From Streptomyces sp. R28 (GTDB lineage Bacteria > Actinomycetota > Actinomycetes > Streptomycetales > Streptomycetaceae): a DNA stretch of 64,000 bases. Positions 1 to 64,000 of this stretch are shown here, piece after piece. Below the pieces are notes generated by a model. That model saw only the letters and a program-made list of their open reading frames with translations. It was not told the DNA's origin and made no database searches. Position numbers and translations under genes: made by a program. Within the stretch, counting starts at the first letter, position 1, and every line of letters starts with the position of its first letter. The stretch spans positions 1,849,001 to 1,913,000 of the forward strand of contig NZ_CP163439.1 in NCBI RefSeq assembly GCF_041052385.1, given 5' to 3'.

Positions 1-59
1 AGCACGCACTGCACAGGCAGGTTCCAGTGCACGGACACGCAGCGGGACTCGTCCGACAT
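1..59 (-). CDS. 5' end of an unknown gene, cut by the window edge
   Basis: A minus-strand ATG at 57-59 opens a frame that stays open to the window edge (it begins MSDESRCVSVHW). It starts 13 bases after the stop of the preceding gene in the same direction, so it is probably the next gene of the small-gene operon. Only about 20 residues are visible and no family can be assigned. Confidence 0.4.
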   Translation of the reverse strand, partial: MSDESRCVSVHWNLPVQCV

Positions 60-72
60 GTCGGGGCTGATC

Positions 73-285
73 TCAGGCATTCGACGCCTCCTCGGGCGCA
101 CACGTGCAGGTGTCGGGGTGGGCGCAGGCGAGGAGGTCGAAGACCCGCTCGTACCAGGCGTCGGGCTGAAGTTGCGGCGTGTGGCCCATCGGCGGGGCGG
201 CCAGCAGGGACTGCAGCCGGGTGTCGGCCTCCACGGCGGCCAGCGGCACGTCCAGGGCGGCGATCGGCTTGATCGGGGCGGTCAT
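73..285 (-). CDS. small unknown protein of the integrated element
   Basis: A 70-residue protein I do not recognise. It has a Cys-rich C-terminal stretch (CAHPDTCTC, about residues 53-61) that could bind a metal or form disulfides, which is speculation. Its start overlaps the stop of the upstream gene by 4 bases (ATGA), so it is translationally coupled to the operon running from 1227 down to here. No signal peptide or membrane helix is visible. It probably belongs to the accessory load of the integrase-bearing element. Confidence 0.6.
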   Translation of the reverse strand: MTAPIKPIAALDVPLAAVEADTRLQSLLAAPPMGHTPQLQPDAWYERVFDLLACAHPDTCTCAPEEASNA

Positions 286-644
286 CGGGCCACCGCCTCG
301 CCGGTGACCTTGCGGGCGACAGCAGTGAACTGGTCCAGCGCGGCCTGCAACTGCTCGGGCGTGGTCGGCATGGTCAGCGCGGCGTACAGCGCGGAGCCTG
401 CAAGCTGCTCGTCCGACAGGCGGCGGTGCAGCGTCTCGCTGACGACGACAGCCCCAGCGAGCTCCGACTCCAACTCAGCGACCTGATCGGAGGCTTCGCG
501 GAGCGCGGAGCGAACCGCAGCCAGCTCGCCGACGAGCGCGTCCCGCATGCGGGCCACCACGGCGGCAGCATCCGCGGGCATCAACTCGGCGAAGTCCAGG
601 GCGGCGTAGTCGGCCAGCTGCTCGGGTGACAGACGGGCGCTCAT
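282..644 (-). CDS. small coiled-coil protein of the integrated element
   Basis: A 120-residue protein starting MSARLSPEQ. The ATG at 642-644 is preferred to a far-upstream in-frame start because it overlaps the previous stop by 4 bases and keeps the upstream gene intact. Residues about 30-75 are rich in Ala, Glu, Val and Leu with heptad-like spacing (VRSALREASDQVAELESELA), which suggests a coiled coil. There is no catalytic motif, signal peptide or membrane segment. Function unknown; it may be an oligomeric partner of its neighbours. Confidence 0.6.
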   Translation of the reverse strand: MSARLSPEQLADYAALDFAELMPADAAAVVARMRDALVGELAAVRSALREASDQVAELESELAGAVVVSETLHRRLSDEQLAGSALYAALTMPTTPEQLQAALDQFTAVARKVTGEAVAR

Positions 645-910
645 GCCGCGCCCCCGTCCTGCATGGCGCGGGTCTGACGGTCGGCGAGGGTGGCGGCCCA
701 GTACGTGTAGAACAGCTCGTCCAGCGCCGCAGCCTTCTCCGACTCGGGCAGTCCCTCGAACGCCAGACGGCCGATCTGCTCGACCTCGAACCCGTCCGGG
801 TGCGTCGCCAGCAGCAACTCCTCCGCTTGGTTCCACATCGCCTGGAACGGGGACACGGCAGGGATCGACGACGTGATCTGGTCGAACGGAGTCAGGGAGA
901 AGTCGCTCAC
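641..910 (-). CDS. small unknown protein of the integrated element
   Basis: An 89-residue acidic protein (MSDFSLTPFDQ...) with no recognised domain. It overlaps both neighbours by 4 bases (641-644 and 907-910), so it sits in the middle of a coupled chain. The segment EEKAAALDELFYTYW-like region is probably helical. No signal peptide is seen. Function cannot be assigned from the sequence. Confidence 0.6.
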   Translation of the reverse strand: MSDFSLTPFDQITSSIPAVSPFQAMWNQAEELLLATHPDGFEVEQIGRLAFEGLPESEKAAALDELFYTYWAATLADRQTRAMQDGGAA

Positions 911-1227
911 GACGCACCGCCAGTCCGGCGCACGTCGTCGCCCAGGGCGGCAGCGTGGATTCGGTCGACGTCGACCGTGGACTCCCCGGCCCGCACCACG
1001 GAGTCGCAGATGTCCATGACTCGGTTGAGGCGGGCAGCGGTGTCGCTCTGACGCTCGAAGGCGTCGAGGATCGCCTCGGTGTCGGCGTGGGTGTTCGTCG
1101 CGTGCAGCAGGTTGGCCAGGTACTCGCGGGCCGTCATGTCGTGGCGCGCTGCGACCTTCGCCCGGACGCGGGCCTTGGCTGCCTCGCGGGCACTCAAGCC
1201 CGTCGCGGTCTGGGATGATTGAGGCAC
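907..1227 (-). CDS. small unknown protein heading the visible operon
   Basis: A 106-residue, mostly helical protein starting at GTG 1225-1227. An AAGGGG ribosome-binding site lies about 7 bases upstream, which fixes the start. It begins a chain of four genes joined by ATGA overlaps (1227 down to 73). A basic N-terminal half is followed by an acidic half. I recognise no family. It lies 100 bases downstream of the Xis-like gene on the same strand, in a gap holding a short GC-rich palindrome (1269-1283). Confidence 0.6.
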   Translation of the reverse strand: MPQSSQTATGLSAREAAKARVRAKVAARHDMTAREYLANLLHATNTHADTEAILDAFERQSDTAARLNRVMDICDSVVRAGESTVDVDRIHAAALGDDVRRTGGAS

Positions 1228-1327
1228 GTGAAGCCCCTTTCGTTTCGTGGTTCGTGAGGGGTGGATCGCGCGGCTAGGCCGCGGGGCCCCGGCTGCCGCT
1301 CGCGACGGCGGTTGGGGTCTTTTGTCG

Positions 1328-1552
1328 CTAAGCGGCGGCGCGGGCCGACTCGTCTTCGGCGTGTTCGCCGTTCATCCACGCGTCAAGCTCGCTGATCTTG
1401 TAGCGGTAGCGACGGAGTCCGTGCGGCCTGCTCTTCGGCCCGATTCCGTCGCGCCGCCAGCGGCGGAGGGTGACGACGTGGACGCCGAGGTAGTCGGCGG
1501 CTTCGGCGCTCCAGAGCCAGCCCTTCGGTGGGGGCTTGGGCTTGTTCGGCAT
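1328..1552 (-). CDS. AlpA/MerR-type HTH protein, probable excisionase
   Basis: A 74-residue basic protein containing a winged-helix 'excisionase' type HTH: WSAEAADYLGVHVVTLRRW at about residues 14-32, followed by GLRRYRYKISELDAWM. This is the usual Xis/AlpA pattern, in which a short wing follows the recognition helix and a C-terminal helix begins ELDAWM. ATG 1550-1552 is chosen because GAGGAA lies 6-11 bases upstream. It starts 4 bases after the HTH gene on the same strand and belongs to the integrated element. By family knowledge, such proteins direct the integrase toward excision or act as small regulators. Here it is divergent from the integrase rather than immediately upstream of it, as in pSAM2-like elements. 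Confidence 0.75.
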   Translation of the reverse strand: MPNKPKPPPKGWLWSAEAADYLGVHVVTLRRWRRDGIGPKSRPHGLRRYRYKISELDAWMNGEHAEDESARAAA

Positions 1553-1556
1553 AGGT

Positions 1557-1853
1557 CTATTCCTCGCTCGTGGGGGTCGGGGCAAGAGACGTTCGGTTCA
1601 GATCCGGAGACGACGGAGGCGCGAAAAGGGGGAAGATCGCGCTACCGACGGCCTCCGCGAGGGCGGTCGCATCGTCAACGTCAGCGGTGGGCTGCCTGCC
1701 AGTCAGGAGCTTTTCGATCACTCCCCGGCCGACTCCGGACGCTTCAGCCAGGGTGCGGACCGAGAAGGACTCTCCCCGCCCCGGGAACTGCATGAAGTGC
1801 TCGAAGACCGGGATGCTGCGCAGGGTCCATCGTCTGCTTGAGTGTCGGCTCAC
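1557..1853 (-). CDS. small HTH DNA-binding protein
   Basis: A 98-residue protein from GTG 1851-1853, with GGGGG about 5 bases upstream. The frame is open much farther upstream, but that part runs through the divergent control region, so the GTG is preferred. Residues about 33-60 (SFSVRTLAEASGVGRGVIEKLL) form a clear helix-turn-helix of XRE/Cro type, a compact DNA-binding module that detects 'susceptible' promoters of mobile elements. It is followed 4 bases later by the Xis-like gene. It probably acts at the shared divergent region 1854-2104, which contains an inverted repeat. Confidence 0.65.
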   Translation of the reverse strand: MSRHSSRRWTLRSIPVFEHFMQFPGRGESFSVRTLAEASGVGRGVIEKLLTGRQPTADVDDATALAEAVGSAIFPLFAPPSSPDLNRTSLAPTPTSEE

Positions 1854-1919
1854 ATTGCCCCCGAGTGGTGCGGAACTGCAGAACTGCTTGCATGACATAG
1901 CGAAGCATAGTGGAGCCGA

Positions 1920-1997
1920 TTCGTCTACAGATCGGAGACGATCCGCCTGCAAGTCTCGGCAAAGTTTCTGGCGCGATACCACCCTTCTGTAGACGAA
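1920..1997. promoter_or_regulatory. inverted-repeat operator between divergent HTH genes
   Basis: TTCGTCTACAG at 1920-1930 is repeated exactly as its reverse complement, CTGTAGACGAA, at 1987-1997, with 56 bases between. The left arm also contains TCGTCT (1921-1926) paired with AGACGA at 1936-1941. The element sits in the 250-base region between two divergent HTH genes, where a repressor would control both arms. A looped or two-site repressor operator is inferred. Confidence 0.55.
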
Positions 1998-2104
1998 CTG
2001 TCTCGGATCCCGGATGGTTGTATGGACTGAGCTGGTATTTTTCCGAGGCACGCCACCCCCTACAGAGACAGCCGGTATCTGAAGTGACCCGAGAGGAAGA
2101 GGAC

Positions 2105-2536
2105 ATGACGGCAGCGGCCCCCGCCCCGGACGCCGGGACGGACGAGCCGAGCACCCTCGGTGCGCTCTCGAAGCTCATCCAGGACGCCAACGACCGCGGA
2201 CTCTCCTACGCCAAAATGTCCCAGCGCGCCGTCGACACAAGCACCGGAACCAAGCTGTCCAAGCCCTATCTCCAGCGCCTCGTCGCCAACCCGCCGGCCA
2301 ATGCACCGAGCGAGATTCAGATGCGCGCCCTCGCCAACGCCCTCCGCGTTAGCGAGCGGCGCGTCAAGGCCGCCGCGGCGGAGCAGTGGCTGGGATATGT
2401 CGCTACCGAACTTGCGGGATACAACGACGAAGTCCGCATCATCGTGGGCCACTTGGCGGGCATGCCCGAGCCTGAGCTGCGCCGCTGGCGGGCAATGATC
2501 GAGGCCGACGAGCGCGCCCGCCGCGAGAACGACTAG
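2105..2536 (+). CDS. HTH repressor-like protein of the integrated element
   Basis: A 143-residue protein (MTAAAPAPDAG...). ATG 2105 is preceded by GAGAGGAAGAGG, a strong ribosome-binding site; the upstream in-frame ATG at 1910 would put coding sequence through the operator region and is rejected. Residues about 20-90 contain an HTH-like region (LSYAKMSQRAVD, then LSKPYLQRLVAN, then IQMRALANALRVSERRV), similar in layout to XRE-type proteins of Streptomyces elements. The C-terminal helix ends RRWRAMIEADERARREND. Divergence from the xis-like operon suggests the element's immunity/maintenance repressor. The family call is moderate. Confidence 0.65.
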   Translation: MTAAAPAPDAGTDEPSTLGALSKLIQDANDRGLSYAKMSQRAVDTSTGTKLSKPYLQRLVANPPANAPSEIQMRALANALRVSERRVKAAAAEQWLGYVATELAGYNDEVRIIVGHLAGMPEPELRRWRAMIEADERARREND

Positions 2537-2585
2537 CAGAGACCACCGCGCGCCAGCAGCATCTGACTGAAAAAGTCCCCATGTA

Positions 2586-2633
2586 GACATTCCGTTGAAC
2601 GGATTGTCCACGTCTGCTCACGCGGCGTACCCT
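2586..2633 (+). promoter_or_regulatory. promoter with overlapping 23-bp palindrome
   Basis: A -35-like TTGTCC (2604-2609) and a -10-like TACCCT (2628-2633) are separated by 18 bases and lie 63 bases before the next ATG. A palindrome centred on G2597 (2586-2608; core TCCGTTGAACGGA, flanked by GACAT and TTGTC) overlaps the -35. This would suit repression by an HTH protein of the element. Confidence 0.5.
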
Positions 2634-2696
2634 TCCACAACCGTGCGCTACCGGCACACAACGCCCTGGCGCACCGCACCAACGGGAGGGTGCCTC

Positions 2697-3155
2697 ATGC
2701 TGCGCGTTGTGTACGAAGCCACACCACACCTACGACTCGGACAGCTGGTCGACATCCGGGAAACCCGCGGCCGGATATGCGTCAAAATCCAAGAGGACGC
2801 TGACGTCTACGCGTACACCGCAGCCCTCAACGCCGCGCTGGTCCAATTCCTCGCCAACTGCAGCTGGTTCCAGATCTGGCGCGGCCGGATCATCAGCGCC
2901 AACTCCCCCGAGAGCCCTCTCACCGTCACATACCAGCCCGACCCCCGGATCGACCTCCGCAAATGCGTAGAAGTACGCGAGTCCTGCGGCCTCGTCGTCG
3001 TCCACGTCGCTGGCGCGGCAACGGCGGCCGACTTCGTCGGGGCCATGAACCCCGCAACTGAACGCTTCCTCGCGGGCGGGCAGTGGTTCCAGCTGTGGCA
3101 GGGTGAGATCATCACCATGGCCACGCCTGATTCACCTGAGGCGTCCGCGGCCTGA
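2697..3155 (+). CDS. two-repeat unknown protein upstream of the integrase
   Basis: A 152-residue protein starting MLRVVYEATP, with GGGAGGG about 7 bases upstream of ATG 2697. It consists of two tandem copies of one unit of about 65 residues: RLGQLVDIRETRGRICVKI...FQIWRGRIIS is followed by DLRKCVEVRESCGLVVVHV...FQLWQGEIIT. Each copy ends with an aromatic W-F-Q-[IL]-W-x-G motif. No signal peptide, membrane helix or known catalytic motif is seen. It lies 22 bases before the integrase gene and is likely co-transcribed with it. Function unknown; the repeat suggests a pseudo-dimeric beta-rich fold. Confidence 0.65.
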   Translation: MLRVVYEATPHLRLGQLVDIRETRGRICVKIQEDADVYAYTAALNAALVQFLANCSWFQIWRGRIISANSPESPLTVTYQPDPRIDLRKCVEVRESCGLVVVHVAGAATAADFVGAMNPATERFLAGGQWFQLWQGEIITMATPDSPEASAA

Positions 3156-3177
3156 GGTACGCGCACGAGGGGGCTCC

Positions 3178-4473
3178 ATGCCCGGTTACATCGAAGACCG
3201 ATGGATGACCAAGAAGCCGGACCCCGACACCGGCCAGAAGCGCAGGACTTCACGCTGGGGGCAGGGCAAGCGGTACCGGGTCGCGGGCATCCCCGGGGTC
3301 AAGGACCGGTCGTTCGAGAAGCTCCACGGTCCCGATGGGGCCAACGCCTGGCTGGCGAAAGCGCAACACGAGTCGACGTCGGGGGAGTTCATCGATCCCC
3401 GCCGCGGTCAGATGCTGCTCAAGGACTACATCGAGCAGGAGTGGTGGCCGCGCCGCGACTACGACAACCCCTCCACCGAGGCGACCGTCAAGGGCCGGGT
3501 GTGGACGCACATCGTGCCGCAACTGGGGCAACACCAGATGAACGCCGTCAAGACGAAGCAACTTGGCGAGTGGCTCAAGACGCTCAAGGCCACCGTTGGG
3601 CCTGGGACGGCCAACGAGTGCTGGCGTTACCTGTCGGCCATTTTCCAGGCTGCCATCGATGACGAGCGACTGACCCGCAACCCGTGCCGTAGGCAGACGA
3701 CACTGCGCGTGCCGACACGGCCGCCGGCAAAGGCCAGGGCTTGGTCCAAGGAGCGAGTGCTCGCCGTGCAGGCCGCGATGGACGGCCGGTTTCAGCTGTG
3801 CGTCGACCTGGGTGTGGGGGCCGGGCTGCGGTCGGGTGAAGTCTTCGGGTTGTCGGTCGACGACATCGACTTCGACGGGCAGCGCATCCTGGTGCGCCGT
3901 CAAGTGAAGAAGGTGGGGGCCAAGCTCGCGTTCGCCCTACCCAAGGGGGAGAAGACTCGGGAGGTGCCGGTGCCCGAGTACCTCTTGAAGCGGATCGAGG
4001 ACGCGCTGAACCGGCGCCCTGCGCAATCGGTGACACTCCCGTGGAAGGACCCGCGGCCGCCCACGACGGAGCGGGAGGCGGAAGAGCGCGAGCCGCAGAC
4101 GCACGCCCTCATCCTCACCTCGGCATGGGGCGGAGCGATCCGCCGGGACGGATTCGACACCCGCGTGTGGAAGCCGGCCCTCGCGGCGGCCGGCGTCATC
4201 CCTCCCCCGGTTGAGACGAAGCAGCCTGTCAAGCATCGCCCAGGCAAGCTCAGGACGGTGCTGACGTACCAGGAGAGCCGGGAGGACGGTTTCCACGCCC
4301 TCAGGCATACGTTCGCGTCGGTGCAGCTGGACGCGCGGGAGCCGATCGTGGCAGTCTCGAAGTGGCTGGGCCACGCGGATCCGTCGATCACACTCCGGAT
4401 CTACGCGCACATGATGCCCGAGGCGGACGGCCGGGGCAGGTCGGCAATGCAGAACTGGTTCGAGAACTCCTAG
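3178..4473 (+). CDS. int: tyrosine site-specific integrase
   Basis: A 431-residue phage/ICE-type integrase that would catalyse attP x attB recombination. The start MPGYIEDRW at 3178 has CGAGGGGG just upstream. Catalytic signatures are visible: an Arg in GAGLRSGEVFGL (about R218), the HxxR box in FHALRHTF (about H373-R376), the LGHADPSITLRIYAH segment (His about 400) and the nucleophile Tyr about 409. An SAM-like core-binding domain lies at about 80-180 (DYIEQEWWPRRDYD...), and the N-terminal part resembles arm-binding domains. It is the last gene of the element's right arm and faces the convergent host gene at 4564, so the attachment junction should lie just beyond 4473. Confidence 0.93.
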   Translation: MPGYIEDRWMTKKPDPDTGQKRRTSRWGQGKRYRVAGIPGVKDRSFEKLHGPDGANAWLAKAQHESTSGEFIDPRRGQMLLKDYIEQEWWPRRDYDNPSTEATVKGRVWTHIVPQLGQHQMNAVKTKQLGEWLKTLKATVGPGTANECWRYLSAIFQAAIDDERLTRNPCRRQTTLRVPTRPPAKARAWSKERVLAVQAAMDGRFQLCVDLGVGAGLRSGEVFGLSVDDIDFDGQRILVRRQVKKVGAKLAFALPKGEKTREVPVPEYLLKRIEDALNRRPAQSVTLPWKDPRPPTTEREAEEREPQTHALILTSAWGGAIRRDGFDTRVWKPALAAAGVIPPPVETKQPVKHRPGKLRTVLTYQESREDGFHALRHTFASVQLDAREPIVAVSKWLGHADPSITLRIYAHMMPEADGRGRSAMQNWFENS

Positions 4474-4520
4474 TAGTGGATCTCCCCAGATTCTCCCCAG
4501 CGGTCTTGGATCAAGAAGAA

Positions 4521-4555
4521 TGAAGGGCCCTCCCTGGGTGCGGGAGGGCCCTTCA
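4521..4555. terminator. strong bidirectional hairpin terminator
   Basis: The arms TGAAGGGCCCTCCC (4521-4534) and GGGAGGGCCCTTCA (4542-4555) are perfectly complementary with a 7-base loop. The hairpin lies between the convergent integrase and C39-peptidase genes and can terminate both. Confidence 0.85.
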
Positions 4556-4563
4556 TCTGCCAG

Positions 4564-5934
4564 TCAGTGAACTCCGACCGAGGCCAGTGCATGCCTCTGA
4601 CGTGCAGAAAGACGCACCGGGAAGTAGAGGTAACAGACGCCGCCCGTGCCGGAGACCACCTTGCCACTGGCGTTGTACCGCTTGGTCCGCAGCCAGATGT
4701 TCTCCCACTCGCGCCGCTTGTAGACGCGCCGCACCGCCTCGTTGCTCGCCGAGTTCGGGTCGTTGGCGATCACGTCGCCGTCGGCGGTGAAACCGATGAC
4801 GGTCATCAGGTGCCCGGCGGTGCCGTACCCGGCCCCGGTCAGCTCCCCCTCCAGGAAGGACTGGGACGTTATGGCCGGGATGCCGGCCGCGATCAGCGTC
4901 GCCAGGTCGGTGAGCGAGCCGAGCCGGGTGACCACGCCCTGCAGGCCCTTGAAGGTGGCCGCGTAGGCGGCGTTGAACGGCCAGTTCCCGCAGCCGTCGT
5001 ACTGGTAGTCGAAGGTGAACCGGGCCGCGTGGCAGACCTGCGGGTCTGCGTACGCCGGGTCGACCCAGGCCAGTTGCTCCGCGGTGAGACGGCCGCCCCA
5101 GTACTCGACGATCATCTGCGAGGAGGTGGGGCTGCACCAGGCCTCGCCGCCGTTGTCGTACTCCGGGTACTGGCCGACATGGGTCTCCTGCGAGTAGCGC
5201 GGGACGGTCAGCTCGTGGGCGAGGCCGGGGGCGGAGGCCGGGACGGCGAAGCGGTCGGGGACGTCGGAGCCCATCGCGCCGACCCGCCAGACCGTGGGGG
5301 TGAGCTTGGTGCCGGGCTTGCGGTAGAGGGTCAGCCGCAGCTGGTACGAGGTGAGACGCAGCCCCGTGGCCGGGTCGTCGATGGCGAACGTGTCCGTCCA
5401 GACGCTGCTCTTGCCGTCGCTCTGGTCGTCGACCGAGGTCCGCCGGATGTCCTGGTCACCGGCGGCCCAGCGGCCCAGCACGTACCAAGGGGTGGCGGTG
5501 TCGTCGGAGTACGTCCCCTTCAGCTCGATCTGGAGCCAGGTGCCGGCGGGGGTGTGCGCGTTCCAGGAGGCGATCGCCTCGGTGGCCGGGACGGCGAGCC
5601 GGTGGGCGGGCGAGGTCCAGGTCGCGTACTCCCAGCTGGCGCTCTTGCCGGTGTGCGGGTCCGTGTAGTCGGTGGTGCCGGCGGGCGTGGCGATCACGAT
5701 GCCGGGGCGGGCGCCCGCGACGGCACGCGTGCCCTGGGCGGCGCCGCCGCGCCAGTCGGAGTACGTGATCCAGGCGCGGTTGTCGACGGTGCCGGCCGGG
5801 GCCCGCACGGTGTCCGCGCCCTCGGCGGTGGTGTCGGCGGCGAGCGCCGGGCCCGCACTGCCGCCGCCGGCGACGGCTGCGGCGACCGCGGCCACCAGGA
5901 CGGTTCTGCGGGACGGCTGTTCGGCTCTACTCAT
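4564..5934 (-). CDS. secreted C39-family peptidase-like protein
   Basis: A 456-residue protein starting MSRAEQPSRRTV, with a twin-arginine signal (SRRTVLVAAVAAAVAGGG, cleavage after ALA about residue 33). The ATG at 5932-5934 has GGGGGTC upstream; a longer frame to 6111 adds non-signal sequence and is rejected. The C-terminal half is a C39/papain-like cysteine peptidase domain: GGEAWCSPTSSQM gives the nucleophile (about C267), GHLMTVIGF the His (about H375), and DGDVIANDPNS a downstream Asp/Asn. The N-terminal ~230 residues form a beta-rich domain of unknown role. It is probably exported folded by Tat. Substrate unknown. Confidence 0.85.
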   Translation of the reverse strand: MSRAEQPSRRTVLVAAVAAAVAGGGSAGPALAADTTAEGADTVRAPAGTVDNRAWITYSDWRGGAAQGTRAVAGARPGIVIATPAGTTDYTDPHTGKSASWEYATWTSPAHRLAVPATEAIASWNAHTPAGTWLQIELKGTYSDDTATPWYVLGRWAAGDQDIRRTSVDDQSDGKSSVWTDTFAIDDPATGLRLTSYQLRLTLYRKPGTKLTPTVWRVGAMGSDVPDRFAVPASAPGLAHELTVPRYSQETHVGQYPEYDNGGEAWCSPTSSQMIVEYWGGRLTAEQLAWVDPAYADPQVCHAARFTFDYQYDGCGNWPFNAAYAATFKGLQGVVTRLGSLTDLATLIAAGIPAITSQSFLEGELTGAGYGTAGHLMTVIGFTADGDVIANDPNSASNEAVRRVYKRREWENIWLRTKRYNASGKVVSGTGGVCYLYFPVRLSARQRHALASVGVH

Positions 5935-6207
5935 GGACGGAAGACCCCCAGTTGTCCGAGTCGGGCGGGCCCAATGCAGGGCTGTCAGCCCACTATGGCT
6001 GCGGGTGGCAGCGTCTGCCAGCAATTGCGTCCCTGGCGCGCCTACGAATATTGGTGTCGACCACTGGCATGGCCTGGGGCGGCCGCCGGCGCGCCGAAGC
6101 AGCCCAACCACCGTACGGACGAGGTGGGATGAGCGGGCCGGGGTCTCGGCGTACGCCGCCGCGACGGTGTACGCCGAGACCGTGCCGGCCCTACCGGTGA
6201 CGCCTCG

Positions 6208-7749
6208 TCAGACGAGGTCCATGGCCGCGACCTCATCCGGGCGGCCGTAATTGACCGGGCCGTGGAAGCGGCGGCGGGCGGAGGCGAACCACCACACCGC
6301 GGCCACGGCCAGGACCACGCCCAGCGCGATCGGGGCGTAGTTGAAGGAGTGGGCGGTCACCGGCGAGGCCTGCGGCAGCATGAACAGGACACTGCTGAAC
6401 AGGATCCAGGCCACCGCGACGACCCCGACCGGCCGCCCCCACCGGCCCAGGTGCCAGGGCCCTGGCTGGAACTCGTCACCCAGTCGCAGCCGGAGCAGGA
6501 TCGGCACGGCGTAGGCGAGGAAGAGTCCGACGACGTTGACGCTGACGATGGCGGTGAACGCCGTGTGCGACCACCAGCCGGGCAGCACCAGCGCCAGCGA
6601 GCAGGCCACCGCCAGCCACACCGCCTTGACGGGGGTGCGGGTGCGCGGCGAGACCGAGTGCCACCAGCGGGAGCCGGGCATCGCGCCGTCCCGGGAGAAG
6701 GCGAAGATCTGCCGGGTGTTGCTGGTGAGGTTGGCGAGCCCGCAGAAGAGCATCGCGCCGATGACGATCAGCAGCGCCACCTTGGCGGTCCCCGCTCCGA
6801 GCCCGTCGATCAGGATCTGCACGGGAGGTGCGTCGGCGCTCGCCACACGGTCGTAGTCACGAATGCTGTAGACCAATGCGAGCATCAGCAGCAGACCCGC
6901 GATCGCCGAGTATCCGATCGCCCGCGTGATCCCCTTCGGCGCGTTGACCGTCGCCCGGACCGTTTCCTCGGACATGTGGAAGCTGCCGTCGAAGCCGGTG
7001 AAGGTCCAGCTGGTGACCAGCAGGCCGAGCATCCCGCCGTAAAGCCCGCTCGTGAAACCGGTGTTGTTCGCGAAATGCGTGACGAACGAGGCCGACTGAT
7101 GATGTTCGGGCATGACGATCAGGGCGGTCACGATAACCACGAGTCCGCTCAGCAGCCACCACACGGAGATCCGGTTCAGTATGGCCACCAGTTGCACGGT
7201 GTAGGTGTTGGCGAGCCCCTGGAGCACGATGATCAGGGCCGTGATCAGCACCGTCCGGTGCGGCGTCGGCTCGTACGAGGGCCACTGCAGGGCGATGAAG
7301 GCCTGGAGGAAGGTGGCGGCGGCGTACCCGGTGGCGGCCGTGCCGCCGACCTGGCCCACGAAGTTCAGCCAGCCCGTGTACCAGGACCACGCGCCCTTGT
7401 GCCGTCTGGCGAGCTTTCCGGCGGAGAAGTACAGCGCGCCGCTCGTCGGATAGGCCGAGGCGACTTCCGCCATCGCTGCTCCCACGAAGAGCACCATGAC
7501 GGAGACGCCGATCCAGCCGAAGACGAGAATGCTCGGGCCGCCCGCGTTCAGACCGAATCCGAAACCCGAGAAAATACCCGAGATGATGTTGATGATGGTG
7601 AACGAGATGGCGAAATTGTCGAACGCCTGAAAGCGTCGCGTGAGTTTTCTCGGATAACCCATCGCATGCAGGGTCGCGTCGTCGTCGAGCGCGATCGGAA
7701 CCGATCCCCCGCGCGCTTTGGCACGCGGAGGCGATATCCCTTCTGACAC
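6208..7749 (-). CDS. APC-superfamily amino acid permease
   Basis: A 513-residue membrane protein with about 12 hydrophobic helices, e.g. AISFTIINIISGIFSGFGFG and ILVFGWIGVSVMVLFVGAAM. The first-helix motif 'NFAISFTIINIISGI' and the later 'SWTFTGFDGSFHMSEET' match APC transporters of the amino-acid/GABA permease type, which import amino acids or amines with protons or by exchange. The GTG at 7747-7749 is chosen with GAAAGG about 8 bases upstream; the longer frame to 8163 runs into the next gene and is rejected. It lies 37 bases downstream of the 317-residue gene and is probably co-transcribed with it. Substrate cannot be read from sequence. Confidence 0.9.
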   Translation of the reverse strand: MSEGISPPRAKARGGSVPIALDDDATLHAMGYPRKLTRRFQAFDNFAISFTIINIISGIFSGFGFGLNAGGPSILVFGWIGVSVMVLFVGAAMAEVASAYPTSGALYFSAGKLARRHKGAWSWYTGWLNFVGQVGGTAATGYAAATFLQAFIALQWPSYEPTPHRTVLITALIIVLQGLANTYTVQLVAILNRISVWWLLSGLVVIVTALIVMPEHHQSASFVTHFANNTGFTSGLYGGMLGLLVTSWTFTGFDGSFHMSEETVRATVNAPKGITRAIGYSAIAGLLLMLALVYSIRDYDRVASADAPPVQILIDGLGAGTAKVALLIVIGAMLFCGLANLTSNTRQIFAFSRDGAMPGSRWWHSVSPRTRTPVKAVWLAVACSLALVLPGWWSHTAFTAIVSVNVVGLFLAYAVPILLRLRLGDEFQPGPWHLGRWGRPVGVVAVAWILFSSVLFMLPQASPVTAHSFNYAPIALGVVLAVAAVWWFASARRRFHGPVNYGRPDEVAAMDLV

Positions 7750-7786
7750 GGGTCGGACCTTTCTCTCGGTGGGGGGTTGCGGTACG

Positions 7787-8740
7787 TCAGGCACCCGGCA
7801 CGGGCAGACCACAGGCGCGACGCGCCCGGGAGAGCTGCCCGACCGGGTCACCGAAGACGGACCAGGGCATCCGGGAGGCGTACGGCCCCATCGCCGCGAA
7901 GACGGCGCGTGCCTCCTCCGCACGCCGGGCCATGACCAGCGCGTGTGCGAGGTAGGCCAGGTCGAGGACCGGAGTGAAGCGGTATTCGGCCACCGCCGGA
8001 AGCCAGTTCTGGTGGATCGCCAGCGCGGTCGAGCGCCACTGCGGCTGCTCCCAGACCCGGTCGGCGAGCAGTTGGGTCGGGTCGTAGCTCGCCACCAGGG
8101 CGACCAGCGGGAGCAGGCGCAGCGGCGAGTCGGCGGGCGCGCGCTGGCCGAGGAAGGCGGCAACGTCCCAGGCAGCGGTCACCGAGCCGCCGTGCCGAGT
8201 GAAGAAGCAAGCCAGGAAGCGGTGGTGGGCCTCACGGTGCCAGGGGTCGAGCGAGAGGACGTGGGCGAACAGGCGCCACGGCCCGGGCGGTGCCGTGAGC
8301 AGCCCGTGCGGCGCCTGGTCGCGCAGCCGGTGCAGCCGGGCCATCGTCAGCTTGGCCACCCAGGGCGTGGGATCGGCGGGGTCCGCCGTCGCGGCCCGCT
8401 CGCAGGCGGCCAGCGCTATCCGCTCCAGCGCCTCGGCCCGGGAGTCACGCGCGTCGGCCGCGCGCAGCGCCCGCAGCACGGCCACCCGCGCCCACAGCAG
8501 CGCCGCCTCGGGACCGGGTTCCTCGGCCAGCCAGCGCTCGACGAGGTCGGAGTCGGCGGCCTCGGAGGCGAGCACGAGAGAGCGGTGGGCGCGCAGACCG
8601 AAGTCGCCGTGGGTTTCCGCCAGCGCGTCACGGGCGCTCAGATAACGGCCGGCGCGTACATCGACGCATACGCTCGCGAGCAAGCGGTCGTCGGCTGCCG
8701 GATGCCACACATACTGCCCTTCGAATAACCCCGCGGCCAT
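7787..8740 (-). CDS. unknown helical-repeat protein with a TTA codon
   Basis: A 317-residue Ala/Arg-rich, all-helical protein (MAAGLFEGQYVWHP...). Repeated A-x-x-L-x-R-A patterns and PADPTPWVAKLTMARL and LDPWHREAHHRFL segments resemble TPR/HEAT-like solenoids. There is no signal peptide or catalytic motif. Codon 5 is TTA (8726-8728), so translation should depend on the bldA tRNA and be tied to development. It lies upstream of the APC permease gene on the same strand with a 37-base gap. I do not recognise a function; I recall similar proteins only as Streptomyces hypotheticals. Confidence 0.8.
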   Translation of the reverse strand: MAAGLFEGQYVWHPAADDRLLASVCVDVRAGRYLSARDALAETHGDFGLRAHRSLVLASEAADSDLVERWLAEEPGPEAALLWARVAVLRALRAADARDSRAEALERIALAACERAATADPADPTPWVAKLTMARLHRLRDQAPHGLLTAPPGPWRLFAHVLSLDPWHREAHHRFLACFFTRHGGSVTAAWDVAAFLGQRAPADSPLRLLPLVALVASYDPTQLLADRVWEQPQWRSTALAIHQNWLPAVAEYRFTPVLDLAYLAHALVMARRAEEARAVFAAMGPYASRMPWSVFGDPVGQLSRARRACGLPVPGA

Positions 8741-8982
8741 CTGTCCCAGCCCATCCCCCGTTACGGCACCTCACAGTTGCGCACCAGGCACCCTACTCAG
8801 CCCGGGACTCAACCGGAACGCACATTTCGCTGTGGCGGGCGGAGTTTTCCGGCGGCATTGCCTGCCTCCGGCAGCTAGTTCAAAGCGACACCTTTTCTCA
8901 TCCCGCTCCACCACCCGCTTTCACCCGCTACTAGAATGTTCCAACGAAATATGCCCACCCTCGCCGCACTTCAGGAAAAACG

Positions 8983-9603
8983 ATTCACGACCTCGCCACG
9001 CGGCTCCGCCGCCTCCCCCCGTCCTGCGGCCCCGTCCGCCTCGTCGGCGTGGACGGGCACGCCGGCTCCGGAAAGTCCACGTTCGCCGGGCAGTTGGCCC
9101 GCGCGCTCGGCGACGCCCCGGTGCTGCACCTCGACGACATCGCCAGCCACGACGAGCCGTTCGAGTGGACCGAGCGCCTGCTGACCCAGGTGATCGAACC
9201 GCTCGCCCACGCCGAGACCGCCCACTACGCCCCCTACGACTGGCGGGCCCGCCGCTTCGGAGCGCCCCTCGCCCTGCCGCCCGCCCCGGTGATCGTCATC
9301 GAGGGGGTCGGCGCCGGCCGCCGCGCGCTGCGCCCGCATCTCGCCCGGCTGCTGTGGATGGAGCTGGCGCACGAGGAATCGTGGACACGGGGGCGCTCGC
9401 GGGACGGGGAGGAGCAGCGGGAGTTCTGGGACGGGTGGGTCAGGGCGGAGCGCGAGCACTTCGCAAATGACCCGTCCCGGCCGTTCGCCGATCTTCTGGT
9501 TCGGCAGTGCGGCAAGGGATATGAGGTGACTCCTGGGCCTGCCGGGACCGTTGGACCAGACCAGGCCATCACGCACGGTGACGACCCATCGGCAATGTGC
9601 TGA
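8983..9603 (+). CDS. uridine kinase-like P-loop protein with non-standard start
   Basis: The P-loop GHAGSGKST is followed by a short nucleoside-kinase-like fold (LHLDDIASHDEPFEW; VIVIEGVGAGRRALRPHL), like the uridine-kinase-type ATP-binding proteins of Streptomyces. The first conventional in-frame start is GTG 9049, but that would place the P-loop at residue 4 and remove the first beta-strand. The frame continues upstream, and the encoded DLATRLRRLPPSCGPVRLVGV looks like genuine N-terminal sequence. The only candidate there is ATT 8983 with AGGA 6 bases upstream; a stop lies at 8932. Alternatively, one base is missing in the AAAAA run near 8975-8979 and the true start is ATG 8951 in another frame. 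Length from 8983 is 206 residues. Confidence 0.75.
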   Translation: MHDLATRLRRLPPSCGPVRLVGVDGHAGSGKSTFAGQLARALGDAPVLHLDDIASHDEPFEWTERLLTQVIEPLAHAETAHYAPYDWRARRFGAPLALPPAPVIVIEGVGAGRRALRPHLARLLWMELAHEESWTRGRSRDGEEQREFWDGWVRAEREHFANDPSRPFADLLVRQCGKGYEVTPGPAGTVGPDQAITHGDDPSAMC

Positions 9604-9652
9604 ACTTGTGAAGAGCCTTGCGGGAGAAGTTCCCGGAGTGCTTCAACTCGGC

Positions 9653-9682
9653 TTGACCCGGGGGCCGTACAGGACTTACGTT
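9653..9682 (+). promoter_or_regulatory. promoter of the small-RNA candidate
   Basis: TTGACC (9653-9658) and TACGTT (9677-9682) are separated by 18 bases, a good HrdB-type promoter. No gene-sized ORF with a ribosome-binding site follows before the hairpin at 9718-9755. Confidence 0.6.
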
Positions 9683-9688
9683 CTCAAT

Positions 9689-9757
9689 GTGCGGCCATTC
9701 GAAGCCGCCCACACACGCGAAGCCCCCGGTTGTTCCCCCGTGATCGGGGGCTTCGTT
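9689..9757 (+). ncRNA. small non-coding RNA candidate
   Basis: A transcript starting about 7 bases after the -10 would be about 70 nt. It would end at a perfect 11-bp hairpin, CGAAGCCCCCG (9718-9728) paired with CGGGGGCTTCG (9745-9755), followed by TT. A second short pairing, GCGGC/GCCGC, is possible at 9691-9708. Promoter, short body and terminator in sequence, with no coding potential, are the usual signs of a bacterial sRNA. No named family is assigned. Confidence 0.5.
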
Positions 9758-10029
9758 CTGCCCTCACCCCCTTTTTCCGGGCGCCGAGAGACGCGATTCG
9801 CTCACCCTCGGTCACCAAGCGCGGTGCGCCCGATCTGCTCCCACCTCGCCAAACGGCCCGTGCGGCACCCTGGGGCGGGCCACACCCTCGCAGGTACGAT
9901 GCCCTCGGTGCGCCCTACGGCTGCTCTGCGCACCGTTGCAACTCCGGTCCGCGGTACGGCGGTTCGATCAAGGCGGACGACGCGCGACCGGTCGCCAACC
10001 GACGGGGGCACGGTTTGTGGGGGGACGTG

Positions 10030-11895
10030 ATGGACTTCGGCACGCAGGGCCCCGAGGCCCCGGCCGACCTCGCTTGGCTGCGAGGCGTGGATGCCTACAC
10101 GATGGGGGCGTATCCGCAGGCGGAGGAGGAGTTCCGTACCGCGGTGCGGATCGATCCCGGGATGGCCGACGGCTGGCTCGGGCTGCACGCGCTGCGCGTC
10201 GACACGACGACCGCGCTGCTGCGGATGTTCCGGCACCGGGAGCGCTTCGGGGAACAGCGCACCCGGCACCGGCGGACGATCAACTCCTGGTACTGGCTGG
10301 GCTGGTGGGTGCAGCCCGTCCTGGAGAGCCCGCGCGACCTGCTGCTGGCCCACGCCTCGCACTGGCTGGACGGTCGGCACGTCCCTGAGCTGGACCGCGC
10401 GCTGGCCGGGCTCCCGCCCGTGGACACCGACCACCAGGTCCGCTTCCTGCACGCCTGCCGCGCCTACCTGGTCAAGGACTGGGACCAGCTCGTCCGGCAC
10501 ACCGACCCGCTGCTCGACGACCCGCTGCTCGGCATCGAGGCCGGCCTGTTCGGCGGTATGGCACGGGTACGGCTGGAGACGTACGGGCAGGCCGAGCCGC
10601 TGCTGTCGGCCGCGCTGATGCGCTGCCGCAGCGAGCAGCCACAGCGCAAGGAGCTGCGGTACTGGCTGGCACGGGCGCATGAGGGCACGGGCCGGTCCGC
10701 GGCCGCCCTCCCGCTCTACCGCGCCGTGCACCGCGTCGACCCCGCCTTCATGGACACCTCGGCCCGGCTCGCGGCGATCGCCGAGGGCGACGGCTACGAC
10801 GACACCGCCGACCTCGCGGCGATCACGCTCACCGGGGTCGGACAGGACATGGCCGACGGTCCCGACGGGCTCGACCCGCTCTTCGGTATCGAGGGACGGG
10901 ACCTGAGGCTGCCGGACCCCGACCTGCCGCCGGCCGGTCCGCTGCCGTCGGTGGTCGATCCGGCGGTGCGCGAGAAGACGGCCGTACCGCAGCAGTCGCT
11001 GCCCGCCGGGCCCACCGACCCCGGGTTACTCGAGGAGGCGCTCGCCGAGCTCGAGCGCATGGTGGGGCTGGAACCCGTCAAACGCCAGGTCAAGGCGTTG
11101 TCCGCCCAGTTGAACATGGCCCGGCTGCGCGCCGGGCAGGGCCTGCCGGTGCAGCCGCCCAAACGGCACTTCGTCTTCTCCGGCCCCTCCGGCACCGGCA
11201 AGACCACGGTCGCCCGCATCCTCGGCCGCGTCTTCTACGCTCTCGGCCTCCTCGGCGGCGACCATCTCGTGGAGGCCCAGCGAGCCGATCTGGTCGGCGA
11301 GTATCTGGGCCAGACGGCCGTGAAGGCCAACGAGCTCATCGACTCCGCGCTCGGCGGTGTCCTGTTCGTGGACGAGGCGTACTCCCTCTCCAACTCCGGC
11401 TACGGCAAGGGCGACGCCTACGGCGACGAGGCCCTCCAGGTGCTGCTGAAGCGGGCCGAGGACAACCGGGACCACCTGGTGGTGATCCTGGCCGGCTACC
11501 CGGAGGGCATGGACCGTCTGCTGGCCGCCAATCCGGGCCTGTCGTCCCGCTTCACGACCCGCGTCGACTTCCCGTCCTACCGGCCCCTCGAACTCACCTC
11601 GATCGGCGAGGTGCTCGCCGGGGACAACGGGGACGTGTGGGACGAGGAGGCGCTGGACGAGCTGCGGTCCATCGCCGGGCACGTGGTCGACCAGGGGTGG
11701 ATCGACGAGCTGGGCAACGGGCGGTTCCTGCGGACGCTGTACGAGAAGAGCTGTGCGTACCGCGATCTGCGGTTGACGACCTATCCGGGGGCGTTGACGA
11801 GGGACGACCTGTCGACGCTTCGGTTGCCGGATCTGATGCAGGCGTACGGGGAAGTGCTGTCGGGGCGGGGCCCGCAGGATCCGTCGACGATGTGA
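10030..11895 (+). CDS. EccA/CbbX-like AAA+ ATPase with TPR-like N-terminus
   Basis: A 621-residue protein starting MDFGTQGPEAP; ATG 10030 has GGGGG just upstream. Residues 10-300 are helical repeats of the type found in EccA, beginning AWLRGVDAYTMGAYPQAEEE. The C-terminal half is a CbbX/SpoVK-type AAA+ module: Walker A GPSGTGKTT (about residues 384-392), Walker B LFVDEAYSLS (D448-E449), and an Arg-finger region SSRFTTRVDFPSYR. In type VII secretion, EccA is the cytosolic ATPase acting on ESX substrates; CbbX remodels Rubisco. No other esx/ecc genes are visible here, so its partner is unknown. Codon 333 (11026-11028) is TTA, implying bldA-dependent expression. Confidence 0.88.
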   Translation: MDFGTQGPEAPADLAWLRGVDAYTMGAYPQAEEEFRTAVRIDPGMADGWLGLHALRVDTTTALLRMFRHRERFGEQRTRHRRTINSWYWLGWWVQPVLESPRDLLLAHASHWLDGRHVPELDRALAGLPPVDTDHQVRFLHACRAYLVKDWDQLVRHTDPLLDDPLLGIEAGLFGGMARVRLETYGQAEPLLSAALMRCRSEQPQRKELRYWLARAHEGTGRSAAALPLYRAVHRVDPAFMDTSARLAAIAEGDGYDDTADLAAITLTGVGQDMADGPDGLDPLFGIEGRDLRLPDPDLPPAGPLPSVVDPAVREKTAVPQQSLPAGPTDPGLLEEALAELERMVGLEPVKRQVKALSAQLNMARLRAGQGLPVQPPKRHFVFSGPSGTGKTTVARILGRVFYALGLLGGDHLVEAQRADLVGEYLGQTAVKANELIDSALGGVLFVDEAYSLSNSGYGKGDAYGDEALQVLLKRAEDNRDHLVVILAGYPEGMDRLLAANPGLSSRFTTRVDFPSYRPLELTSIGEVLAGDNGDVWDEEALDELRSIAGHVVDQGWIDELGNGRFLRTLYEKSCAYRDLRLTTYPGALTRDDLSTLRLPDLMQAYGEVLSGRGPQDPSTM

Positions 11896-11925
11896 CGGAC
11901 CTGGGGCAGTGCCCGGTGCTGTGGT

Positions 11926-11956
11926 TGCCGCTGGGGCCCGGAGGGCCCCAGCGGCA
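11926..11956. terminator. bidirectional hairpin terminator
   Basis: TGCCGCTGGGGCCC (11926-11939) pairs perfectly with GGGCCCCAGCGGCA (11943-11956) around a 3-base loop. It lies between the convergent AAA+ gene and the CNNM gene. Confidence 0.8.
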
Positions 11957-11981
11957 CGGCTGCCCGACGGAGGCGGCGCGC

Positions 11982-13070
11982 TCAGCCCGCCAGGGCCTCC
12001 TCCGGCTCCCCGCTGTTCACCCGGGGCCCCGTGACGCGTACCTCCGGCAGCTCCCGGTGTGCCGGGTCCCGTACCTCGCCGACCAGCAGCTCCAGTACGT
12101 CCTCCAGCGCGACGAGGCCGAGCACCTTGCCGGACGCGTCGGCCACCTGGGCCAGGTGGGTCGCGGCGCGGCGCATCACCGTCAGGGCGTCGTCCAGCGG
12201 CAGTTCCGAGCGCAGTGTCGTCATCGGGCGCCACACGTGCTGCGGCACCGCCCGTGTCGACTGCTCCAGATCCAGTACGTCCTTCACGTGCAGGTAGCCC
12301 ATGAAGGCGCCGGTCTCCGCCGCCACCGGGAAACGGGAGTACCCCGTGCGGGCGGTGAGCGCGACGATCTGCCCGGGGGTGACCGACGGGCTGACCGTGA
12401 CGAGGGACTCGCGCTTGAGGAGTACGTCCGTCACGGGGCGGGAGCCCAGTTCCAGCGCGTCCTCCAGACGTTCCTGCTCCTCGGGGTCGAGCAGGCCGGC
12501 CTGGCCGGAGTCCTCGACGAGGCGGTTGAGCTGTTCACTGGTGAACACCGCCTCGATCTCGTCCTTCGGCTCGACGCGGAAGAGCCGAAGGATGGCCTGG
12601 GCGACCGCGCCGAGGGCCACGGTGATCGGCCTGCAGAAGCGGGCGAACCAGACCAGGCCCGGGCTGAGCCACAGCGCGACCTTCTCCGGCGCCGCCATCG
12701 CCAGGTTCTTCGGCAGCATCTCGCCGATGACCAGGTGGAAGAAGACCACCGCGGCGAGCGCGATGACATAGGTCAGCGGGTGGATCAGGCCCTGCGGCAG
12801 ATGGACCCACTCGAACACCGGCTCCAGCAGATGCGCCACCGTCGGCTCGGCGACCGCGCCGAGCGTCAGCGAGCAGACCGTGATGCCGAACTGGGCCGCC
12901 GCCATCATCTGCGGCAGCCGCTCCAGGCCGTACAGCACCTGGCGGGCGCGCGCCGTGCCCAGCGGTTCGATCTGGCTGCGGCGGACCGAGACGAGGGCGA
13001 ACTCGGCGCCGACGAAGAACCCGTTGGCGAGCACGAGCAACGCGGCGAAGAGGAGTTGGAGCACGCTCAT
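11982..13070 (-). CDS. CNNM/CBS-domain membrane protein (HlyC/CorC family)
   Basis: A 362-residue protein. The N-terminal ~190 residues form a CNNM (DUF21) transmembrane domain starting MSVLQLLFAALLVLANGFFVGAEF, with the characteristic NGFFVGAEFAL and GxxxxxLxLG motifs and several helices. A CBS pair follows at about 210-330 (HVKDVLDLEQ; LGLVALEDVLELLVGEVRD). Such proteins are linked to Mg2+/Co2+ export or homeostasis at the membrane. Unlike its upstream partner it lacks a C-terminal CorC_HlyC domain, being only 362 residues. Its start overlaps the stop of that paralogue by 4 bases, so the two are co-translated and may form a heteromer. Confidence 0.9.
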   Translation of the reverse strand: MSVLQLLFAALLVLANGFFVGAEFALVSVRRSQIEPLGTARARQVLYGLERLPQMMAAAQFGITVCSLTLGAVAEPTVAHLLEPVFEWVHLPQGLIHPLTYVIALAAVVFFHLVIGEMLPKNLAMAAPEKVALWLSPGLVWFARFCRPITVALGAVAQAILRLFRVEPKDEIEAVFTSEQLNRLVEDSGQAGLLDPEEQERLEDALELGSRPVTDVLLKRESLVTVSPSVTPGQIVALTARTGYSRFPVAAETGAFMGYLHVKDVLDLEQSTRAVPQHVWRPMTTLRSELPLDDALTVMRRAATHLAQVADASGKVLGLVALEDVLELLVGEVRDPAHRELPEVRVTGPRVNSGEPEEALAG

Positions 13071-14392
13071 CGGGCGACCTCCACCACGGCGCCGGTCCTG
13101 ACCAGCCGGACCCGTTCGGCCCGGTAGTGGCCGACCCGGCGCACCGACAGCCGCCAGCCCGGCAGTTCCGCCTTGTCGCCGACGGCCGGGATGCGCCCGA
13201 GCAGGTCGGCGACGAGTCCGGCGACGGTCTCGTACGGCCCCTCGGGCACGTCGAGTCCTATGCGCTGGAGGATGTCGACGCGGCAGCTGCCGTCGGCGTC
13301 CCAGGCGGGCCGGCCGTCCTCCGGCGGGGCGGCGGCGAGTTCGGGCAGGTCCTGGCCGTCGTGTTCGTCGCGGACCTCGCCGACGATCTCCTCGACGATG
13401 TCCTCCAGCGTGACCACGCCGGCTGTGCCGCCGTACTCGTCGACGACGACCGCGATGGGCTGCTCGCTGCGCAGCTGGGCGAGGAGGGGCTGGACCGGCA
13501 GGGTCTCGGGGACGAGCAGCGCCGGGCGGGCAATGCGGCCGACCGGGGTGCGCAGACGATCACTCGAACGGACCGCCAGCGCGTCCTTCAGATGGACCAT
13601 GCCGACGACCTCGTCGATCTTCTCCCGGTAGACCGGGAAGCGGGACAGACCCGTGGCGCGGGTCAGGTTCACCACATCCTCGGCGGTCGCCGACGACTGC
13701 AGCGCGCTGACCTTCACGCGCGGCGTCATCACGTGCTGCGCGGTGAGCTCGCCGAGCGACAGGGTCCGTACGAAGAGATCCGCGGTGTCCTGTTCCAGGG
13801 CGCCGGCCTGGGCGGAGTGGCGAGCCAGGGAGACGAGTTCACCAGGGGTGCGGGCGGAGGCCAGCTCCGCGGTGGGCTCGATGCCCAGGGCGCGCACGAG
13901 CCGGTTGGCGACGGAGTTCAGCCCGGCGATCACCGGCCGGAACAGGCGTGCGAAGACGTGCTGCGGGCCTGCGACGAAGCGCGCGACCTGCATCGGCCGG
14001 GACACCGCCCAGTTCTTGGGCACGAGCTCGCCGATCACCATCTGCACGGCCGAGGCCAGCAGCATGCCGACGACCACGGCCACCCCGGACACCGCGCCCT
14101 CGGGGATGCCGATCGCGGTGAAGGGGCCGCCCAGCAGCTCCGCGAGCGCCGGTTCGGCGAGCATGCCGACGACGAGGGAGGTGATGGTGATGCCGAGCTG
14201 GGTGCCGGAGAGCTGGAAGGACAGCTCCTTCAGCGACTCGACGACCCGGCGGGCCCGTCGGTCGCCCTCGGCCGCGGCCTTCTCGGCGTCCGTGGCCTCG
14301 ACCGTGACCAGGCCGAACTCGGCGGCCACGAAGAAGCCGTTGGCGAGGATCAGAAGGAACGCGGCTGCCAGAAGCAGCAAGGGGACGCTCAT
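13067..14392 (-). CDS. CNNM/CBS/CorC_HlyC membrane protein
   Basis: A 441-residue paralogue of the next gene. The CNNM transmembrane domain covers residues 1-190 (ILANGFFVAAEFGLVTVE near the start). A CBS pair lies at about 205-330 (VSALQSSATAEDVVNLT; VVDEYGGTAGVVTLEDIVEEIVGE). A C-terminal CorC_HlyC domain follows at about 350-430, ending in the RVRLVRTGAVVEVAR tail. The DEYGGTAGVVTLEDI motif is diagnostic of the HlyC/CorC family associated with divalent-cation efflux. It is the first gene of a two-gene operon, with an ATGA overlap at 13067-13070. Confidence 0.92.
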   Translation of the reverse strand: MSVPLLLLAAAFLLILANGFFVAAEFGLVTVEATDAEKAAAEGDRRARRVVESLKELSFQLSGTQLGITITSLVVGMLAEPALAELLGGPFTAIGIPEGAVSGVAVVVGMLLASAVQMVIGELVPKNWAVSRPMQVARFVAGPQHVFARLFRPVIAGLNSVANRLVRALGIEPTAELASARTPGELVSLARHSAQAGALEQDTADLFVRTLSLGELTAQHVMTPRVKVSALQSSATAEDVVNLTRATGLSRFPVYREKIDEVVGMVHLKDALAVRSSDRLRTPVGRIARPALLVPETLPVQPLLAQLRSEQPIAVVVDEYGGTAGVVTLEDIVEEIVGEVRDEHDGQDLPELAAAPPEDGRPAWDADGSCRVDILQRIGLDVPEGPYETVAGLVADLLGRIPAVGDKAELPGWRLSVRRVGHYRAERVRLVRTGAVVEVAR

Positions 14393-14516
14393 GATGCCGC
14401 CGCCCCGGTATGTCGGGAGGGGGCGGCGCAGGTACTACAGGACGATCCGTCCATCGCTGGAGGGAATCACTCCTCGGGTAGCAGGGGGCCTCTGAAGTCC
14501 GGATGGAACATCAGAA

Positions 14517-14542
14517 GCGGAGGCGCCAGAAAACGCCTCCGC
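14517..14542. terminator. hairpin terminator after the PH-domain gene
   Basis: GCGGAGGCG (14517-14525) pairs perfectly with CGCCTCCGC (14534-14542) over an 8-base loop, followed on the minus strand by TTCTGATGTT. It ends the minus-strand transcript that includes hisG and the PH-domain gene and separates it from the CNNM operon. Confidence 0.65.
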
Positions 14543-14593
14543 CAACAGATTAATCAAGACATGGGGATTTACGGCAGGGTGAAGGTACCGGAG

Positions 14594-15052
14594 TCAGCTC
14601 TGATGGTCCTCGGGGTCCCTGATGGCGCGGGCCTCGGCAAGCGCCCGCAGAGCGCGCGCGTCGGCGATGGCACGCTGCTTGGCGATGCCCGGCTGGATGC
14701 CGAGCGCCGGCAGGCTGGTGCCGTCGCTGAGGTCGAGGAACACCCAGGGATCACCCGGGCGGAGGTTCACCTGGAGGATCTCGGCCCACTCCAGACGGCG
14801 CCTGCCGGCGATGTTCACCACGGTGACGCCGGACTCGTCGGCGACGACCTTGACGCGCGCCAGCATGGCCAGCACGCCGAACATGAGCGCGCCGGTGAGG
14901 ATGAAGCTGAGGCGTTCGCCCGGGCCGAGCTTCTCCAGCAGCAGCGCGACCGCCGTGATGACGACGAAGATCGCGATGCCGGCGGTGAGCAGGACGGCCC
15001 GCGTGCGACCCGGCCGGAACGTGACGGGCAGGGTGGGCAGTTCGGAGGACAT
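14594..15052 (-). CDS. PH-domain membrane protein
   Basis: A 152-residue protein with two hydrophobic helices at about 18-38 (AVLLTAGIAIFVVITAVALLL) and 48-66, followed by a bacterial PH (bPH2-like) domain: VVADESGVTVVNIAGRRRLEWAEILQVNLRPGDPWVFLDLSDG. The WAEI and DGxxLPALG features are typical of this family in Streptomyces, where such genes follow hisG. It lies 20 bases downstream of hisG in the same direction and is probably in its transcript. The PH fold is on the cytosolic face by positive-inside reasoning. Its specific role is unknown. Confidence 0.85.
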   Translation of the reverse strand: MSSELPTLPVTFRPGRTRAVLLTAGIAIFVVITAVALLLEKLGPGERLSFILTGALMFGVLAMLARVKVVADESGVTVVNIAGRRRLEWAEILQVNLRPGDPWVFLDLSDGTSLPALGIQPGIAKQRAIADARALRALAEARAIRDPEDHQS

Positions 15053-15071
15053 CGGTGTAAGGCCCCTCGGG

Positions 15072-15920
15072 TCAGAGGCGGCAGGCGTGGATGGCCGTGG
15101 TCAGGATGGCCCGGGCACCGATGTCGTACAGGTCGTCCATGATCCGCTGGGCCTCCTTGGCCGGAACCATCGCCCTGACGGCGACCCAGCCCTCGTTGTG
15201 CAGCGGCGAGACCGTCGGGGACTCGAGGCCCGGGGTGAGGGCGACGGCCTTCTCGAGCTGCTCGACGCGGCAGTCGTAGTCCATCATCACGTACGTCCGG
15301 GCGACCAGGACGCCCTGGAGGCGGCGGAGGAACTGCTGCACCTTGGGCTCTTCGGTGTCCGCTCCGGTGCGGCGGATGACGACGGCCTCGGACTTCATGA
15401 TCGGCTCCCCGAAGACCTCCAGGCCCGCGTTGCGCAGGCTGGTGCCGGTCTCGACGACGTCCGCGATGACCTCGGCGACGCCCAGCTCGATGGCGGTCTC
15501 GACGGCACCGTCCAGGTGGACGACCGCGGCGTCGATGCCGCTGTCGGCGAGGTGCTTGGCGACGATGCCCTCGTAGGAGGTGGCGACCGTCTTGCCCGTC
15601 AGGTCCTCGACGCCCCTCGCCGCGCCCGGCTTGGAGGCGAAGCGGAAGGTGGAGCGGGCGAAGCCGAGCGGCAGGATCTCCTCGGCGTTGGCGCCGGAGT
15701 CGATCAGCAGGTCGCGTCCGGTGATGCCGATGTCGAGACGGCCCGAGGAGACGTAGATCGCGATGTCCCGGGGGCGGAGGTAGAAGAACTCCACCTCGTT
15801 CACCGGGTCGACGATCCGCAGCTCCTTGGACTCCCGGCGCTGCTGGTAGCCGGCCTCATGCAGCATCTCCGCCGCAGGGCCGGACAGGGAACCCTTGTTG
15901 GGGACGGCGATGCGCAGCAT
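15072..15920 (-). CDS. hisG: ATP phosphoribosyltransferase (long form)
   Basis: A 282-residue long-form HisG that condenses ATP and PRPP in the first, feedback-controlled step of histidine synthesis. MLRIAVPNKGSLSG is the canonical N-terminus. The catalytic region includes YLRPRDIAIYVSSGRLDIGITGRDLL. A C-terminal ACT-like regulatory domain, at about 210-282, ends AKEAQRIMDDLYDIGARAILTTAIHACRL, where histidine binds in long forms. hisE lies upstream in the same direction with a 55-base gap, so the first two steps are made from one transcript, separated from the main his operon. Confidence 0.97.
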   Translation of the reverse strand: MLRIAVPNKGSLSGPAAEMLHEAGYQQRRESKELRIVDPVNEVEFFYLRPRDIAIYVSSGRLDIGITGRDLLIDSGANAEEILPLGFARSTFRFASKPGAARGVEDLTGKTVATSYEGIVAKHLADSGIDAAVVHLDGAVETAIELGVAEVIADVVETGTSLRNAGLEVFGEPIMKSEAVVIRRTGADTEEPKVQQFLRRLQGVLVARTYVMMDYDCRVEQLEKAVALTPGLESPTVSPLHNEGWVAVRAMVPAKEAQRIMDDLYDIGARAILTTAIHACRL

Positions 15921-15975
15921 GAGGTCGGCTTCCTTTGCTTTGTTGTGTCGTACGGCGGTGGGTGCGGGGGTCGGC

Positions 15976-16248
15976 TCAGAGGTGGGCGTAGACGTCGTCC
16001 AGGGAGATCCCGCGGGCGACCATCATCACCTGGACGTGGTACAGCAGCTGCGAGATCTCCTCGGCTGCCGCTTCCTTGCCCTCGTACTCGGCGGCCATCC
16101 AGACTTCGGCGGCCTCCTCGACGACCTTCTTGCCGATGGCATGGACGCCCTTGCCGACCAGTTCGGCGGTGCGGGAACTGGCGGGGTCGCCGTGTGCGGC
16201 CTTGTGCTGGAGCTCGTCGAAGAGCTCCTCGAACGTCTTCTTGGACAT
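15976..16248 (-). CDS. hisE: phosphoribosyl-ATP diphosphatase
   Basis: A 90-residue monofunctional HisE that hydrolyses PR-ATP to PR-AMP, step two of histidine synthesis. The all-alpha MazG-like signature is present: [16 protein letters not shown] and [23 protein letters not shown], with metal-binding Glu in EExxE/ExxQ positions. The start [10 protein letters not shown] at 16248 gives the family's usual length; the longer in-frame start at 16272 has no better ribosome-binding site. It lies between ribH and hisG on the same strand. Confidence 0.95.
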
Positions 16249-16282
16249 GGTGACGCTCAGCCTATGCCACACACGGGATGCG

Positions 16283-16768
16283 TCAGCGCCATGGTTCAGA
16301 TACTGAGCGGAGCGTGGCCGCCGTGGCCACGGCCGCCGTCACCGCCTCGTGTCCCTTGTCCTCGCTGGAGCCCTCGATGCCCGCCCGGTCCAGGGCCTGT
16401 TCCTCGGTGTCGCAGGTCAGCACGCCGAAGCCGACGGGGACGCCGGTCTCGACCGACACCTGGGTCAGGCCCTGGGTCACGCCCTGGCAGACGTACTCGA
16501 AGTGGGGGGTGCCGCCGCGGATGACGACGCCGAGGGCCACGATCGCGTCGTAGCCACGGCCCGCGAGGACCTTGGCGACGACCGGGAGCTCCCAGCTGCC
16601 GGGGACCCTGAGGAGGGTCGGCTCGTCGATCCCCAGGTCGTGCAGGGCGCGCAGCGCGCCGTCGACCAGACCGTCCATCACCTTGTCGTGCCACTGCGCC
16701 GCGATGACCGCGACCCGAAGGTCGCCCACATTGCGTACGGACAGCTCCGGTGCGCCCTTGCCGCTCAC
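16283..16768 (-). CDS. ribH: 6,7-dimethyl-8-ribityllumazine synthase
   Basis: A 161-residue enzyme joining 5-amino-6-ribitylaminouracil with dihydroxybutanone phosphate, the penultimate riboflavin step. Motifs: [42 protein letters not shown] (with the catalytic His region) and [17 protein letters not shown]. The start is GTG 16766-16768, with GAGGAGA about 10 bases upstream. It forms 60-mer capsids in this family. It is the last rib gene, 22 bases after ribAB. Confidence 0.96.
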
Positions 16769-16790
16769 GTTCTTGTGTCTCCTCGGTGTG

Positions 16791-18080
16791 CTACTGGTTG
16801 CTGCAGGTGGACACGGGGGCCGTGTCCAGCCAGGGCAGGTCGTGTCCCATCCGGTCCCGCTTGGTGCGCAGGTAGCGGAGGTTGTGCTCGCCCGCCTGTA
16901 CAGGCATCGGCTCCCGGTCGGTGACCTTGATGCCGTGCCGGACGAGGGCGTCACTCTTGTCGGGGTTGTTCGTCATCAGGCGGACGCTGGTGATTCCCAG
17001 GTCCGCCAGGATCTGCGCACCGGCGCCGTAGTCGCGGGCGTCGGCGGGCAGGCCGAGTTCGAGGTTGGCGTCGAGGGTGTCGCGGCCGCGCTCCTGGAGC
17101 TCGTACGCCCGCAGCTTGGACAGCAGGCCGATGCCGCGTCCCTCGTGTCCGCGCAGGTAGACCACCACTCCCCTGCCCTCGTCCTGGATGCGCTGCAGGG
17201 AGGTGTCCAGCTGGGGGCCGCAGTCGCAGCGCAGGGAGCTGAACACGTCGCCGGTGAGGCACTCGGAGTGGACGCGGACCAGGACGTTCTCGCCGTCGCC
17301 GATCTCGCCGTGCACGAGGGCGACGTGCTCGACGCCGTCGACGGTGGAGCGGTAGCCGTACGCCGTGAAGGTGCCGTGGGCGGTGGGGAGCCGGGTCTCG
17401 GCCTCACGGCGGACGGTGGGCTCGGCGGAACGGCGGTAGGCGATCAGGTCCTCGATGGAGATGATCGTCAGGCCGTGCTTGCGGGCGAACGGGATCAGCT
17501 CGGGCAGCCGCAGCATCTCGCCGTCCTCGCCGGCGATCTCGACGATGGCACCGGCCGGGCGCAGCCCCGCGAGCCGGGCGAGGTCGACGGCGGCCTCGGT
17601 GTGGCCGTTGCGCACGAGGACACCGCCGGACCTGGCGCGCAGGGGGAAGATGTGGCCGGGGCGGACGAGGTCCGACGGCTCCGCGCTGCCGCTCGCGAGG
17701 AGCTGGAGCGTGGTCGCGCGGTCCGAGGCCGAGATACCCGTGGTCACACCGTGCGCGGCGGAGGCGTCCACGGACACCGTGAACGCGGTCTTCATCGACT
17801 CGGTGTTGTCGTCGACCATCTGCTGGAGTCCCAGCCGGTCCAGTTCCTCGGGCTCCATGGGCGCGCAGATCAGGCCGCGGCACTCGCTCATCATGAAGGC
17901 GACGATCTCGGGGGTCGCGTGCTCGGCGGCGACGACGAGGTCGCCCTCGTTCTCCCGGTCCTCGTCGTCGACGACCACGACCGGACGGCCCGCGGCGATG
18001 TCGGCGATGGCCCGCTCGATCGGGTCGAGGGTGAGGTCCTCGAAACCGTCGGTGCTGTACAGGATCGGTGCCGTGGTCAT
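16791..18080 (-). CDS. ribAB: bifunctional DHBP synthase / GTP cyclohydrolase II
   Basis: A 429-residue fusion. Residues ~18-215 form Rib[15 protein letters not shown] (metal-binding acidic loop), [10 protein letters not shown] and [13 protein letters not shown], making 3,4-dihydroxy-2-butanone 4-phosphate from ribulose 5-phosphate. Residues ~225-415 form RibA: the Zn site [15 protein letters not shown] and the catalytic [14 protein letters not shown], opening GTP. Both branches entering riboflavin synthesis are therefore in one protein. The start MTTAPILYS at 18080 overlaps the upstream ribM stop by 4 bases. It belongs to the FMN-riboswitch operon ribE-ribM-ribAB-ribH. Confidence 0.96.
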
Positions 18081-18718
18081 GCCGGCGCTCCTTCCAGGAC
18101 GGGCCGCGCGTTCTCGCGGGAGCGCAGCCACCAGTCGCGCATGCCCCACAGGACGAGTGCGCCGTAGATGACGTAGACGAAGCCGGAGAAGGCGTAGCCG
18201 TTGGTGAAGTTCAGGGGGACGCCGACCAGGTCGACGAGCAGCCAGGCGAACCAGAACTCGACCATGCCGCGTGCCTGGGCGTACATGGCGACGATGGTGC
18301 CGACGAATATGTAGGCGTCGGGCCAGGGGTCCCAGGACAGGGTCGGGTACGCCTTGAAGAACAGCGCCACCGCGACGGTGCCGGCGGCGGCCGCCGCGAT
18401 CATCGCGCCGCGCTCTCGCCAGGTGGCGAACCGTACGGCGATGTGGCCGTCCGCCGTGCGGCCCTTGTCGCGCTGCCACTGCCACCAGCCGTACAGGGCG
18501 ACGAGCATGACGACCGCCTGCTTGCCCGCGCTGCCGGTGAGGTGGCCGAAGAAGGCGCCGAAGAGGATCAGACCGGCCAGGAACTGCACGGGCCAGGTCC
18601 ATATGGACCGGCGCCAGCCGAGGGCGAGGGCGGCCAGGCCGAAGAGGTTGCCGATCATGTCCGACCAGAGGATGTGCTGGCCGAAGAGGACGAACGCCTC
18701 GGAGTTCAGCGAGTTCAC
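18077..18718 (-). CDS. ribM: PnuC-like riboflavin transporter
   Basis: A 213-residue membrane protein with about seven helices and the PnuC signature WxWPVQF and YGWWQW. It also contains [25 protein letters not shown] and [13 protein letters not shown]. Classical PnuC imports nicotinamide riboside. Inside actinobacterial riboflavin operons the homologue RibM is a facilitator of riboflavin uptake, and the FMN-riboswitch operon supports that reading. The start is GTG 18716-18718, overlapping the ribE stop by 4 bases; the stop overlaps the ribAB start. Confidence 0.88.
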
Positions 18719-19332
18719 TTGGCCGTCGCCCCTTCGGAGGAGATCCGGTCGCCCAGCATCCGCTCGACGTACTTGGCGATGACGTCGACCTCGAGGTTGA
18801 CCGGGTCGCCGGGCTGCTTCCGGCCGAGCGTGGTCAGGTCGAGGGTGGTCGGGATGAGGCTGACGGTGAAGTAGTCGGGTCCGGCGTCGACGACGGTGAG
18901 GCTGATGCCGTCGACGGTGATGGAGCCCTTCTCGACGACGTACCGGGAGAGGTCCGCGGGGAGCGAGACCTTGACGATCTCCCAGTTCTCGGAGGGCTTG
19001 CGCTCCAGCACCTGTCCGGTGCCGTCGACGTGCCCCTGCACGATGTGCCCGCCGAGGCGCGCGCCGACGGCCATGGGGCGTTCGAGGTTGACGCGGGAGC
19101 CGACGGTGAGAACGCCCAGGCTGGAGCGGTTGAGGGTCTCGGCCATCACGTCGGCGGTGAACTCGTCGCCCTCGTGGTCGACGACCGTGAGGCAGACGCC
19201 GTTGACGGCGATGGAGTCTCCGTGCTTCGCGCCCTCGGTGACGACGGGGCCGCGCAGTCGGAAGCGACAGGCGTCGTCGAGGGTCTCGACGGCCGTGACC
19301 TGGCCCAGCTCTTCGACGATTCCGGTGAACAC
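18715..19332 (-). CDS. ribE: riboflavin synthase alpha subunit
   Basis: A 205-residue protein that dismutates two dimethylribityllumazines to riboflavin. It contains two lumazine-binding barrels: [12 protein letters not shown]...[14 protein letters not shown] and then [14 protein letters not shown]...[13 protein letters not shown]. The start is GTG 19330-19332 with AGGAGGA about 8 bases upstream; longer frames to 19362 lack homologous N-terminal sequence. It is the first gene after the FMN riboswitch, 149 bases away, so it is under direct FMN control. Confidence 0.96.
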
Positions 19333-19480
19333 TTCCCGGGTCCTCCTGCCACATAGGGGCACGGACTCCGGGGCTGTCGATGACGACAGAATGTACGAGC
19401 AGGAACACCGGGGGCGACGCCGGACAGGGTTCGCCTCAACGACGAACCGGTACGGCGACGCGCACGAATGCCCGCCCGCC

Positions 19481-19607
19481 GCGCACTGCCTCCCATCCGG
19501 ACTTTAACCGTCGGTCCAGGAATTTCACCTGGTCAACCGGCCGCTGGAGGCGACCGGGTCGCGGACTGTAACCGCCGGTTCGGACTTTCACCGACCCCGG
19601 AGTGCGC
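19481..19607 (-). promoter_or_regulatory. FMN riboswitch (RFN element)
   Basis: Read on the minus strand, the region has the conserved RFN blocks: GGGGTCGGTGAAAGTCCG near the 5' end, ACCGGCGGTTACAGTCCGCG, a variable hairpin, CAGGTGAAATTCCTG, and ACCGACGGTTAAAGTCCGGATGGGAG. The P1 stem is closed by GCGCACT (19601-19607, minus) with AGTGCGC (19481-19487, minus). It lies upstream of ribE and should shut off ribE-ribM-ribAB-ribH when FMN binds. Confidence 0.95.
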
Positions 19608-19712
19608 TGCTTCTGGTACACGGCCAGTGTGCCACGCCTGATCGATGTCCATGCGGGCGAATGCTGTGGGGTGCCTCACAGGCCGCGTGGCTGGATTTCT
19701 TCGATTCGAGAT

Positions 19713-19755
19713 TGGTCCATACCTATTGACTCACTGGTCTAGTCCTCCTTAGGGT
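19713..19755 (+). promoter_or_regulatory. orphan chitinase-type promoter with 12-bp direct repeats
   Basis: TGGTCCATACCT (19713-19724) and TGGTCTAGTCCT (19735-19746) are direct repeats 22 bases apart. They resemble the TGGTC(T/C)AGACC(T/A) boxes of Streptomyces chitinase promoters and related DasR sites. TTGACT (19726-19731) and TAGGGT (19750-19755) form an 18-base-spaced promoter between and after them. No chitinase or chitin-binding gene follows; the next gene is the sigma factor at 19990. The ~230 bases between hold no supported ORF. Confidence 0.45.
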
Positions 19756-19989
19756 CGGCGCAACTCACCTGGCCAGGAACGACTTTGGGATTCGGGAACC
19801 CCTTCCCCCCGTGCCACCTCTTCCAGTGGAGAGCGCTGGAGAGCGCACGGACACCGGCGACCGGGGCGGGCAGCAGGACCTCGAAGTCTGCTGAGCCCCG
19901 CGCAGACGGCCGGCGGCGGTGACGACGGCCCTTGCCCGCCGCCGGGTCTCCCAAGTCCCGCTTCCGGCGGTTCTGGCAGGGTGAACGGC

Positions 19990-20877
19990 ATGACGACTGC
20001 GACCGCCGACGAGTTCGAGACCCACCGGCCCCGGCTGTTCGGCCTGGCCTATCGGATGCTGGGCTCCGCCGAGGAGGCCGAGGACACCGTCCAGGACGCG
20101 TTTCTGCGGTTCAGTGGCGCCGACCGTGCGCGGATCGAGCACCCGGCGGCCTGGCTGGCCAAGGTCGTCACCAACCTCTGTCTCACCCGGCTGACTTCGG
20201 CCAGGGCCCGGCGCGAGCAGTACGTCGGGCCCTGGCTGCCGGAGCCCGTGGTGACCTCGGACGGCACGCTCGGACCACTGGAGTCCGCCGAGCAGCGCGA
20301 TGCCGTGTCCATGGCGATGCTGGTGCTGCTGGAACGGCTCACGCCGACCGAGCGGGCCGTGTACGTGCTGCGGGAGGCGTTCGCGTACGGCCACCGGGAG
20401 ATCGCCGGGGTGCTGGATCTGACCGAGGCCAACTGCCGTCAGCTGTACCGGCGGGCGGTCCAGCGGGTGGGTGAGGCGCGGTCGCGGTTCGAGTCGACTT
20501 CCGAGCGGCACGAGGAGCTCGTCACGTCCTTCGTCGCGGCGGCCCGCGAGGGCGACCTCGGCGGGCTCGAGAAGCTGCTGGCGGCCGACGTCGTCTGGTC
20601 GAGCGACGGCGGCGGCAAGGTCACGTCGGCCCGGCGGCCGATCCTGGGCCGGGAGAAGGTGTCACGCTTCCTGGCGGGCGCGACGCGGACGTTCCTGGCC
20701 GGCCTGGACTTCACGGCTGTCGAGGTCAACGGTTCGACCGCGGTGGCCGCGTGGGCGGGCGACACGCTGCTCTCGGTGGTGGCGTTCGAGCTGCGGGACG
20801 GCGTGGTCGTGCATGCGTGGGCCGTGGTGAACCCGGACAAGCTGGAGTTCGTACGCCGGCAGCTGGCGCGGGTGTAG
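19990..20877 (+). CDS. ECF41-type RNA polymerase sigma factor with SnoaL-like tail
   Basis: A 295-residue sigma-70 family factor. Sigma2 lies at about 10-75 (FGLAYRMLGSAEEAEDTVQDAFLRF) and sigma4 at about 105-160 (LTPTERAVYVLREAFAYGHREIAGVL). A SnoaL/NTF2-like C-terminal extension covers about 175-295. Three ECF41 hallmarks are visible: WLPEP in the linker, DGGGK in the tail and NPDKL near the C-terminus. In this group the fused tail controls activity instead of a separate anti-sigma factor. The ATG at 19990 is preferred to GTG 19981 because GCAGGG lies about 8 bases upstream. The following SDR gene with a matching promoter completes the standard ECF41 context. Confidence 0.92.
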   Translation: MTTATADEFETHRPRLFGLAYRMLGSAEEAEDTVQDAFLRFSGADRARIEHPAAWLAKVVTNLCLTRLTSARARREQYVGPWLPEPVVTSDGTLGPLESAEQRDAVSMAMLVLLERLTPTERAVYVLREAFAYGHREIAGVLDLTEANCRQLYRRAVQRVGEARSRFESTSERHEELVTSFVAAAREGDLGGLEKLLAADVVWSSDGGGKVTSARRPILGREKVSRFLAGATRTFLAGLDFTAVEVNGSTAVAAWAGDTLLSVVAFELRDGVVVHAWAVVNPDKLEFVRRQLARV

Positions 20878-20909
20878 CGGAGCGCCGCGGGGCCGTACGG
20901 GCGCCCGGC

Positions 20910-20936
20910 TGTCACATTTCACGCGGGTACTCGGTC
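20910..20936 (+). promoter_or_regulatory. probable ECF41-dependent promoter
   Basis: TGTCACA (20910-20916), 16 bases, then GGTC (20933-20936). This matches the published ECF41 target motif TGTCACA-N16-CGTC except for one base in the -10. It lies about 60 bases before the SDR gene start. Confidence 0.7.
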
Positions 20937-20994
20937 CTCGTTGACGAGGGGCGCTCCGGCCGGGAGCGCCCGGCGTGCGAAGGGGCTGAACTGC

Positions 20995-21732
20995 ATGACC
21001 ACGATCCTGGTGACCGGCGGTACCGGAACGCTCGGCCGGCTCGTCACCGAGCGGCTGCGCGCGGACGGGCACGAGGTGCGGGTGCTGAGCCGGCACGCCC
21101 AGCCCTACGCCGTCGATCTGCGCAAGGGCGGCCCCGGCCTGGACACGGCGGTGGAGGGCGTGGACACGATCGTGCACTGCGCGTCCTCGCCGGGCGGGGG
21201 TGACCAGGAGGCGGCGGCACATCTGATCGCGGCGGCGCGCAAGGCGGGCGTACGGCACCTGGTCTACATCTCGATCGTCGGCGTCGACCGGGTACCGCTC
21301 GGCTACTACCGGGCCAAGCTCGCCGTGGAGAGGCTGATCGAGGAGTCGGGGCTCGGCTGGACCGTGCTGTGCGCGACGCAGTTCCACGACCTGCTGGTAC
21401 GGCTGTTCGGGATCCTGTCCAAGCCGCCCGTCATGCTGCTCCCGGCCGGCGTGAAGGACCAGCCCGTGGAGGTGGCGGAGGTCGCGGACCGCCTCGCCGA
21501 ACTGGCCCTCGCGGCCCCGGCCGGGCGGGTCGAGGACATGGGCGGCCCCGAGGTGCGGACCTTCGACTCCCTGGCCCGCGCGTACCTCAAGGCGACGGGA
21601 CGCAAGCGGGCCGTGGTGAACGTGCCGCTGTGGGGCAGGGCGTACCGGGGGTTTCGCTCGGGCGGCCATCTGACGCCGGGGCGGGCGGTGGGCAAGGGGT
21701 CGTTCGAGGAGTATTTGGGGCGGCGGGGCTGA
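20995..21732 (+). CDS. NAD(P)-binding SDR/NmrA-like epimerase, ECF41 target
   Basis: A 245-residue protein starting MTTILVTGGTGTLGRL, with the Rossmann dinucleotide motif TGGTGTLG. The YxxxK-like pair YYRAKLAVE at about residues 103-111 and the extended-SDR pattern YISIVGVDRVPLGYYRAKLAVE resemble atypical SDRs. ATG 20995 has AAGGGG about 9 bases upstream. Genes for carboxymuconolactone decarboxylases, oxidoreductases or epimerases beside ECF41 factors are their usual targets, and the promoter just upstream fits. Substrate unknown; a redox or quinone-like metabolite is possible. Confidence 0.85.
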   Translation: MTTILVTGGTGTLGRLVTERLRADGHEVRVLSRHAQPYAVDLRKGGPGLDTAVEGVDTIVHCASSPGGGDQEAAAHLIAAARKAGVRHLVYISIVGVDRVPLGYYRAKLAVERLIEESGLGWTVLCATQFHDLLVRLFGILSKPPVMLLPAGVKDQPVEVAEVADRLAELALAAPAGRVEDMGGPEVRTFDSLARAYLKATGRKRAVVNVPLWGRAYRGFRSGGHLTPGRAVGKGSFEEYLGRRG

Positions 21733-22296
21733 CGGGGCGGTGGGCTGGGTGGGAGGGCTGACGGGCGGGGGGGGTGCCTGGGTGTGGGGCTGACTGGACG
21801 GGATGTCTGACTGGGCGGGTCGTCTGACCGGCGCGCCGTCTGGCCGGACGGGTCGTCTGACCGTCGCTTCCAAGACGCCCGGGTGGCCTGGTGGCCGTCC
21901 GGGGCGGGTGCGGGCGGCGCCCGAGCGGCGACGTGCGGGGGTGGGAGCGAGCCGCGCCGTGCGGGGAGTTGGTCGTGGAGCTGACGCTTCCCGCGCCCGC
22001 GGCACCCGAGAAGCTGTGCTGCGCCCTGTGCGACGCGATGAGCAGACGACGCGGCCACCCCGTCCACTTCCGTACGGCCGCCTTTCCGCGGCCCGGAGGC
22101 GGGGCAAGCGGCGCCTGAGCGGCGGTCCGGGAACGGGCAGGAACTGGCCGGCGGTTCCAGGGGGCGGGCACGCCGCTGACCAGCGACTCCAGGGGCGGCC
22201 ACCCCCCTGACCAGAACTTCCCGGACAGGGCCTTGGCCTGGCTTCAGGGGCGGTGGGCGCCGGGCCGCCGAGTGGACGGGGGGGCGGCCGGGCGGG
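21733..22296. other. GC-rich intergenic region with short direct repeats
   Basis: This 560-base stretch has no strong gene. CGGGTCGTCTGACCG occurs twice (21816-21830 and 21849-21863) within a run of related GTCTGACnG units. The rest is GC-rich and non-coding except for one weak ORF, listed separately. It could be decayed coding sequence. Confidence 0.5.
21975..22118 (+). pseudogene. possible N-terminal remnant of a small regulatory protein
   Basis: GTG 21975 follows GGGGAG by 7 bases and opens a 47-codon frame (VELTLPAPAAPEKLCCALCDAMSRRRGHPVHFRT...). The LC-x-A-x-x-x-RRGxP-[IV] pattern resembles the N-terminus of Streptomyces proteins annotated as 'regulator component' or ImmA-like toxin-antitoxin partners, but the rest of such a protein is missing. 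It may be a truncated gene or a chance ORF. Confidence 0.3.
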
Positions 22297-23619
22297 TCAC
22301 CGGTCCGGCGGTGCGAACAGCTCGTCCTGTGCGGCGTCCCGCGCGGTGAGCAGCGCTCCGCGTAGCACGGCGCCGCCGCCCAGACCGCTCGGGCGCACCA
22401 CCGTCACCAACGGCGACATCCGCCGCATCCGCTCCTCCACCCGCTGGGCCAGCACCTCCTCGCCGGCCTGCCCGACCTCTCCACCGAGGACCACACAACC
22501 GGGGTCGAGGATGGCGACCACGGAGGCGACACCGATGGCGAGACGGTCGGCGAGGGCATCGAGGAAACGGTCTGCGGACGCCGCGTCGTGAGCCTGGTCG
22601 GCAGGCGCCGCAGCACGGCGTGAGCCAGCCGCCCGCGCGTCGTCAGGCTGGTCGGCGGCGGCCGGCCCAGGGCTCGCGGCACCTGGGACACGGGCCCCCT
22701 CGCCGCCGTCCCCGGCGACCAGTGCCACGGCTTCCCTGACGACCCCCGCCGCCAGTGGCTCATGCGCGGCGAAGCCCTGGAGGGCCAAGCCGTACGAGCC
22801 CGCAAGCTCCGCGACCGCCGCAGAACCCGCCAGCGAGTGGAATCCCCCCTCGCAGTCCACCGCCGACGGCAGCCCCGACGTCCCCGGCACCGGCAGGAAG
22901 CCGATCTCGCCGGTCCCGCCGGAGGCCCCGCGGCGCAGGGCGCCGTCGAGGACCACGGCCGCGCCGGTGCCGTGGCCCAGCCACAGCAGGACGAAGGTGT
23001 CCCGGTCCCGGGCCGCCCCGTCGCGCTGTTCCGCGAGGGCGGCGAGGTTGGTCTCGTTCTCGACGTTGAAGCGGGCCTCGGGGAACCGTTCCTGAAGGGC
23101 CGCCACCAGTCGGCGGTGCCATTCGGGCAGGCCCGTGGAGTCGCGCAGCTCACCGGTGGCCGGGTCGATGAGGCCCGGGGCGCCGATGCCCACCGTATGG
23201 AGCCGGTCCGCGCCCGCCTCCTTTACGACCCGCTCCACCAGCGCCACCGCCTGTTCCACAGCGGTCCCGGTCCCCGTGTCGCCGTCGATCGGCACCGACG
23301 CCTCGGCGAGCACGGCCCCGACCAGGTCGGACACGACCACCGAGACGCCCTCGGTACGGACGTCCAGCGCCGCCAGATGGGCGCGGTCGGCGACGATGCC
23401 GTACAGCTTGGCGTTCGGCCCGCGCCGCTGTTCCCCCGCCTCGCCGACCACCGCGATCAGGCCGGCGACGGTGAGGCGTTCGACGAGGTCGGCGACGGTC
23501 GGCCGGGACAGGCCGGTCAGCTGCTTCAACTGCCCTGCCGTCAACGGGCCCTCCCGCTGCAGCAGGCGCAGGGCGAGCCGGTCGTTGATGGCCCGGGCGG
23601 TGCTCGGGGAAGCGGGCAT
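22297..23619 (-). CDS. ROK-family (NagC/XylR-type) transcriptional regulator
   Basis: A 440-residue protein. The N-terminal winged helix, at about residues 10-65, includes EGPLTAGQLKQLTGLSRPTVADLVERL. The ROK kinase-like domain has a DGALRRGASGGTGEIGFLP segment, where the usual Zn-binding region is reduced to VDCEGGFHSLAGS. Residues about 300-350 hold a low-complexity Ala/Gly/Pro/Asp insert (GDGGEGARVPGAASPGPAAA...) not expected in the compact ROK fold. It is divergent from an MFS transporter and probably represses it in response to a sugar or sugar phosphate. A palindrome between them is the likely operator. Confidence 0.9.
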   Translation of the reverse strand: MPASPSTARAINDRLALRLLQREGPLTAGQLKQLTGLSRPTVADLVERLTVAGLIAVVGEAGEQRRGPNAKLYGIVADRAHLAALDVRTEGVSVVVSDLVGAVLAEASVPIDGDTGTGTAVEQAVALVERVVKEAGADRLHTVGIGAPGLIDPATGELRDSTGLPEWHRRLVAALQERFPEARFNVENETNLAALAEQRDGAARDRDTFVLLWLGHGTGAAVVLDGALRRGASGGTGEIGFLPVPGTSGLPSAVDCEGGFHSLAGSAAVAELAGSYGLALQGFAAHEPLAAGVVREAVALVAGDGGEGARVPGAASPGPAAADQPDDARAAGSRRAAAPADQAHDAASADRFLDALADRLAIGVASVVAILDPGCVVLGGEVGQAGEEVLAQRVEERMRRMSPLVTVVRPSGLGGGAVLRGALLTARDAAQDELFAPPDR

Positions 23620-23653
23620 GCCGGGATCCTCCCACGGCTGGTTTATTCGCTAT

Positions 23654-23676
23654 CTATCAGGCAGGGTCCCTGATAG
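23654..23676. promoter_or_regulatory. probable ROK operator
   Basis: CTATCAGG (23654-23661) and CCTGATAG (23669-23676) form a perfect inverted repeat with a 7-base spacer. It lies between the divergent ROK regulator (start 23619) and MFS gene (start 23740), in AT-rich sequence unusual for the region. Autoregulation and transporter control are inferred. Confidence 0.65.
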
Positions 23677-23739
23677 TTTACGGCAGCGAGCGCAGGGCCC
23701 GGAACCGCAGGGGGCCGTGAACCAGGGAGGGGCCGCAGA

Positions 23740-24951
23740 ATGAGCGCAGTGGTCGACGAACAGCGCGAGGTGAAGCGCGCCCGGTACGCCGTGGCGGCCG
23801 TCTTCGCCGTACACGGCGCTGTCACCGGCTCGTTCGCGACACGGGTGCCGTGGATCCAGGACCATGCCGGGGTCAGCGCCGGCCAGCTGGGACTCGCGCT
23901 CGCCTTCCCCGCGCTCGGCGCCTCCGTCGCGATGCCGGTCGCGGGCAGCATCACCCACCGCTTCGGCGCCCGCAACGCCCTGCGCGGACTGATCGCCCTG
24001 TGGACGCTCGCCCTCGCGCTGCCTTCCTTGACCCCCAGCCTGCTGACCCTGTGCCTGGCCCTGTTCACCTTCGGTGCCACGGCGGGCATGGCGGACGTGG
24101 CGATGAACGCGCTCGGCGTGGAGGTCGAGAACCGCCTGGACCGGTCGATCATGTCGGGGCTGCACGGCATGTGGAGCGCGGGCGCCCTGGTCGGCTCGGC
24201 GGCCGGCACGATCGCGGCGCACCTGGGCACCGACGCCCGGCTGCACCACGCGCTCGCCGCGGCCACCCTCACCTTCCTCGGCGTCCTGGCCTGCCGGTGG
24301 GTGCTCGACCTTCAGCCCGCCGAGAACGAGGAGCCGCCGCCCCGGTTCGCCCTGCCGCCCCGGTCGGCGCTACTCATCGGCGCGGTCGGGTTCTGCGCGG
24401 TCTTCGCGGAGGGCGCGAGTCTGGACTGGTCGGCGGTCTATCTGCGGGACCAGCTGGACACCTCGGCCGGTCTCGCGGCGGCGTGCACGACCGGCTTCAC
24501 GCTCACGATGGCGCTGGCCCGGATCGCCGGCGACAAGGTGGTGGACCGCTACGGCGCCGTCCGCACGGTCCGGTCCAGCGGCGTCCTCGCCACGCTCGGC
24601 GGCCTGCTCATCGTCGTGTCGGACCAGCCGGCCGTGGCGATGGCCGGGTTCGCGCTGCTGGGCCTGGGCATCGCGGTGGTCGTCCCGCTGTGCTTCGCGG
24701 CGGGGGGCCGCAGCGGCCCCAACCCCAGTCAGGCCATCGCGGGCGTCGCGACGATCACGTACACCTCGGGTCTCGTCGCCCCCGGCGCGATCGGCGGGCT
24801 CGCCCAGGCGACCAGTCTGATGGTGTCGTTCTGCGTGGTCACCCTCCTGGCGTCCGGCCTCGTCGTGTTCGCGGGAGTCCTGCGCGCCGGCGACCGCGAC
24901 CGCCCGAAGGTCAGCCGCCCGGACACTGCGGTTCCCGAGCCGCGCCCCTGA
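23740..24951 (+). CDS. MFS transporter
   Basis: A 403-residue transporter with about 12 transmembrane helices starting MSAVVDEQREVKRARYAVAAVFAVHGAVTGSF. Features include LGLALAFPALGASVAMPVAGSITHRFGARNALRG, with the loop 2-3 GxxxxRxGxR-like motif, and a second half starting ALLIGAVGFCAVFAEGASLDWSAVYL. The N-terminal layout resembles the FucP/YbjJ-like 'inner-membrane protein' MFS group, often placed beside ROK regulators in actinobacteria. GGGAGGGG precedes the ATG. Divergent from, and probably regulated by, the ROK gene. Substrate unknown. Confidence 0.88.
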   Translation: MSAVVDEQREVKRARYAVAAVFAVHGAVTGSFATRVPWIQDHAGVSAGQLGLALAFPALGASVAMPVAGSITHRFGARNALRGLIALWTLALALPSLTPSLLTLCLALFTFGATAGMADVAMNALGVEVENRLDRSIMSGLHGMWSAGALVGSAAGTIAAHLGTDARLHHALAAATLTFLGVLACRWVLDLQPAENEEPPPRFALPPRSALLIGAVGFCAVFAEGASLDWSAVYLRDQLDTSAGLAAACTTGFTLTMALARIAGDKVVDRYGAVRTVRSSGVLATLGGLLIVVSDQPAVAMAGFALLGLGIAVVVPLCFAAGGRSGPNPSQAIAGVATITYTSGLVAPGAIGGLAQATSLMVSFCVVTLLASGLVVFAGVLRAGDRDRPKVSRPDTAVPEPRP

Positions 24952-25071
24952 GGGCCGCGCCTGCGGACGCCTGATCGGACGCCTGATCGGGCACCTAATG
25001 TCGAATGCGCCGGTTCCCGATCGACGTGAGGGCGAAGGCAGCACATCCCAGGACTTCAGGAGCACCCCATC

Positions 25072-25122
25072 GTGACCGTAACCGCGGATCTGGCCATCTC
25101 CCTCGACGGCTACGTCGCCGGC
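25072..25122 (+). pseudogene. 5' fragment of a dihydrofolate-reductase-family gene
   Basis: GTG 25072 starts VTVTADLAISLDGYVAG, the characteristic N-terminus of RibD-C/DHFR-fold proteins of Streptomyces, where PN...GEG would follow. After about 17 residues the similarity stops and the frame reads low-quality sequence through a hairpin. This looks like a truncated gene. Confidence 0.55.
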
Positions 25123-25155
25123 ATGCGCGAGTGGTTGCGCCTGAATCAGATGAAT

Positions 25156-25210
25156 CGGACAGAGCCCCGGCCGGCTGGTGAACCTGGCCGGGGCCCTGTC
25201 GCTCTGTCCG
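25156..25210. terminator. nested hairpin at the remnant junction
   Basis: CGGACAGAGC (25156-25165) pairs with GCTCTGTCCG (25201-25210), and GCCCCGGCC (25164-25172) with GGCCGGGGC (25186-25194). On the minus strand it follows directly a TGA stop (25218-25220), as a terminator would. Confidence 0.6.
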
Positions 25211-25217
25211 AGCCGGG

Positions 25218-25256
25218 TCACTTCACGAAGCGGTACTTCAGGTGGGTGGCGAGGGG
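25218..25256 (-). pseudogene. possible 3' remnant of a minus-strand gene
   Basis: Immediately before the hairpin, the minus strand reads PLATHLKYRFVK and a TGA. THL[KR]YR-[VF] is a common C-terminal ending of DHFR/RibD-C-fold proteins in Streptomyces, as far as I recall. Upstream of this the frame has no recognisable sequence before the next gene. It may be the tail of a second, deleted gene. Weak evidence. Confidence 0.3.
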
Positions 25257-25306
25257 GTGTCGACCACCCCATGACCACCGCTCCGGTGGCCTCGAGCCTG
25301 GCTCGG

Positions 25307-26554
25307 CTACAGCCGCACGAGCTGACCGTCGGCGCGCGAAGCAATGTGCTTCGGTGAGGTGTCCTCACGGCTGCCGTGGCGTACGTGGCCGGGGCGGGCG
25401 GCGAGGAGTCCTGCGACCGCCTCCGGCACCACCAGAGCGATCAGGACGGTCAGAGGCAACGCCCAGCCGTCGGTGGCGTCATGGAGCATCCCTATGGCCA
25501 GCGGGCCGAGGCCGGCCAGCAGGTAGCCGACGGTCTGCGCCATCCCCGAGAGGTCGGCGGCGGCCCGCGGGCCGTCCGTGCGCAGCCCGAGCAGCGTGAT
25601 GGCCAAGGGGAAGGCGCCGCCGGTCGCCGCGCCGAGCAGGCACACCCACACCCAACCGAGAGCGGGCGCCAGCAGCAGGCCTGCGAGCGAGATCAGTTTC
25701 GCCCCGATCACCGCCACCACGAGAGGCCTCTGGCTGCGCATGCGGGCGGCGACGACGGGGACGACGAACCCCAGCGGGATGCCGATGGCCAGCATCACCG
25801 ACATCATCAGCCCGGCCTGGCCGCGCGTGTGGCCGCTCGCGTGCATGATCTGCGGCAGCCACGCCACCAGCACGTAGAACATCAGCGACACCAGGCCGAG
25901 GAACGCCGACACCCACCAGGCCAGCGCGCATCGCAGTAATGATCCGCCAGATCCCCCTGTCGTCCTCGGCGCGGGAGGCGACTGCGACCCGCGATGCCTG
26001 CCGCGCGCTCCGGGGGCGGCCAGCAGCCACCACACCGCCACGGCCGGCACAGCGGGCACCGCCCACACCGCGAGCGCCGGCTGCCACCCGGCTGCGGTGC
26101 ACAGCGGCACCGCGACGGCGGCGGCGAGTGCGCCGGAGACGGCCATGAGGGTCATGGCGAGGCCGGTGAACAGGCCGATCCGCTGGGCGAAGTGGTCCTT
26201 GATGACCGCGGGCATCAGTACGTTCCCGAGCGCGATACCGGCCCCGGACAGCACCGTTCCGGCGAAGAGCGCCGCCGGCCACGGAAGCGCCCGCACAGCG
26301 GCGCCGAGCGCCAGAACCCCGACGGCGACGCACACGGCGGTGTGCGTTCCGAACCGGCGGGCCAGGCGGGGGGCGAGCCAGGCGAAGACGCCCAGGCACA
26401 GGACCGGCAACGTCGCCAGCACGCTGACCTGGGTGTCGGAAAGGGTGAGTGCCTCCTGCACGTTCCCGATGAGCGGCGTCGTCCCCGTGATCGCCGCGCG
26501 GAGATTGATGGTCAGCAGAATCAGGCCGGCGATGAGCCACAGCCTGGTTTTCAC
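25307..26554 (-). CDS. MFS transporter, CynX/NimT-like, with a TTA codon
   Basis: A 415-residue transporter starting VKTRLWLIAGLILLTINLRAAITGTTPLI. The N-terminal NLRxA[AI]TGxxPL motif is typical of the CynX/NimT (cyanate/nitroimidazole) MFS family. About 12 helices are present, with a central basic loop (GARGRHRGSQSPPAPRTT). The GTG at 26552-26554 has GGGGGA about 8 bases upstream; the longer frame to 26740 runs through a terminator and is rejected. Codon 206 is TTA (25937-25939), so full synthesis should need the bldA tRNA. Substrate unknown. Confidence 0.88.
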   Translation of the reverse strand: MKTRLWLIAGLILLTINLRAAITGTTPLIGNVQEALTLSDTQVSVLATLPVLCLGVFAWLAPRLARRFGTHTAVCVAVGVLALGAAVRALPWPAALFAGTVLSGAGIALGNVLMPAVIKDHFAQRIGLFTGLAMTLMAVSGALAAAVAVPLCTAAGWQPALAVWAVPAVPAVAVWWLLAAPGARGRHRGSQSPPAPRTTGGSGGSLLRCALAWWVSAFLGLVSLMFYVLVAWLPQIMHASGHTRGQAGLMMSVMLAIGIPLGFVVPVVAARMRSQRPLVVAVIGAKLISLAGLLLAPALGWVWVCLLGAATGGAFPLAITLLGLRTDGPRAAADLSGMAQTVGYLLAGLGPLAIGMLHDATDGWALPLTVLIALVVPEAVAGLLAARPGHVRHGSREDTSPKHIASRADGQLVRL

Positions 26555-26597
26555 GTGTGTTTCCCCCCATGCACGTGCGTTCCCCCATGGACGTGAC

Positions 26598-26656
26598 GGC
26601 GGCCCTCTCCTCGGTCCTGGGAGAGAACCCTCTCCTCCGTCCCAGAGAGGGCCGCC
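26598..26656. terminator. large inverted repeat, terminator of the Tat-protein gene
   Basis: GGCGGCCCTCTC (26598-26609) pairs perfectly with GAGAGGGCCGCC (26645-26656). A second stem can form inside (GGGAGAG/CTCTCC at about 26619-26634). It lies 23 bases beyond the stop of the minus-strand gene at 26679 and upstream of the CynX-like gene. Confidence 0.7.
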
Positions 26657-26678
26657 GGGCTCACGAAACGCGTTCCGG

Positions 26679-27869
26679 TCAGACACGCACGCTGTGGTCG
26701 ACCGGACACGTCGCCCTGCCCGCCGTACGGAACGCCGCACCGGCAGCCGTGCCGGAGACGGGCGTGCCGGAGACGGGCGTGCCGAGTTCCTTCAGGATCT
26801 CGTCGGACAGCAGGTCCTCCTTGCCCTTGAGGGCGTCGGCGACCTTTGTGTCGGAGACGAACACCAGCTCCGCGGCGACGTTGTCCTGAACGATCCGCGC
26901 CAGGTTGTCCAGCGCCACCCCGATCGGGTCCGACGGCAGCTGAGCCGTGGGGATGTCGATCAGGTGGGTGCCCACCTTCTTCTGGTTCATCATCGGCTTG
27001 ATGATGATCTCGGCTTGGTTCAGCACCGACGTCGTCCAGATCGACAGCACCACCGTGTACAGGTCGGCCCAGGCGGCCTCACCGATCTGCGCCCGCCACT
27101 TCCTGCACAGGCCCTGCACGCCGGAGATCTGCGCCGCGGCGGCGTGCTGCATGTTGACCCGGATCGACGGGTAGACGCGCCCCGCGAAGACCTGGAACGA
27201 GGCGATGTCGAAGGCGCGGGCTCGGATGGAGTCGGCGATGAAGGTCAGCGCCTCGTCGAGGATCTTCGCGCAGGAGTCGTGCAGCGTCTGCGGCAGGTTC
27301 GCCGCGGCAAGGTTGTTCTTCGCGGTGGTCAACTTGTCCGCGAACGCCTGCAGCGGCGTCGTCCACGCGTCGGTGGCGGGACCCTTCATCGCCACCATGT
27401 CGAGGTCATGGGCGTCGATCCGGTCGGCGTTGGAGACGTTGGGGACCTTGTCCGACAGGTACTCCGCCAGCGTGGAGTAGATGCCCAGCGGGACGTGGGC
27501 GATGGACTTCGCCAGCTCGAACTCCTCCGCCACGGGGTGCTCGACGTACTGCTTGCCCTTGTGGATGAGGGTGAACGTGCCGCCCTTCGCGTCGTTCTGC
27601 ACCACGATGACGGGCCCGAGATTCTTGACCAGGTCGGCCTTCAGCGCCGCGTAGTTGGTGCGCATCGCCGCGTTCACCGCGCGGATGGAGTCCCGGGCGG
27701 CGGTCTGAGTGGCCGCCGCGTCCACCGCGTCCACCGCGTCCACCGCTTCCGCGGCAGGGGCGGCGTCGAGGACGGATGATGCCGCGTTCGGCTGGGCGGC
27801 CGTATAGCCGAGGAACGTCGCGGCGCCGATGCCGCCCGCGCCACCGATGAATTTCCGTCGTGTTGCCAT
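26679..27869 (-). CDS. twin-arginine exported protein of unknown function
   Basis: A 396-residue protein starting MATRRKFIGGAGGIGAATFLGY, a Tat signal (TRRKFIGG). A short linker with VDAVDAVDA (encoded by three 9-bp repeats at about 27717-27745) precedes a helical domain of ~330 residues. The C-terminus carries a duplicated GTPVSGTPVSG (15-bp repeats near 26755-26785) and CPVDHS. No catalytic motif is recognised. It lies downstream of two isochorismatase-like genes on the same strand with a 207-base gap. The large helical body without cysteines suits a folded Tat substrate. Function unknown. Confidence 0.8.
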   Translation of the reverse strand: MATRRKFIGGAGGIGAATFLGYTAAQPNAASSVLDAAPAAEAVDAVDAVDAAATQTAARDSIRAVNAAMRTNYAALKADLVKNLGPVIVVQNDAKGGTFTLIHKGKQYVEHPVAEEFELAKSIAHVPLGIYSTLAEYLSDKVPNVSNADRIDAHDLDMVAMKGPATDAWTTPLQAFADKLTTAKNNLAAANLPQTLHDSCAKILDEALTFIADSIRARAFDIASFQVFAGRVYPSIRVNMQHAAAAQISGVQGLCRKWRAQIGEAAWADLYTVVLSIWTTSVLNQAEIIIKPMMNQKKVGTHLIDIPTAQLPSDPIGVALDNLARIVQDNVAAELVFVSDTKVADALKGKEDLLSDEILKELGTPVSGTPVSGTAAGAAFRTAGRATCPVDHSVRV

Positions 27870-27980
27870 GACTTGCTCTCCGTAACGAATCGGTCGTCAG
27901 GTGTTCCCGCCGTGGGGAGCGGTGGCGTGGGGGGAACTGACCCGCCGGGAGCCACGAAGGGCCGGGACGCGGGGAGCAAT

Positions 27981-28020
27981 GCAAGAAAGGAAAAGGAAGG
28001 GAAGGGAAGGGAAGGGAAGT
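27981..28020. repeat. polypurine GGGAA microsatellite
   Basis: A strand-biased purine run contains about four consecutive GGGAA units followed by AGTTCCCTCTCC. It lies in the 207-base gap between the Tat-protein gene start (27869) and the stop of the exported hydrolase (28077), upstream of the former. Such tracts can slip or form triplex/H-DNA. Confidence 0.7.
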
Positions 28021-28076
28021 TCCCTCTCCGACAGGCGTGGGGCTGCGGGACGCCGGAGAGGGAGGACCGCGGGGTG

Positions 28077-28829
28077 TTACGTCAGCGCGGTGTGGGTGGG
28101 AACGACGACGCCGTACAGGTCGGCGATCGTCGCCAGCGCGCTCTGGTGGATCTGCTCGGCGGACAGGCCGCCCCCGACCGACGGCAGCGGCCGGGTGGCG
28201 CAGGCATCCGCGACCACGGTGGGCTTGTGGCCGCGCAGGAACGCACCCTCGGCGGTGAACGTCACGCACATGTGCGTCATGAACCCGGCGATGACCAGGT
28301 TCTCGTTCCCCGCCCGGTCGACGAGCCCGCCGAGGTCGGTGTTCACGAAGGCGTTGGGGGCCTTCTTCACCACGGTCTGCTCGCCCTTCGCGGGCCTGAC
28401 CCTGTCGTGGATCTCACCGATCGGCCTGCGGATGTCGTACGGGGTGTTCTCCCCGCCGTCATTGACGACGTGGATGATCTTCCCGCCCGCCTCGCGGGCC
28501 GCGCTCAGCAGCTCGGCCGCGGCGTCCAGGGCCGCCTGCCAGCCGGTCAGTTCCATCACACCCCGGGTGTAGGTGTTCTGGTAGTCGACCATGATCAAAG
28601 TGGCGGAGGCGAGCGAAGCCGGCTTGTCGGCCAGGCCGTTGAGCCCGCGCAGCGTGGTCGTGCCCGACGCGTCCGCGTCCGCCGCCTGCGCGGGGGTGGC
28701 GCCCAGCCGGGTGGCGCCGAACACCCCGGCGCCACCGACGGCGGCGGCACCGCCGACCTTCAGGAACCCACGGCGGGACCTGCTGCCGCGCCTCTCCCGC
28801 CGCTCCTGCCCCCGCTCTTCCTCCGTCAT
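28077..28829 (-). CDS. exported isochorismatase-like cysteine hydrolase
   Basis: A 250-residue protein with a Tat signal (RRGFLKVGGAAAVGGAG; AQA cleavage site about residue 48). It is followed by an isochorismatase-like domain: Asp in IMVDYQNTYT, Lys in VVKKAPNAF and Cys in FMTHMCVTFTAEGA form the D-K-C triad. Such enzymes hydrolyse amides or ureides (nicotinamidase, N-carbamoyl hydrolases) or isochorismate. It is a close paralogue of the next gene upstream, which lacks the signal; start and stop are only 1 base apart. A duplicated pair with split localisation is unusual. Confidence 0.88.
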   Translation of the reverse strand: MTEEERGQERRERRGSRSRRGFLKVGGAAAVGGAGVFGATRLGATPAQAADADASGTTTLRGLNGLADKPASLASATLIMVDYQNTYTRGVMELTGWQAALDAAAELLSAAREAGGKIIHVVNDGGENTPYDIRRPIGEIHDRVRPAKGEQTVVKKAPNAFVNTDLGGLVDRAGNENLVIAGFMTHMCVTFTAEGAFLRGHKPTVVADACATRPLPSVGGGLSAEQIHQSALATIADLYGVVVPTHTALT

Positions 28830-28830
28830 G

Positions 28831-29409
28831 TCAGGCCAGCTCTTTGCCGGAGGCGACGACCACGCCGTACGCGTCGGCGATGGCCGCCAGCGCGCTGCGG
28901 TGCAGCTCGTCGGCGGACACGTCCACGATCGACCGGGTGGCGCACGCGTCCGCCGGCACGGTGGGCTTGTTGCCGCGCAGGGCCGCCGACGCCGACGTGT
29001 ACGCGATGCACATGTGGGTCATGAACCCGGCGACGATCACGGTCTCGTTCCCGGCCTCGTCCACGAGCTTGCCGAGTTCGGTCCCGTGGAAGGCGTCCGG
29101 GGCCTGCTTGACCACCACGGCCTCGCCGTCGACCGGCGCCACGCCGGGGTGGATCGCGCCGATCTCCGCGCGGATGTCGTACGGCGAACCCTCGCCGCCG
29201 TCGTGCTGGACGTGGATGACCTCGGCACCGGCCCGGCGGGCACGCGACAGCAGGTCCGACGCCGCTTCCAGGGCGGGCTTCCAGCCCTCGAGTTCCATCG
29301 CACCGCGGGTGTAGGTGTTCTGGTAGTCGACGAGGATGAGCGTCGAGGACGCGAGGGCCGGGGGGGTGGTGTCGGCGCCACCGAGTTCGCGCAGCGTCTT
29401 GCTTGCCAC
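28831..29409 (-). CDS. cytosolic isochorismatase-like cysteine hydrolase
   Basis: A 192-residue protein starting VASKTLRELGG at GTG 29407-29409 with GGAGAA about 7 bases upstream; the ORF to 29469 overlaps the divergent promoter and is rejected. Triad: Asp in LILVDYQNTYT, Lys in VVVKQAPDAF, Cys in FMTHMCIAYTSASA. It aligns almost end to end with the exported neighbour and shares YTRG[AV]MEL and HRSALAAIAD. It is the first gene of the minus-strand group and is divergent from a GlxA-type regulator, which probably controls the pair. Confidence 0.9.
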   Translation of the reverse strand: MASKTLRELGGADTTPPALASSTLILVDYQNTYTRGAMELEGWKPALEAASDLLSRARRAGAEVIHVQHDGGEGSPYDIRAEIGAIHPGVAPVDGEAVVVKQAPDAFHGTELGKLVDEAGNETVIVAGFMTHMCIAYTSASAALRGNKPTVPADACATRSIVDVSADELHRSALAAIADAYGVVVASGKELA

Positions 29410-29448
29410 AGGTCTTCTCCAGGGTTTTTCCGGGGACTTGAGTACGTT

Positions 29449-29467
29449 GTTCAACAGACTGTTGAAC
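29449..29467. promoter_or_regulatory. 19-bp perfect palindrome in divergent promoter
   Basis: GTTCAACAG-A-CTGTTGAAC forms a perfect dyad 40 bases upstream of the cytosolic hydrolase and about 107 bases before the GlxA-type regulator. It is a probable operator; the dyad symmetry would suit a homodimeric repressor (TetR/GntR-like) better than an AraC-type activator. Confidence 0.6.
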
Positions 29468-29573
29468 ACGCATGCGACGCTATGGCGTGAACCGGGGTGT
29501 CGGCAATGACGCGCTATTTGCAGAAACCGACGCCCGTGTCCGTGAGCGAAACGGGGGCTGCAGGGTGGGGACC

Positions 29574-30602
29574 GTGAACCGGTTGATCGTGATCGTGCTG
29601 TTCGAAGGCGTCGACCTCCTCGACGTCACCGGCCCACCGGAGGTGTTCTCCCTCGTCCCGCGTGAGACCACGGAGCGGATCGGCTACGAGGTCGTGCTGG
29701 CCGCCGAGACACCGGAGCCGGTGACGACGGCGGCCGGCGTGCGGATCCTGCCCGACACCACGTTCGACGAGGTCGGCGCACGGGCGATCGACACCCTGCT
29801 GGTGCCCGGCTCCGTCGAGGTCGACGCCGAGCGCCGCATCCACCCCGTCGTCGAGCCCGGCACGGTGGCCCGGGTGAAGGCGTTGGCCAACCGCAGTCGG
29901 CGCGTGGCCTCGGTGTGCGTCGGCGCGCACCTCCTCGCCGCCGCGGGGCTCCTAGACGGCAAGCGCGCCACCACGCACTGGTCGACCGCCGAGCGGCTCG
30001 CCGCCGACCATCCGGCGGTGCGGGTCGACCCGGATCCGATCTTCATCCGCGAGGAGGGCGAGGTCTGGACCGGCGCGGGGATCAGCGCCTGCCTGGATCT
30101 GTCCCTCGCGCTGGTCGCGGAGGACTTCGGCGAGCCGGTCGCGCTGCGCGTAGCCCGCCAGCTCGTGATGTACCTGAAGCGACCCGGCGGGCAGTCCCAG
30201 TTCAGCGTGTCGTTGGAGCAGGTGTCCACGACGCGGCGGATCGAAGACCTCCGGCACCACATCCTGAACAACATCGGCCGGCGCCTGACCGTCCCGGACC
30301 TGGCCGCGTACGCGCATGTCAGCGACCGGCAGCTCACCCGGATCTTCAAGACCGAACTCGGCACGACCCCGCACGCCTACATCGAGTCGGTCCGGGTCGA
30401 GCTGGCCGGCAACCTGCTGGAGACCACCGACGACACGCTCGAACGGGTCGCCTCCCGCTGCGGGTTCGGCACCGTCGACACCCTCATCCGGGCCTTCCGC
30501 CGCCGTCTCGCCACGACTCCGAGCGAGTACCGGGCCCGGTTCCGCGCCACCACGGTCCGGCCCACGCCGCAGCTCGCGCTCCCTCAGCGCGCCAAGTCGT
30601 AG
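29574..30602 (+). CDS. GlxA-family AraC-type regulator with DJ-1/PfpI domain
   Basis: A protein of about 342 residues. Residues 1-190 form a DJ-1/PfpI-like domain (LIVIVLFEGVDLLDVTGPPEVFSL; VASVCVGAHLLAAAGLLDG with the nucleophile-elbow Cys). Residues ~235-330 form two AraC HTH motifs (LTVPDLAAYAHVSDRQLTRIFKTELG; LERVASRCGFGTVDTLIRAFRRRL). GTG 29574 is chosen as the start; GTG 29565 is also possible and the longer frame to 29472 is unlikely. Such regulators sense small metabolites, often amides or quaternary amines. It is divergent from the hydrolase pair, its likely target. The 3' end overlaps the convergent GH6 gene by 19 bases. Confidence 0.85.
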   Translation: MNRLIVIVLFEGVDLLDVTGPPEVFSLVPRETTERIGYEVVLAAETPEPVTTAAGVRILPDTTFDEVGARAIDTLLVPGSVEVDAERRIHPVVEPGTVARVKALANRSRRVASVCVGAHLLAAAGLLDGKRATTHWSTAERLAADHPAVRVDPDPIFIREEGEVWTGAGISACLDLSLALVAEDFGEPVALRVARQLVMYLKRPGGQSQFSVSLEQVSTTRRIEDLRHHILNNIGRRLTVPDLAAYAHVSDRQLTRIFKTELGTTPHAYIESVRVELAGNLLETTDDTLERVASRCGFGTVDTLIRAFRRRLATTPSEYRARFRATTVRPTPQLALPQRAKS

Positions 30603-31864
30603 GCGTACGACGCCGTGAAGGTCCCCGGGCTCCCCTGGCACCCGTCCGACTCCCCCGGCAGCTTCACCCACAGGTAGGCGTCGATTCGCGCCTCGCCGGT
30701 GCCCAGCGTCGGCGCCCGGCCCAGCTTGCGGCCCGCCGGATCGCACCACTCCCCGTCGGCCGGGGCCCCGGCGCCGTTGCGGCTGGTGTCGATGACGGCG
30801 CCCAGGCCGGCCGGGCCGTCGAGGGCGTCGAGGACCCGCCGGTCGTAGGCGATCTCGTCGGTGGTGGCGTGGAAGTTGGAGACGTTGCTGAAGATTCCGT
30901 CGGAGGACGCGGCCGAGGCGGCGCCGGCCTGCCTCAGCCGCTCCGCCTGCTTCGCGGGCGTGTTCCAGCCGGAGTGCCCGGCGTCGTAGTAGACGCGTGC
31001 CTTGGGGTTCGCGGCCTTGAAGGCGCGGCCCGCGCGGGCCAACGAGGCGAAGCGGTCGGCGCGTTCCCTGTCGGAGAGGCACTCGGACTGGGCGATGGAG
31101 TCGGGCTCCAGGATCACGATGACGTCGCCGGAGCCCAGCCCCGCGGCGAACCTGTCGATCCAGGCGTCGTAGGCGTCGAGGTCGGGCGCGCCGCCCTCGG
31201 AGTACCCGCCGCAGTCACGGTCCGGTATCGCGTACGGCACGACCACCGGCACCCGCCCCAGCGCCGACCCGCCCGAAGTGACCGCGCGGACCCGGGCGGT
31301 GACGGTGTCCGGCGTGAAGTCGGCGAACCACACCGCGGCCGGCTGGGCGGCGATCCGGGACTCTATGACGTCGTGGCGCGGGTCGCCGGCGTGGTCGCGG
31401 ACCCACTCGAGGACCTGGGAGTCGGGGTGGCGGTAGAGGCGGGCGGACACCACGGCCGGCTGCCGCCTCCCCTCGGTCCTGGTCGGCGAGGGCGCGGGGC
31501 TCGTAGGACCGGCCGTTTTCCGCGGAGTTGGTGAAGCGGGCGTCGGCGAAGGGGACTTGGTGACCGACGGGGAGGCCGAGGGCACGAGCGGCAGGGACTG
31601 AAGGCTCGGTGAGCGCGTCGTCTCGGGCGGCCCGGCCTCGTCGGAACCCCGGCTGCCGTCGAGCGCGGAGATCATGCCGGTCACGGTGCCGACGGCGACC
31701 ACGACGGAGGCAGCCACGACCATGGCATGGCGCCGGGCCGCCTTCCTGCGCTCGGACCTGCGTGCGGCCAGTCGCTGGGCACGTAAGCCTGGCACCGTCC
31801 TGCTCCCCCTCCCCCACAGCGAGCGCGTTCCCCCGTTCTGGGGAAGCGCCGGGCTCGCCGACAC
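30584..31864 (-). CDS. membrane-anchored GH6 glycoside hydrolase
   Basis: A 426-residue protein. A basic N-terminus is followed by one hydrophobic helix at about 48-66 (MVVAASVVVAVGTVTGMISAL), a Pro/Thr/Ser-rich linker (~75-130) and a GH6 cellulase domain. GH6 signatures are DCGGYSEGGAPDLDAY, VIVILEPDSIAQ (catalytic Asp), YYDAGHSGWN and VIDTSRNG. The family hydrolyses beta-1,4-glucan with inversion. There is no carbohydrate-binding module, and the helix has no clear cleavage site, so it may stay membrane-tethered. The GTG start at 31864 is not strongly supported by a ribosome-binding site. Confidence 0.9.
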   Translation of the reverse strand: MSASPALPQNGGTRSLWGRGSRTVPGLRAQRLAARRSERRKAARRHAMVVAASVVVAVGTVTGMISALDGSRGSDEAGPPETTRSPSLQSLPLVPSASPSVTKSPSPTPASPTPRKTAGPTSPAPSPTRTEGRRQPAVVSARLYRHPDSQVLEWVRDHAGDPRHDVIESRIAAQPAAVWFADFTPDTVTARVRAVTSGGSALGRVPVVVPYAIPDRDCGGYSEGGAPDLDAYDAWIDRFAAGLGSGDVIVILEPDSIAQSECLSDRERADRFASLARAGRAFKAANPKARVYYDAGHSGWNTPAKQAERLRQAGAASAASSDGIFSNVSNFHATTDEIAYDRRVLDALDGPAGLGAVIDTSRNGAGAPADGEWCDPAGRKLGRAPTLGTGEARIDAYLWVKLPGESDGCQGSPGTFTASYAYDLAR

Positions 31865-31896
31865 TTCCGCCAGCCTAAAGCTGGGACTCTGCCCCC

Positions 31897-32583
31897 ATGG
31901 CGCAATGCGAACAATTCACCACAGCTGTGGACGCGGTCATCTCCCGTATGCGCGCCCTCGACGCGGCCCTGCCCGAAGCCGACGGGGTCGCGGTCTTCAA
32001 CCGCGTCTACCTCGGCGTCACGGAGGCGGTGGACCGGCACATCGACGGCGGCCGGTTCACGGACGCGCGGGCCGCGATCACGCTGGACGTTCGGTTCGCG
32101 GAGCGGTATCTCGCGGCGGTGCGAACGGCTGAGGACGAGGGGCGCCCACCCGCCTGCTGGCGGCCCCTGTTCCAGATGCGCCGCCATCCCGGCGTACGAC
32201 CGCTGCAGTTCGCGCTCGCGGGCATCAATGCGCACATCGGGCACGACCTGGCGCTCGCCGTGGTGGACGCCTGTCGTAGCCTCGACTGCGCACCCGCCGA
32301 TCTGGAGGACGAGTTCGATCGCGTGGGTGATCTCCTCGTCTCGCTGGAGGAGCGCATCCGCGAAGATCTGATGCCGGGTCCCGACCTGCTCCAGATCGCC
32401 GACCCGCTCACCCATCTGCTCGGCTCCTGGAGCCTGGAGCGGGCCCGGGACGCCACCTGGTCGGCGGCCCGCGCCCTGTGGGCGCTGCGCCGACTGCCGG
32501 ACGTCGCCGAGGAGTTCACCGAGCGGCTGGACGGGGCGGTGGGGTTCGCGGGACGCATGCTGCTCACGCCACTGCCGGACTGA
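31897..32583 (+). CDS. DUF5995-like protein
   Basis: A 228-residue, mostly helical cytosolic protein (MAQCEQFTTAVDAVISRMRALDAALPEADGVAVFNRVYL...). Conserved-looking features are FNRVYLGVTEAV, RFAERYLAAV, CWRPLF and GINAHIGHDLALAVVDAC. This arrangement matches, as far as I recall, the DUF5995 family, whose members carry the N-A-H-I-x-H-D motif that could bind metal. It starts 32 bases from the divergent GH6 gene. The ribosome-binding site is weak, so the mRNA could be leaderless. No function can be assigned. Confidence 0.75.
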   Translation: MAQCEQFTTAVDAVISRMRALDAALPEADGVAVFNRVYLGVTEAVDRHIDGGRFTDARAAITLDVRFAERYLAAVRTAEDEGRPPACWRPLFQMRRHPGVRPLQFALAGINAHIGHDLALAVVDACRSLDCAPADLEDEFDRVGDLLVSLEERIREDLMPGPDLLQIADPLTHLLGSWSLERARDATWSAARALWALRRLPDVAEEFTERLDGAVGFAGRMLLTPLPD

Positions 32584-32622
32584 TCCGGCCACTCCTGTGC
32601 CGAGGTGCCTCAACTCGTAGAT

Positions 32623-32637
32623 GAACGTTGTACGTTC
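32623..32637. promoter_or_regulatory. 15-bp palindrome before the LLM oxidoreductase
   Basis: GAACGT-TGT-ACGTTC is a perfect dyad about 35 bases before the ATG at 32672. It resembles the two-fold operators of TetR-type repressors; no such regulator is adjacent. Confidence 0.55.
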
Positions 32638-32671
32638 GACATGACTGGACCTCTTGCAAAGGAGCACAGGC

Positions 32672-33601
32672 ATGGCGACTCGGCTCGGACTCGCACTCCC
32701 CCAGAACAGGCAGTACGACCTCGGCAAGGACGTCCCGGACGTGGCGCGCGCCGCGGAGGCGGTCGGCTACGAGAGTCTGTGGGTGTACGAGCGGGCGCTG
32801 TTCCCCGAGCCCGCCACCCAGGGCCTGTACGGCATCGAGGGCCTGCCCTGGCCGGACGACTACCGCGGGGTCGCCGACCCGTTGGTCACGCTGACGCTGG
32901 CGGCCGCGGCCACCGAGCGTGCCCGGCTCGGCACCAGCGTGCTGGTGGCCCCGCTGCACGTGCCCTTCCAGCTCGCCAAGTCGCTCGCCACCCTGGACGC
33001 GGCGAGTGGCGGCCGGGTCGTCGCGGGCCTGGGCAGCGGCTGGTCGCACGACGAGTACGCGGCCGCCTCCGTCCGTCCCTTCGAGGAGCGCGGCCAGGTC
33101 CTCGACGAGGTGATCGAGGTCTGCCGCGCGGTGTGGGGCCCGGATCCGGTGTCGTACGACGGCCGGATCACGAAGATCGCCCCCGCCGTGGTCGGCCCCA
33201 AGCCCGCCCGGCCCCTCCCGATCCTGCTCGCCGCCGCCACCCGCAAGGCGCGGCGCCGGCTCGTGGACCACGCCGACGGGTGGATGCCGGTCGCCTTGAG
33301 CGCCGAGTCGCTGGCCAAGCAGTGGCAGGAGCTGCAGGACCTGGCCGCCGAGCGGGGCCGCACGGAACCGATCCAGACGGTCGTGCGCACCAACGCGCGC
33401 TATTCCGCCAAGGGATACGAGGGTTCCGACCGCCAGCCCTTCCACGGCAGCGTGGACCAGATCGTCGAGGACCTGGCCGCGTACGCCGAGGTCGGCCTGG
33501 ACGAGATCTTCGTCGACCTCCAGAGCACCGTGCGCGACGCCCAGGAACTCAAGGACGTCGCCGCGGAGGTGTACGAGAAGGCGCGGGCAGCCGGGATCTG
33601 A
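32672..33601 (+). CDS. LLM-class F420-dependent oxidoreductase
   Basis: A 309-residue luciferase-like monooxygenase-fold protein starting MATRLGLALPQN, with AAAGGAG about 8 bases upstream. Motifs: AEAVGYESLWVYERALFPEP, LAAAATERARLGTSVLVAPLHVPFQLAKSLATLDAASGGRVVAGLGSGW and a C-terminal GSVDQIVEDLAAYAEVGLDEIFVDLQ. This is the usual F420-binding actinobacterial subgroup (TIGR03619-like). The enzyme moves hydride between F420 and an unknown substrate. A palindromic operator lies upstream. It is not obviously linked to the neighbouring DUF5995 or amine oxidase genes. Confidence 0.88.
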   Translation: MATRLGLALPQNRQYDLGKDVPDVARAAEAVGYESLWVYERALFPEPATQGLYGIEGLPWPDDYRGVADPLVTLTLAAAATERARLGTSVLVAPLHVPFQLAKSLATLDAASGGRVVAGLGSGWSHDEYAAASVRPFEERGQVLDEVIEVCRAVWGPDPVSYDGRITKIAPAVVGPKPARPLPILLAAATRKARRRLVDHADGWMPVALSAESLAKQWQELQDLAAERGRTEPIQTVVRTNARYSAKGYEGSDRQPFHGSVDQIVEDLAAYAEVGLDEIFVDLQSTVRDAQELKDVAAEVYEKARAAGI

Positions 33602-33610
33602 CCCTCTTCC

Positions 33611-33638
33611 ACGAGCCACGAGCCACGAGCCGCGAGCC
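33611..33638. repeat. four ACGAGCC tandem units
   Basis: ACGAGCC is repeated three times and followed by GCGAGCC in the 50-base gap between the convergent LLM oxidoreductase and flavin amine oxidase genes. No hairpin terminator is evident here. Confidence 0.7.
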
Positions 33639-33651
33639 ACGGACTACGGGC

Positions 33652-35367
33652 TCAGTCCTCGGGCAGCTCGACCGGCGCGATCTCGTCGTACACGTCGCCC
33701 GGCCCCGGGTTGCTCGGGTCGGTCGCCCCGCCGAAGTGGTGCATGACGCCCCAGACCGCGTTCAGCGCGGTCTGGATCGCGCCCTCGGCCCAGCCGGCCG
33801 TCCAGGAGATGTCGTCACCGGCGAGGAAGATGCCCCGCTTGTCCTCGGCCAGCCGGTCCTGCATGAAGTGCGTGAACAGGCGCCGCTGGTAGCGGTAGTG
33901 GCCGGGCAGGTTGGCCTTGAACGCGCCCATGAAGTACGGCTCGTTCTCCCACGACACCGTCACCGGGTTGCCGATGATGTGCTTGCGGATGTCGACCTTC
34001 GGGTAGATCTCGCCGAGCGACTTCAGCATGACCTCCATCCGCTCGTTCGCGGACAGCGGCAGCCACTTCAGGCTGTCGTCGCACCAGGTGTACGACAGGC
34101 AGATGACCGCCGGCTTGTCCGGGCCGTCGTCCAGCAGGTAGGTCCCGCGGGTCATGCGGTCGGTGAGCGTCATCGACATGACGTCCCGGCCCGTCGGATT
34201 GCCCCTGTCGTCGACGGCCTTGTCGAGCCAGAACGGGCGGTCGACCGGCACGAAGAGCTTCGAGCTCTCCATGTAGTGGGTGCGCTCGATGGCCGTCCAG
34301 TGGTCGATCGGGAAGAGCGAGTCGTCGCAGGCGATCTTCGACAGCAGCATCCAGGACTGCGCGGTGAAGACGGCGGCCTGGTACGTACGGATGTCGCCGT
34401 GCGCGTCGGTCACGGTGATCCGGTTGCCCGCGGTGCGGTGCAGCCGGGTCACGGCCGGGCGGGGCTCGCCGTTCTCGTGCAGGCTCGCCAGCGAGGTGCC
34501 GTAGGCCCAGTGGACGATCTTCTCCGGCTCGCGCTCCCACAGACGCAGCGGCAGCTGCTGGGAGCCGCCGACGATGCCGCGGTGGTGGTCGTCGGCCTCG
34601 GTGTAGACGACGCGCAGGATCTCCAGGATGGAGTTCGGGAAGTCGGTGTCCCAGCCGCCGGTGCCGAAGCCGACCTGGCCGAAGATCTCGCGGTGCCGGA
34701 AGGACTTGAAGGCCTCGGAGTCGCAGAGGAAGCCGTAGAAGGTCTGGTTGTCGAGCTTCTCGACGAGCTTGGCCCAGATCTCGCGGATGCGCGGCACGTC
34801 GCGCTCGCGCATCGCCTGGTTCATGTCGGAGAAGTCGGCGCCCTCTTCGAGGCACTTGTTCCAGGCGTCGGCGACGTCCCGGTAGACCTGCGGGAGGTCC
34901 TCGACCGTCTCGGCGTAGTGCGACTCGCCCTTGAGGTCGACGACCGTCGAAGGGGTCGCCTCCGCAAGGGGGTTGGGGAAGGGACGGGTCTGCAGACCGG
35001 CCAGGTCGATGTAGTGCTGGAGCGCCGTGGAGGACGGCGGGAACCGCATCGCGCCCATCTCGGCGGTCAGTCCCTCGGTGCCCGGGCCGTCGAAGCCGAC
35101 GGTCCGCAGTCGCCCGCCGATCTGGTCGGCCTCGTACACGACCGGCTTGAGGCCCATCTTCATCAGCTCGTACGCGGCCACGATGCCGGAGAGCCCGCCG
35201 CCGATGACCGCGACCTCGGTGCCGTGCTCGGTCGCGGGTATCTGGCCGAGCCCCGCCGGGTGGGCGAGGAAGTCGTCGTACGCGTACGGGAAGTCCGGGC
35301 CGAACATGGTGATCGGCGGCTGCTGCTCGTCGGCGTGCTGGACGGCGTTGGGCACCGTGGACGTCAT
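33652..35367 (-). CDS. flavin amine oxidase / aromatic amino acid 2-monooxygenase-like
   Basis: A 571-residue FAD enzyme. The dinucleotide motif VAVIGGGLSGIVAAYELMKMGLKPVVYEAD (GxGxxG...E) lies at about 50-80, then GGRLRTVG (the GG motif), EMGAMRFP, and the C-terminal GDDISWTAGWAEGAIQTALNAVWG flavin/active-site segment. The layout and length fit L-tryptophan or L-phenylalanine 2-monooxygenases and L-amino-acid oxidases. AAGGAG lies about 9 bases before the ATG. The nitrilase-family gene 45 bases upstream in the same operon suggests a two-step route from amino acid to amide to acid. Confidence 0.88.
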   Translation of the reverse strand: MTSTVPNAVQHADEQQPPITMFGPDFPYAYDDFLAHPAGLGQIPATEHGTEVAVIGGGLSGIVAAYELMKMGLKPVVYEADQIGGRLRTVGFDGPGTEGLTAEMGAMRFPPSSTALQHYIDLAGLQTRPFPNPLAEATPSTVVDLKGESHYAETVEDLPQVYRDVADAWNKCLEEGADFSDMNQAMRERDVPRIREIWAKLVEKLDNQTFYGFLCDSEAFKSFRHREIFGQVGFGTGGWDTDFPNSILEILRVVYTEADDHHRGIVGGSQQLPLRLWEREPEKIVHWAYGTSLASLHENGEPRPAVTRLHRTAGNRITVTDAHGDIRTYQAAVFTAQSWMLLSKIACDDSLFPIDHWTAIERTHYMESSKLFVPVDRPFWLDKAVDDRGNPTGRDVMSMTLTDRMTRGTYLLDDGPDKPAVICLSYTWCDDSLKWLPLSANERMEVMLKSLGEIYPKVDIRKHIIGNPVTVSWENEPYFMGAFKANLPGHYRYQRRLFTHFMQDRLAEDKRGIFLAGDDISWTAGWAEGAIQTALNAVWGVMHHFGGATDPSNPGPGDVYDEIAPVELPED

Positions 35368-35412
35368 GGGGTACGGACTCCTTGCGCAAACAGGGACTGC
35401 GGGGGCAGAGGC

Positions 35413-36201
35413 TCAGATCAGGGACCCGTAGAGACCGGGGCGGCGGTCCTTCAGGTACGGGTTCGCCTCGCGGGACGCGGCGAGGAAGGCCGGGTCGACG
35501 TCGGCGAGGACGAGCTCCTCACCGCGGCCGGCGCGGGTGCGCGCGATCCCGTCGGGACCGGCGAGAGTGGAGAGGCCGACGAACTCGAACTCCCCTTCCT
35601 GGCCGATCCGGTTGACGTACGCGACGTACATCTGGTTCTCGAAGGCCCGCACCGGGATCATCGACTCGGCGACGAACTGGAACGGGTGCATCTGCGCCGT
35701 CGGGACGATGAGCAGGTCGGTGCCGGCGAGGGCGTGGGCGCGGACGTTCTCCGGGAACTCGACGTCGTAGCAGATCAGGATGCCGACGCGGAGGCCGTCG
35801 AGCTCGGCCTGGACGACCGGCTGGTTCCCCGGCGTGAAGTGCTCGCGCTCGAAGCAGCCGAAGAGGTGGGTCTTGCGGTGGTTGGCGAGACGGGTCCCGT
35901 CGGCGGAGATCAGCTGGGCGGAGTTGAAGACGGCGTCGCCGGCCCGCTCGGGGTAGCCGTAGGCGATCGCCAGGCCGTGCCTCGTCGCGGTCTCGGCGAT
36001 CGCGTCCGCGCAGTCGCCGTCGGCGGGCTCGGCGAGGCGGGCGATGTCGTCGCCGATCGCATAGCCGGTCAGGAACATCTCCGGCGCGACCAGCAGCCCG
36101 GCGCCCGCGGCGGCGGCACGGCCCGCGGCCTCGTCGAGGACCTTGAGGTTCTCGACGGTGGAGCCGGGGCGGCCGGAGCTCTGGAGCAGGGCGGTGCGCA
36201 T
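35413..36201 (-). CDS. carbon-nitrogen hydrolase (nitrilase superfamily amidase)
   Basis: A 262-residue enzyme with the nitrilase-superfamily triad: Glu in LLVAPEMFLTGY, Lys in NHRKTHLFGCFE and Cys in VGILICYDVEFPE. Length and motif order match the aliphatic-amidase/N-carbamoylase branch rather than true nitrilases. It precedes the flavin monooxygenase in one operon, so it may hydrolyse the amide produced by that enzyme, analogous to IaaH following IaaM though from a different family. It starts MRTALLQSSG at 36201. The upstream region holds three CGTTGCG repeats. Confidence 0.9.
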   Translation of the reverse strand: MRTALLQSSGRPGSTVENLKVLDEAAGRAAAAGAGLLVAPEMFLTGYAIGDDIARLAEPADGDCADAIAETATRHGLAIAYGYPERAGDAVFNSAQLISADGTRLANHRKTHLFGCFEREHFTPGNQPVVQAELDGLRVGILICYDVEFPENVRAHALAGTDLLIVPTAQMHPFQFVAESMIPVRAFENQMYVAYVNRIGQEGEFEFVGLSTLAGPDGIARTRAGRGEELVLADVDPAFLAASREANPYLKDRRPGLYGSLI

Positions 36202-36292
36202 GCGGGTTCCTCACCGGGCGGAAGGGGGGCAGGGGCCGTGTAGGGGCCACGTAGACGGTACGGGCGGCTGAGCAGGGCGGACAAGAAGGAGC

Positions 36293-36353
36293 CGTTGCGC
36301 GCCGGTGAGCGGTTCGTTGCGTGCGACGGGGGGTGGGCGGCGATTCGTTGCGC
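36293..36353. promoter_or_regulatory. three phased CGTTGCG repeats upstream of the amidase operon
   Basis: CGTTGCGC (36293-36300), CGTTGCGT (36315-36322) and CGTTGCGC (36346-36353) are spaced 22 and 31 bases, about two and three helical turns. The same motif occurs with mirrored spacing upstream of the APC permease at 40913. They are probably binding sites for the neighbouring Lrp/AsnC regulator. The remainder of the 36202-36508 gap holds the secreted-protein promoter. Confidence 0.55.
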
Positions 36354-36508
36354 GACCTCGGTCGTAGCCCCGGTCCTCCGCCAAGCGCATGCCCGGCCGG
36401 TCTCCCCCGCCGGACGGCTGAGGTGGGGTCCCGTCTCCGGCGCGATGTGGTGCGGGCGCGGCGCCGGGAGAGTGGGGACTGTCCACTTGACCTGCAGAAA
36501 GGACCGCC

Positions 36509-37060
36509 ATGAAGCGCCGTACGAAGATCGTCGTGCTCGGCTCCGCACTGCTGCTCACCGCCGGAGCGGCCACTGCCGCGACCGCCGCCACCGCGTCGGA
36601 CGCGCCGGACGCGCCGGCGCAGCGAGAGGCCGCCGCGCTCACCGGCACCGCCAAGCTGTACCGCTCGGCCGGGGACGACATCACCTTCTCCTTCGACGCG
36701 CACCTCGCCGGCGCGGACAAGGCCGACCCGATGAAGGCGACCGGCACCTTCGAGTGGAGCCACTACGTGAACGGCGAGGGCGCCTGGGCCAAGGCGAAGG
36801 TCGACTGCCTCGTCACCGGGGGCAAGGTGGCCGTCGTCTCCGGCGTGGTCACCGACACGGACCTGCCGGGCGAGAAGGGCAAGCGGGTGGGCATCACGGT
36901 GCACGACCTCGGCCGCCACGACCGGCTCGGCTACAGCTGGGCGACGACCGAGGACCTGGGCCCGAAGGACCTGCCCAGGTGCGTGAGCTCGGCGCCCTTC
37001 GAGAAGGTCAAGAAGGGCACCGGCGATTTCACGGTCGTGCCGTGGCAGCCCGAGTTCTAG
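36509..37060 (+). CDS. small secreted protein of unknown function
   Basis: A 183-residue protein with a Sec signal peptide (MKRRTKIVVLGSALLLTAGAATAATAA, cleavage near residues 25-30) and a mature domain of ~150 residues. It has alternating beta-strand patterns (TGTAKLYRSAGDDITFSFDAHL; GEGAWAKAKVDCLVTGGKVAVVSGVV) and two Cys (in VDCLV and PRCVSS) that could pair. AAAGGA lies 6 bases before the ATG. It resembles small secreted proteins sometimes labelled 'repetin' in Streptomyces, a name without a known bacterial function. Its 3' end overlaps the convergent MFS gene by 32 bases. Confidence 0.82.
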   Translation: MKRRTKIVVLGSALLLTAGAATAATAATASDAPDAPAQREAAALTGTAKLYRSAGDDITFSFDAHLAGADKADPMKATGTFEWSHYVNGEGAWAKAKVDCLVTGGKVAVVSGVVTDTDLPGEKGKRVGITVHDLGRHDRLGYSWATTEDLGPKDLPRCVSSAPFEKVKKGTGDFTVVPWQPEF

Positions 37061-38231
37061 CCAGGGCCAGGGCCAGCGCCGTCACCAGGTAGGGAACCGC
37101 GAGCACCGCGAACACGGTGCTGTGCGCCGCCCTCGCGCCGAGCAGCGCGTACACGCCGAACGTGGCGACCGTGACCAGCTCGGTGCCCAGGCTCGCGACG
37201 GAGGTGAGGGTGGCCCGGCGGGACGCCTCGATACGGTGCTGGAGGCGGACGTCGGCGAGCACCTCCGCCAGCTGGACCCCACCGAAGGCGAGGCCGACGA
37301 GTGCGATGCCGGCCGTGGTGCCGGCCGCGGCTCCCACGGCCAGAGCGAGCGCGGCGCCCGCGAGCAGCGCCGCGAGCCCTCCCGTGCCGAGGCGTTCGGC
37401 CGGTCCGGTCAGGAGGCTTCCGGCGGTGACGCCCGCCCAGATCAGCAGGATCAGCCAGGGGACGGTCGCCTCGGCGACGCCGATGTCCCGGACCAGCAGC
37501 GGGGTGTACTCGTCGAGCGCCCCCCATACGGCGGCGACGGCGGGGATCAGCAGCAGCGCGCCGCGCACCGAACGGTCCCTGCGGACCTCGGCGAGCCCGG
37601 TCCGCAGGGTCGTCGCCCAGCTGTCGTCCCCGGTCTCCGGCCGCACCCGGTGCTCCGGGAACCGGGCCGCCGTGGCGGCGGTCAGCAGACAGGCCAGGAT
37701 GCTCGCCACGCCGACCGCCGGGTAGCCGCCCAGCGCGAGGACGGGCCCCGCGAGTCCGGCGGAGGTCATCGTCCCCACCAGTCGCGCGGCCCGGGCCCGG
37801 CCCATCACCCGCGCATACCGGTCGACGGCATCCAGCCGGTCCAGCTCGTCGTACACCAGCGCCTCCAGCGCACCGGAGCCGAGCGCTCCGCCGGCGCCCC
37901 ACAGGACGAAGCCGAGCGCGAAGGCCCCGTACGACGGGAGCAGCACCCACAGCCCGAAGCCGAGGGCCGTGAGCAGCTGGCCGAGCCACAGCAGCCGCCG
38001 CCGCGAGACGGCGTCGGCCCAGGCACCGGAGGGGACCTCCAGCAGGACGCCGGTGACCGACCACAGGGCGAACAGGGAGGAGATCTGCCAGAGCGACAGG
38101 CCGGTGTCGGCGAACAGCAGCGCGTACACCGGGTAGAGCAGGACGAAGTCGTCGAGGAACGAGTAGCCGTACAGCGTGGCCGTGAGCCGCCGGACACCGG
38201 TGGCGGGCACACGCGCAGGTGAGAGTGTCAT
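37029..38231 (-). CDS. MFS transporter (drug-efflux-like)
   Basis: A 400-residue transporter with about 12 helices starting MTLSPARVPATGVRRLTATLYGYSFLDDFVLLYPVYALLF. The cytoplasmic loop 2-3 motif appears as GAWADAVSRRRLLWLG. Other parts include FVLWGAGGALGSGALEALVYDELDRL and a second half beginning SVRGALLLIPAVAAVWGALDEYTPLLV. GGGAAGG lies about 5 bases upstream of the ATG; the longer frame to 38777 is rejected. It resembles the putative multidrug/metabolite exporters of actinobacteria. It is convergent with and overlapping the secreted-protein gene by 32 bases. Confidence 0.87.
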   Translation of the reverse strand: MTLSPARVPATGVRRLTATLYGYSFLDDFVLLYPVYALLFADTGLSLWQISSLFALWSVTGVLLEVPSGAWADAVSRRRLLWLGQLLTALGFGLWVLLPSYGAFALGFVLWGAGGALGSGALEALVYDELDRLDAVDRYARVMGRARAARLVGTMTSAGLAGPVLALGGYPAVGVASILACLLTAATAARFPEHRVRPETGDDSWATTLRTGLAEVRRDRSVRGALLLIPAVAAVWGALDEYTPLLVRDIGVAEATVPWLILLIWAGVTAGSLLTGPAERLGTGGLAALLAGAALALAVGAAAGTTAGIALVGLAFGGVQLAEVLADVRLQHRIEASRRATLTSVASLGTELVTVATFGVYALLGARAAHSTVFAVLAVPYLVTALALALARTRAATARP

Positions 38232-38487
38232 GAGGCCTTCCCGCAGGGACTGTTCGGACACCGGGGGTACGGCGTCCGAGGCGGCCCTCGGGAGGCACGG
38301 CTGGTGGATCAATGTCGCCAGGTCATGGCATCGATGGTAGGCGGGTCGGGGGCGGGGACGCAGCGGAATTTCCGCCGGGGCGCCCTCCGCCAGGAGGAGT
38401 CCGACGCCGCGTGCCTCCGCCGAGCGGCGACGGAGGTCGGCCCGCGGGAGGACGCCGGTGCGCGAGGCCACGCGCGAGACTGCCGGC

Positions 38488-38958
38488 ATGGACGCCACCG
38501 AGATCCACGACCTGCCGTTCATCGACGCGCACACGTCGGTCGTCGCCGCGCGGCCGGACGCCGTCTGCCAGGCCATCGCCGACACCATGGACCACCAGTT
38601 CGCGGCCCGGCCCACCACGGTCCTGACACGCCTGCTCGGCTGCGCCGACCGCTCGCCGATCCCCGGGTTCCATGTGGTCACCGCGGTACCGGGCAAGGAG
38701 CTGGCCCTCGCCGGAAGCCACCGCTTCTCGACGTACGCCTTGGTGTTCCACCTGGACGAGACAGGTCCGGGGAGCACCCGAGTGCGGGCCGAGACCCGAG
38801 CCCGGTTCCCCGGCCCGGCAGGGGCCGTCTACCGACGGCTCGTCATCGGCACGGGCGGGCACGCCGTGCTCGTACGGCGCATGCTGACGTCGGTGCGCAA
38901 ACGCGCCCCTCAGGGGCGCGGGGAACTGCGCGACAAGCCCCCACCGGCCCGCAGGTGA
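38488..38958 (+). CDS. SRPBCC/DUF2867-like protein with repeat-derived C-terminus
   Basis: A 156-residue protein starting MDATEIHDLPFIDAHTSVVAA. The pattern HTSVVAARPDAVCQAIADTMD, then FHVVTAVPGKELALAGSHRFSTYALVFHLD, then RAETRARFPGPAGAVYRRLVIGTGGHAVLVRRML, is that of START/SRPBCC-fold proteins of Streptomyces. The last ~19 residues (RAPQGRGELRDKPPPARR) are encoded by a dispersed repeat that occurs widely in Streptomyces genomes, so the natural C-terminus may have been replaced. Ligand unknown. Confidence 0.78.
   Translation: MDATEIHDLPFIDAHTSVVAARPDAVCQAIADTMDHQFAARPTTVLTRLLGCADRSPIPGFHVVTAVPGKELALAGSHRFSTYALVFHLDETGPGSTRVRAETRARFPGPAGAVYRRLVIGTGGHAVLVRRMLTSVRKRAPQGRGELRDKPPPARR
38902..38954. 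repeat. dispersed Streptomyces GC-rich repeat
   Basis: The palindrome CGCGCCCCT-C-AGGGGCGCG (38902-38920) is followed by GGAACTGCGCGACAAGCCCC and ACCGGCCCGCAG. I recognise this as a very common intergenic REP-like sequence of Streptomyces chromosomes. Here it extends into the end of the preceding ORF. Confidence 0.7.
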
Positions 38959-38980
38959 ACCACCGCACCCCCGCGGAGCG

Positions 38981-39433
38981 CTACGTGGGCGACCCGGAGG
39001 AAAACCTTCGCAGCAACGGCGACAACACCAGCACCGACTTGGTCCGCTCCACGAACGGCTCCCCCGCGATCCGCTCCAGGACCCGCTCGAAGTGCCGCAT
39101 GTCGGAGGCGAAGACCTGCACGACCGCGTCCGCCTCACCGGTGACGGTGGACGCGGCCACGACCTCCTGATACCGCTCCAGCCCCCGCTGGATCGTCTCC
39201 GGCGAGGTGTTGCGCCGGCAGTAGATCTCGACGAACCCCTCGGTCTCCCAGCCGAGCGCCGCCGGGTCCACCCGTACGGTGAATCCGGTGATGGCTCCGG
39301 TGGCGCGCAGCCGGTCCACGCGCCGTTTCACGGCGGGCGCGGACAGGCCGACGAGTTGCCCGATGTCCGCGTAGGAGCGGCGGGCGTCCTCGGCGAGGGC
39401 GTGCACGATGCGTTCGTCGAGATCGTTCAGCAC
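38981..39433 (-). CDS. Lrp/AsnC-family transcriptional regulator
   Basis: A 150-residue regulator. HTH: LNDLDERIVHALAEDARRSYADIGQLVGLSAPAVKRRVDRL (residues 2-42). The RAM/ACT domain covers about 65-140 (ALGWETEGFVEIYCRRN; VVAASTVTGEADAVVQVFASD). Such regulators bind amino acids and control their uptake and breakdown. It lies 10 bases downstream of the APC permease gene and near the monooxygenase/amidase operon, whose promoters share CGTTGCG repeats. Amino-acid-responsive control of all three is inferred. Confidence 0.93.
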   Translation of the reverse strand: MLNDLDERIVHALAEDARRSYADIGQLVGLSAPAVKRRVDRLRATGAITGFTVRVDPAALGWETEGFVEIYCRRNTSPETIQRGLERYQEVVAASTVTGEADAVVQVFASDMRHFERVLERIAGEPFVERTKSVLVLSPLLRRFSSGSPT

Positions 39434-39443
39434 TGCGGGTGGT

Positions 39444-40913
39444 TCACTTCACTTCTGGTGTCGCAAGACGGGAACGGCGATAGCCGTAGAGGAAGTAGAA
39501 CACGAGACCCGCTGCCATCCAGCACCCGAAGACGACCCAGGTCACGGTGTCCAGGCTGAACATGTTGTACGCGCAGAACAGGAAGCCCAGCACCGGCAGC
39601 ACCGGCCCGAACGGCACCCTGAACGTGCGCTCGAGCTCCGGCCGCCGGTAACGCAGGACGATCACCGCGATGTTGACCAGCCCGAAGGCGAACAGCGTGC
39701 CGATGCTGGTGGCGTCGACGAGCTTGCCCAGCGGGATGAGGGCGGCGAGCGCACCGCAGAACAGGGACACGATGACCGTGTTGAGGCGGGGCGCGCCGGT
39801 CTTCCGGTGGACCTTGCCGAGCGCCTTGGGCACCAGGCCGTCGCGGGACATCGCGAAGAGGATGCGGGTCTGGCCGTAGAGCACGGTGAGCACGACGCTC
39901 GCGATGGAGATGACCGCGCCGAGGGCGAGCAGGGTGCCCCAGAAGGACTGGCCGCTGACGTCCGTCATGATCGCGGCGAGGGAGGCTTCCGAGCCCTCGA
40001 ACTTGGTCCAGTCCCAGGCGCCGACGGCGACGCCCGCGACGAGCACGTACAGCGCGGTGACGATGATCAGCGAGAGCATGATCGCCCGCGGCAGGTCCCG
40101 CTTGGGGTCCTTGGCCTCCTCGCCGGCGGTGGAGGCGGCGTCGAAGCCGATGTAGGAGAAGAAGAGCGTGGCACCCGCGGCGCTCACGCCCGTCATGCCG
40201 AGCGGCATGAAGTCGGCGTAGTTGCCGGACTTGAAGCCCATGAAGCCGACCGCGCAGAACAGCACCAGCGCGATGATCTTGACGGCGACCATGATCGTGT
40301 TGGCGCGGGCGGACTCGCGCACGCCGCCGAGCAGGAAGACCATCGCCAGCATCACGACGATCAGGGCGGGCAGGTTGATGACCCCGCCCTCACCGGGCGC
40401 CGAGGACAGCACGGCCGGGACGGTGACGCCTATGGTCCCGTCGAGCAGCTCGTTGAGGTACTCACCCCAGCCGACGGCGACGGCGGCCACCGACACGCCG
40501 TACTCCAGCACCAGACACCAGCCGCAGATCCAGGCGACGAGCTCACCCATCGTTGCGTACGCATACGAGTACGAGGAGCCCGCGACCGGGATGCTGCCCG
40601 CCAGCTCGGCGTACGACAGGGCCGAGAACAGCGCCGTGAGACCGGCGATCACGAAGGCCAGGGTGACCGCGGGGCCGGCCTTGGGGACGGCGTCGCCGAG
40701 GACGACGAAGATGCCGGTGCCGAGGGTGGCACCGATGCTGATCATGGTGAGCTGCCACAGGCCCAGGGAGCGCCGCAGGGACCCTCCCTCGCCCTGGCCA
40801 CCCTCTTCGACCAGGTGTTCCACCGGCTTGCGACGCAACAGGCGCGCACCGACACCCGGGGACGGTGGGCCTGACTGGGTGCGGTCCTGCGGGGGTGCGC
40901 CTTGATCGAGCAC
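39444..40913 (-). CDS. APC amino acid permease (cationic amino acid transporter-like)
   Basis: A 489-residue permease with about 12-14 helices. The N-terminal motif SLGLWQLTMISIGATLGTGIFVVLGDAVPKAGPAV and the segment FSALSYAELAGSIPVAGSSYSYAYATMGELVAWICGWCLVLEY are diagnostic of the APC cationic amino-acid transporter (CAT/YfnA) group. FFSYIGFDAASTAGEEAKDPKRDLP is also typical. The GTG at 40911-40913 has AAGGAG about 8 bases upstream. The Lrp gene follows after 10 bases, so the transporter and its probable regulator share a transcript. Confidence 0.93.
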   Translation of the reverse strand: MLDQGAPPQDRTQSGPPSPGVGARLLRRKPVEHLVEEGGQGEGGSLRRSLGLWQLTMISIGATLGTGIFVVLGDAVPKAGPAVTLAFVIAGLTALFSALSYAELAGSIPVAGSSYSYAYATMGELVAWICGWCLVLEYGVSVAAVAVGWGEYLNELLDGTIGVTVPAVLSSAPGEGGVINLPALIVVMLAMVFLLGGVRESARANTIMVAVKIIALVLFCAVGFMGFKSGNYADFMPLGMTGVSAAGATLFFSYIGFDAASTAGEEAKDPKRDLPRAIMLSLIIVTALYVLVAGVAVGAWDWTKFEGSEASLAAIMTDVSGQSFWGTLLALGAVISIASVVLTVLYGQTRILFAMSRDGLVPKALGKVHRKTGAPRLNTVIVSLFCGALAALIPLGKLVDATSIGTLFAFGLVNIAVIVLRYRRPELERTFRVPFGPVLPVLGFLFCAYNMFSLDTVTWVVFGCWMAAGLVFYFLYGYRRSRLATPEVK

Positions 40914-41079
40914 GCGCTGACTCCTTCGTCGCTGCCTCTCAGGGCGGCGGGGACCGGCGGCACCCTGCGACAGCAGGGACCCACCGAGCGGGGTCCCTGC
41001 CACGCCACGTACGAGGCGACAGCCTATGAGGAGCGGCGTTGCCGTTGTAATGCAGCAACCATGCGCATGCCCGCAAGAT

Positions 41080-41138
41080 CATTGCGTTCCTGGGGGTTGG
41101 GTGGGTGTTCGTTGCGCGGTGGCTTTCGACCGTTGCGC
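41080..41138. promoter_or_regulatory. three phased CGTTGCG repeats upstream of the permease
   Basis: CATTGCGT (41080-41087), CGTTGCGC (41110-41117) and CGTTGCGC (41131-41138) are spaced 30 and 21 bases, mirroring the 22/31 spacing before the amidase operon. Related GTTGC/GCAAC copies lie at 41037-41060. They are probable Lrp-type binding sites controlling the permease-Lrp operon. Confidence 0.55.
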
Positions 41139-41146
41139 AGGGGCTC

Positions 41147-41641
41147 TCAGAGGACCTTGACCAGGAACACGCAGGCATCGGCCTGCTCATGCCGTACGCC
41201 GTCGGAGTCCAGGCGGGTCCAGCGGTCGACGTAGGGCACGGTGGGCAGGTATCCGAGGCGTGCGTAGAGCGCCGCCGCGCGCGGGTTGTCGTCGTCGACG
41301 CCGAGGCCCATGGCCCCGATGCCGCGCTCCTTGGCCATCCGCTCGGCGGTGCGGACCAGCGCGGTGCCGATGCCCCGGGAACGGAGCGACTCGGGCCACA
41401 CGAAGAGGCCGTTGATCTCCGGGCAGCCCGGCCGCGAGGCCCGCGCCTCGGGCGCCGCGCACCCGGTCCAACGCACCTCCGCGTGGCCCACGGGCCTGCC
41501 GTCCAGCCACGGGATCAGATAGGTGCTGTCCCCCGCCTCCTGCCTCCCGAAGCGGGCGGCATGGTTGCCGTCGACGCTGTACGACGGCATGAAGTGGTCC
41601 AGCACCTCGATGTCCTCGGCCCTGCAAGCGGCTGTCTCCAT
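41147..41641 (-). CDS. GNAT-family N-acetyltransferase
   Basis: A 164-residue acetyltransferase. The acetyl-CoA-binding motif A is ESLRSRGIGTALVRTAERMAKERG ([RQ]xxG[IL]GxxL), at about residues 88-112. Motif B contains GLGVDDDNPRAAALYARLGYLP. It starts METAACRAED at 41641; a slightly longer start at 41665 is possible and the ribosome-binding site is weak. Substrate unknown. It is not obviously linked to its neighbours. Confidence 0.88.
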   Translation of the reverse strand: METAACRAEDIEVLDHFMPSYSVDGNHAARFGRQEAGDSTYLIPWLDGRPVGHAEVRWTGCAAPEARASRPGCPEINGLFVWPESLRSRGIGTALVRTAERMAKERGIGAMGLGVDDDNPRAAALYARLGYLPTVPYVDRWTRLDSDGVRHEQADACVFLVKVL

Positions 41642-41734
41642 AGGCCGACGGTAGGGCCCGGGCATGCGAAACGGCCCCCGATTTTCCCGGCGGGCGGGTC
41701 AACAGGGGCCGTGTCGAAGGGGGTTGATGTGACG

Positions 41735-43219
<1,485 letters not shown>

Positions 43220-43308
43220 TCAGCCAGGGGGAAGAGCACGTACTTCATTGTCCCATGCTGACCGGAACGTGATGCACGGTCGCATCATCCAAGCAGGTCA
43301 GAGGGCCC

Positions 43309-43623
43309 TTAGGAGGATCCTCCGAGAGCAAGCGTCACGGAGAGTGCCGGCGTCCGGTCCACCGCCTCGGAGAAGACCTCCTGAGCGGTCTCCCACTCGT
43401 CAGGCCTCGCCTTCGCATACGGCCGCCAGTTCCGTACGACGATCAGCACCCCCTGCCCGACGGCGCCCTCGGGCCAGACGGTGTGGTCGGAGAGGGAGTC
43501 GGCGAGGGCGTCCCAGTTGCGGCCGAACCAGTCGGGCAGATCCAGGGCGCGGGCGCAGCGGTCCATCAGGCCCGCCTTGTCCGTGACCCCGTCGAGGTCC
43601 AGCGTGACCACGCGCTGCGTCAT
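43309..43623 (-). CDS. barstar-family protein (orphan)
   Basis: A 104-residue barstar-like RNase inhibitor: VVTLDLDGVTDKAGLMDRCARALDLPDWFGRNWDALADSL matches the barstar signature (Leu-rich helix followed by FGRNWDALxDxL). ALSVTLALGG closes the fold. Barstar proteins neutralise barnase-type RNases. No barnase gene is visible next to it, so its partner may be encoded elsewhere, or it may act as an immunity protein against foreign toxins. Confidence 0.9.
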   Translation of the reverse strand: MTQRVVTLDLDGVTDKAGLMDRCARALDLPDWFGRNWDALADSLSDHTVWPEGAVGQGVLIVVRNWRPYAKARPDEWETAQEVFSEAVDRTPALSVTLALGGSS

Positions 43624-43717
43624 CTCAGTACCGCCAAAGGTCGTTGTGAGTCGTCATGATCGTCGATGAACGAAGGGACGGCCCCGGGCGGGCCGCCCCC
43701 TTGATTCTGACGTTCCG

Positions 43718-44764
43718 TCAGTGTCCGTCCGGGTCCGCCCGGTTGAGCGCGGGCTTCGGCGTCTGACCCGCCGTCATGAGCACGTCCGCCGCCGCCGTGT
43801 CCGTCACCAGGCTGGTGACGAGCCCCGATCGCAGCACCGCGTCGATCGCGGACGCCTTGCGCTGCCCGCCCGCGATCGCGACGACCTCGGGGATACGGCG
43901 GAGCTGGTCGGCCTTGACGGTGATGCACCGCTCCCCCAGGTCCCGTCCGACCCGGCGACCCTCGGCGTCGAAGAGGTGCGCGGACATCTCGGCGGCGACG
44001 CCGAGGGAGGCGTAGTGCGCCCGCTCCTCGTCGCTGAGCATGTCGTGCACCGTCGAGATGCCGGGCTCCCAGGAGCCGATGGAGACGCAGGCGACCGTGA
44101 CCTTGTCGAAGTACTCGAAGGCCCGGGCGATCCCGGTCTGGTGGCGCAGCGCCACCGCGGTGGCCGCGTCCGGCAGCAGCATCGGCGCGTAGATGGGGTG
44201 CGCGTCGCCGCCGGAGACCTGCGCGGCACGGCGCACCGCCTCGACCGAACCGCGCTCGGCGGTCCCGGCGTCGTACACGCCGGTCAACTGCACGACCGTG
44301 CAGGGCGGCAGCCGGTCGAGGGCGGCCGCCATGTGGATGGTGGACCGGCCCCAGGCCAGGCCCAGCACATCCCCCTCGTTCACCAGCTCGCCGAGCAGGT
44401 CGGCGGCCACCTCTCCCAGGTTCTCCGGGTCGGGCGACTCCTCGGCCTCGGCCGGGGACTCCACCACGACTGCGTGTCTGAGGCCGTACCGGGCCCGCAG
44501 CGCGTCCGAGCGCTCCGCGTCCAGCTCGGCCGGGACACGGATCTCGATGCGCACCAGATCCCGTTCGAGAGCGGTCTCCAGGACCCGGGCCACCTTGAAG
44601 CGGCTGACGCCGAACTCCTCCGCGATCTGGATCTTGGACTTGCCCTCGAGGTAGAAGCGGCGGGCCATGGCCGCCGCCTGCACCAGCTCAGCGGGTCCCA
44701 TCCGCATGGCTGACCGGCCCGCCGACATACCCGACACGGCGATCTCCTCACTACTGCTGTTCAC
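43718..44764 (-). CDS. SorC/DeoR-type sugar-binding transcriptional regulator
   Basis: A 348-residue regulator. The N-terminal HTH lies at about residues 28-75 (AELVQAAAMARRFYLEGKSKIQIAEEFGVSRFKVARVLETAL). The rest is a SorC sugar-phosphate-binding domain: GLAWGRSTIHMAAAL, QLTGVYDAG, PIYAPMLLPDAATA and VAIAGGQRKASAIDAVLRSGLVTSLVTD. Family members sense phosphorylated sugars. Its position beside rpe, 78 bases downstream and in the same direction, suggests it responds to a pentose phosphate. Confidence 0.92.
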   Translation of the reverse strand: MNSSSEEIAVSGMSAGRSAMRMGPAELVQAAAMARRFYLEGKSKIQIAEEFGVSRFKVARVLETALERDLVRIEIRVPAELDAERSDALRARYGLRHAVVVESPAEAEESPDPENLGEVAADLLGELVNEGDVLGLAWGRSTIHMAAALDRLPPCTVVQLTGVYDAGTAERGSVEAVRRAAQVSGGDAHPIYAPMLLPDAATAVALRHQTGIARAFEYFDKVTVACVSIGSWEPGISTVHDMLSDEERAHYASLGVAAEMSAHLFDAEGRRVGRDLGERCITVKADQLRRIPEVVAIAGGQRKASAIDAVLRSGLVTSLVTDTAAADVLMTAGQTPKPALNRADPDGH

Positions 44765-44842
44765 ACTCTGGATTCGCCGTTCATCCTTGCAGATCCGGCG
44801 CGCTTGATCCGCCCTGATGGCGGCCGTTCACATTCCCTTGGC

Positions 44843-45529
44843 TCAGTGGTCGCATGCCCATGCTGCGGTCTTGGTGACCGCCTCCGCCTGTGCACGCAGG
44901 GCACGGACCGCTTCGGCCGGGTCCTCGGCCCCGTACACCGCCGAACCGGCCACGAAGACATCGGCGCCCGCCTCGGCGCACCGCTCGATGGTCGAGGCGG
45001 AGACCCCGCCGTCCACCTGAAGCCACAGCTGAAGGCCGTGCTTGCTGATCAACTCGCGGGTGCGGCGAATCTTCGGAAGCATGATGTCGAGAAACGCCTG
45101 ACCACCGAAGCCCGGCTCGACCGTCATGATCAGCAGCATGTCGAGCTCGGGGAGCAGATCCTCGTACGGCTCGATGGGCGTCGCGGGCCTGAGCGCCATG
45201 GAGGCACGCGCCCCCTTGGCGCGGATCTCCCGGGCCAGCCGCACGGGTGCCGCGGCGGCCTCGACATGGAAGGTGACGGAAGAGGCCCCCGCTTCCACGT
45301 ACTGGGGCGCCCACCGATCGGGGGCCTCGATCATCAGATGGCAGTCCAGCGGGGTGTCCGTCGCACGGGCCAGTGACTCTACGACCGGCACGCCGAGCGT
45401 GAGGTTCGGGACGAAATGGTTGTCCATGACGTCGACGTGGAGCCAGTCGGCTCCCTCGACCGCCTTGGCCTCGTCCGCGAGGCGGGCGAAGTCGGCGGAC
45501 AGGATGCTGGGGTTGATCTGCGGGGCCAT
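44843..45529 (-). CDS. rpe: ribulose-phosphate 3-epimerase
   Basis: A 228-residue TIM-barrel enzyme interconverting ribulose 5-phosphate and xylulose 5-phosphate in the pentose phosphate pathway. Motifs: [34 protein letters not shown] (metal-binding His/Asp), [24 protein letters not shown] and [12 protein letters not shown]. The start [10 protein letters not shown] at 45529 is the family's usual one. It is divergent from the MMPL exporter and precedes the SorC regulator. Confidence 0.97.
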
Positions 45530-45663
45530 GACCCAAGACTGCCATGCCGGAGCACGAATGTTCGCGCCGGTACAGAGCTGAGACGTTCATCGGATGGTGT
45601 GTCCGATTCGCGCATGCCATGCCGGCCCGCCGACCGGCTCCACATACGGCTGCGGGGGTGGCC

Positions 45664-47868
45664 ATGACGAGGACCCGGGAGAACCAGGAGAACCGGGAGA
45701 ACGGGGAGAACCGGCGGACGCCGTCGGGACAGCGGGGCATCGCGCATCTGGTCTGCGGGCGACGCGCCAAGTGGGTGGTGCTCGTCCTGTGGCTGGCGGT
45801 GCTGTTCCTGACGGCCCCGTTCGCCCAGAAGCTGACCGACGCGCAGGACAACGACGCGGCCTCCTGGCTGCCGGGGTCGGCGGAATCCACCCAAGTCCTG
45901 GAAATCTCCGAGAACTTCAGGCCGGAGCAGATCCCCGCGGTCGTCGTCTACGCCCGTGACGGCGGCCTGACGGCACAGGACCGGGCGGCGATCACCGCGG
46001 ACGTGGCCGGGCTCAAGCAGCTCACCGACCACGGCATACGGGGCGCCGAGACCCGGGGGCCGGTCTTCGACCGCGAGGTGGACCCGCGCGCGGCCCAGGT
46101 CCAGGTCCCGATCACCATGGACGAGAAGGGCTGGGAGCGCATCGCGCCCGCCGTCGACTCCATCCGGGACATCGTCGGCGAGGGCGGCGGCGGGCTGGCC
46201 GTGCACATCACGGGCCCGGGCGGCACGTCCGCGGACTTCGCGGAGGCCTTCGAGGGCATCGACTCCACGCTGCTGCTCTCGGCCATGACGGTGGTCATCG
46301 TCATGCTCCTGCTGACCTACCGCAGCCCGACCCTGATCCTGGTCCCCCTCATCGCCGTGGTCGTCGCCCTGTTCACCGCACAGGCCTTCATCTATCTCCT
46401 GGCGGAACACGGGGGCCTGACGGTCAACGGCCAGAGCGCGGGCATCCTCACGGTGCTGGTCTTCGGGGCAGGCACGGACTACGCCCTCCTGCTCGTCGCC
46501 CGCTACCGGGAGGAACTGCGCCGTCACGAGGACCGCCACGAGGCGATGGCGCTGGCCCTGCACCGCGCGGGCCCGGCGGTGCTCGCCTCCGGCGCGACCG
46601 TCGTCCTGAGCATGCTGGTGCTGCTGGCGGCCGAGATGAACTCGACGAGAGGCCTCGGCCCGGTAGCCGCGATCGGCGTGGCAGTGGGCCTCCTGGCCAT
46701 GGTGACCCTGTTCCCCGCCCTCCTCGTCATCTGCGGCCGCTGGATCTTCTGGCCGGTGATCCCGCACCTGGGTACGGAGAACCCGGACAGGCGAGGCGTC
46801 TGGGCCCGCATGGGCCGCCGTATCGCCCACCGCCCGCGCATGGTCTGGGCCGTCACGGCCATCGCCCTGGCGATCTGCTCCCTGGGCCTGATCCAACTGC
46901 GCGCCGAGGGGCTGAGCAACGCCGACGCGTTCACCGAGAAACCGGACTCGATCACCGGCCAGGAGGTCTCCGCGCAGTACTTCCCGGCCGGCAGCGGCGA
47001 CCCGCTGGTCATCGTCAGCAACCAGGCACAGGCCGTGCAGGTGGGCCGCGCGGTGGCCGGGACACAGGGCGTCGTCCCCGACTCGCTGGGCCTCCCCCCG
47101 GGCACGAAACCGTCGTACGACGGCAAGGTGCTCTTCGAGGCGACGATGACGGACCCCGCCGACAGCGAGGCCGCGAAACAGACCGTCGAACGAGTCCGCG
47201 ACGCCGTCCACGAGGTACCGGACGCGGACGCTCAGGTGGGCGGCGGTACGGCAGCCCTGCTGGACATGGACAAAGCGACAACCCACGACAACATACTGAT
47301 CATCCCGCTGGTCCTGGTCGTGGTCCTGCTGATCCTCTGCGCCCTGCTCCGCGCCCTGATCGCCCCGCTCCTGCTGATCGGCACGGTGATCCTGTCGTTC
47401 GCCGCCGCGCTGGGCATCAGCGCCCTGGCCTTCCGCCACCTCTTCGACTACGCGGGCGAGTCGACCGACTTCCCGCTGTTCGTCTTCGTCTTCCTGGTGG
47501 CGCTGGGCATCGACTACAACATCTTCCTCACGACCCGCATCCGCGAGGAGGCAACCCACCAGGGCACCCGCCCCGGCGTCGTCACCGGCCTCGCCGCCAC
47601 CGGCGCCGTCATCACGTCGGCCGGCCTGGTCCTGGCCGGCACCTTCGCCGCCCTGGGCACCCTCCCCATGGTCGCCTTCGCCGAAATCGGCTTCGCCGTG
47701 GCGCTGGGCGTCCTCCTGGACACCTTCATCGTGCGCTCGGTCCTGGTGACGTCCCTGTTCCTGGACATGGGCCCGAAGGTGTGGTGGCCACACCGGCTGG
47801 CCCGGGAGGACGGGGGCGCGGCGGCGGTTCCGGAGGCGGAGGAGGGGATCGCGGAGCGGGGTGGCTGA
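45664..47868 (+). CDS. MMPL-family (RND-like) exporter
   Basis: A 734-residue protein with about 12 helices in two halves: helix 1 at ~34-53 (WVVLVLWLAVLFLTAPFAQ), a large extracytoplasmic loop, five helices, a second loop and the final five. The functional motif FGAGTDYALLLVARYREELRRH contains the proton-relay Asp-Tyr pair, repeated as LGIDYNIFLTTRIREE. MMPL proteins export lipids, siderophores or antibiotics. The N-terminus contains a short repeat (ENQENRENGENR; imperfect 9-bp units at about 45676-45716). A longer frame from 45544 is rejected. Substrate unknown. Confidence 0.92.
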   Translation: MTRTRENQENRENGENRRTPSGQRGIAHLVCGRRAKWVVLVLWLAVLFLTAPFAQKLTDAQDNDAASWLPGSAESTQVLEISENFRPEQIPAVVVYARDGGLTAQDRAAITADVAGLKQLTDHGIRGAETRGPVFDREVDPRAAQVQVPITMDEKGWERIAPAVDSIRDIVGEGGGGLAVHITGPGGTSADFAEAFEGIDSTLLLSAMTVVIVMLLLTYRSPTLILVPLIAVVVALFTAQAFIYLLAEHGGLTVNGQSAGILTVLVFGAGTDYALLLVARYREELRRHEDRHEAMALALHRAGPAVLASGATVVLSMLVLLAAEMNSTRGLGPVAAIGVAVGLLAMVTLFPALLVICGRWIFWPVIPHLGTENPDRRGVWARMGRRIAHRPRMVWAVTAIALAICSLGLIQLRAEGLSNADAFTEKPDSITGQEVSAQYFPAGSGDPLVIVSNQAQAVQVGRAVAGTQGVVPDSLGLPPGTKPSYDGKVLFEATMTDPADSEAAKQTVERVRDAVHEVPDADAQVGGGTAALLDMDKATTHDNILIIPLVLVVVLLILCALLRALIAPLLLIGTVILSFAAALGISALAFRHLFDYAGESTDFPLFVFVFLVALGIDYNIFLTTRIREEATHQGTRPGVVTGLAATGAVITSAGLVLAGTFAALGTLPMVAFAEIGFAVALGVLLDTFIVRSVLVTSLFLDMGPKVWWPHRLAREDGGAAAVPEAEEGIAERGG

Positions 47869-47931
47869 CCGGGGAGACGGCGCGGCGGGCCCGACATCGA
47901 CGGGCCCGGCATCGGAGGGCGAGCCGGTCAC

Positions 47932-47997
47932 TTGCCGTACTGGAAACTTGCCACTTTCCATACTGGAAACTAACCGCTACTCTTTCCGTTATGGAAA
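47932..47997 (+). promoter_or_regulatory. triple operator and leaderless promoter
   Basis: Three TT[TG]CC-N5-GGAAA palindromes occur: TTGCC-GTACT-GGAAA (47932-47946), TTTCC-ATACT-GGAAA (47955-47969) and TTTCC-GTTAT-GGAAA (47983-47997). A promoter with -35 TTTCCA (47955-47960), a 17-base spacer and -10 TACTCT (47978-47983) would start transcription at the A of ATG 47991, giving a leaderless mRNA. The regulator encoded by the second gene is the probable ligand. Confidence 0.7.
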
Positions 47998-48482
47998 CTA
48001 ACGGGGTACGACTGACGCCGGAGCAGGCCCGTTCCGCACTGGCCGACACCGAGCACGTCCGGGCCTCCGCCGCAGCACTGTCGGCCACACCATGGCCGAA
48101 CTGGTTCTTCATCACGCTTACGCTCTACGCTGCCGCGCTCCCGATCACCTACGGAGGCGTCATGGCCGACTCGGACTGGCTACTGCCGCGCCCCGCCTGG
48201 ATGGGCATCATGCTGGCGATCACCGCGGTGTACGGGGCGCTCTTCGCCGTCGCGGCCAAGGCTTGGCGCAACAAGACCGGGGTGGCACTGCGGTTGGACG
48301 TGCTGCCGAAGCGGGCGACCGTGCCGCTCGCGGTCGGCCTGCCCGTGCTGCTGGTGGGGACGGCGTTCGCATTCCGCGTCACCGGATGGCCGGCGTGGCT
48401 GATCGCGGCCTCGCTGATCAATGCCGCCGCGTCCGTCGGCTTCCACCTCGCCTTCGTCCGCCTGCACCGGAAGACCGCGTGA
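47991..48482 (+). CDS. small membrane protein paired with a regulator
   Basis: A 163-residue protein (METNGVRLTPEQARSALADTE...) with a ~45-residue helical cytosolic N-terminus. About four transmembrane helices follow, at ~42-58, 71-92, 117-135 and 138-157 (WMGIMLAITAVYGALFAVAA; VPLAVGLPVLLVGTAFAF). The ATG lies at the predicted transcription start and has no ribosome-binding site, consistent with leaderless translation. The next gene, an HTH regulator, overlaps it by 4 bases (GTGA), so the two form a unit. I recall such DUF-type membrane protein/regulator pairs in Streptomyces but no function. Confidence 0.8.
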   Translation: METNGVRLTPEQARSALADTEHVRASAAALSATPWPNWFFITLTLYAAALPITYGGVMADSDWLLPRPAWMGIMLAITAVYGALFAVAAKAWRNKTGVALRLDVLPKRATVPLAVGLPVLLVGTAFAFRVTGWPAWLIAASLINAAASVGFHLAFVRLHRKTA

Positions 48483-48799
48483 GCGCCGAGAACCACGACC
48501 CTCTGGAGGGTTTCGACACCACCATCCACGCCCCGAACCGGCTGCGCATCTGCGCCCTCCTGGACACCGCGGGCGAGGCGGAGTTCGGCCTGGTCCAAAA
48601 GCAACTCGCCCTCTCCGCCTCCGTACTGAGCAAGCACGTCACCGTACTGATGGACGCCGACTACGTCGGGCAGCGCAAGGCCGTCCGCGACACCCGGCAG
48701 CGCGTATGGCTCCACCTGACCCGGCGAGGCCGGGATGCCTACCGGGGGCACCTTGCGGCGCTGCGGGCGATCGTGGGGCCGTCGGATCCGGCTGTCTGA
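48479..48799 (+). CDS. winged-helix (MarR/ArsR-like) regulator
   Basis: A 106-residue single-domain winged-helix protein starting at GTG 48479: HAPNRLRICALLDTAGEAEFGLVQKQLALSASVLSKHVTVLMDADYVGQRKAVRDTRQRVWLHLTRRGRDAY. It is the MarR-like/PadR-like short form, with recognition helix SASVLSKHVTVLMDA and wing GQRKAVRDTRQRVW. It is translationally coupled to the membrane protein, and the three palindromes upstream of the pair fit autoregulation by a dimer. Confidence 0.9.
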   Translation: MSAENHDPLEGFDTTIHAPNRLRICALLDTAGEAEFGLVQKQLALSASVLSKHVTVLMDADYVGQRKAVRDTRQRVWLHLTRRGRDAYRGHLAALRAIVGPSDPAV

Positions 48800-48805
48800 T
48801 CACGA

Positions 48806-49480
48806 TCGGACCCATCGGAACCAGATGAGGAGCGCGGCAGCGGTGACCTTGCCGAGGTGGACGTATCCGCGTTCGTTCATAGCGGATAGCCACGGTGCTG
48901 AACTGCTTCAGCTTTCCGATGGCCCGCTCCACCGCGTGGCGATCTTTGTACCGCTCTTCGTCGAAGCCCGGAGGCCGTCCGCCGCGTGAACCCCGGCGCA
49001 TACGGGCGGCCTTGTGGTCTCTACGTCTCCGGAATCACGTGCCGGATGCCACGCTTGCGGAGGTACGCGAGGATCTTGAGGTTGCTGTACGCCCTGTCGA
49101 CGCCGACGCTGTCCGGCGTGCGCCGGGGACGTCCGAGTCCGGTGCGGGGAACTCGGATCTTGTCCATGACCGGCTCGAACTGGCTGCACCCGCCCCGCTG
49201 ACCTGGGGTGATGAGCAGGGCCAGGGGGCGGCAGTGGCCTTCCGCGGCCACATGGATCTTGGTGGTCAGTCCGCCGCGGGACCGGCGGGAGGGCTTCGCC
49301 GGCTGCACCACCCTCTCCAGCAGGCCGCGCCGAATACCACCGCCGACAGGTGCTGAACCGATCTTCGTGGGGCCTCTTTTGAGGAGCCCGGCGGTGCGGG
49401 CGGCGGGCCCTTCGGTGCGCCCGCGGCGTGATGGCGAGCACGTCCGACGGTGGAGTCGACGTTGATGGCCTCTCAAGGGC
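48806..49480 (-). pseudogene. decayed IS5-family transposase
   Basis: Minus-strand fragments of one DDE transposase are spread over several frames: INVDSTV near 49450-49475, SRRSRGGLTTKIHVAAEGHC...VGVDRAYSNLKILAYLRKRG (about 49030-49300), then, after a frameshift near 49020, RRGSRGGRPPGFDEERYKDRHAVERAIGKLKQF, and after a second near 48875, NERGYVHLGKVTAAALLIWFRW before a TGA. The catalytic region is present but cannot be read as one protein. The 5' end is missing where the dispersed repeat begins. No terminal inverted repeats were found. Confidence 0.85.
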
Positions 49481-49481
49481 C

Positions 49482-49590
49482 GAAGCGGGGTCTGGGCCGG
49501 CAGCCCCAGCGGGGCCCAGGGGCAGAGCCCCTGACGGGGTCGAAGGGGCAGCGCCCCTGGGGGTGGGACGGGTAGGGGCGGCGGGGGCGC
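49482..49590. repeat. dispersed GC-rich Streptomyces repeat
   Basis: The segment has CAAGGGCCGAAGCGGGGTC, then GGGGCCCAGGGGCAGAGCCCC, then GGGGCAGCGCCCCTGGGGG and GACGGGTAGGGGCGGCGG. I recognise these blocks as a common Streptomyces intergenic repeat with internal dyads (GGGGCAGCGCCCC). It abuts the truncated 5' end of the IS remnant. Confidence 0.7.
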
Positions 49591-49680
49591 AAACAGCCAG
49601 GCCCGCACCACCACCGGCCGACGAACAACCGAAGCCGCGCCGTACGCCCCGCCTCAGCCCACCTGAACCACCCGACCCAC

Positions 49681-49710
49681 GTGGCTACCTGGCTACCTGG
49701 CTACCTGGCC
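49681..49710. repeat. 8-bp tandem repeat over the rsmB stop
   Basis: GGCTACCT is repeated three times (TGGCTACC units), covering the end of the rsmB frame and the TAG stop on the minus strand. Copy-number change would alter the C-terminal residues VGQVAR. Confidence 0.6.
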
Positions 49711-51123
49711 CACCTTCCGAATCAACGCCAAATACATCGCATCCGTCCCATGCAGATGAGGCCACAACTGCACATCAGGCCCCTCCCCCAACTCCGGCAC
49801 CCCGGCGAACAGCGCCCGAGCATCGATCAGCTCACCATCAGCCCGCTGCTTCAACACGTCATCGACAACCGCCCGCGTCTCAGCAAGATGCGGCGAACAC
49901 GTGGCGTACCCGACAACCCCACCCACCCGCACAGAATCAAGTGCGGCCTGCAACAAGCCCCGCTGCAGAGGCGCGAACCCCTCCAGGTCCTCCGGCCGCC
50001 GCCGCCACCGCGCCTCCGGCCGCCGCCGCAACGCCCCCAGCCCGGTGCACGGAACATCCATCAGCACCCGGTCAAAAATCCCGTCCCGCCACGCCGGCCG
50101 CGTCCCATCCGCAGCGATGACCTGATACGGCCCCGGATTGCCCTCCAGAGCCTTGGCCACGAGCCCCGCCCGATGCGGCTGCTTCTCGGAGGCGAGCAGC
50201 ATGGCCCCCCGCTCGGCGGCCAACGCCCCGAGCAGTGCCGCCTTGCCGCCGGGCCCGGCACACCCGTCGAGCCACCGCTCATCGGGCCCGTCGAGGGGAG
50301 CGTTGGCAAGGGCAAGGGCAACCAGCTGACTCCCCTCGTCCTGCACCCCCGCACGCCCTTCCCGTACGGCCTCGATCGCGCCGGGCTCCCCACCCTCGGC
50401 CAGCCGCACGGCATACGGCGACCAACGCCCCGGCACGGCGGCCTCCTCACCGAGCAGCTCCTCGGTCGTGGCCCGCCCGGGCCGGGCGACCAGCGTCACC
50501 TCGGGCCGCTCGTTGTCGGCCTCCAGCAACCGCTCGATCCCGGCCCGCCCGCCACCGAGTGAGTCCCACAGCGCCGAGACGACCCAGCGCGGATGCGAGT
50601 GCACGACGGAGAGATGGTCCTCGGGATCCTCGTCGTAAGGCGGAGCGACCCGCTGGATCCACCCGTCGAGATCGTCCTGCGCGACTTTCCGCAGCACGGC
50701 GTTGACGAACTTGGCCCGCCCGTCACCGAGAACGACCCGCGCGAGCTCCACGGACGCGGACACGGCGGCATGCGGCGGAATCCGCGTCCCGAGCAGCTGA
50801 TGCACACCCAGGCTGAGCACGTCGAGCACCGGCGGGTCGACCTCACGCAGCGGCCGGTCCACACACGCGGAGATGACCGCGTCATACGTCCCCTGCCGGC
50901 GCAGCGTCCCGTACACGAGCTCGGTGGCGAGCGCGGCGTCCCGCCCGTCGAAGTCGCCCTTCTCCCGCGCCTTCCGCAGCAACGGCGGCAGCACGAGGTT
51001 GGCATACGCGTCCCGCTCGTCCACGGCACGCAGCGCCTCGAAGGCGAGAACGCGGACGGGGTCCTTCTTGGGCCGTCGGTAGGGCTTGCCGGGTTTGCTG
51101 GGCCGACGGGAGGTGTCGCTCAC
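49693..51123 (-). CDS. rsmB: 16S rRNA m5C methyltransferase RsmB
   Basis: A 476-residue RsmB/Fmu-type enzyme that methylates C967-equivalent cytosine in 16S rRNA. The N-terminal NusB-like RNA-binding domain lies at about 20-150 (VRVLAFEALRAVDERDAYANLVLPPLLR). The SAM-dependent domain has motif I LDGCAGPGGKAALLG. Motif IV is MDVPCTGLGALRRRPEARW and motif VI YATCSPHLAET, with the two catalytic cysteines. It follows fmt on the same strand with a 141-base gap, the common fmt-rsmB order of bacteria. Confidence 0.95.
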   Translation of the reverse strand: MSDTSRRPSKPGKPYRRPKKDPVRVLAFEALRAVDERDAYANLVLPPLLRKAREKGDFDGRDAALATELVYGTLRRQGTYDAVISACVDRPLREVDPPVLDVLSLGVHQLLGTRIPPHAAVSASVELARVVLGDGRAKFVNAVLRKVAQDDLDGWIQRVAPPYDEDPEDHLSVVHSHPRWVVSALWDSLGGGRAGIERLLEADNERPEVTLVARPGRATTEELLGEEAAVPGRWSPYAVRLAEGGEPGAIEAVREGRAGVQDEGSQLVALALANAPLDGPDERWLDGCAGPGGKAALLGALAAERGAMLLASEKQPHRAGLVAKALEGNPGPYQVIAADGTRPAWRDGIFDRVLMDVPCTGLGALRRRPEARWRRRPEDLEGFAPLQRGLLQAALDSVRVGGVVGYATCSPHLAETRAVVDDVLKQRADGELIDARALFAGVPELGEGPDVQLWPHLHGTDAMYLALIRKVGQVAR

Positions 51124-51264
51124 GAAAAAGGTGCTCCGGATTGCTGGATGAGATGTACGACCAGCCTACGTCGCACCGTCAGCCCGGCGTACGGCTGGTT
51201 ACGCCCCCGAGGCCATCCCGTCGGTCAGGTCCGCTCGGTCAGGCCCGGCCGTCAGGCACCGCGG

Positions 51265-52197
51265 TCAGGCACCGAGGCTCTCCCCGTCCCCGATCCGCAC
51301 GCCCCGCGCCCAGTCCGCGGCCCGCATCGGCTTCTTGCCCTGAGCCTGCACCCACAGCAACTCGACGGCGTACGACCCGGTCCCGACGTACACGTTGTTC
51401 TTCCCGACGGAGAGTTCACCGGGGGCGAGGTCGTCCCGCCCGGGCACCGGCTGCACGTGGATGAGCTTGAGCCGCTCGCCGCGGAAGACGGTCCAGGCCC
51501 CCGGGGCAGGGGTGCAGCCGCGCACGACACGGTCGACCCGCAGGGAGGGAGCGCTCCAGTCGATGTGGGCGTCCTCGACGTTGACCTTGGGTGCGAGGGT
51601 GATCCCCTCGGACGGCTGCGGTACGGCCTTCAGCGTGCCGTCCTCGATCCCGTCCATGGTCGCGGCGAGCAGCCCGGCGCCCGCGAAGGCAAGGCGGGTC
51701 AGCAGGTCGCCGCTGGTGTCGGTGGCCCGGACCTCCTCGGTGACGGTGCCGTAGACGGGCCCGGAGTCGAGCCCTTCCTCGATGAGGAAGGTGGAGGCCC
51801 CGGTGATCTCGTCGCCCGCCATGATGGCGTGCTGCACGGGCGCGGCCCCACGCCAGGCCGGCAGCAGCGAGAAGTGCAGGTTGACCCAGCCGTGGGCCGG
51901 GATGTCGAGGGCGACGCGCGGCAGCAGTGCGCCGTAGGCGACGACCGGACAGCAGTCGGGCGCGATCTCCCTGAGCCGCTCGAGGAACTCGGGGTCGCGC
52001 GGCTTGGCGGGCCTGAGCACCTCGATCCCGGCCTCCACGGCCCGCTCGGCCACCGGACTCGCCACCAGCCTGCGCCCACGCCCGGCCGGCGCGTCGGGCC
52101 GCGTGACAACGGCGGCCACCTCGTGCCGCCCGGAGGCGATCAGAGCGTCCAGAGCGGGAACGGCGACCTCGGGGGTACCGGCGAAGACAAGCTTCAT
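51265..52197 (-). CDS. fmt: methionyl-tRNA formyltransferase
   Basis: A 310-residue enzyme formylating initiator Met-tRNA with 10-formyl-THF. The start [19 protein letters not shown] at 52197 matches the family; longer frames to 52242 are rejected. The formyl-transferase motif [22 protein letters not shown] carries the Asn/His/Asp active-site environment ([24 protein letters not shown]). The C-terminal OB-fold tRNA-binding domain (~210-310) ends [19 protein letters not shown]. It precedes rsmB. Confidence 0.96.
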
Positions 52198-52445
52198 GGG
52201 TGGGTACGGGCCTCTCGGGCGGGGTTGGTCGGGGCAACACACAAGTCTATGGGGGCGGAGCGCAGGGGCTCACGTCGGCAGCACCGGGAACGAATGCGCC
52301 CCCTGCGCGCCCCTCGGGAGAGGCCGGCATCTCGGCCAACTGGAACGTGTGGTGCGAGGTCAGGCACACATCCGAGTCCGGGGGCCGAGGCGCGCCACCC
52401 CCGTCCGGGGGCGTAGGCATATGCCCACACGCCCCTACTGCGTGA

Positions 52446-53093
<648 letters not shown>

Positions 53094-53244
53094 CGCCGCC
53101 TCACTCTGCCCTCCTGGAACGCAACCGGGAGGGCAGCGGTATGCCGGGACGACGCAGGCCGGCCGGACGGGCACGAAGCCCGCAAGCCCGGACAACCGCG
53201 CGCCGGCAGGCAACACCAGCCACAGCCACCAGCCACCAGCAGGG

Positions 53245-55401
53245 TCAGCCAATATCGGGCGGATCAATCCGGACCCGCACCGCGGGCACGTCCCCGCCTC
53301 CCCGCGCCATCCGCGCCGCCTGCGCGGCCTTCAACGCGGACGCCAACGCAGCGCCACTCCCAGGCGGCACCCGGATCAACGCCTGGTCCCAGTGCTCCCC
53401 GGGCGGCGGCGCCCCCACGCGCCGTGGCCGCCCCGCCGCCGGGACGGGCAGCGGTACGGGCCCCAACACCTCGGCACCCGGCGGCAGTTCGGCCGTACGG
53501 AGGAACTCGGCGACCGCCTCGCCCGGCCCGGCCACGGCAGCCATCCGGGACACCGGCGGAAACCCCAGCTCGGCCCGCTCTGCAAGCTCCCGCACCGCGT
53601 GCCCGACCGGATCCCACCGCACCAGCGCCTGCACAGGTCGCAGCGTGGGCTCGGCGACGACGACCACCGTCCCCCCGGCACTCTGCGGCCGTACCAGCGA
53701 GGCAGCCGCGATCCAGCGGCGCAGCGCGTCCTCCCCCGCCCGTAGATCGGGCCGCCCGAGCATGGCCCAGCCGTCCAGCAGCAGGGCCGCCGCATAGCCG
53801 CCCTCGGCGACGGGCTCGGCCCCCGGCGTGCTCACGACCAGCGAGGGCGTGCCCGGCACGGTGTCCAGCACATGCTCACGCCCGGAGGTCCGCACCGGAA
53901 CGGCGGGAAAGGCCCGCCCCAGCTCCTCGGCGGTCCGCCGCGCCCCCACCACCTGGGCTCGCAACCGGAACCCCCCGCACTCCGGACAGTGCCAGCCCCC
54001 CTCCTCACGCCCGCACCACCCACACCGCAGATCGGTCTCCGAGCCCTGCGCCTCCAGGGGCCCGGAACAGTGCCGGCACCGAGCCGGCGCCCGGCAGTTG
54101 GCACAGGCCATCCGCGGCACGTACCCGCGCCGAGGCACCTGTACAAGGACCGGCCCCTGCCGCAGCCCCTCCCTCACCGCCTGCCAGGCGAGGGTCGGCA
54201 GCCGAGCGGCTCGAGCGGCCTCGTCCCGCGCAAGGTCCGTGTCGCCCACGGTCCGCACGAGCGGAGCCATGCCCCGCACCCGCTCCCGCCCGGCGACGAG
54301 CGGCCGGGCCCAGCCGCTCTCCACCAGCTGGGCGGCCTCGACGGTGCAGCTCCAACTCCCCAGCAGAAACCCACACTTGTCCTGCGCGGCCCGAAGCAAC
54401 AGCACTTCACGCGCATGAGGCTGCGGGGCATGCTGCTCACTGTGGCTGTCGTCACCGTCGTCCCACAGCGCGACCAGCCCGAGGTCCTGCACCGGAGCGA
54501 ACATGGCGGCCCGAGTCCCCACGACCGCCCGCACGGCCCCCCGCCGCACCGCGAGCCACTCCCGATACCGCTTCTCGGGCCCGGCATCGGCGGTCAGCAC
54601 CGCATGCCGTCCCGCCCCCATCAGCGCCGTCAGAGCGGCATCGACCCGCGCGACGGCCCGGCCGTCCGGCAGGACGACCAGCGCCCCACGCCCGGAAGCC
54701 AGCGTCGCGACGACGGCCCGGGCCAGCTCCTCACTCCACTCGGGCCCGGGCAGCGCATTCCACACGGCCCGCGGCGCGCCCCCAGAGGCCAGCGCCTCCA
54801 AAAAGACGGCCCCCCGCTCATACCGCCCCCAGGACCCCGGCTCGGGCCTGCCGGGAGCCGCAAGCGGCTCCGGTGAAGGCCGCTGCTCGGCCCGCGCACT
54901 GCGTGGCGGCACGGCCAGCTGCAACACATCGGCAAGCCCTCCGGCATACCGATCGGCAACCGCCCGCGCGAGCCCCAGCAGCTCCTCGCTCAACACCCGC
55001 TCGGGCGAAACGACCTGCGCGAGCGCCGCAAGGGGCCCGGAGTAGTCGGACTCGGCCACCCGCTCGACCAGGAACCCGTCAATGAGCCCCCCGCCCTCGC
55101 GCCGCCCCTCCCGCACCCGGTGCCGCCCGGCCCCGAACCGCACCCGCACCCGCACCCCGGGCTGCGCATCGGCATCGAGCTCCTCCGGCACGGCGTAATC
55201 GAAGTACCGATCAAGATGCAGCACACCCTTGTCGACCAGGACCCGCGCCACCGGCAGCTCCTTGGCCAGCGCGGCCCCCCGCCACGTCCGCGGCTTGGCC
55301 TTGGGCACCTTGGCCTTGCGCACGCTCTCCCGAATGAGCGCAAGCTGCTCGGGCGGCGCCCCGTCGGCCCCACCACCCGTCTGCCCGTTCTCGCTGCTCA
55401 C
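53245..55401 (-). CDS. priA: primosomal protein N' (PriA), ATPase-degenerate
   Basis: A 718-residue PriA homologue. The 3'BD-like domain covers about 55-160 (VLVDKGVLHLDRYFDYAVPEEL). The zinc-binding Cys cluster CANC...CRHC...CGWC...CPEC lies at about 435-480. The helicase signature is degenerate: where GxTGSGKT is expected the sequence reads ATLASGRGALVVLPDG, and the DEEH box reads WDDGDDSHSEQHAPQPHARE. The start is GTG 55399-55401, consistent with the family. Actinobacterial PriA proteins are known to lack ATPase motifs; a structural role in replication restart is likely. Confidence 0.93.
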   Translation of the reverse strand: MSSENGQTGGGADGAPPEQLALIRESVRKAKVPKAKPRTWRGAALAKELPVARVLVDKGVLHLDRYFDYAVPEELDADAQPGVRVRVRFGAGRHRVREGRREGGGLIDGFLVERVAESDYSGPLAALAQVVSPERVLSEELLGLARAVADRYAGGLADVLQLAVPPRSARAEQRPSPEPLAAPGRPEPGSWGRYERGAVFLEALASGGAPRAVWNALPGPEWSEELARAVVATLASGRGALVVLPDGRAVARVDAALTALMGAGRHAVLTADAGPEKRYREWLAVRRGAVRAVVGTRAAMFAPVQDLGLVALWDDGDDSHSEQHAPQPHAREVLLLRAAQDKCGFLLGSWSCTVEAAQLVESGWARPLVAGRERVRGMAPLVRTVGDTDLARDEAARAARLPTLAWQAVREGLRQGPVLVQVPRRGYVPRMACANCRAPARCRHCSGPLEAQGSETDLRCGWCGREEGGWHCPECGGFRLRAQVVGARRTAEELGRAFPAVPVRTSGREHVLDTVPGTPSLVVSTPGAEPVAEGGYAAALLLDGWAMLGRPDLRAGEDALRRWIAAASLVRPQSAGGTVVVVAEPTLRPVQALVRWDPVGHAVRELAERAELGFPPVSRMAAVAGPGEAVAEFLRTAELPPGAEVLGPVPLPVPAAGRPRRVGAPPPGEHWDQALIRVPPGSGAALASALKAAQAARMARGGGDVPAVRVRIDPPDIG

Positions 55402-55741
55402 GCTTGCATTCTTACCAAACGCCACTGACAACCGACGCCGGCCCGGGATCAGCCGGTCCCGGATCACGTACACGCGCGTACCCGTGCCCCTCGCACCGCG
55501 CCGGCGTCGGCTGCCCCAAGATCTCGAGCGCTCGAAGCCGCAAGCCCGCCCTGTCGGCCATTTCCGATCCGCGATTCGGCCCGAACCGGCCATCGAGGCT
55601 TGAGTCCGATCTCCGCCGGTATCAGAACTGGAAACGGGAAACTCCGCCGACAGCCTTGCCCGGACCGCTCGCCCGGCGGACGCTGAATCGCGACGCCGGA
55701 CGGCCCAGCGCATCCGCTGCGTCGGCATGAGGGGGGATCAC
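55402..55741. other. intergenic region before the TIR/NTPase cassette
   Basis: A 340-base region between priA and the divergent HTH gene. It contains the palindrome CGAGCGCTCG near 55522-55533 and a GCCGG-rich inverted repeat near 55435-55460, but no ORF with a ribosome-binding site on either strand. Promoters for both directions must lie here. It marks the left edge of the inserted cassette. Confidence 0.5.
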
Positions 55742-57043
55742 ATGCTGGAGCAGTCACCTGTGTTCGGCGCCGAACTGCGCCGCCTGCGGTTGGCCGCCGG
55801 GCTCACACTGGCGCGGTTCGCTTCCTCGGTGCACTACAGCAAAGGGCAGATCAGCAAGATCGAGACGGGGCAGCAGCGAGCGACTCTCGAATTCGCCCGT
55901 CTGTGCGACGTGGTGCTCGACACCGGCGGCACGCTCGAGACCCTCGCCCCCAGGCGTGCCCGCCGCCGTCGTACCGGACAGCTCCCCGTCCCCGACCAGG
56001 CAGGAGTCATGCGCGAGACACCGCCCGAACAGCCCGGCGACACTCCTTGGCCGCCGCCTTCCCGCCGGCAGCTCATGGCCGCCGGGGCCATGTCCGTGTT
56101 CGGTATCGGAGCCGCCGCACCCCCTCACCCCGACCCCTCCGACCAGCCTCTGCTGGACGCTTACCGCGCCCTCTTCGACCAGTACCGGCGCATCGGCCAG
56201 ATGTCGTCACCGAGAGCCCTGCTGCCGACGCTGGCCGAACAGACGAGCGCGCTGCGGTCGTTGGCCGCACGGACGGGCGGCCGCAGCGGCCCTCGCCTGC
56301 TGAACCTGGCGGCACGCTTCGCGGAGTACACCGGGTGGATGGCGCAGGAGGCGGGCGACGAAGCAGCGGCCGCACGCTGGACCAGCCATGCCGTGGACCT
56401 CGCCGGATCGGCGGGCGACGATCAGCTGGCGTCCTACTCCCTGGTCCGTCACGCGCTGATCACTTACTACCAGGGACAGGCCACTGACACCGTCCACCTG
56501 GCCGAAGGCGCCCTGAGCGGCGGTCTGCCGCCTCGCATCCGCGCCCTGGCGGCACAACGTGTGGCCCAGGGGCATGCCCTGGGTGGCGACCACGACGCCT
56601 GCATGCGCCATCTCGACCGAGCCCGCGACCTCTTCGGCCGGGCCGCCGCCGGGACTTCTGAGCCCGACGCCCCCGTTCTCGGCACGGCCCACCTGAGCGA
56701 CCCGGTTTCCCTGGTGACGGGCTGGTGCCTGGTGGATCTCGGCCGGCCTCGGCAGGCGGCCGAGATCCTCGACGTCGAATGTGCCCGCATTCCCGCGCAC
56801 GCCCTGCGCAACCACGCCCGCTACGGCGCCCGGCGCGCCCTCGCCCACGCCCTGTCCGGCGAGATCGATCACGCCTGTGAGCTGACCGGTCACCTGCTGC
56901 GGAACACGGCCTGCGTGGGCTCCGAGACCGTCGCGACCGACCTGCGCCGCCTTGCCCGCGTCCTGGCCCGCCACCCGCACCGTCCCGCCTACCAGGCCGT
57001 CGCGGCCCCGCTCGCCGCTTCCCTCACCCCGCCGGAGCTCTGA
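55742..57043 (+). CDS. XRE-type HTH protein with TPR-like C-terminus
   Basis: A 433-residue regulator. The XRE HTH lies at residues ~9-64 (GAELRRLRLAAGLTLARFASSVHYSKGQISKIETGQQRATLEFARLCDVVL). After a Pro/Arg-rich linker, residues ~106-125 (SRRQLMAAGAMSVFGIGAAAP) look like a twin-arginine/transmembrane segment, an odd feature shared with many Streptomyces HTH/TPR proteins. A helical-repeat C-terminus covers ~130-425 (RTGGRSGPRLLNLAARFAEYTGWMAQEAGDE; TSHAVDLAGSAGDDQLASYSLVRHALI). ATG 55742 follows GAGGGGGG; ATG 55727 is also possible. It is co-directional with, and 41 bases before, the TIR gene, so it is probably part of the cassette. Confidence 0.9.
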   Translation: MLEQSPVFGAELRRLRLAAGLTLARFASSVHYSKGQISKIETGQQRATLEFARLCDVVLDTGGTLETLAPRRARRRRTGQLPVPDQAGVMRETPPEQPGDTPWPPPSRRQLMAAGAMSVFGIGAAAPPHPDPSDQPLLDAYRALFDQYRRIGQMSSPRALLPTLAEQTSALRSLAARTGGRSGPRLLNLAARFAEYTGWMAQEAGDEAAAARWTSHAVDLAGSAGDDQLASYSLVRHALITYYQGQATDTVHLAEGALSGGLPPRIRALAAQRVAQGHALGGDHDACMRHLDRARDLFGRAAAGTSEPDAPVLGTAHLSDPVSLVTGWCLVDLGRPRQAAEILDVECARIPAHALRNHARYGARRALAHALSGEIDHACELTGHLLRNTACVGSETVATDLRRLARVLARHPHRPAYQAVAAPLAASLTPPEL

Positions 57044-57084
57044 CCGGCGCACTCCCGTCCCTCAGGCAGAGAGGCCATTCCGCC

Positions 57085-57792
57085 ATGCCCGAAATCTTCA
57101 TCAACTACCGCACCGGCGACGGCGAACAGGCCGCGACGACCCTCGACAACGCGCTGCGCACCCGCTTCGGCGACGACCACGTCTACCGGGCCAGCCGCTC
57201 GATCGCGCCCGGTGACCTGTTCGACAGCGACCTGATCAGCAATGTGCGCACCAGCTCCGTCCTCCTCGCCCTCATCGGCGACCGCTGGCTGGACAAGCCC
57301 ACGCTCGGCACCGACGAGGACTGGGTCACCAAGGAGATCCTGGAAGCCTTCCGCCACGACATCCGGGTCGTCCCCGTGCTCATCGGCCGACGCACCGAAC
57401 GGCCGGCCAAGCGCGACCTGCCCGACAGTCTTCTGTGGCTCACCGACTGCCAGACCCTCCGCTACGACCACCAGACCGACGAACGCGACCTGAAACACAT
57501 CGGCGACGCACTCGCGGACCTCGTCCCCGCACTCGCCGCCGCCGACCGCACGGCCCACCAGCCGGACGCGCCTGCGGCGACCGGCAACAGCACGGGCGAT
57601 CTCCACAACTCATGGGTGGTGCACACAGGTCAGGTCACGGGCAGCACCGTCCACATCGGCCCCGACGCATCGCGTCACAGCCACCACACCGTCCACCAGA
57701 ACGGAACCGGCGCCAACTATGTGGCGGGAGACAATCACGACGGCATCCGCCAGAGCTTCGGCGCCACCCCGCCGGCCGAGGACGGCAAGTGA
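57085..57792 (+). CDS. TIR-domain protein with RHIM/amyloid-like C-terminal motifs
   Basis: A 235-residue protein. The TIR domain covers residues ~3-150: EIFINYRTGDGEQAATTL (box 1), RASRSIAPGDLFDSDLISNVRTSSVLLALIG (box 2) and the putative catalytic Glu84 in EDWVTKEILEAF (W-x3-E, matching TIR NADases). The ~85-residue tail contains TGDLHNSWVVHTGQVTGSTVHIG (about 170-192), like the V-x-x-G-x-V cores of RHIM and bacterial amyloid signalling motifs, and GANYVAGDNHDGIRQSFG (209-226). TIR effectors deplete NAD+ or make signalling nucleotides in defence. It overlaps the NTPase gene by 4 bases. Confidence 0.88.
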   Translation: MPEIFINYRTGDGEQAATTLDNALRTRFGDDHVYRASRSIAPGDLFDSDLISNVRTSSVLLALIGDRWLDKPTLGTDEDWVTKEILEAFRHDIRVVPVLIGRRTERPAKRDLPDSLLWLTDCQTLRYDHQTDERDLKHIGDALADLVPALAAADRTAHQPDAPAATGNSTGDLHNSWVVHTGQVTGSTVHIGPDASRHSHHTVHQNGTGANYVAGDNHDGIRQSFGATPPAEDGK

Positions 57793-59762
57793 CGGCCGAT
57801 GCCCCCGGCCCACCGGACGACGAACCGGCAGAACCGGGAACGACGAACATAAGCGGCGACCAGTACAACATCCGCATCGAGCAGGCCGCCTCTCCGACGC
57901 CCGCCTCTCCCCGACAGGTGGCCGAACAGCAACTGCGCCGCCTCCAACGGCGGTTCGCCCGTCCCGACGACCTCAACGACGCCTACGACACCCTGGCAGA
58001 GCACAACATCGTCTTCCTCGACGGCGCCCCCGGAAACGGCAGGACTTCCGCGGCCCGCGTCCTCCTGCGTGAACTGCCGCGCGGCACGGGGATCTACCAC
58101 GAGATCGCCACCGTCAAGGAGGGAAGATCACCGGAGATCCTCTCCCCAGGCCTCGTCGGGGAGGAGGACCGCATGCTGCTGGACCTGTCGGCGGAGAACC
58201 AAGACCTGTGGAAGCAGTACCACGACAGACTCCTCGGCTTTCACAAGATCCTCGCGGACAAGCGGGCGTACCTGGCCGTCGTGCTCCCGCATCCGTATGC
58301 CGACCAGTTGAGTCCGGACTTCACCGGATACCGCAGGCCGGTCAACCGTCCCGACGAGTTGGAAGTGGTGGCCTCCCATCTGCGCGCGCACGGCGTCACC
58401 GTCGGCCGTCCCCGGCCGGCTCCACCCGCGCTGCACGAGTATCTGGCCATCCACCCGCCCATGCGTGAGCTGGCACGGCTGGCCGATCTCATCCTGGAGG
58501 CGCGCAAGGCGCTGCGTCCGGGCAGCACCTTCATGGACTGGTGCGACCTGGCGATCGCGGCGCAGACCGCCCGGGCCGAGGAGGTCGACTCCTTCGTGCC
58601 GGGACTGCGGAAGGGTTCCCAGCGGGCCCTGCTGCTGACCGTCGCCATGCTGCACGGCGCACCCGCCGATGTCGTCCACCGGGCCACGGCACTCCTCCAG
58701 AAACTCCTCGACATCCCGCAGGACGACCGCCCGCTCCTCGAACACAAGGGGCTCACCGAGCGCCTGCACAAGGTCGGCGCGACCCGTGACGACGCGGCCT
58801 GTGTGCACTTCGAGAAGCTCCGCTACGACCATGCCGTGCGCCGCCACTTCTGGCTGAACATGCCGGACCTTCGCGCCCCGTTGCGGCAGTGGGTGGACCA
58901 GGTGCTCGACCTGCCGCAGCTCCCCGACATCGACCACAGGCGGCTCGTCGTCCGATTCGCGGAGCTGTGCCTGGCCACGGACCAGGAGGAGCTGTTCCGT
59001 GCCGCCTCGGCCTGGACGGCGAAACGACACAGCAGGGTGACGGCGACGTACGTGCGTGCCGCCGCGGAGTTGCTCAGCTGGGGTGTTCAGAACGAGGACA
59101 CCAGCCAGGACTTCCGCACGCAGATCTACAAATGGTCGACTCGCCCGATCACGGCCGGACTTCGCCTTGTCCTGATCGCGGTGTGCGCCAGGGTCGTTTC
59201 GATCCACTACCCGGAACAGGCCGTCGTCCGACTGCACCACCTGGCCCGCCGAGAACCGCTCCGCGAACCCAGGGCCCGCGGCGTCCTGCTGGAATACGTC
59301 GCACAGGACCTACGGCTCCAGCTCTATCTCCTCTACCGTCTGTCTCTCTTCTCCCCCGCCAACCTCAGGCACAAGGAATTCGACGCCCAGCTGTTCCTCG
59401 ACCTCGTCGCCGTACCGACCTGGCCCGCGCACTCCTTCCTCCGCAACCCCGTGACCCGGGACTGGCTCACGGGGTGCTGGACGGCCGTGTTCCGGCACAC
59501 CGACAGCGCGATCTGGTCGCCGTGTGTCAAGCAGTGGATCAGGGCCGCGAACAGCTCCGACGACCCGGATCTCGTCCACCACGCCCTGAATGTGCTGGTC
59601 GACGCCACCGCCGGCAGTTACCCCGCTCTCCGCCAGGTCTACGCCACGGCCCGTGCCTCCCTCTCCGCCGAACAGGCCGGCCTCCTCCTGTCCAGGATCC
59701 ACGAGGCGCAGCGCGCAGATTCGGCACCGCGGTCCACGTCTCAGGAGGGTCCACAGTCATGA
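57789..59762 (+). CDS. P-loop NTPase of the TIR cassette (Walker A Lys to Arg)
   Basis: A 657-residue protein starting at GTG 57789, overlapping the TIR stop (GTGA). The N-terminal ~45 residues are disordered but hold TTNISGDQYNIRIEQ, resembling the NYVAGD motif of its partner. The P-loop FLDGAPGNGRTSAARVLL (about 79-87) has Arg85 where Lys is expected. Walker B is MLLDLSAEN (D132). A large helical C-terminus of about 400 residues follows, with repeated Trp/Arg/Leu blocks and no recognised effector domain; a helical-repeat sensor is likely. The layout resembles STAND-like NTPases of actinobacterial conflict systems. The last codons overlap the membrane-protein gene by 4 bases. Confidence 0.8.
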   Translation: MTADAPGPPDDEPAEPGTTNISGDQYNIRIEQAASPTPASPRQVAEQQLRRLQRRFARPDDLNDAYDTLAEHNIVFLDGAPGNGRTSAARVLLRELPRGTGIYHEIATVKEGRSPEILSPGLVGEEDRMLLDLSAENQDLWKQYHDRLLGFHKILADKRAYLAVVLPHPYADQLSPDFTGYRRPVNRPDELEVVASHLRAHGVTVGRPRPAPPALHEYLAIHPPMRELARLADLILEARKALRPGSTFMDWCDLAIAAQTARAEEVDSFVPGLRKGSQRALLLTVAMLHGAPADVVHRATALLQKLLDIPQDDRPLLEHKGLTERLHKVGATRDDAACVHFEKLRYDHAVRRHFWLNMPDLRAPLRQWVDQVLDLPQLPDIDHRRLVVRFAELCLATDQEELFRAASAWTAKRHSRVTATYVRAAAELLSWGVQNEDTSQDFRTQIYKWSTRPITAGLRLVLIAVCARVVSIHYPEQAVVRLHHLARREPLREPRARGVLLEYVAQDLRLQLYLLYRLSLFSPANLRHKEFDAQLFLDLVAVPTWPAHSFLRNPVTRDWLTGCWTAVFRHTDSAIWSPCVKQWIRAANSSDDPDLVHHALNVLVDATAGSYPALRQVYATARASLSAEQAGLLLSRIHEAQRADSAPRSTSQEGPQS

Positions 59763-60841
59763 GCTCCGGTCAGAAGACCGTTTCCGTCTTTCTCATGCTG
59801 ATCAGCTCGATGCTCGTTCTGATCCTCGGTCTGTACGTGTCCTGGCCGATCTGGGCCTGGCCCGTCGCCGTCGTCCTCCTGGGAGCATCCTGGGCAGGGG
59901 CCACGACCGCGGCGTCGCGAGTGAACCGGGGGAAGCTGTTCCCCGACACCGTGACGGCCCCGCCGGTGCCGGAGGTGGAGCGTCGCGAGCTGGCCGTGAA
60001 GGACGTCGCCCTGCCGAGTTCGCTGGAAGACTACGACTTCCTCCTGTCCGCGACCATCCGCTGGTGTCCCGAGAAGCCCTACGCCCAGGAGACCGGGATC
60101 CACCACGGAGGGCTGGCGGTGGAAGCCGTCCTCGCCCGCGCCCGGAACATCACCGCTGCCTGCGATCCCTTCCGCAGCTCCCTCGCACAACACGAACTGA
60201 GCGGTGCGCTGGCCGAGATGTATCCCGACCGCAGCGGGCACATCCGGGCGATGGCCCTGGAGGTCGTACTCCGGCTCTCCGCAGAGGACCAGAACCGGCT
60301 GGACCGTCTCGCCGCCATCCGCAAGGACGAGGAGCTGTGGGAGCACGAACGCAAGTGGGAGAAGAGCCGTCGTGCCTATCTGGGCGACGACGTCCTGCGT
60401 GACACGGGACGTGCCGTGGTCTGGTGGCTGGCCAAGAACGACGACCAGGTGGAGAAGACCGTCGAGGACATCGGGCTGCTCGCGCAGCTCACCTCGGCCG
60501 CCAACAACGAGCAGGTCGCCGAGCCCTTCCGGCATCTCGTCCCGGACGCCTTCCCTGAGACTCCCGCGGCGCAGACACCACGCGGTCCGGCCGAACTGTT
60601 CACCGACTTCATGCAAGGGCTGGGCTTCAAACCCGGCGCCGACGACTGCATGATGGTCGCCGATCAGGTGGCTGTCGCCATCAAGGAAAAGGACGCGGAG
60701 GCGGCCGAGGAGATCCGCAAAAGGTTCGCCCCACCCGACGAGAGCGAAGCCGAAGGCCAGGGCCGGGACGGGGATGAAGACGCGGGCGCAGACGATCCGG
60801 ACGCCCCTGCGACGGACCGCGGGCCTGTCACCGAGGAGTAG
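59759..60841 (+). CDS. two-helix membrane protein of the TIR/NTPase cassette
   Basis: A 360-residue protein whose ATG overlaps the NTPase stop (ATGA), with AGGAGG about 9 bases upstream. Two adjacent transmembrane helices lie at residues ~8-27 (VFLMLISSMLVLILGLYVSW) and ~29-48 (IWAWPVAVVLLGASWAGATT). The rest is a soluble, mostly helical cytoplasmic domain. It has WEHERKWEKSRRAYLGDDVL and GLGFKPGADDCMMVADQVAVAIKEKDAEAAEEIRKRF, ending in an acidic low-complexity tail. It may anchor or localise the complex, or be a membrane-active effector. No known family recognised. Confidence 0.8.
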   Translation: MSSGQKTVSVFLMLISSMLVLILGLYVSWPIWAWPVAVVLLGASWAGATTAASRVNRGKLFPDTVTAPPVPEVERRELAVKDVALPSSLEDYDFLLSATIRWCPEKPYAQETGIHHGGLAVEAVLARARNITAACDPFRSSLAQHELSGALAEMYPDRSGHIRAMALEVVLRLSAEDQNRLDRLAAIRKDEELWEHERKWEKSRRAYLGDDVLRDTGRAVVWWLAKNDDQVEKTVEDIGLLAQLTSAANNEQVAEPFRHLVPDAFPETPAAQTPRGPAELFTDFMQGLGFKPGADDCMMVADQVAVAIKEKDAEAAEEIRKRFAPPDESEAEGQGRDGDEDAGADDPDAPATDRGPVTEE

Positions 60842-60877
60842 GCCCACACCCGGGAAACACGCCCGGGAAACACGAAC

Positions 60878-60907
60878 GAGGCCCGGTTCCCGCAGGAACC
60901 GGGCCTC
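60878..60907. terminator. bidirectional hairpin between cassette and metK
   Basis: GAGGCCCGGTTCC (60878-60890) and GGAACCGGGCCTC (60895-60907) are perfectly complementary with a 4-base loop. The hairpin lies between the convergent cassette and metK and should stop both transcripts. Confidence 0.85.
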
Positions 60908-60928
60908 GCACAAGCCTGGGATCAGGCC

Positions 60929-62137
60929 TTACAGCCCTACAGCCTTCTTCAGCGCCTCCACCCGGTCCGTCCGCTCCCACGTGAACTCCGGCAGCTCACG
61001 GCCGAAGTGGCCGTAGGCCGCGGTCTGGGCGTAGATCGGGCGCAGCAGGTCCAGGTCACGGATGATCGCGGCCGGGCGCAGGTCGAAGACCTCGTCGATA
61101 GCCTTCTCGATCTTCTCGGTTTCGATCTTGGCCGTGCCGAAGGTCTCGATGAACAGACCGACGGGCTCGGCCTTGCCGATCGCGTACGCCACCTGGACCT
61201 CGCAGCGCGCGGCAAGGCCCGCGGCGACGACGTTCTTGGCGACCCAGCGCATCGCGTACGCGGCCGAACGGTCCACCTTGGACGGGTCCTTGCCCGAGAA
61301 GGCACCGCCACCGTGGCGGGCCATGCCGCCGTACGTGTCGATGATGATCTTCCGGCCGGTCAGGCCCGCGTCACCCATCGGACCGCCGATCTCGAAGCGG
61401 CCGGTGGGGTTGACCAGGAGGCGGTAGTTCTCGGTGTCCAGCTTGATGCCGTCGTCGAGGAGAGCCTTGAGCTCCGGCTCGACCACGAACTCCCGGATGT
61501 CGGGGGCGAGGAGCGAGTCCAGGTCGATGTCGCTCGCGTGCTGCGAGGAGACCACGACCGTGTCCAGGCGGACCGCCTTGTCGCCGTCGTACTCGATGGT
61601 GACCTGCGTCTTGCCGTCGGGGCGCAGGTAGGGGATCGTGCCGTTCTTGCGGACCTCGGAGAGGCGCTTGGACAGGCGGTGCGCCAGGAAGATCGGCAGC
61701 GGCATCAGCGTCGGCGTCTCGTCCGTCGCGTAGCCGAACATCAGGCCCTGGTCACCGGCGCCCTGGCGGTCCAGTTCGTCTTCGTCCCCCTCGACCCGGG
61801 ACTCGTACGCCGTGTCCACGCCCTGGGCGATGTCCGGCGACTGTGCGCCGATCGAGACGGAGACACCGCAGGAGGCGCCGTCGAAACCCTTCTTCGAGGA
61901 GTCGTAGCCGATCTCGAGGATCTTGTTGCGGACCAGCGTCGCGATGTCCGCGTACGTCTTGGTCGTGACCTCTCCGGCCACGTGCACCAGACCGGTCGTG
62001 ATCAGGGTCTCGACGGCGACCCGAGAGGTCGGGTCTTCACGCAGAAGCGCGTCGAGAATGGTGTCGCTGATCTGGTCAGCGATCTTGTCGGGATGACCCT
62101 CGGTCACGGACTCCGAGGTGAACAGGCGACGGGACAC
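60929..62137 (-). CDS. metK: S-adenosylmethionine synthetase
   Basis: A 402-residue enzyme making SAM from ATP and methionine. Motifs: [22 protein letters not shown] (ATP and Met binding, His/Asp), [16 protein letters not shown] (active-site loop) and [20 protein letters not shown] (P-loop-like GGGAFSGKD). The GTG at 62135-62137 has GGGAG about 6 bases upstream. It is followed by a strong terminator and is the neighbour of coaBC and rpoZ, as in other Streptomyces. The 239-base upstream region has no recognisable SAM riboswitch. Confidence 0.98.
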
Positions 62138-62376
62138 AACGCTCCCTGTGGTTGCAGCGGCTGCTGGCTGATCATTGGCGGACGGGACGGGGGCTGCGCC
62201 CGGCGTCGTCCGAGAACAGTTTATCTGTCGCGCTCGGCCGCGGACCCCCTGTCTCGCCTCTCGGGAGCCCTGTGACCTGCGGCACGGGCATTCTGCCCAA
62301 TGCCACATGCCCTTGGCCAGGGGCGCCACACCCGAATCGAGCACGGCTCGGCCGAAGCACGCAGGGCATCAAACAA

Positions 62377-63579
62377 TCACCCCAGTCGTCGCGCCACCAG
62401 GTCCCACACAGTTTCGGCCAGGTCTTCCTTGGGGCCGTGCGGTACGGGGGTCTCGCTGCCGTCGGCGCCCAGAACGACCGCCTCGTTCTCCTCCGAGCCG
62501 AAGGTCTTGCGCTCGCCCACCTCGTTCACCACCAGCAGGTCACACCCCTTGCGCTCCAGCTTCTTGCGGCCGTTGGCCATGACGTCGTCCGTCTCGGCGG
62601 CGAAGCCGACGATGACCTGACCGGGGCGGGCGCGGTCGGTCGAGATCTCCGCGAGGATGTCCGGATTCCGCACCAGAACGATGGGTTCCGGATCCTGGCC
62701 GTCCTTCTTCTTGATCTTTCCGGCGGCGTACGTCTGCGGGCGGAAGTCCGCGACGGCGGCCGCCATCACCACCGCGTCGGCGTCCGCGACCGCCCTGAGG
62801 ACGGCTTCCCGCAGCTGTACGGCCGTGCCGACCTGCACGACGTCCACGCCCGCCGGGTCGGGCAACCCGGTGTTCGCCGCGAGCAGCGTGACGCGGGCGC
62901 CCCGGGCGGCGGCGGTGCGGGCCAGGGCGTAGCCCTGCTTGCCGGAGGAGCGGTTGCCGAGGAAGCGGACCGGGTCGAGGGGCTCGCGGGTGCCGCCGGC
63001 GCTCACGACGACGTGCCGGCCCTTGAGGTCCGACTCGGTGGCGCCCCGGGCCAGGACCCGGCGACAGACCTCGAAGATCTCCGCGGGGTCGGGCAGTCGG
63101 CCCTTGCCCGTGTCGACGCCGGTGAGCCGGCCGACGGCGGGCTCGATGACGATCGCGCCGCGGCGGCGCAGCGTCGCCACGTTCTCCTGCGTGGCCGGGT
63201 GCTCCCACATCTCCGTGTGCATCGCGGGCGCGAAGACGACCGGGCAGCGGGCGGTGAGCAGGGTGTTGGTCAGCAGGTCGTCGGCGAGGCCGTGCGCGGC
63301 CTTGGCGAGCGTGTCGGCCGTGGCCGGGGCGACGACCACCAGGTCGGCCTGCTGGCCGATGCGGACGTGCGGAACCTCGTGGACGTCGTCCCAGACCTCC
63401 GTCGAGACGCGATGGCCGGACAGGGCGGACCAGGTGGCGGCGCCGACGAAGTGCAGCGCGGAGGCGGTGGGCACGACCCGGACGTCATGCCCGGACTCGG
63501 TGAGCCTGCGCAGCAGCTCACAGGCCTTGTACGCGGCGATGCCGCCGCTGACCCCCAGAACGACCTTGGGCTTGTCCAC
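62377..63579 (-). CDS. coaBC: bifunctional phosphopantothenoylcysteine decarboxylase/synthetase
   Basis: A 400-residue fusion catalysing two steps of coenzyme A synthesis. N-terminal CoaC (about 1-185): VVLGVSGGIAAYKACELLRRL, the FMN-binding region, the active-site His in GHRVSTEVWDDVHEVPHVRI, and PVVFAPAMHTEMWEHPAT. C-terminal CoaB (~190-400): VVSAGGTREPLDPVRFLGNRSSGKQG and LLVVNEVGERKTFGSEENEAV. The start is GTG 63577-63579 with GGAGG close upstream; the longer frame to 63612 adds residues absent from the family. It lies downstream of rpoZ. Confidence 0.96.
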   Translation of the reverse strand: MDKPKVVLGVSGGIAAYKACELLRRLTESGHDVRVVPTASALHFVGAATWSALSGHRVSTEVWDDVHEVPHVRIGQQADLVVVAPATADTLAKAAHGLADDLLTNTLLTARCPVVFAPAMHTEMWEHPATQENVATLRRRGAIVIEPAVGRLTGVDTGKGRLPDPAEIFEVCRRVLARGATESDLKGRHVVVSAGGTREPLDPVRFLGNRSSGKQGYALARTAAARGARVTLLAANTGLPDPAGVDVVQVGTAVQLREAVLRAVADADAVVMAAAVADFRPQTYAAGKIKKKDGQDPEPIVLVRNPDILAEISTDRARPGQVIVGFAAETDDVMANGRKKLERKGCDLLVVNEVGERKTFGSEENEAVVLGADGSETPVPHGPKEDLAETVWDLVARRLG

Positions 63580-63654
63580 CGGGCCTCCCACTCGTTGAAC
63601 CGACGACTCCATGCTGCATCACAGCGGGGGACGCCCCACGCGCCCCCGAGCAGA

Positions 63655-63689
63655 CCACAGGCCCGACAGTCACGCTGCCGGGCCTGTGG
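63655..63689. terminator. hairpin between rpoZ and coaBC
   Basis: CCACAGGCCCG (63655-63665) pairs with CGGGCCTGTGG (63679-63689), with inner CAG/CTG pairing. It lies between the rpoZ stop and coaBC. There is no T-run after it on the minus strand, so it may only attenuate the downstream gene. Confidence 0.5.
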
Positions 63690-63718
63690 AAAAGCCAGCT
63701 CAAAGCTGAAAATACTAC

Positions 63719-63991
63719 TTACTGCGCCGGGCCCTCGACGGCCTCGGACGTCAGCAGACCCGCGTTGATCTCGCGCAGGGCGATCGAGAGCGGCTTCTCG
63801 TGGACGTGGGTGTCGACGAGCGGACCGACGTACTCGAGGAGGCCCTCGCCGAGCTGCGAGTAGTACGCATTGATCTGGCGGGCCCGCTTGGCCGCGTAGA
63901 TCACGAGGCTGTACTTCGAGTCGGTGGCCTCGAGGAGCTCGTCGATCGGCGGGTTGATGATGCCCTCGGGCGCGGAGATGGAAGAGGACAC
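63719..63991 (-). CDS. rpoZ: RNA polymerase omega subunit
   Basis: A 90-residue omega subunit: [44 protein letters not shown] contains the conserved KYxLV-[IL]-x-A-A-K-R-A-R-Q-I motif by which omega clamps the beta-prime C-terminus. It is essential for RNA polymerase assembly and stringent control in Streptomyces. It starts near the window edge; upstream genes (typically gmk) lie outside. Confidence 0.97.
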
Positions 63992-64000
63992 GCTCTACCT

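Follow-up and report, generated by a model that had tools for sequence, protein, structure and literature searches.

Gene pair, predicted promoter and palindrome copies

The window (the whole stretch of 64,000 nucleotides of Streptomyces sp. R28 DNA that was analysed) holds two overlapping genes on the forward strand, of which the first (47991-48482) encodes a membrane protein of 163 amino acids, modelled with an N-terminal helix and four long helices, and the second (48479-48799) an HTH_34 winged-helix regulator of 106 amino acids, whose GTG start overlaps the membrane gene's stop codon. Three palindromes related to TTTCC-N5-GGAAA lie on the same strand at the beginning of this pair: copy 1 at 47932-47946 (TTGCCGTACTGGAAA), copy 2 at 47955-47969 (TTTCCATACTGGAAA) and copy 3 at 47983-47997 (TTTCCGTTATGGAAA). 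The original prediction described them as three palindromes of the same form within 66 bases, which is exact for copies 2 and 3, while copy 1, 23 bp 5' of copy 2, reads TTGCC-N5-GGAAA and is a near copy with one mismatch. When one mismatch is allowed, the 64-kb window contains these three matches and no other, compared to 0.32 expected, and none of 100 shuffles gave three. In the genome of 10.76 Mb, TTTCCNTANTGGAAA with at most one mismatch is confined to the same three places, and the exact TTTCC-N5-GGAAA core is found at six places, two of them in the window operator, compared to about 1.6 expected from base composition (71% G+C) and one place for the reversed control pattern.

A candidate promoter is interwoven with the palindromes. 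The predicted -35 hexamer TTTCCA (47955-47960, forward strand), read from the sequence, occupies the left arm of copy 2 as originally proposed, and is followed after a 17-bp spacer by the predicted -10 hexamer TACTCT (47978-47983, same strand), likewise read from the sequence. Many orthologs carry a TTGACA- or TTGCCA-like hexamer at the former position, and a TANNNT-like box is seen in orthologs at the latter. A strict sigma-70 consensus scan of the window returned no promoters, consistent with TTTCCA and TACTCT being a weak pair. The ATG (47991-47993) falls inside copy 3, and no ribosome-binding site is seen by eye upstream of it, both as originally noted.

Directly upstream of the pair, on the same strand, lies a gene for a 774-amino-acid MMPL-family transporter (45544-47868), and on the 3' side the minus-strand frames between 48639 and 49614 resemble decayed pieces of a transposase; the frame at 49021-49614 matches DDE_Tnp_1 (27.8 bits, cut-off 23), and those at 48639-49001 and 48908-49441 gave no match in the domain scan.

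Conservation of the predicted operator and the start codon

Ortholog loci were collected by searching genome contigs with the window's regulator alone, the best 80 of 95 being kept, and a site was counted when it had at most one mismatch and lay upstream of the regulator at a distance of no more than 800 bp. Such a site is present in 74 of the 80 loci, which represent two metagenome-assembled genomes, one labelled Phycisphaeraceae (a label that may be a binning error), and 16 named actinobacterial genera: Streptomyces, Jiangella, Actinomadura, Streptosporangium, Actinorhabdospora, Bailinhaonella, Planobispora, Frigoribacterium, Actinopolymorpha, Amycolatopsis, Microbacterium, Nocardiopsis, Microtetraspora, Nocardia, Thermobifida and Thermomonospora. 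All three copies, with two mismatches allowed in copies 1 and 2, are retained in 65 of the 74, at a near-fixed spacing: copies 1 and 2 are 23 bp apart in every one of the 65, and the step from copy 2 to copy 3 is 28 bp in 54, 29 bp in nine and 27 bp in two. Conservation in orthologous loci had been put forward as a check on the three sites, and it speaks for them. Copies 1 and 2 were found by the same rule at 10 of 16,000 random anchors in these loci; on this count, together with the shuffles and the genome scan, chance was rejected as the source of the three copies. The nine loci in which three copies were not shown include the single Amycolatopsis and the single Microbacterium locus.

Six of the 80 loci (L048, L049, L052, L054, L084 and L087) have no operator site. 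By eye, the membrane gene is broken, truncated or replaced in the first four, L084 is cut by a contig end, and L087, with an intact-looking continuation, is a real exception. In L048, L049, L052 and L054 the regulator has been retained, and what is missing or replaced is the operator together with the 5' end of the membrane gene; L052 runs off its contig. Furthermore, L052 and L054 are extra copies, since the same assemblies hold operator-bearing pairs (L041 and L047, respectively). Within the genus, close relatives of the regulator (at least 70% identity) are patchily distributed, occurring in 17 of 246 genomes, the source genome included.

A search for further recurring genes compared open frames of at least 110 codons across 23 selected loci. 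Apart from the pair itself, no frame had direct matches in more than one other locus, although MFS-like frames connect L089, L091 and L095 at differing distances, and no MMPL-family gene recurs near the pair in these 23. The lack of a third gene common to many of the loci fits a two-gene unit.

In the 74 site-bearing loci, the frame leading to the regulator has its start position within the last site; this position reads ATG in 67, GTG in four and, in the three remaining loci, ACG (two) or ATT (one). The frame from this start runs for at least 120 codons in 72 loci, L079 and L098 having short frames only. At positions -13 to -8 relative to the start, 54 of the 74 loci have a full TANNNT and 20 keep two of its three fixed bases, and loose Shine-Dalgarno-like 4-mers at -20 to -5 are found in six. 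In 30 of the 74 loci no alternative in-frame start exists upstream before a stop; in other loci, one upstream in-frame "start", at -36, is the TTG of the -35. The longer frame from GTG 47781 (233 codons) in the window was rejected on these two grounds. The fixed position of the -10, the scarcity of Shine-Dalgarno-like words and the 30 loci confined to the start within the site thus favor the leaderless reading of the original prediction, and from the -10 position the operon mRNA is likely to be leaderless.

The left arm of copy 2, at the -35 position, reads TTTCC in 26 loci, TTGCC in 26, TTGAC in 19 and otherwise in three, and the GGAAA columns are conserved at 87-99% in the ortholog loci. Where the -35 is consensus-like, the left arm of the palindrome gives way and the right arm is kept. 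That the left arm yields to the -35, the right arm remaining constant, is the pattern expected of a shared -35/operator element. The layout also bears on the direction of control. A protein bound at the -35 or at the transcription start normally blocks polymerase, and copy 2 lies on the predicted -35 and copy 3 on the predicted transcription start and the start codon, an arrangement that argues for repression. An activating role of the regulator would agree with the two copies upstream of or at the -35 and with a -35 that is non-consensus in many loci (the 26 TTTCC and 26 TTGCC of 74), but loci with a TTGAC -35 show the same layout, and we regard activation as unlikely. Repression of its own operon by the regulator is, on these grounds, what we infer to be the likely outcome of binding.

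Under the start codon, constraint on the DNA can be told apart from constraint on the protein. Codon 2 is GAA in 70 and GCA in two of 72 loci, although GAG is preferred for Glu elsewhere in the same genes (GAA in 65 of 287), and Thr at codon 3 is encoded by ACT in 30 of 64 cases, compared to 30 of 770 elsewhere. The count covers 72 of the 74 loci, L079 and L098 being dropped for their short frames; these loci were chosen for having the site, a choice by which only six of 80 were lost, and many are close relatives, so that the events counted are not independent of one another. The excess of GAA and ACT at codons 2 and 3 indicates that copy 3 is held as DNA and not only as protein. One could still suppose that copy 3 arose by chance or from a constraint on the N-terminus of the protein, Met-Glu-Thr being the common start of these proteins, as compared in 70 of the 74 locus proteins (those of 140-180 amino acids) together with that of the window. 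Such an origin is hardly credible, as it is contradicted both by the codon choice at codons 2 and 3 and by copies 1 and 2, which lie outside the coding sequence and keep a near-fixed spacing.

The HTH_34 regulators and the distribution of their predicted operator

The regulator matches HTH_34 (PF13601) with 55.5 bits, compared to a curated cut-off of 27, over profile positions 2-80 of 80. Its structure model is a confident winged helix (mean pLDDT 90.7) with little beyond, and the nearest fold is that of PH1061 from Pyrococcus (1ub9; TM-score 0.78, 29% identity), a solved example of HTH_34. The cut-offs of the SdpR-family model NF033789 (17.8 vs 100 bits) and of the ArsR/SmtB model NF033788 (31.3 vs 55 bits) were both missed. 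Orthologous regulators are 66-91% identical to that of the window (34 chosen rows), and in an alignment of 40 regulators chosen for diversity, inspected for a metal-binding Cys/His set of the ArsR/SmtB kind, H17 and H91 are invariant and Cys25 is conserved in at least 90%. A link to defence was considered and set aside: PADLOC matched the regulator weakly to Csa3 (21.6 bits), which we attribute to the broad resemblance among winged-helix proteins, and gave no match for the membrane protein.

A search for the regulator within the genus gave 138 matches, 17 of them close and 121 divergent. Of the divergent ones, 73 were analysed, comprising 72 of the best 81 and one from the window's genome; nine were skipped and 39 weaker ones omitted. 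These regulators share 38-55% identity with that of the window, and the motif lies within 900 bp upstream in 51 of the 73 loci, in 39 of them exactly, each of six control patterns being found at one of the 73 at most. The 22 divergent loci without the motif within 900 bp include the other strong HTH_34 gene of the source genome (L116). Five motif-less loci (L117, L118, L124, L126 and L135, in genomes G191, G090, G175 and G167) may use another operator; G191 holds six HTH_34 matches at E 1e-10 or better. The start codon lies within the last site in the divergent loci L023, L024 and L028, and in L032, L139 and L142 it lies downstream of the motif, behind a sequence that by eye resembles a ribosome-binding site. 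The fusion of operator and start codon therefore belongs to a part of the family.

The association was also examined in reverse, by searching the exact longer pattern ACTTTCC-N5-GGAAAGT in 37 chosen Streptomyces genomes, mostly near-complete and amounting to 328 Mb. It occurs at 20 places in 15 loci of 14 genomes, compared to 0.09-0.18 expected by base composition (69-73% G+C) and none for the reversed control, and each of the 20 sites is followed by an HTH_34 gene at a distance of 482-734 bp. A strong HTH_34 match is present in 31 of the 37 genomes, of which 17 are without the exact longer site, and in the six genomes without such a match no longer site was found. Twelve of the 15 loci overlap the set of 73, three being new (in G124, in G128 and one in G158). 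The window sites differ from the longer pattern by one to two bases and the exact pattern is present in only four of the 80 ortholog loci; it is mostly the form of the divergent branches, so that the reverse test speaks mainly for these.

One may ask whether the sites instead serve another global regulator or a sigma factor, as GGAAAC is an ECF-type -35. In the window, GGAAAC followed by 17 bases and GTT (47965-47990) is loosely similar to ECF-type promoters, and the genome has four further exact core sites, none of them within 700 kb of a PF13601 match. These four are, however, few against the expectation of about 1.6, every exact longer site in the 37 genomes adjoins an HTH_34 gene, and the six genomes without a strong HTH_34 match have no longer site, which makes such a factor very improbable. 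Comparison of the loci shows that operator, regulator and gene pair belong together, and the motif tracks the HTH_34 gene across genera. Autoregulation by the adjacent winged-helix protein, as originally proposed, has in this respect strong comparative support. The neighbouring HTH_34 protein very likely binds the predicted operator, and the HTH_34 proteins of the divergent loci may equally be dedicated autoregulators. Judged from these comparisons, the window locus belongs to a large family of such pairs and is not an isolated case. As the layout is kept in these soil actinobacteria and the palindrome accompanies much of the regulator family, it is probably the means by which the pair controls itself.

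The membrane protein and the proposed mode of control

The model of the membrane protein (mean pLDDT 85.8) has an N-terminal helix at residues 10-31 and long helices at 37-58, 67-96, 107-131 and 135-160. No Pfam family was matched by the window protein (E at most 0.1) or by 47 aligned members chosen for diversity (E at most 0.01), and no structural relative of the model was found in the PDB at E of at most 0.001, the best being 0.36. Membership in SdpI, for which Pfam presumably contains a model, was rejected, no SdpI model being among the Pfam matches of the window protein or of the 47 members at these thresholds. The membrane proteins are 18-91% identical to that of the window (46 chosen rows) and are far more divergent than the orthologous regulators. 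Beyond Met1, only A13 and L17 are invariant, both in the N-terminal helix, and P36, W38, P66 and G97 are nearly so. The N-terminal helix may lie on the cytoplasmic side and contact the regulator, and there is about an even chance that the membrane protein is a sensor acting on it.

In the mechanism that we propose, a dimer of the regulator would bind the TTTCC-N5-GGAAA palindromes, which usually have a C or G at either flank, and the three copies would bring it to positions 5' of the promoter, on the -35, and across the transcription start together with the start codon. With copies 2 and 3 occupied, RNA polymerase would be excluded from the -35/start region and the operon kept low. More tentatively, the membrane protein would be the partner relieving this repression, by holding or changing the regulator via its conserved N-terminal helix on a signal met at the membrane, in the manner of SdpI with SdpR. 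On the sequence evidence as a whole, the locus is probably a dedicated autoregulatory leaderless operon, in which the membrane gene and the HTH_34 regulator are under autorepression through the TTTCC-N5-GGAAA copies.

A different division of roles is quite possible, at somewhat below an even chance: the regulator would be an ordinary ligand- or redox-sensing repressor of the MarR/ArsR-like kind, and the membrane protein its regulated output (e.g. in immunity or transport) and not a sensor. An output gene under a ligand-sensing repressor is the usual design for MarR/ArsR-like regulators, and the high conservation of Cys25 in the aligned regulators would agree with a regulator that senses by itself. 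Cys25 is, however, absent from rows L027, L031 and L032, whose loci bear the operator, and the regulators of about 106 amino acids model with little besides the winged helix. The range of identities, wide in the membrane proteins and narrow in the regulators, suits an output as well as a receptor for varying signals. The position of the invariant A13 and L17 in the N-terminal helix speaks against a mere output, although the four nearly invariant residues lie outside that helix.

The reading of the membrane protein as a receptor has a counterpart in SdpR/SdpI of Bacillus subtilis, in which a signal leads SdpI to retain SdpR at the membrane (PMC1626106). Like the window pair as read here, it is a two-gene operon that combines an autorepressor with a polytopic membrane protein, but in the window the gene order is reversed, the membrane protein matches no SdpI model, and the regulator belongs to HTH_34 and not to NF033789. 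TrpP of Corynebacterium glutamicum (SdpI/YhfL family; PMC11995493) is likewise a small actinobacterial membrane protein for which action on a regulator is suspected; it differs in having an SdpI-family sequence, to which the window protein has no match, and no partner regulator was known to its authors. SCO7424 and PMC3878966, also looked at in this connection, concern other proteins. The literature matches listed, which include few subscription papers, hold no description of this system, and a whole-word full-text search for HTH_34 or PF13601 by name, which versioned forms may escape and which likewise covers few subscription papers, returned no paper, so that no described operator was found for comparison.

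With the predicted operator, which can be tested, the HTH_34 proteins acquire a likely function in local autoregulation, and the loci point to a membrane partner outside the Pfam families. If the membrane protein is a receptor, these genomes would contain uncharacterised membrane sensors encoded in single operons. We tentatively envisage a widespread actinobacterial family of membrane receptors and repressors with their own operators, one branch of which would have merged the operator and the start codon of a leaderless mRNA, and in which a membrane part evolving fast along with the signal is combined with a fixed regulator, operator and N-terminal docking helix.

If the reading of the start region is true, the same bases serve as repressor site, transcription start and Met-Glu-Thr codons, and the fusion of operator and start codon would provide a clean natural case for control of a leaderless gene by a DNA-bound repressor. 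CrtR of C. glutamicum, an actinobacterial regulator of the MarR family, is comparable in that its own transcript is reported to be leaderless; it differs in its divergent gene layout, its TTAA-containing motif and its isoprenoid pyrophosphate signal, and the available part of the article mentions no operator at the start codon (PMC5401885). A palindrome of GGAAA and TTTCC overlapping the transcription start is recognised by CsnR, a repressor of the ROK family in Streptomyces lividans (PMC3048496), the one article containing both operator words among the Streptomyces regulation papers listed; the words are in the reversed order and without a spacer (GGAAAC-TTTCC), a single palindrome is found at the chitosanase genes, and the regulator belongs to a different family.
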